Assembly: GCA_017940955.1 (NCBI GenBank)
Contig: JAGAXP010000254.1
Coordinates: forward strand, 1 to 10,172
DNA: 10,172 bases
From: Oribacterium sp.
Lineage (GTDB): Bacteria > Bacillota_A > Clostridia > Lachnospirales > Lachnospiraceae
Direction of reading: 5' to 3'
The position numbers and the translations under genes are program-made. The notes under the pieces were generated by a model. That model saw only the letters and a list, made by a program, of their open reading frames with translations. It made no database searches and was not told where the DNA came from. This document shows, piece by piece, positions 1 through 10,172 of this stretch. Every line of letters starts with the position of its first letter. Within the stretch, counting starts at the first letter, position 1.

Positions 1-288
1 CATATAGCTTGCATCTACGGATGGGTCTTCCATATACTTCTTTGCTTTCTCGATTCTGTCCTGCTTGTCTTCAGGTGACAGAACTTCTACGTAGAAGCTT
101 ACATCTGCCTTTCCGTCATCCGGTCCGATGTCGGGAAGGATGTCAATGAACATGCCTTTGGTGTCATCCTCGGAAAGAGGGATTTTGTCTTCTATCTGTA
201 CTCCGTCAAGTCCGAGGTCCGCAAGATTCGCACTCAGGATATCCTCTGCCTCAGTAATTGTATGAATTGTGAATTTTCTCCAAACCAT
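1..288 (-). CDS. prmA: Ribosomal protein L11 methyltransferase, N-terminal part (cut by window edge)
   Basis: This is the first 96 codons of a minus-strand gene that continues beyond the left edge of the window. The translation begins MVWRKFTIHTITEAEDILSA and continues through GLDGVQIED and GMFIDILPDIGPDDGK. This is the pattern of the N-terminal substrate-recognition domain of PrmA in Clostridia. PrmA trimethylates ribosomal protein L11 in the cytoplasm using S-adenosylmethionine. The catalytic Rossmann-fold domain lies outside the window, so activity cannot be judged. The ATG at 288 is preceded by GAAAGGCG, a modest ribosome binding site about 6 nt upstream. A candidate sigma-A promoter lies in the 149-bp gap after the cysteine desulfurase gene. 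In many Firmicutes prmA sits directly between dnaJ and rsmE; here it lies two genes further downstream. Confidence 0.85.
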   Translation of the reverse strand, partial: MVWRKFTIHTITEAEDILSANLADLGLDGVQIEDKIPLSEDDTKGMFIDILPDIGPDDGKADVSFYVEVLSPEDKQDRIEKAKKYMEDPSVDASYM

Positions 289-319
289 ATTATCGCCTTT
301 CGATGTTCTTTGCTCCTGT

Positions 320-347
320 TATATAACCTTAGAAGCATTTGTCTCAA
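320..347 (-). promoter_or_regulatory. Candidate sigma-A promoter for prmA
   Basis: On the minus strand, TTGAGA (347-342) is followed after 16 bp by TATATA (325-320), in the frame of a TTATATAA palindrome. It would give a leader of about 20-25 nt before the prmA start codon at 288. The match is good but not perfect. A second TATAAT at 417-412 lacks a convincing -35 box. Confidence 0.45.
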
Positions 348-437
348 ATTTTAATATACGACTATGTACTGTCATTCGGTTTATAATGAACTGTCCCACC
401 TCATAAACTGCATTATAGTATCATGAACCATCACTCA

Positions 438-1595
438 TCAGAATCTTGTAAATCTTCTCAGTACCGGAACAAGCTCCTTTAAAGCCTCCATACAGAGGTC
501 AACTTCTTCCTTTTCATTGAATACTCCGAAGGAAAATCTGATGGTGGAATCCTGAAGCTCGGGTTTCACACCTATTGCCTTTAGGGTTCCAGAAATACCG
601 GGATGATTTGAGGAGCAGGCTGAGCCTGAACTTACATAAATGCCTTTTTCTTCCAACGCGTGGAGAAGAACTTCTGCACGAACCTTTTCAAAGGAAACGG
701 ATACAATGTTAGGTGCCGAGGCATCACCTCTTTCTGAATTCACAGTTACTCCATCGATCTTTGATACTTCATCAATAAAATAGTTCTTTATATCCATTAT
801 ACGCGCGATCTTCGCATCATGATCCCTGTAGGCAAGTTCTGCCGCAAGTCCCATACCTGCGATTCCGGGAACATTGTGGGTTCCGGAACGCATATCCTCC
901 TGCTGTCCGCCTCCATAGATCATGGGTCTCAGGCGGATCTTCTCATCTACGTAAAGAAATCCAACTCCCTTAGGTCCGTGAATCTTGTGGCCGGATACAG
1001 AGAGCATATCGATATTCTGCTTCTTGGGACGTATGGTCAGTTTTCCGTAGGACTGGATTGCATCTGTGTGGAACCAGGTGTTGGGATTACATACCTTAAC
1101 CAGCTTTCCTATTTCTTCCACCGGCTCTATGGCACCTATCTCATTGTTCACATGCATGATGGTAACAAGGATGGTATCATGTCTTATGGCAGTTCTCAGG
1201 TCGTTAAGATTTATGTGTCCCTTACTGTCTACCGGAAGATAAGTGATCTCGTATCCAAGTTCTGCCAATGTATCCAACGGCTTGTAGATGGCTGCATGCT
1301 CAACCTGGGAAGATATGATGTGCATTCCCTGCTTACGCTTTGCAAGGGCCGTTCCGAAGATGGCTGTATTGTTTGATTCTGTGCCGCCTGATGTAAATAT
1401 TATCTCCTTTGGTTTAACCTTCAGAGTGTTTGCAACCTGTTCCCGGGCTGTACGGAAATACTTCTCCGCATCAAAACCTTTTATATGCTTTGAAGAGGGA
1501 TTACCGTAATCCTCCTCCATTGTCTTCTTCATAAGCTCCACAACCTCAGGATAAACCCTTGTTGTGGCTGAATTGTCAAAATATATTTCTCTCAT
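438..1595 (-). CDS. Cysteine desulfurase, NifS/IscS-like (group I)
   Basis: This 385-residue PLP enzyme would remove sulfur from L-cysteine as an enzyme-bound persulfide, giving alanine, and pass the sulfur to Fe-S assembly or tRNA thiolation. The landmarks are in order: IYFDNSATT near the start, GGTESNN (70-76), VEHAA with the PLP-stacking His100, HTDA with Asp178, SGHKIHGPKG with the Schiff-base Lys204, and RSGTHN (236-241), where related enzymes more often have RSGTEN. The mobile loop SSGSACSS carries the catalytic Cys327, and TIRFSFG contains Arg353. Length and the loop fit group I. The ATG at 1595 has an ACAGGA site about 10 nt upstream. No iscU, iscR or thiI is visible next to it, so the sulfur acceptor is unknown. 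The next gene downstream is prmA after 149 bp. The upstream gap carries a tandem repeat with a candidate promoter and operator. Confidence 0.92.
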   Translation of the reverse strand: MREIYFDNSATTRVYPEVVELMKKTMEEDYGNPSSKHIKGFDAEKYFRTAREQVANTLKVKPKEIIFTSGGTESNNTAIFGTALAKRKQGMHIISSQVEHAAIYKPLDTLAELGYEITYLPVDSKGHINLNDLRTAIRHDTILVTIMHVNNEIGAIEPVEEIGKLVKVCNPNTWFHTDAIQSYGKLTIRPKKQNIDMLSVSGHKIHGPKGVGFLYVDEKIRLRPMIYGGGQQEDMRSGTHNVPGIAGMGLAAELAYRDHDAKIARIMDIKNYFIDEVSKIDGVTVNSERGDASAPNIVSVSFEKVRAEVLLHALEEKGIYVSSGSACSSNHPGISGTLKAIGVKPELQDSTIRFSFGVFNEKEEVDLCMEALKELVPVLRRFTRF

Positions 1596-1602
1596 CTTTT
1601 AT

Positions 1603-1678
1603 GAATCCTGTTCTATCACCGTACATGGTGAATATCTGTCAAATCCTGTTTTTTCATCGGATATGGTATATATCTGTC
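1603..1678. repeat. Imperfect tandem duplication, 38-bp period, upstream of the cysteine desulfurase gene
   Basis: Two adjacent copies, 1604-1640 and 1642-1678, match at 30 of 37 positions. Both start AATCCTGTT and end ATATCTGTC when read on the plus strand. They fill about half of the 149-bp gap between rsmE and the cysteine desulfurase gene. The copy nearer the gene contains the inverted repeat CACCGTACATGGTG (1617-1630). Confidence 0.75.
1614..1642 (-). promoter_or_regulatory. Candidate promoter with overlapping inverted-repeat operator for the cysteine desulfurase gene
   Basis: On the minus strand, a consensus -35 TTGACA (1642-1637) is separated by 17 bp from GTGATA (1619-1614), a weak -10. 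A dyad (CACC, six bases, GGTG; 1617-1630) lies in the spacer and overlaps the -10, a place where a bound repressor would block RNA polymerase. The -35 is created at the junction of the two tandem repeat copies. The regulator is unknown. An Rrf2-type (IscR/CymR-like) protein is a guess from the gene's function only. Confidence 0.4.
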
Positions 1679-1744
1679 TTTATTTGCAGCTTCGATAGAA
1701 ATACCTGTCTGAAATCATCAGAAGCCCCTGATCATCAACAATCC

Positions 1745-2557
1745 TTATTGGTTTTCTTCATCAGCTTTTGCTTCCAGCATCAACATCAGTACGCTGAGGC
1801 TAGTTATAGCAGCGGTCTCTGTTCTGAGAATACGCTTGCCAAGGGTTATGGGCTCTATTCCGTGCTGAAGGGCATCTTCTATCTCCGAATCCGAAAAGCC
1901 GCCTTCAGGACCGATGAATACCGCAATCCTGCCATGATCGGGAAGCTTTCTCAGCTCTTCCATGGTGTGCTTAATGCTTTTGGCATTTTCATAAGGAATC
2001 AGCTTAAGGTTAAAGTCCTTCACAAAATCCATGGCTTGATTCCACTTCATTACCGGCATCACTTCGGGAATGATGGAACGTTTGGACTGCTTTGCAGCGG
2101 CCTCCGCTATAGCCTGCCAGCGCCCGGTTTTCTTTTGCTGTCTTTTATCGTCAAGCTTGATGACCGTGTTTTTCGAATCCAGCGGGATCACCGCATGAGC
2201 TCCAAGCTCTACTGCCTTCTGTATAATAAGCTCCATCTTGTCCTGCTTGGGAAGTCCCTGAAAAAGGTATATATCAGCAGGGAGTTCATGTATCTCTTCA
2301 ACAAAGTTTATATGCAGAATCACCTCCGGCTCGGAAACAGAAGAAGCTCCAGTCTCTCTTGCCTCTTTTATAAAGTTCTCATCATGAACTTCCATCACAT
2401 CACATTCATAATCAGTTCCTTCTCCGTCAGAGATAAGTATTTTTTCACCCACTCTTACACGAAGGACGTTCTTCAAATGATTGTAATTGTCACCTGTCAG
2501 ACGGACTCTGCGGTTATCTGTATCTATATCCGATTTATCTGCAAAAAAATGATGCAT
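1745..2557 (-). CDS. rsmE: 16S rRNA (uracil1498-N3)-methyltransferase
   Basis: RsmE methylates N3 of U1498 in helix 44 of 16S rRNA, using S-adenosylmethionine, on the assembled 30S subunit. The 270-residue length is near the family norm. Visible family blocks are NHLKNVLRVRVGE in the N-terminal PUA-like domain (26-38), LPKQDKMELIIQKAVELGA (102-120), the RWQAIAEAAAKQSKR block (146-160), IGPEGGFSDSE (215-225) and LGKRILRTETAA (239-250). The last two form the SAM-binding trefoil knot of the SPOUT fold. The ATG at 2557 has a weak AGG site. It lies downstream of a good extended -10 promoter, so rsmE is probably transcribed independently of the heat-shock operon, which ends in a terminator 278 bp upstream. 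The C-terminus ends in a short acidic tail (EAKADEENQ). Confidence 0.93.
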   Translation of the reverse strand: MHHFFADKSDIDTDNRRVRLTGDNYNHLKNVLRVRVGEKILISDGEGTDYECDVMEVHDENFIKEARETGASSVSEPEVILHINFVEEIHELPADIYLFQGLPKQDKMELIIQKAVELGAHAVIPLDSKNTVIKLDDKRQQKKTGRWQAIAEAAAKQSKRSIIPEVMPVMKWNQAMDFVKDFNLKLIPYENAKSIKHTMEELRKLPDHGRIAVFIGPEGGFSDSEIEDALQHGIEPITLGKRILRTETAAITSLSVLMLMLEAKADEENQ

Positions 2558-2600
2558 ATCAACCTGCTTTCACACGAACTATATCAATAAAATCTTCGCT

Positions 2601-2628
2601 ATTATAACAAGTAGGCATAAAAAGTAAA
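2601..2628 (-). promoter_or_regulatory. Sigma-A promoter for rsmE (extended -10)
   Basis: On the minus strand, TTTACT (2628-2623), a 16-bp spacer and a perfect TATAAT (2606-2601) form a promoter. The bases TGT directly before the -10 give the extended TGn element that can compensate for a weak -35. Transcription would start near 2594, leaving a leader of about 37 nt before the rsmE ATG. Confidence 0.65.
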
Positions 2629-2748
2629 ACCCTTAATCGAGAAGAAAGAACCAATTGCTCCCCTGCGCGTTGGCTATAAAAAGTAACCCGAACAGTATAC
2701 ACTCCCGACACAGCAATTAACTCTAAACATAAAAAAAGCAGAGCCACG

Positions 2749-2790
2749 CCAGTGGGGACGGTTCTCGCCGGCGAGAACCGTCCCCACTGG
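2749..2790. repeat. REP-like palindromic element, copy 1
   Basis: This is a perfect 42-bp palindrome. Its 32-bp core (2754-2785) is GGGGACGGTTCTCGCC followed by its reverse complement, identical to copies 2 and 3. The arms here are CCAGT and ACTGG. On the minus strand the palindrome is followed by CGTGGCTCTGC and then seven Ts (2737-2731), so it could also act as a terminator. It lies 44 bp past the T-tract of the dnaJ terminator and upstream of the rsmE promoter. It resembles REP/BIME elements mobilised by Y1-type RAYT transposases, but no such gene is present in the window. Confidence 0.85.
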
Positions 2791-2834
2791 TTCACCCTCG
2801 ACTAAAATCTTAGGAAGAGTAATTAACTTTTATC

Positions 2835-2874
2835 AAAAAAGGCAGAGCTAAAGGATCATTCCTCCGGCTCTGCC
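2835..2874 (-). terminator. Intrinsic terminator of the hrcA-grpE-dnaK-dnaJ operon
   Basis: On the minus strand an 8-bp stem GGCAGAGC/GCTCTGCC (2874-2841) is extended, after one C/A mismatch, by six more pairs including G-U pairs around an ATGA loop. It is followed directly by TTTTTT (2840-2835). It begins 42 nt after the dnaJ stop codon and is a textbook rho-independent terminator. Confidence 0.92.
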
Positions 2875-2916
2875 CTATATATGTACCGACAGAATTGTTA
2901 CTCCCGGTATTGTTTA

Positions 2917-4041
2917 TTAAACATCTATTGTCTCTCCGCAGGTCTTTGCGAAGGCCTTGAGAGCTTCCTTCTGCTCCTTGTTGAGTGAAGAAGGAATATT
3001 TACAACTATGGTAACATACTGGTCACCACGAACATCCGGGTTATTAAGGCTCGGAACACCTTTACCTCTCAGTCTTGTCTTTGTGTCAGACTGAGTTCCC
3101 GGCTTGATCTGAAGTTCTACATTACCGTCTACTGTACGGATAACCTTCTTGCCTCCCAGAGCAGCTGTTGCAAAGCTTATTTCCTCTGTGGAGTAAATGT
3201 TTGTACCCTGACGCTTGAAGAACGGATGCTGTGATACAGCTATATCAACAAGAAGATCTCCTCTCGGACCGCCGTTTGTTCCGGGGTCTCCGCCGCCAGA
3301 ACGACGAAGTGTCTGTCCATCATCGATGCCTGCAGGAATGGTGATCTCGATATTCTTCTGAGTTGTAATATATCCGTCACCATGACAGTCAGGACATTTC
3401 TCTTTGACGATCTTTCCGGATCCCTGACAGTCAGGACATGTAGTTACCTGCTGTATGGTTCCGAACATGCTCTGTCTTGTAACAACCACCTGACCGCGGC
3501 CATTACATCTTGTACAGGTCTCAGGCTGTGTTCCCGGCTTTGCGCCGGTTCCGTTACATTTCTTACACTCGTCCTTATATCTTATCTTAACTGTCTTTTT
3601 ACAGCCCTTGATGGCTTCATCAAAAGTGATACGAACTCCGGTACGGATTGACTGTCCACGAGTTGCCTGATTAGCCGCACTGCCTCCATATGAGGAAAAA
3701 CCGCCACGGGATCCTCCGAAGCCAAAGATATCTCCGAATATATCCGAGAAATCCATACCCCCAAAATCGAATCCGCCAAAACCGCTGCTCTGTCCTGCAG
3801 CCGAGTTTGCGTCAAATGCAGCATGACCGTATGTATCATATGCTCTTCTCTTCTGTTCATCCGAAAGAACCGCATATGCCTCATTTGCCTCACGGAACTT
3901 CTCAGCCGCCGCAGCATCACCGGGATTTGCATCCGGATGATACTTTTTCGCAAGCTTACGGAAAGCTCTCTTTATGGTTGCATCATCAGCATTTTTATCT
4001 ACACCGAGGACTTCATAATAGTCCCGCTTTTGTTCTGCCAT
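2917..4041 (-). CDS. dnaJ: Chaperone protein DnaJ (Hsp40, type I)
   Basis: DnaJ delivers unfolded proteins to DnaK and stimulates its ATPase. The 374 residues show the full type I layout. The J domain (about 5-71) carries the catalytic HPD at 35-37. A Gly/Phe-rich linker (about 83-120) contains FGGFDFGG and [12 protein letters not shown]. The zinc-binding region has four CxxCxGxG repeats at 159-166, 176-183, 202-209 and 216-223. The C-terminal client-binding domains follow, with GIDDGQTLR and GDLLVDIAV. The ATG at 4041 has AGGAG six nt upstream. It is the last gene of the operon, 80 bp after dnaK, and that gap contains a strong stem-loop. A terminator follows the stop. No anomalies are seen. 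Confidence 0.97.
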
Positions 4042-4070
4042 GTTTTACTCCTAGCAATATATCAACATTT

Positions 4071-4095
4071 GCCCCCGACGCAATGCGCCGGAGGC
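4071..4095 (-). other. Strong stem-loop between dnaK and dnaJ
   Basis: On the minus strand GCCTCCGGCG and CGTCGGGGGC pair over 10 bp, with two G-U pairs, around a CATTG loop. The next bases are AAATGTTGAT, with no T-tract, so this is unlikely to be a full terminator. A structure like this could protect the 3' end of dnaK mRNA or reduce read-through, which would lower DnaJ relative to DnaK. That role is inference. Confidence 0.7.
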
Positions 4096-4121
4096 ATTTA
4101 ATAAAACGACGATTTATGATT

Positions 4122-6005
<1,884 letters not shown>

Positions 6006-6038
6006 CTATAAAAAACTGGATTTCTTTATATTTTATAA

Positions 6039-6062
6039 CGGCAGAGCTTTTGACTCCCGCCG
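6039..6062 (-). other. Stem-loop between grpE and dnaK
   Basis: On the minus strand CGGCGGGAG (6062-6054) pairs with CTCTGCCG (6046-6039), giving about 8 bp with one G-U pair and one bulged G around TCAAAAG. It is followed by TTATAAAATATAAAG rather than a T-tract. It lies about 50 nt before the dnaK start and may be a processing or stability element at the boundary between the regulatory genes (hrcA, grpE) and the abundant chaperone dnaK. Confidence 0.55.
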
Positions 6063-6093
6063 AGTGTTACTGGACCATTGCTTTTAATGTTTT

Positions 6094-6738
6094 CTATTTC
6101 TTCACCTTAACCATGCTGTGTCTGATCACCTGATCCTTATAGGTGTAACCCTTCTGAAGATCCTGTGTGACTGTATCCTCAGGTGCATCGCTTTCTGTAT
6201 CTGTCATAACTGCATTGTGGAGGTTCGGATCGAATTTCTCGCCCTCAGCCTTGATGGCTTTGACCTGAAGATCCTCGAACAGTTTTTCAATCTGCTTGTA
6301 GATTCCCTGGACACCCTTTGTGAAAGCATCCTCTTCATCTTCCTTCTCTACAGTTCCCAGAGCTCTTTCAAAATTGTCAACCACCGGGAGAAGCTTCTCG
6401 ATCACTTCTCTGGCACCGAAGTCGAAATTCTGGATCTTCTCCTTCTCAGTACGCTTGCGGAAATTGTCAAACTCCGCATAAAGCCTTGTGTATTTATCCT
6501 TAAGATCGGCTATTTCTGCCTCGTACTTTTCCTTGATTTTTACGGTTTCGTCATCCTCAGCCGCATTTTCATCATCTTTAGCCTCAGCTTCATCATTTTC
6601 TGAAGCTTCCGCATTCTCAGAGTCCTCTGCTGCTTCCTTGTTTTCCTGAGACTCTTCCATGGTCTCCTCAACATTTTCTTCTTTTATTTCTTCTGTACCC
6701 TGTTCTTCGGAAGACTTCTTTATTTCTTCGTCCTTCAA
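6094..6738 (-). CDS. grpE: Nucleotide exchange factor GrpE
   Basis: GrpE is a homodimer that releases ADP from DnaK and so sets the pace of the chaperone cycle; in other bacteria it also acts as a thermosensor. Of 214 residues, the first 65 or so are an extremely acidic, low-complexity tail rich in Glu, Asp, Asn and Ala. A long helix or coiled coil follows (about 66-130), with the family block YAEFDNFRKRTEKEK (87-101) and LLPVVDNFERAL (116-127). The C-terminal beta domain contains EKFDPNLHNAV (167-177), GYTYKDQVIRHSMVKV. The start codon is TTG at 6738, set by a perfect AGGAGG five nt upstream; no ATG gives a better start. The gene lies 71 bp after hrcA. Confidence 0.95.
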   Translation of the reverse strand: MKDEEIKKSSEEQGTEEIKEENVEETMEESQENKEAAEDSENAEASENDEAEAKDDENAAEDDETVKIKEKYEAEIADLKDKYTRLYAEFDNFRKRTEKEKIQNFDFGAREVIEKLLPVVDNFERALGTVEKEDEEDAFTKGVQGIYKQIEKLFEDLQVKAIKAEGEKFDPNLHNAVMTDTESDAPEDTVTQDLQKGYTYKDQVIRHSMVKVKK

Positions 6739-6743
6739 GATAA

Positions 6744-6749
6744 CCTCCT
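6744..6749 (-). promoter_or_regulatory. Ribosome binding site that fixes the TTG start of grpE
   Basis: AGGAGG on the minus strand lies 5 nt before TTG at 6738. A perfect Shine-Dalgarno in front of a non-ATG codon supports TTG as the true start. Confidence 0.85.
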
Positions 6750-6780
6750 GTCCTTAATCCTTACCGGATCTTTATATCTT

Positions 6781-6798
6781 AAGCTGCCCTGCAGCCTT
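6781..6798 (-). other. Small stem-loop between hrcA and grpE
   Basis: On the minus strand GCTGC and GCAGC (6795-6791 and 6787-6783) pair around a 3-nt loop. AAG/CTT just outside extends the stem past one bulged base. No T-tract follows. It is the weakest of the three intercistronic hairpins in this operon. Confidence 0.4.
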
Positions 6799-6809
6799 TT
6801 TAACCTTAG

Positions 6810-7841
6810 CTACTGAAATGCCTGATCCATCTCACTCTGAAGCTTACTGAGTATCTCCAATACCTTTTCATAGTCCATTCGTTTCGGTCCTATGACTCCT
6901 ATGGTTCCCTTCAGTCCGTTTCCAAGCTCGTAATTGGCTGTTATAACCGAGCAGTCTGTCATATTCTGAAGCGGAGATTCTTCTCCGATATAAACCTGTA
7001 TAGGCTTCTTTCCGTCAGTCTGCTCCTGTGATTCCTTTACAAGAGAAGCAAGTTCATCCTTTGTTTCGAATGCACTTATAAGCTTTGATGCATTATCGGA
7101 ATCCACAAGCTCCGGATACTTGAAAATGTTGGTTGCTCCGGAAGTATATATCTGACTCTCCCCGAGGTTGATATCCAGCATATTGAGAATGCTGTCAACT
7201 ATGGCCTTTACAGTACCCTTATAGCTTGTCCTTGCAAGAAGCTGTCCGATACGTCCTTCGGTGATGTCTTCAACGCTCAGTCCGTTAAGTACATCATTGA
7301 GAAGCATGTTAATGCTCAGAACTCTGTTGAAGTCAAGCTCCTCTGCACCGTCCAAAACCACTGATGAAGTCTTTACGATATTTCCCTGCATCATAACGAC
7401 AAGAAGCAGTCTCCTTGCATCCACAAGAGAAGTCTGTATGAACTTGATCTTGTTTGTTCTGATAGAGGGTCCTGTGACCACCGCTGCATATTTAGTATTC
7501 TCAGCAAGGTTTCTGACAAGTGTTTTTAATGTTGTCTCCAGGCGATCCACCTTTTCAAACATTTCGGTTTTCACATCGTCAATCTCATGCTTATGATTTT
7601 CCATGAGCTGATCAACATAAAACCTGTAGCCCTTGTCACTGGGGATACGACCTGCCGAAGTATGAGGCTGAACTATATACCCCATCTCCTCCAGATCACT
7701 CATTTCATTTCTGATGGTGGCAGAGCTGAGATTCAATCCGGAATACTTACTTATGGTTCGTGAGCCTACCGGTTCTCCGGTCTCAAGGTAGTTTTTGATT
7801 ATCGTGGTAAGGATAACAATCTTACGTTGATCCAGTTCCAT
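6810..7841 (-). CDS. hrcA: Heat-inducible transcription repressor HrcA
   Basis: HrcA is a dimeric repressor that binds CIRCE operators and needs GroEL to stay active; heat diverts GroEL and opens the operon. From ATG at 7841 it has 343 residues, the usual family length. The N-terminal winged helix-turn-helix (about 1-75) carries GSRTISKYSGLNLSSATIRN (26-45) and QPHTSAGRIPSDKGYRFYVD (58-77). A GAF-like domain follows, and GTIGVIGPKRMDYEKVLEIL lies near the C-terminus. The start is set by AAGGAGG seven nt upstream. An in-frame GTG at 7874 lies inside the CIRCE element and is not credible. The gene is first in the operon and therefore autoregulated through CIRCE. Confidence 0.97.
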   Translation of the reverse strand: MELDQRKIVILTTIIKNYLETGEPVGSRTISKYSGLNLSSATIRNEMSDLEEMGYIVQPHTSAGRIPSDKGYRFYVDQLMENHKHEIDDVKTEMFEKVDRLETTLKTLVRNLAENTKYAAVVTGPSIRTNKIKFIQTSLVDARRLLLVVMMQGNIVKTSSVVLDGAEELDFNRVLSINMLLNDVLNGLSVEDITEGRIGQLLARTSYKGTVKAIVDSILNMLDINLGESQIYTSGATNIFKYPELVDSDNASKLISAFETKDELASLVKESQEQTDGKKPIQVYIGEESPLQNMTDCSVITANYELGNGLKGTIGVIGPKRMDYEKVLEILSKLQSEMDQAFQ

Positions 7842-7848
7842 CTCTCCG

Positions 7849-7855
7849 CCTCCTT
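7849..7855 (-). promoter_or_regulatory. Ribosome binding site that fixes the hrcA start
   Basis: AAGGAGG on the minus strand, 7 nt before ATG at 7841. It selects this ATG over the in-frame GTG at 7874. Confidence 0.9.
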
Positions 7856-7867
7856 CTGTATTTTTTG

Positions 7868-7894
7868 TTAGCACTCAAAATATTGGAGTGCTAA
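7868..7894. promoter_or_regulatory. CIRCE operator (HrcA binding site)
   Basis: This is a perfect consensus CIRCE element, TTAGCACTC-N9-GAGTGCTAA, extended by one G/C pair on each side. It lies in the hrcA leader at roughly +6 to +32 from the expected start of transcription, so bound HrcA would block initiation or elongation. It is the only CIRCE in the window and controls the whole hrcA-grpE-dnaK-dnaJ operon. Confidence 0.98.
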
Positions 7895-7906
7895 CATCTG
7901 AAATTT

Positions 7907-7935
7907 ATAATACTCGCCTTGTAAATCTATGTCAA
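7907..7935 (-). promoter_or_regulatory. Sigma-A promoter of the hrcA operon
   Basis: On the minus strand, TTGACA (7935-7930), exactly 17 bp, then TATTAT (7912-7907). This is a near-perfect vegetative promoter, as is usual for CIRCE-controlled genes: strong by default and held down by HrcA. Transcription should start near 7900, just before CIRCE. Confidence 0.92.
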
Positions 7936-7988
7936 GAACTTTAACCAAATGCAATTGTGAATAAAAAATGAACTGTAAAAAAAAAGCA

Positions 7989-8040
7989 GAAATCCATTGG
8001 GGACGGTTCTCGCCGGCGAGAACCGTCCCCAATGGATTTC
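7989..8040. repeat. REP-like palindromic element, copy 2
   Basis: This is a perfect 52-bp palindrome, the longest of the three. The 32-bp core (7999-8030) is identical to the other copies. The arms are GAAATCCATT and AATGGATTTC. On the minus strand it is followed by TGC and nine Ts, so it could serve as a back-up terminator between the 3D-domain gene and hrcA. It begins only 5 bp past the T-tract of the preceding terminator. Confidence 0.87.
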
Positions 8041-8045
8041 CGGTC

Positions 8046-8076
8046 AAAAAAAGAGTCAGACCGTAATGTCTGACCC
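8046..8076 (-). terminator. Intrinsic terminator of the 3D-domain gene
   Basis: On the minus strand GGGTCAGAC and GTCTGACTC form a 9-bp stem with one G-U pair around a 6-nt loop (8076-8053), followed directly by TTTTTTT (8052-8046). It begins about 123 nt after the stop codon at 8200. Confidence 0.9.
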
Positions 8077-8199
8077 TGAATAACCAAGAAAACCTCACTG
8101 TGCTTTTAAAGCTCAAATCCTTATGTACTCATTAATTAATGTGTATTCTTACCGTTAATATCTTACGCACAGCTGCCATTTTGGTAAGTTCATCATTCA

Positions 8200-8790
8200 T
8201 CAAACCGGAACTGCCAGATACACATCTGCGTACTGCCAGCCTCTGTCGGTTACGCCTGCGGCTTCCGCATAGGTATCATAGTATACATCTATAAGATTGC
8301 CCTTAACCGCTCCGCCGATATCTTCAACTGTATAGACAGTATTATTGATAAAGACCTTTGTTCCCATAGGAATAACACCAAGATCTGCAGCAATGGTATG
8401 ATTTGCAGTGGTATATGCGCCGGAATAAGTAACTCCCGCTCCATAATAACCCGTAAGTTTGAAATTGCCGATCAGATTTCCACGCTTATAATGCGTAGTT
8501 TCCTCTGTGACAACACTTCCTACCTTTGTAACCGGATTACCTGCTGACTGCTTAGCCGCAGTCTCAAGAGCCTTTAACTGCTCTGCAAGCAGCTGTTCGG
8601 CATACATTTCAGCCTGAATCTCTGCATCCATTTCAGAATCCGAAGACTGAACAAGTTCATAGCCCTTAACCATGGACTCATCACTCCAGGCTGTACCTGT
8701 GGGGCCTGCACTGGCCGCCAAAGCAGAAGTTGAAACCAACGCGGTAATAAATAACGTTGCCGCAGCTGTTTTTAGCCCTGCCATCTTCAT
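8200..8790 (-). CDS. Secreted 3D-domain (double-psi beta-barrel) cell-wall protein
   Basis: The 196-residue protein begins with a clear signal peptide: MKMAGLK, a hydrophobic stretch (8-24) and an ALA cleavage site near residue 25. A charged, Glu/Ala/Gln-rich helical segment (about 45-80) follows. The C-terminal 3D domain (about 108-196) has FKLTGYYG, then the three hallmark aspartates in AADLG (Asp136), VEDIGG (Asp157) and LIDVYY (Asp168). The fold is related to MltA and to the C-terminus of Rpf/Sps-type wall enzymes, so it probably binds or cleaves peptidoglycan outside the cell; the substrate is not provable here. The ATG at 8790 has a perfect AGGAGG nine nt upstream. The frame stays open upstream to 8925 but without a ribosome binding site. 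The gene is monocistronic, with a long leader and its own terminator. Confidence 0.85.
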   Translation of the reverse strand: MKMAGLKTAAATLFITALVSTSALAASAGPTGTAWSDESMVKGYELVQSSDSEMDAEIQAEMYAEQLLAEQLKALETAAKQSAGNPVTKVGSVVTEETTHYKRGNLIGNFKLTGYYGAGVTYSGAYTTANHTIAADLGVIPMGTKVFINNTVYTVEDIGGAVKGNLIDVYYDTYAEAAGVTDRGWQYADVYLAVPV

Positions 8791-8799
8791 ATAATTGTT

Positions 8800-8805
8800 C
8801 CTCCT
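8800..8805 (-). promoter_or_regulatory. Ribosome binding site that fixes the 3D-domain gene start
   Basis: AGGAGG on the minus strand, 9 nt before ATG at 8790. With the signal peptide beginning at this ATG, it rules out the longer in-frame start at 8925. Confidence 0.88.
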
Positions 8806-8961
8806 ATAGTTATCCTTACCCAAAGCCAGACTATATATATTGCTTTGATACAGTGTGATCATTTTCAGAATTTGGAAAATGTCTGTCTCTGCGAAATAAG
8901 GAATCACAATCGCCTTAAATATCAACGATTTTTCTACGATTTTGCAACATAAGACGCTATG

Positions 8962-8990
8962 ACCTTAATACAGCTTTGTAAAACGGTCAA
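8962..8990 (-). promoter_or_regulatory. Candidate promoter of the 3D-domain gene with upstream A/T tracts
   Basis: On the minus strand TTGACC (8990-8985), 17 bp, TAAGGT (8967-8962). The -35 is good and the -10 is weak. Directly upstream, two tandem CTAAATTTTTT-type units (8991-9013, plus strand) and more A/T tracts up to 9056 resemble an UP element or bent DNA. It would give a leader of about 165 nt. No holA terminator with a GC stem is visible, so read-through from holA is also possible. Confidence 0.4.
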
Positions 8991-9053
8991 CTAAATTTTT
9001 TCTAAATTTTTTTACAAAAAACCAAAAGTCAATTAAAAAATGTACTGATTTTT

Positions 9054-10070
9054 TTACACCGTTAACAGTAATTCTACCGCCATTCTGTCTGTTAGATTAC
9101 CGCTCTTTATGGACTCATCATACTCCAGACATCTGCTGATATAATCCTCTATACTTTCCAGTGAATAGTGCTTTGCCTGGTTCTGAAGCCTGCCCAGGAT
9201 CCAGGGGGAAACATTAACATATTTGGCAGCTTCCTGCCCGTTCATGCCCTTTGTTAACGACTCTTTGGTAAGAAGCAGCTGGTTGAAATTTCTCCTCATA
9301 AGACTCAGAATCTTCATAGGTGCTTCCTGGAGTGTAAGGAGATCGCCATAATACTGCATGGCTTTCTGTTTATTTCCGAGACTCATCTCTGTGATCATGT
9401 CGAAAACTCTGTCTTCAACATTCTGGGAACATATAGTCTCCACATCCTGATCTTCGATTATGTCCCTTTCTCCCGTATATGCGATCAGCTTTTCAAGCTC
9501 TGAAGCGATATTATCCATACTGTTTCCTGTTTTACCGAGGATCAGCTCCATGGTTGAATTTCTGATCTTTTTTCCGGCATTGGTGAGATATCTGGCTGCC
9601 CATCTTCCAAGTTGTGCCTGATCCTGAAATCCAAGCTCACAGTCAAAACCGTTTTTCTGTATGATCTTGTAAAGCTTCCCTCTTTTGTCGACCTCTTTCT
9701 CTATAAACATAAGGTGGGCCGTTTCCGGGAAATGCTCAATATCCTCAAGATATTTCACGATTTTCTCAGGCGGAGCTTTTTTAAACCACTGACTGTCGCT
9801 TACTATCACGAGCCTTCCGTTGTTATCCCCGAAAGTGAAAGGAATAGTGTTTAAAATGTCTATCAGCTCATCCACGTCCGGCGCCCCGTCAAAAAAGGTG
9901 TAGGCCATACCCTCTTCACCTCCGAAGGCTTTTCTGAAAGCCTTCTTATAGGACAGCTTCAGAAATTCTTCCTCTCCGTAAAGAAGGTAATATGGCTTGA
10001 AATCGCCGCTTTTAAGGTCGGTTCCAAGCTGCTGATAATCATTTTCGTTTTCTTTTTTCTTAAATGCCAT
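9054..10070 (-). CDS. holA: DNA polymerase III, delta subunit (clamp loader)
   Basis: HolA opens the beta sliding clamp as part of the clamp-loader complex. The N-terminal block KPYYLLYGEEEFL is the family signature. It is followed by NTIPFTFGDNNGRLVIVSD, LMFIEKEVDKRGKLYKII, the IASELEKLIAYTG segment and VFDMITEMSLGNKQKAM leading into the C-terminal collar domain with MRRNFNQLL. The AAA+-like fold of delta does not hydrolyse ATP, and no P-loop is seen, as expected. I prefer the ATG at 10070 (MAFKKK, 338 residues), which has GGGG a few bases upstream; an in-frame ATG at 10085 (MIGVYM) lacks a ribosome binding site. A palindromic repeat lies upstream. Confidence 0.93.
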   Translation of the reverse strand: MAFKKKENENDYQQLGTDLKSGDFKPYYLLYGEEEFLKLSYKKAFRKAFGGEEGMAYTFFDGAPDVDELIDILNTIPFTFGDNNGRLVIVSDSQWFKKAPPEKIVKYLEDIEHFPETAHLMFIEKEVDKRGKLYKIIQKNGFDCELGFQDQAQLGRWAARYLTNAGKKIRNSTMELILGKTGNSMDNIASELEKLIAYTGERDIIEDQDVETICSQNVEDRVFDMITEMSLGNKQKAMQYYGDLLTLQEAPMKILSLMRRNFNQLLLTKESLTKGMNGQEAAKYVNVSPWILGRLQNQAKHYSLESIEDYISRCLEYDESIKSGNLTDRMAVELLLTV

Positions 10071-10113
10071 ATATACCCCGATCAATCATGGTCTCAATAA
10101 GTCTGATATGAAA

Positions 10114-10157
10114 GCCACCGGGGACGGTTCTCGCCGGCGAGAACCGTCCCCCGTGGC
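10114..10157. repeat. REP-like palindromic element, copy 3
   Basis: A 44-bp near-perfect palindrome whose 32-bp core (10120-10151) is identical to copies 1 and 2. The arms are GCCACC and CGTGGC, paired at five of six positions with a C/C mismatch next to the core (10119/10152). It lies 43 bp upstream of the preferred holA start, and the gene before holA is outside the window. Unlike copies 1 and 2, no long T-tract follows on the minus strand. Confidence 0.85.
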
Positions 10158-10172
10158 ATTCCATGTAATAAA

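What the first reader, a model, noticed from the sequence alone, without database searches (positions are those of the whole stretch)
2749..10157. Dispersed family of long palindromes with an invariant 32-bp core, three copies in 10 kb
Positions 2754-2785, 7999-8030 and 10120-10151 carry the same sequence: GGGGACGGTTCTCGCC followed by its reverse complement, with no change among the copies, while the surrounding intergenic DNA is unrelated. The GC-rich core stands out in AT-rich gaps. Identity over 32 bp points to recent spread or strong selection. It resembles REP/BIME elements, which Y1-type RAYT transposases mobilise, but the perfect head-to-head symmetry of 42-52 bp is unusual for a single REP unit.
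Basis: partly seen in the sequence, partly recalled or inferred. Interest (0 to 1): 0.75.

Follow-up and report, generated by a model that had tools for sequence, protein, structure and literature searches.

The report
Mobile DNA palindromes with self-matching arms
The three identical palindromes belong to a family of small repeats in rumen Oribacterium bacteria, very probably spread by a single-strand-cutting transposase; the two arms of a copy tend to change together, which suggests that one arm serves as the template for the other.

Summary
In detail: one 32-bp palindrome stands at 2754-2785, 7999-8030 and 10120-10151. The window's genome is not held. A Y1 (RAYT-type) transposase gene there lies between two copies, and 6 of the 30 fall in 7.4 kb around it. 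In 397 Lachnospiraceae genomes the motif GGGGACGGTTCT reaches 10 copies in 13 of 30 genomes with a homologue and 9 of 367 without, and it flanks a part of those homologues as inverted repeats. This resembles 'TIR repeats' of TIRYT transposases more than GTAG-tagged REPs. Less ordinary: sequence outside the core differs between copies yet pairs within each copy (129 sites), and orthologous copies differ by the same change on both arms in 10 of 24 groups. Mismatches show no G-U bias along the transcript (43 GU, 45 AC), which speaks against selection on RNA and for hairpin-templated copying of one arm onto the other. Transposition and templating are inferred, not shown.

The parts
2749..2790 (.). 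copy 1: 42-bp perfect palindrome (32-bp core 2754-2785 plus arms CCAGT/ACTGG), between dnaJ and rsmE
7989..8040 (.). copy 2: 52-bp perfect palindrome (core 7999-8030, arms GAAATCCATT/AATGGATTTC), between the gene of a secreted protein (8200-8925) and hrcA
   Evidence: orthologues in G001 and G011 have CCACC/GGTGG instead of CCATT/AATGG
10114..10157 (.). copy 3: core 10120-10151, C/C mismatch, then 5 more pairs (GCCAC/GTGGC), upstream of holA
   Evidence: present in G011, absent in G013
2835..2874 (-). intrinsic-terminator-like hairpin and T-run of dnaJ, pointing at copy 1
   Evidence: read by eye
8046..8076 (-). intrinsic-terminator-like hairpin and T-run of the gene at 8200-8925, pointing at copy 2
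   Evidence: read by eye; also in G001 and G011

Best explanation
The palindrome is a non-autonomous miniature mobile element, a dispersed terminal-inverted-repeat unit of a RAYT/TIRYT-type Y1 (HUH) transposase. Inferred action: the transposase recognises the GGGGACGG half-sites as a hairpin in single-stranded DNA and copies or moves the unit into tolerated intergenic places, often just behind genes and their terminators. Once in place the hairpin can template itself (template switching at a fork, or repair of an extruded hairpin), so that changes in one arm, in the core or in the outer arm, are occasionally copied to the other arm. That keeps copies palindromic while their sequence drifts. 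Shown: copy number, placement, transposase gene between two copies, motif-transposase association, presence or absence at orthologous places, coordinated arms. Inferred: transposition by this enzyme, and templated copying (my own weight for templating, against selection or conversion from other copies, is about 0.55).
For:: 88, 95 and 23 exact half-sites in G001, G011, G013 (reversed-pattern control 0 in these three); 0 in the other 14 of 17 genus genomes. Y1 gene G001:C1:192979-193722 between complete copies at 192792 and 193743; 6 of 30 complete palindromes in 7.4 kb around it (0.06 expected; P 5e-11 for 6 and 5e-7 for the 4 that do not directly flank the gene, uncorrected for choosing the stretch); of 397 family genomes 30 have a homologue (E<=1e-40) and 22 have >=10 motif copies; both in 13 (Fisher P 5e-11; thresholds chosen by me). 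GGGGACGGTT inverted on both sides of the gene at 8 of 31 loci exactly (G001's own included), 12 of 31 with one mismatch; shuffled 10-mers mean 0.01 (max 1) and 0.15 (max 11); places filled in one genome and without the element in another; outer-arm pairing 0.637 against 0.489 (sd 0.011) when arms are swapped between 129 sites; same core change on both arms 20 against means 2.75 and 3.62 (maxima 12 and 11); same change on both arms between orthologues in 10 of 24 groups; no G-U excess along the transcript (43 GU, 45 AC).
Against: G013 (98% complete, 23 half-sites) and G011 (77%-complete MAG, 95 half-sites) show no close homologue of the gene, only 36-37% ones without this motif in the fetched flanks (the G011 one is at a contig end). 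No excision product and no constant target duplication was seen. The protein scores below the NCBIfam cut-off for REP-associated tyrosine transposase (54 of 80 bits), although it passes PF01797. 17 of 30 genomes with the gene have fewer than 10 motif copies and 9 of 22 motif-rich genomes lack it at that threshold; 19 of 31 transposase loci lack the motif inverted on both sides even with one mismatch. In G001 alone the excess of same-core-change is not significant (6; means 2.37, maxima 7 and 12). Single-arm differences outnumber symmetric ones. Some symmetric variants (GTGG) recur at several sites, as conversion between copies would give. Many copies are orthologues of each other, so the tests over all copies are not of independent events.
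Confidence: 0.75

Rival explanations
1. The arms co-vary because selection keeps an RNA hairpin (terminator, mRNA stabiliser); changes are compensated one by one.
For: Copies are mostly intergenic (10 of 127 inside a called ORF; random points 1562 of 1960), relatively frequent between convergent genes (28 convergent, 9 divergent; control gaps 25 and 44) and often behind a terminator (30 of 127; control points 62 of 1025). Copies between convergent genes are the best paired (1.29 mismatches of 21, 28 copies). The hairpins are very stable (-45.7 to -49.5 kcal/mol).
Against: Mismatches in 70 tandem sites show no preference for G-U over A-C along the transcript (43, 45). Nine copies between divergent genes are as well paired (2.22 mismatches of 21) as 70 tandem ones (2.24), a small sample. 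Symmetric insertions of a G and multi-base symmetric changes occur.
Confidence: 0.15
2. Symmetric variants are subfamilies: a variant palindrome arises once, then replaces others by new insertion or by gene conversion between dispersed copies.
For: GTGG cores occur at three places, one each in G001, G011 and G013, and CCATT arms at more than one place.
Against: Some variants are seen at one place only among the held copies (GTAGTCGG at L180, GGGTACTG at L197), and site-specific outer arms are retained while the adjacent core or arm changes (copy 2).
Confidence: 0.25
3. The palindrome is an ordinary terminator sequence multiplied without a transposase.
For: Long GC-rich hairpin, some copies followed by T-runs.
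Against: 30 of 127 copies stand behind an existing terminator-like hairpin; the motif is associated with a Y1 transposase family over 397 genomes and flanks a part of its genes.
Confidence: 0.05

Closest known systems
TIR repeats of TIRYT transposases (TIRtrons), Di Nocera et al. 2013, PMC3733652 (abstract, passages and section 16 read; figures not held)
   Same: RAYT-like Y1 transposase gene flanked by long inverted repeats unrelated to GTAG REPs; some TIRs self-complementary, some sharing a G-rich motif GGGGWSAS; moderately abundant dispersed TIR repeats in some genomes
   Different: Motif here is GGGGACGG (the A of the consensus replaced by G); the words clostridi and lachnospir do not occur in that main text; here a gap-free dimer with an invariant centre and copy-specific paired outer arms
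REPINs (REP doublets forming hairpins) with RAYTs, Bertels and Rainey 2011, PMC3116915 (passages read)
   Same: Inverted doublets forming hairpins, dispersed between genes, clustered beside a RAYT gene; compensatory changes on both sides of the hairpin reported as common
   Different: In REPINs two invariant ends enclose a varying spacer; here the invariant part is the centre, there is no spacer and the outside varies
GTAG- and CGTC-tagged REPs (PMC3733652)
   Same: Short intergenic palindromes, head-to-head dimers common
   Different: No unpaired GTAG or CGTC tag; CGTC lies inside the paired stem; CGTC REPs were reported without a dedicated transposase
Quasipalindrome-associated template-switch mutation (PMC7202029, passages read) and template switching that maintains RNA hairpins (PMC8794818, passages read)
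   Same: One arm templates the other, making stems perfect and giving multi-base compensatory changes
   Different: Described from E. coli reporters and from RNA genes; not tied to a dispersed mobile palindrome in the passages read

Membership tests
TIR repeats / TIRYT | RAYT-like Y1 (HUH) transposase gene | tested here: met
   In G001: PF01797 E 2.1e-16, 60.6 bits against cut-off 23; NCBIfam REP_Tyr_transpos 54.2 bits, below its cut-off of 80; the HUH (HVH) and tyrosine motifs were read by eye from recall
TIR repeats / TIRYT | gene flanked on both sides by the same inverted repeat | tested here: met
   G001: 44-base shared inverted repeat in the two flanks. Over 31 loci the exact 10-mer is inverted on both sides at 8
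TIR repeats / TIRYT | GGGGWSAS motif in the TIR | tested here: inconclusive
   core has GGGGACGG; GGGGACAG inverted on both sides at 2 of 31 loci; the motif is reported for some TIRs only
TIR repeats / TIRYT | dispersed family of the TIR in the genome | tested here: met
   88 half-sites in G001
GTAG REP | unpaired GTAG at one end | tested here: not met
   no GTAG in the core and none at a constant place beside it; GTAG occurs in inner units of some arrays
GTAG REP | RAYT gene flanked by the repeat, many intergenic copies | tested here: met
CGTC REP | unpaired CGTC end, 8-9 bp stem, 4-5 base loop | tested here: not met
   CGTC is inside the stem of a longer palindrome without a spacer
REPIN | two invariant ends around a variable paired spacer | tested here: not met
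   invariant centre, variable outside
Y1-mobilised element | cleavage and transposition by the enzyme | not testable with these tools
   needs protein and cells
intrinsic terminator | stem directly followed by a U-run | tested here: inconclusive
   not scored for the palindromes themselves; T-runs follow some copies at a few bases' distance; a terminator-like hairpin pointing at the copy lies within 60 bp at 30 of 127

The most novel reading that the evidence does not exclude
A dispersed bacterial palindrome family in which the two arms at each site evolve in concert by hairpin-templated DNA copying, extending into neighbouring host sequence, so that each copy becomes a site-specific palindrome around an invariant transposase-recognition centre; concerted evolution thus acts within each element, not only between copies.
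Probability: 0.35. Interest if true: 0.6.

Novelty: new member of a known kind. Interest (0 to 1): 0.42.

Why it matters
It adds a transposase-linked palindrome family of rumen bacteria, related to a motif that reaches 10 or more copies in 22 of 397 Lachnospiraceae genomes examined. The orthologous copies are a natural data set for an open question: whether perfect stems are kept by selection or by templated mutation. The G-U test used here is simple and can be repeated on other REP-like families.

Tried and rejected
Insertion into the tip of a pre-existing hairpin: at element-free orthologous places (copy 2 and copy 3 in G013, L071 in G001 and G013, L058 in G001, L027 in G011 and G013) I saw ordinary terminators or no evident hairpin, and none whose arms match the element's outer arms (read by eye). 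At L058 and copy 2 a terminator stands at the place, so a terminator as target or landmark is not excluded. The G013 place of L020 is doubtful (empty or decayed).

Target-site duplication: at copies 1 and 2 and at L071 terminator parts seem repeated on both sides of the element, but the repeats are degenerate and I found no constant length; left open.

Copy 1 in G001 is a broken copy (a half-site followed by other sequence); in G013 it is absent.

Orthologue groups: of 30 sites listed I used 22 as queries (12, 10), several picked because of long outer arms; of 23 places asked for, 3 gave no orthologue with both flanks. 8 of the 10 symmetric groups come from this picked set, so 10 of 24 is not an unbiased rate. 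The 10 groups were read by eye: copy 2, 57, L029, L033, L044, L050, L052, L055, L063, L079. L033 may be two independent insertions. Column counts (642 same, 42 symmetric, 107 single-arm, 9 shared mismatch, 14 other, 4 gap) repeat pairs within groups, contain shifted G-runs (such as L044, L055, L036, L063) and one mis-centred row (copy 3 of the window), so they are not used as a test.

Viral contigs: the 32-mer has 0 matches. Solved structures: phmmer finds no chain at E<=0.01. Literature: the string GGGGACGGTTCT gave one paper, on a fungus (listing only); TIRYT two papers; Oribacterium with repetitive extragenic palindrome none; REP with template switch, compensatory and inverted repeat none. 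The library lacks most subscription journals, so this is no proof of absence.

The ORF caller is a crude longest-ORF method; ORFs that merely run over an element count as 'inside'. The terminator control uses random points in 205 element-free gaps and is not matched for distance to gene ends. The gathering of copies: G001 copies were mostly found by an exact half-site and others by the exact 32-mer, so decayed copies are under-represented.
Full report
The window (10,172 bases) holds six exact copies of the 16-base half-site and no near ones with up to three mismatches; they form three identical 32-bp palindromes, against a mean of 0.04 matches in shuffled sequence. The genes around them are hrcA, grpE, dnaK, dnaJ, rsmE, a cysteine desulfurase, a secreted protein and holA, named from the translations by recall. 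Pairing goes on for 5 bp outside the core at copy 1, 10 bp at copy 2, and at copy 3 only after a C/C mismatch.

The window's own assembly is not held. G001 has 88 exact half-sites with none for the reversed control; I count 30 adjacent head-to-head pairs in that list. In the genus, 3 of 17 genomes have the half-site: 88, 95 and 23 places. The full 32-mer was found in 61 stretches of genome contigs, 59 of them titled Oribacterium, and in no viral contig.

PF01797 gives 30 places in G001, many of them fragments. One, C1:192979-193722, lies between complete palindromes at 192792 and 193743; six of the 30 complete palindromes fall in the 7.4 kb from 191038 to 198429, where 0.06 are expected (the stretch was chosen after seeing it). 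The protein matches Y1_Tnp above its cut-off and REP-associated tyrosine transposase below its cut-off. At the corresponding place in G011 the gene is missing and a neighbouring lipoprotein gene is inverted between elements. In the protein collection 568 proteins match at E<=1e-50; the best 120 are listed, the first 98% identical with no source shown, the others at up to 61%; of the few that carry a name, six are called Butyrivibrio transposases and two RayT.

The link between enzyme and motif was tested in 397 Lachnospiraceae genomes. A homologue at E<=1e-40 is in 30. The 12-mer GGGGACGGTTCT occurs 10 or more times in 22 by my count; 13 genomes are in both sets (Fisher P 5e-11; both thresholds are mine). 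The reversed control never exceeds 2 in a genome. The 10-mer GGGGACGGTT, read towards the gene on both sides within 450 bp, is found at 8 of 31 transposase loci (30 of the 34 matches, G001's own among them, and the G017 match), and at 12 of 31 with one mismatch. Shuffled 10-mers give means of 0.01 (max 1) and 0.15 (max 11, perhaps a shuffle close to the motif itself). Some other loci have related inverted repeats, such as ones with GGGGACAG. In three further genomes eight head-to-head motif pairs were read; seven have 4-22 paired bases outside the motif and one has a single pair (30 loci fetched of 239 places, too few for a test).

The outside of the palindrome is the interesting part. In 129 unique copies with at least 23 of 32 core letters, the 12 bases outside the core pair at 0.637 of positions; swapping right arms between copies gives 0.489, sd 0.011, maximum 0.533 in 2000 swaps. 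Without the copies that have CCACC on both sides (74 left) it is 0.582 against 0.408. In G001 alone (68) it is 0.599 against 0.483. The copies were found by core sequence, so this measure is not biased by the search, except that some orthologous loci were fetched for long arms, and some of the 129 are orthologues of each other. Deviations from the core consensus that are the same on both arms number 20 (means 2.75 and 3.62 under two shuffles, maxima 12 and 11); in G011 and G013, 14 against 1.3 (maxima 6 and 7); in G001 alone 6 against 2.4, not significant. G001 copies were mostly fetched by an exact half, which works against finding symmetric changes there.

Orthologous copies show the pattern directly. 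At copy 2 G001 and G011 have CCACC/GGTGG where the window has CCATT/AATGG, two adjacent changes on each arm, while the GAAATCC arms further out are the same in all three. Other pairs differ by GGGG to GTGG on both arms, by an extra G on both arms, by GGGGACGG to GTAGTCGG on both arms, and so on. I read such a change in 10 of 24 orthologue groups, 8 of the 10 from sites partly picked for long arms. Single-arm differences are commoner than symmetric ones, so pairing is not strictly guarded.

Selection on RNA should tolerate G-U and so leave G-U pairs more often than A-C pairs when read along the transcript. In 70 copies between tandem genes the mismatched pairs are 43 GU, 45 AC and 69 other. Copies between divergent genes are as well paired as those between tandem genes (means 2.22 and 2.24 mismatches of 21; 9 and 70 copies); convergent ones are better (1.29; 28 copies), which is what selection on a 3' hairpin might also give. 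On balance this favours a DNA process such as quasipalindrome correction (PMC7202029, passages) or template switching (PMC8794818, passages), but conversion between copies remains possible, and Bertels and Rainey (PMC3116915, passages) already noted that compensatory changes in REPIN hairpins are common.

Placement: 10 of 127 copies are inside a called ORF of 100 or more codons, random points 1562 of 1960. The rest are 70 tandem, 28 convergent, 9 divergent and 10 undetermined; element-free gaps are 136, 25 and 44. A terminator-like hairpin pointing at the core ends within 60 bp of it at 30 of 127 copies, 22 of these at 8-22 bases, against 62 of 1025 control points; in G001 alone 15 of 68. At several orthologous places the element is present in one genome and absent in another. 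Whether terminators are targets or only tolerated neighbourhoods is not settled.

Verdict: a new TIR-repeat family of a RAYT/TIRYT transposase in Oribacterium, part of a motif family of Lachnospiraceae, with arms that co-vary in a way best explained by hairpin-templated copying. The first part is well supported by association; neither movement nor templating has been shown by experiment.

Noticed in passing
L049 (G011) against L112:6873-11500 (G001): At the transposase locus G011 lacks the palindrome-transposase-palindrome cassette and has a lipoprotein gene in inverted orientation between elements, as if the palindromes served as breakpoints.
   Followed up: partly
L119:4980-5128: Tandem array of eight 19-bp units (GGTAGGGACGGTTCTCCCC type) all in one orientation, ending in one exact half-site; several inner units contain GTAG.
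   Followed up: no
G001, contig ends: Many of the 30 PF01797 matches are fragments at contig ends, suggesting a high-copy IS200-like element that breaks the assembly.
   Followed up: no
window 7868-7894: CIRCE-like inverted repeat TTAGCACTC-N9-GAGTGCTAA upstream of hrcA (motif name recalled).
   Followed up: no
window 2731-2745 and 2835-2849: AAAAAAAGCAGAGCC and AAAAAAGGCAGAGCT on either side of copy 1: part of the dnaJ terminator seems duplicated around the element; something similar near L071.
   Followed up: partly
P0001: Cluster of nine proteins 98% identical to the G001 transposase, source not shown, on a contig of 1078 bases.
   Followed up: no
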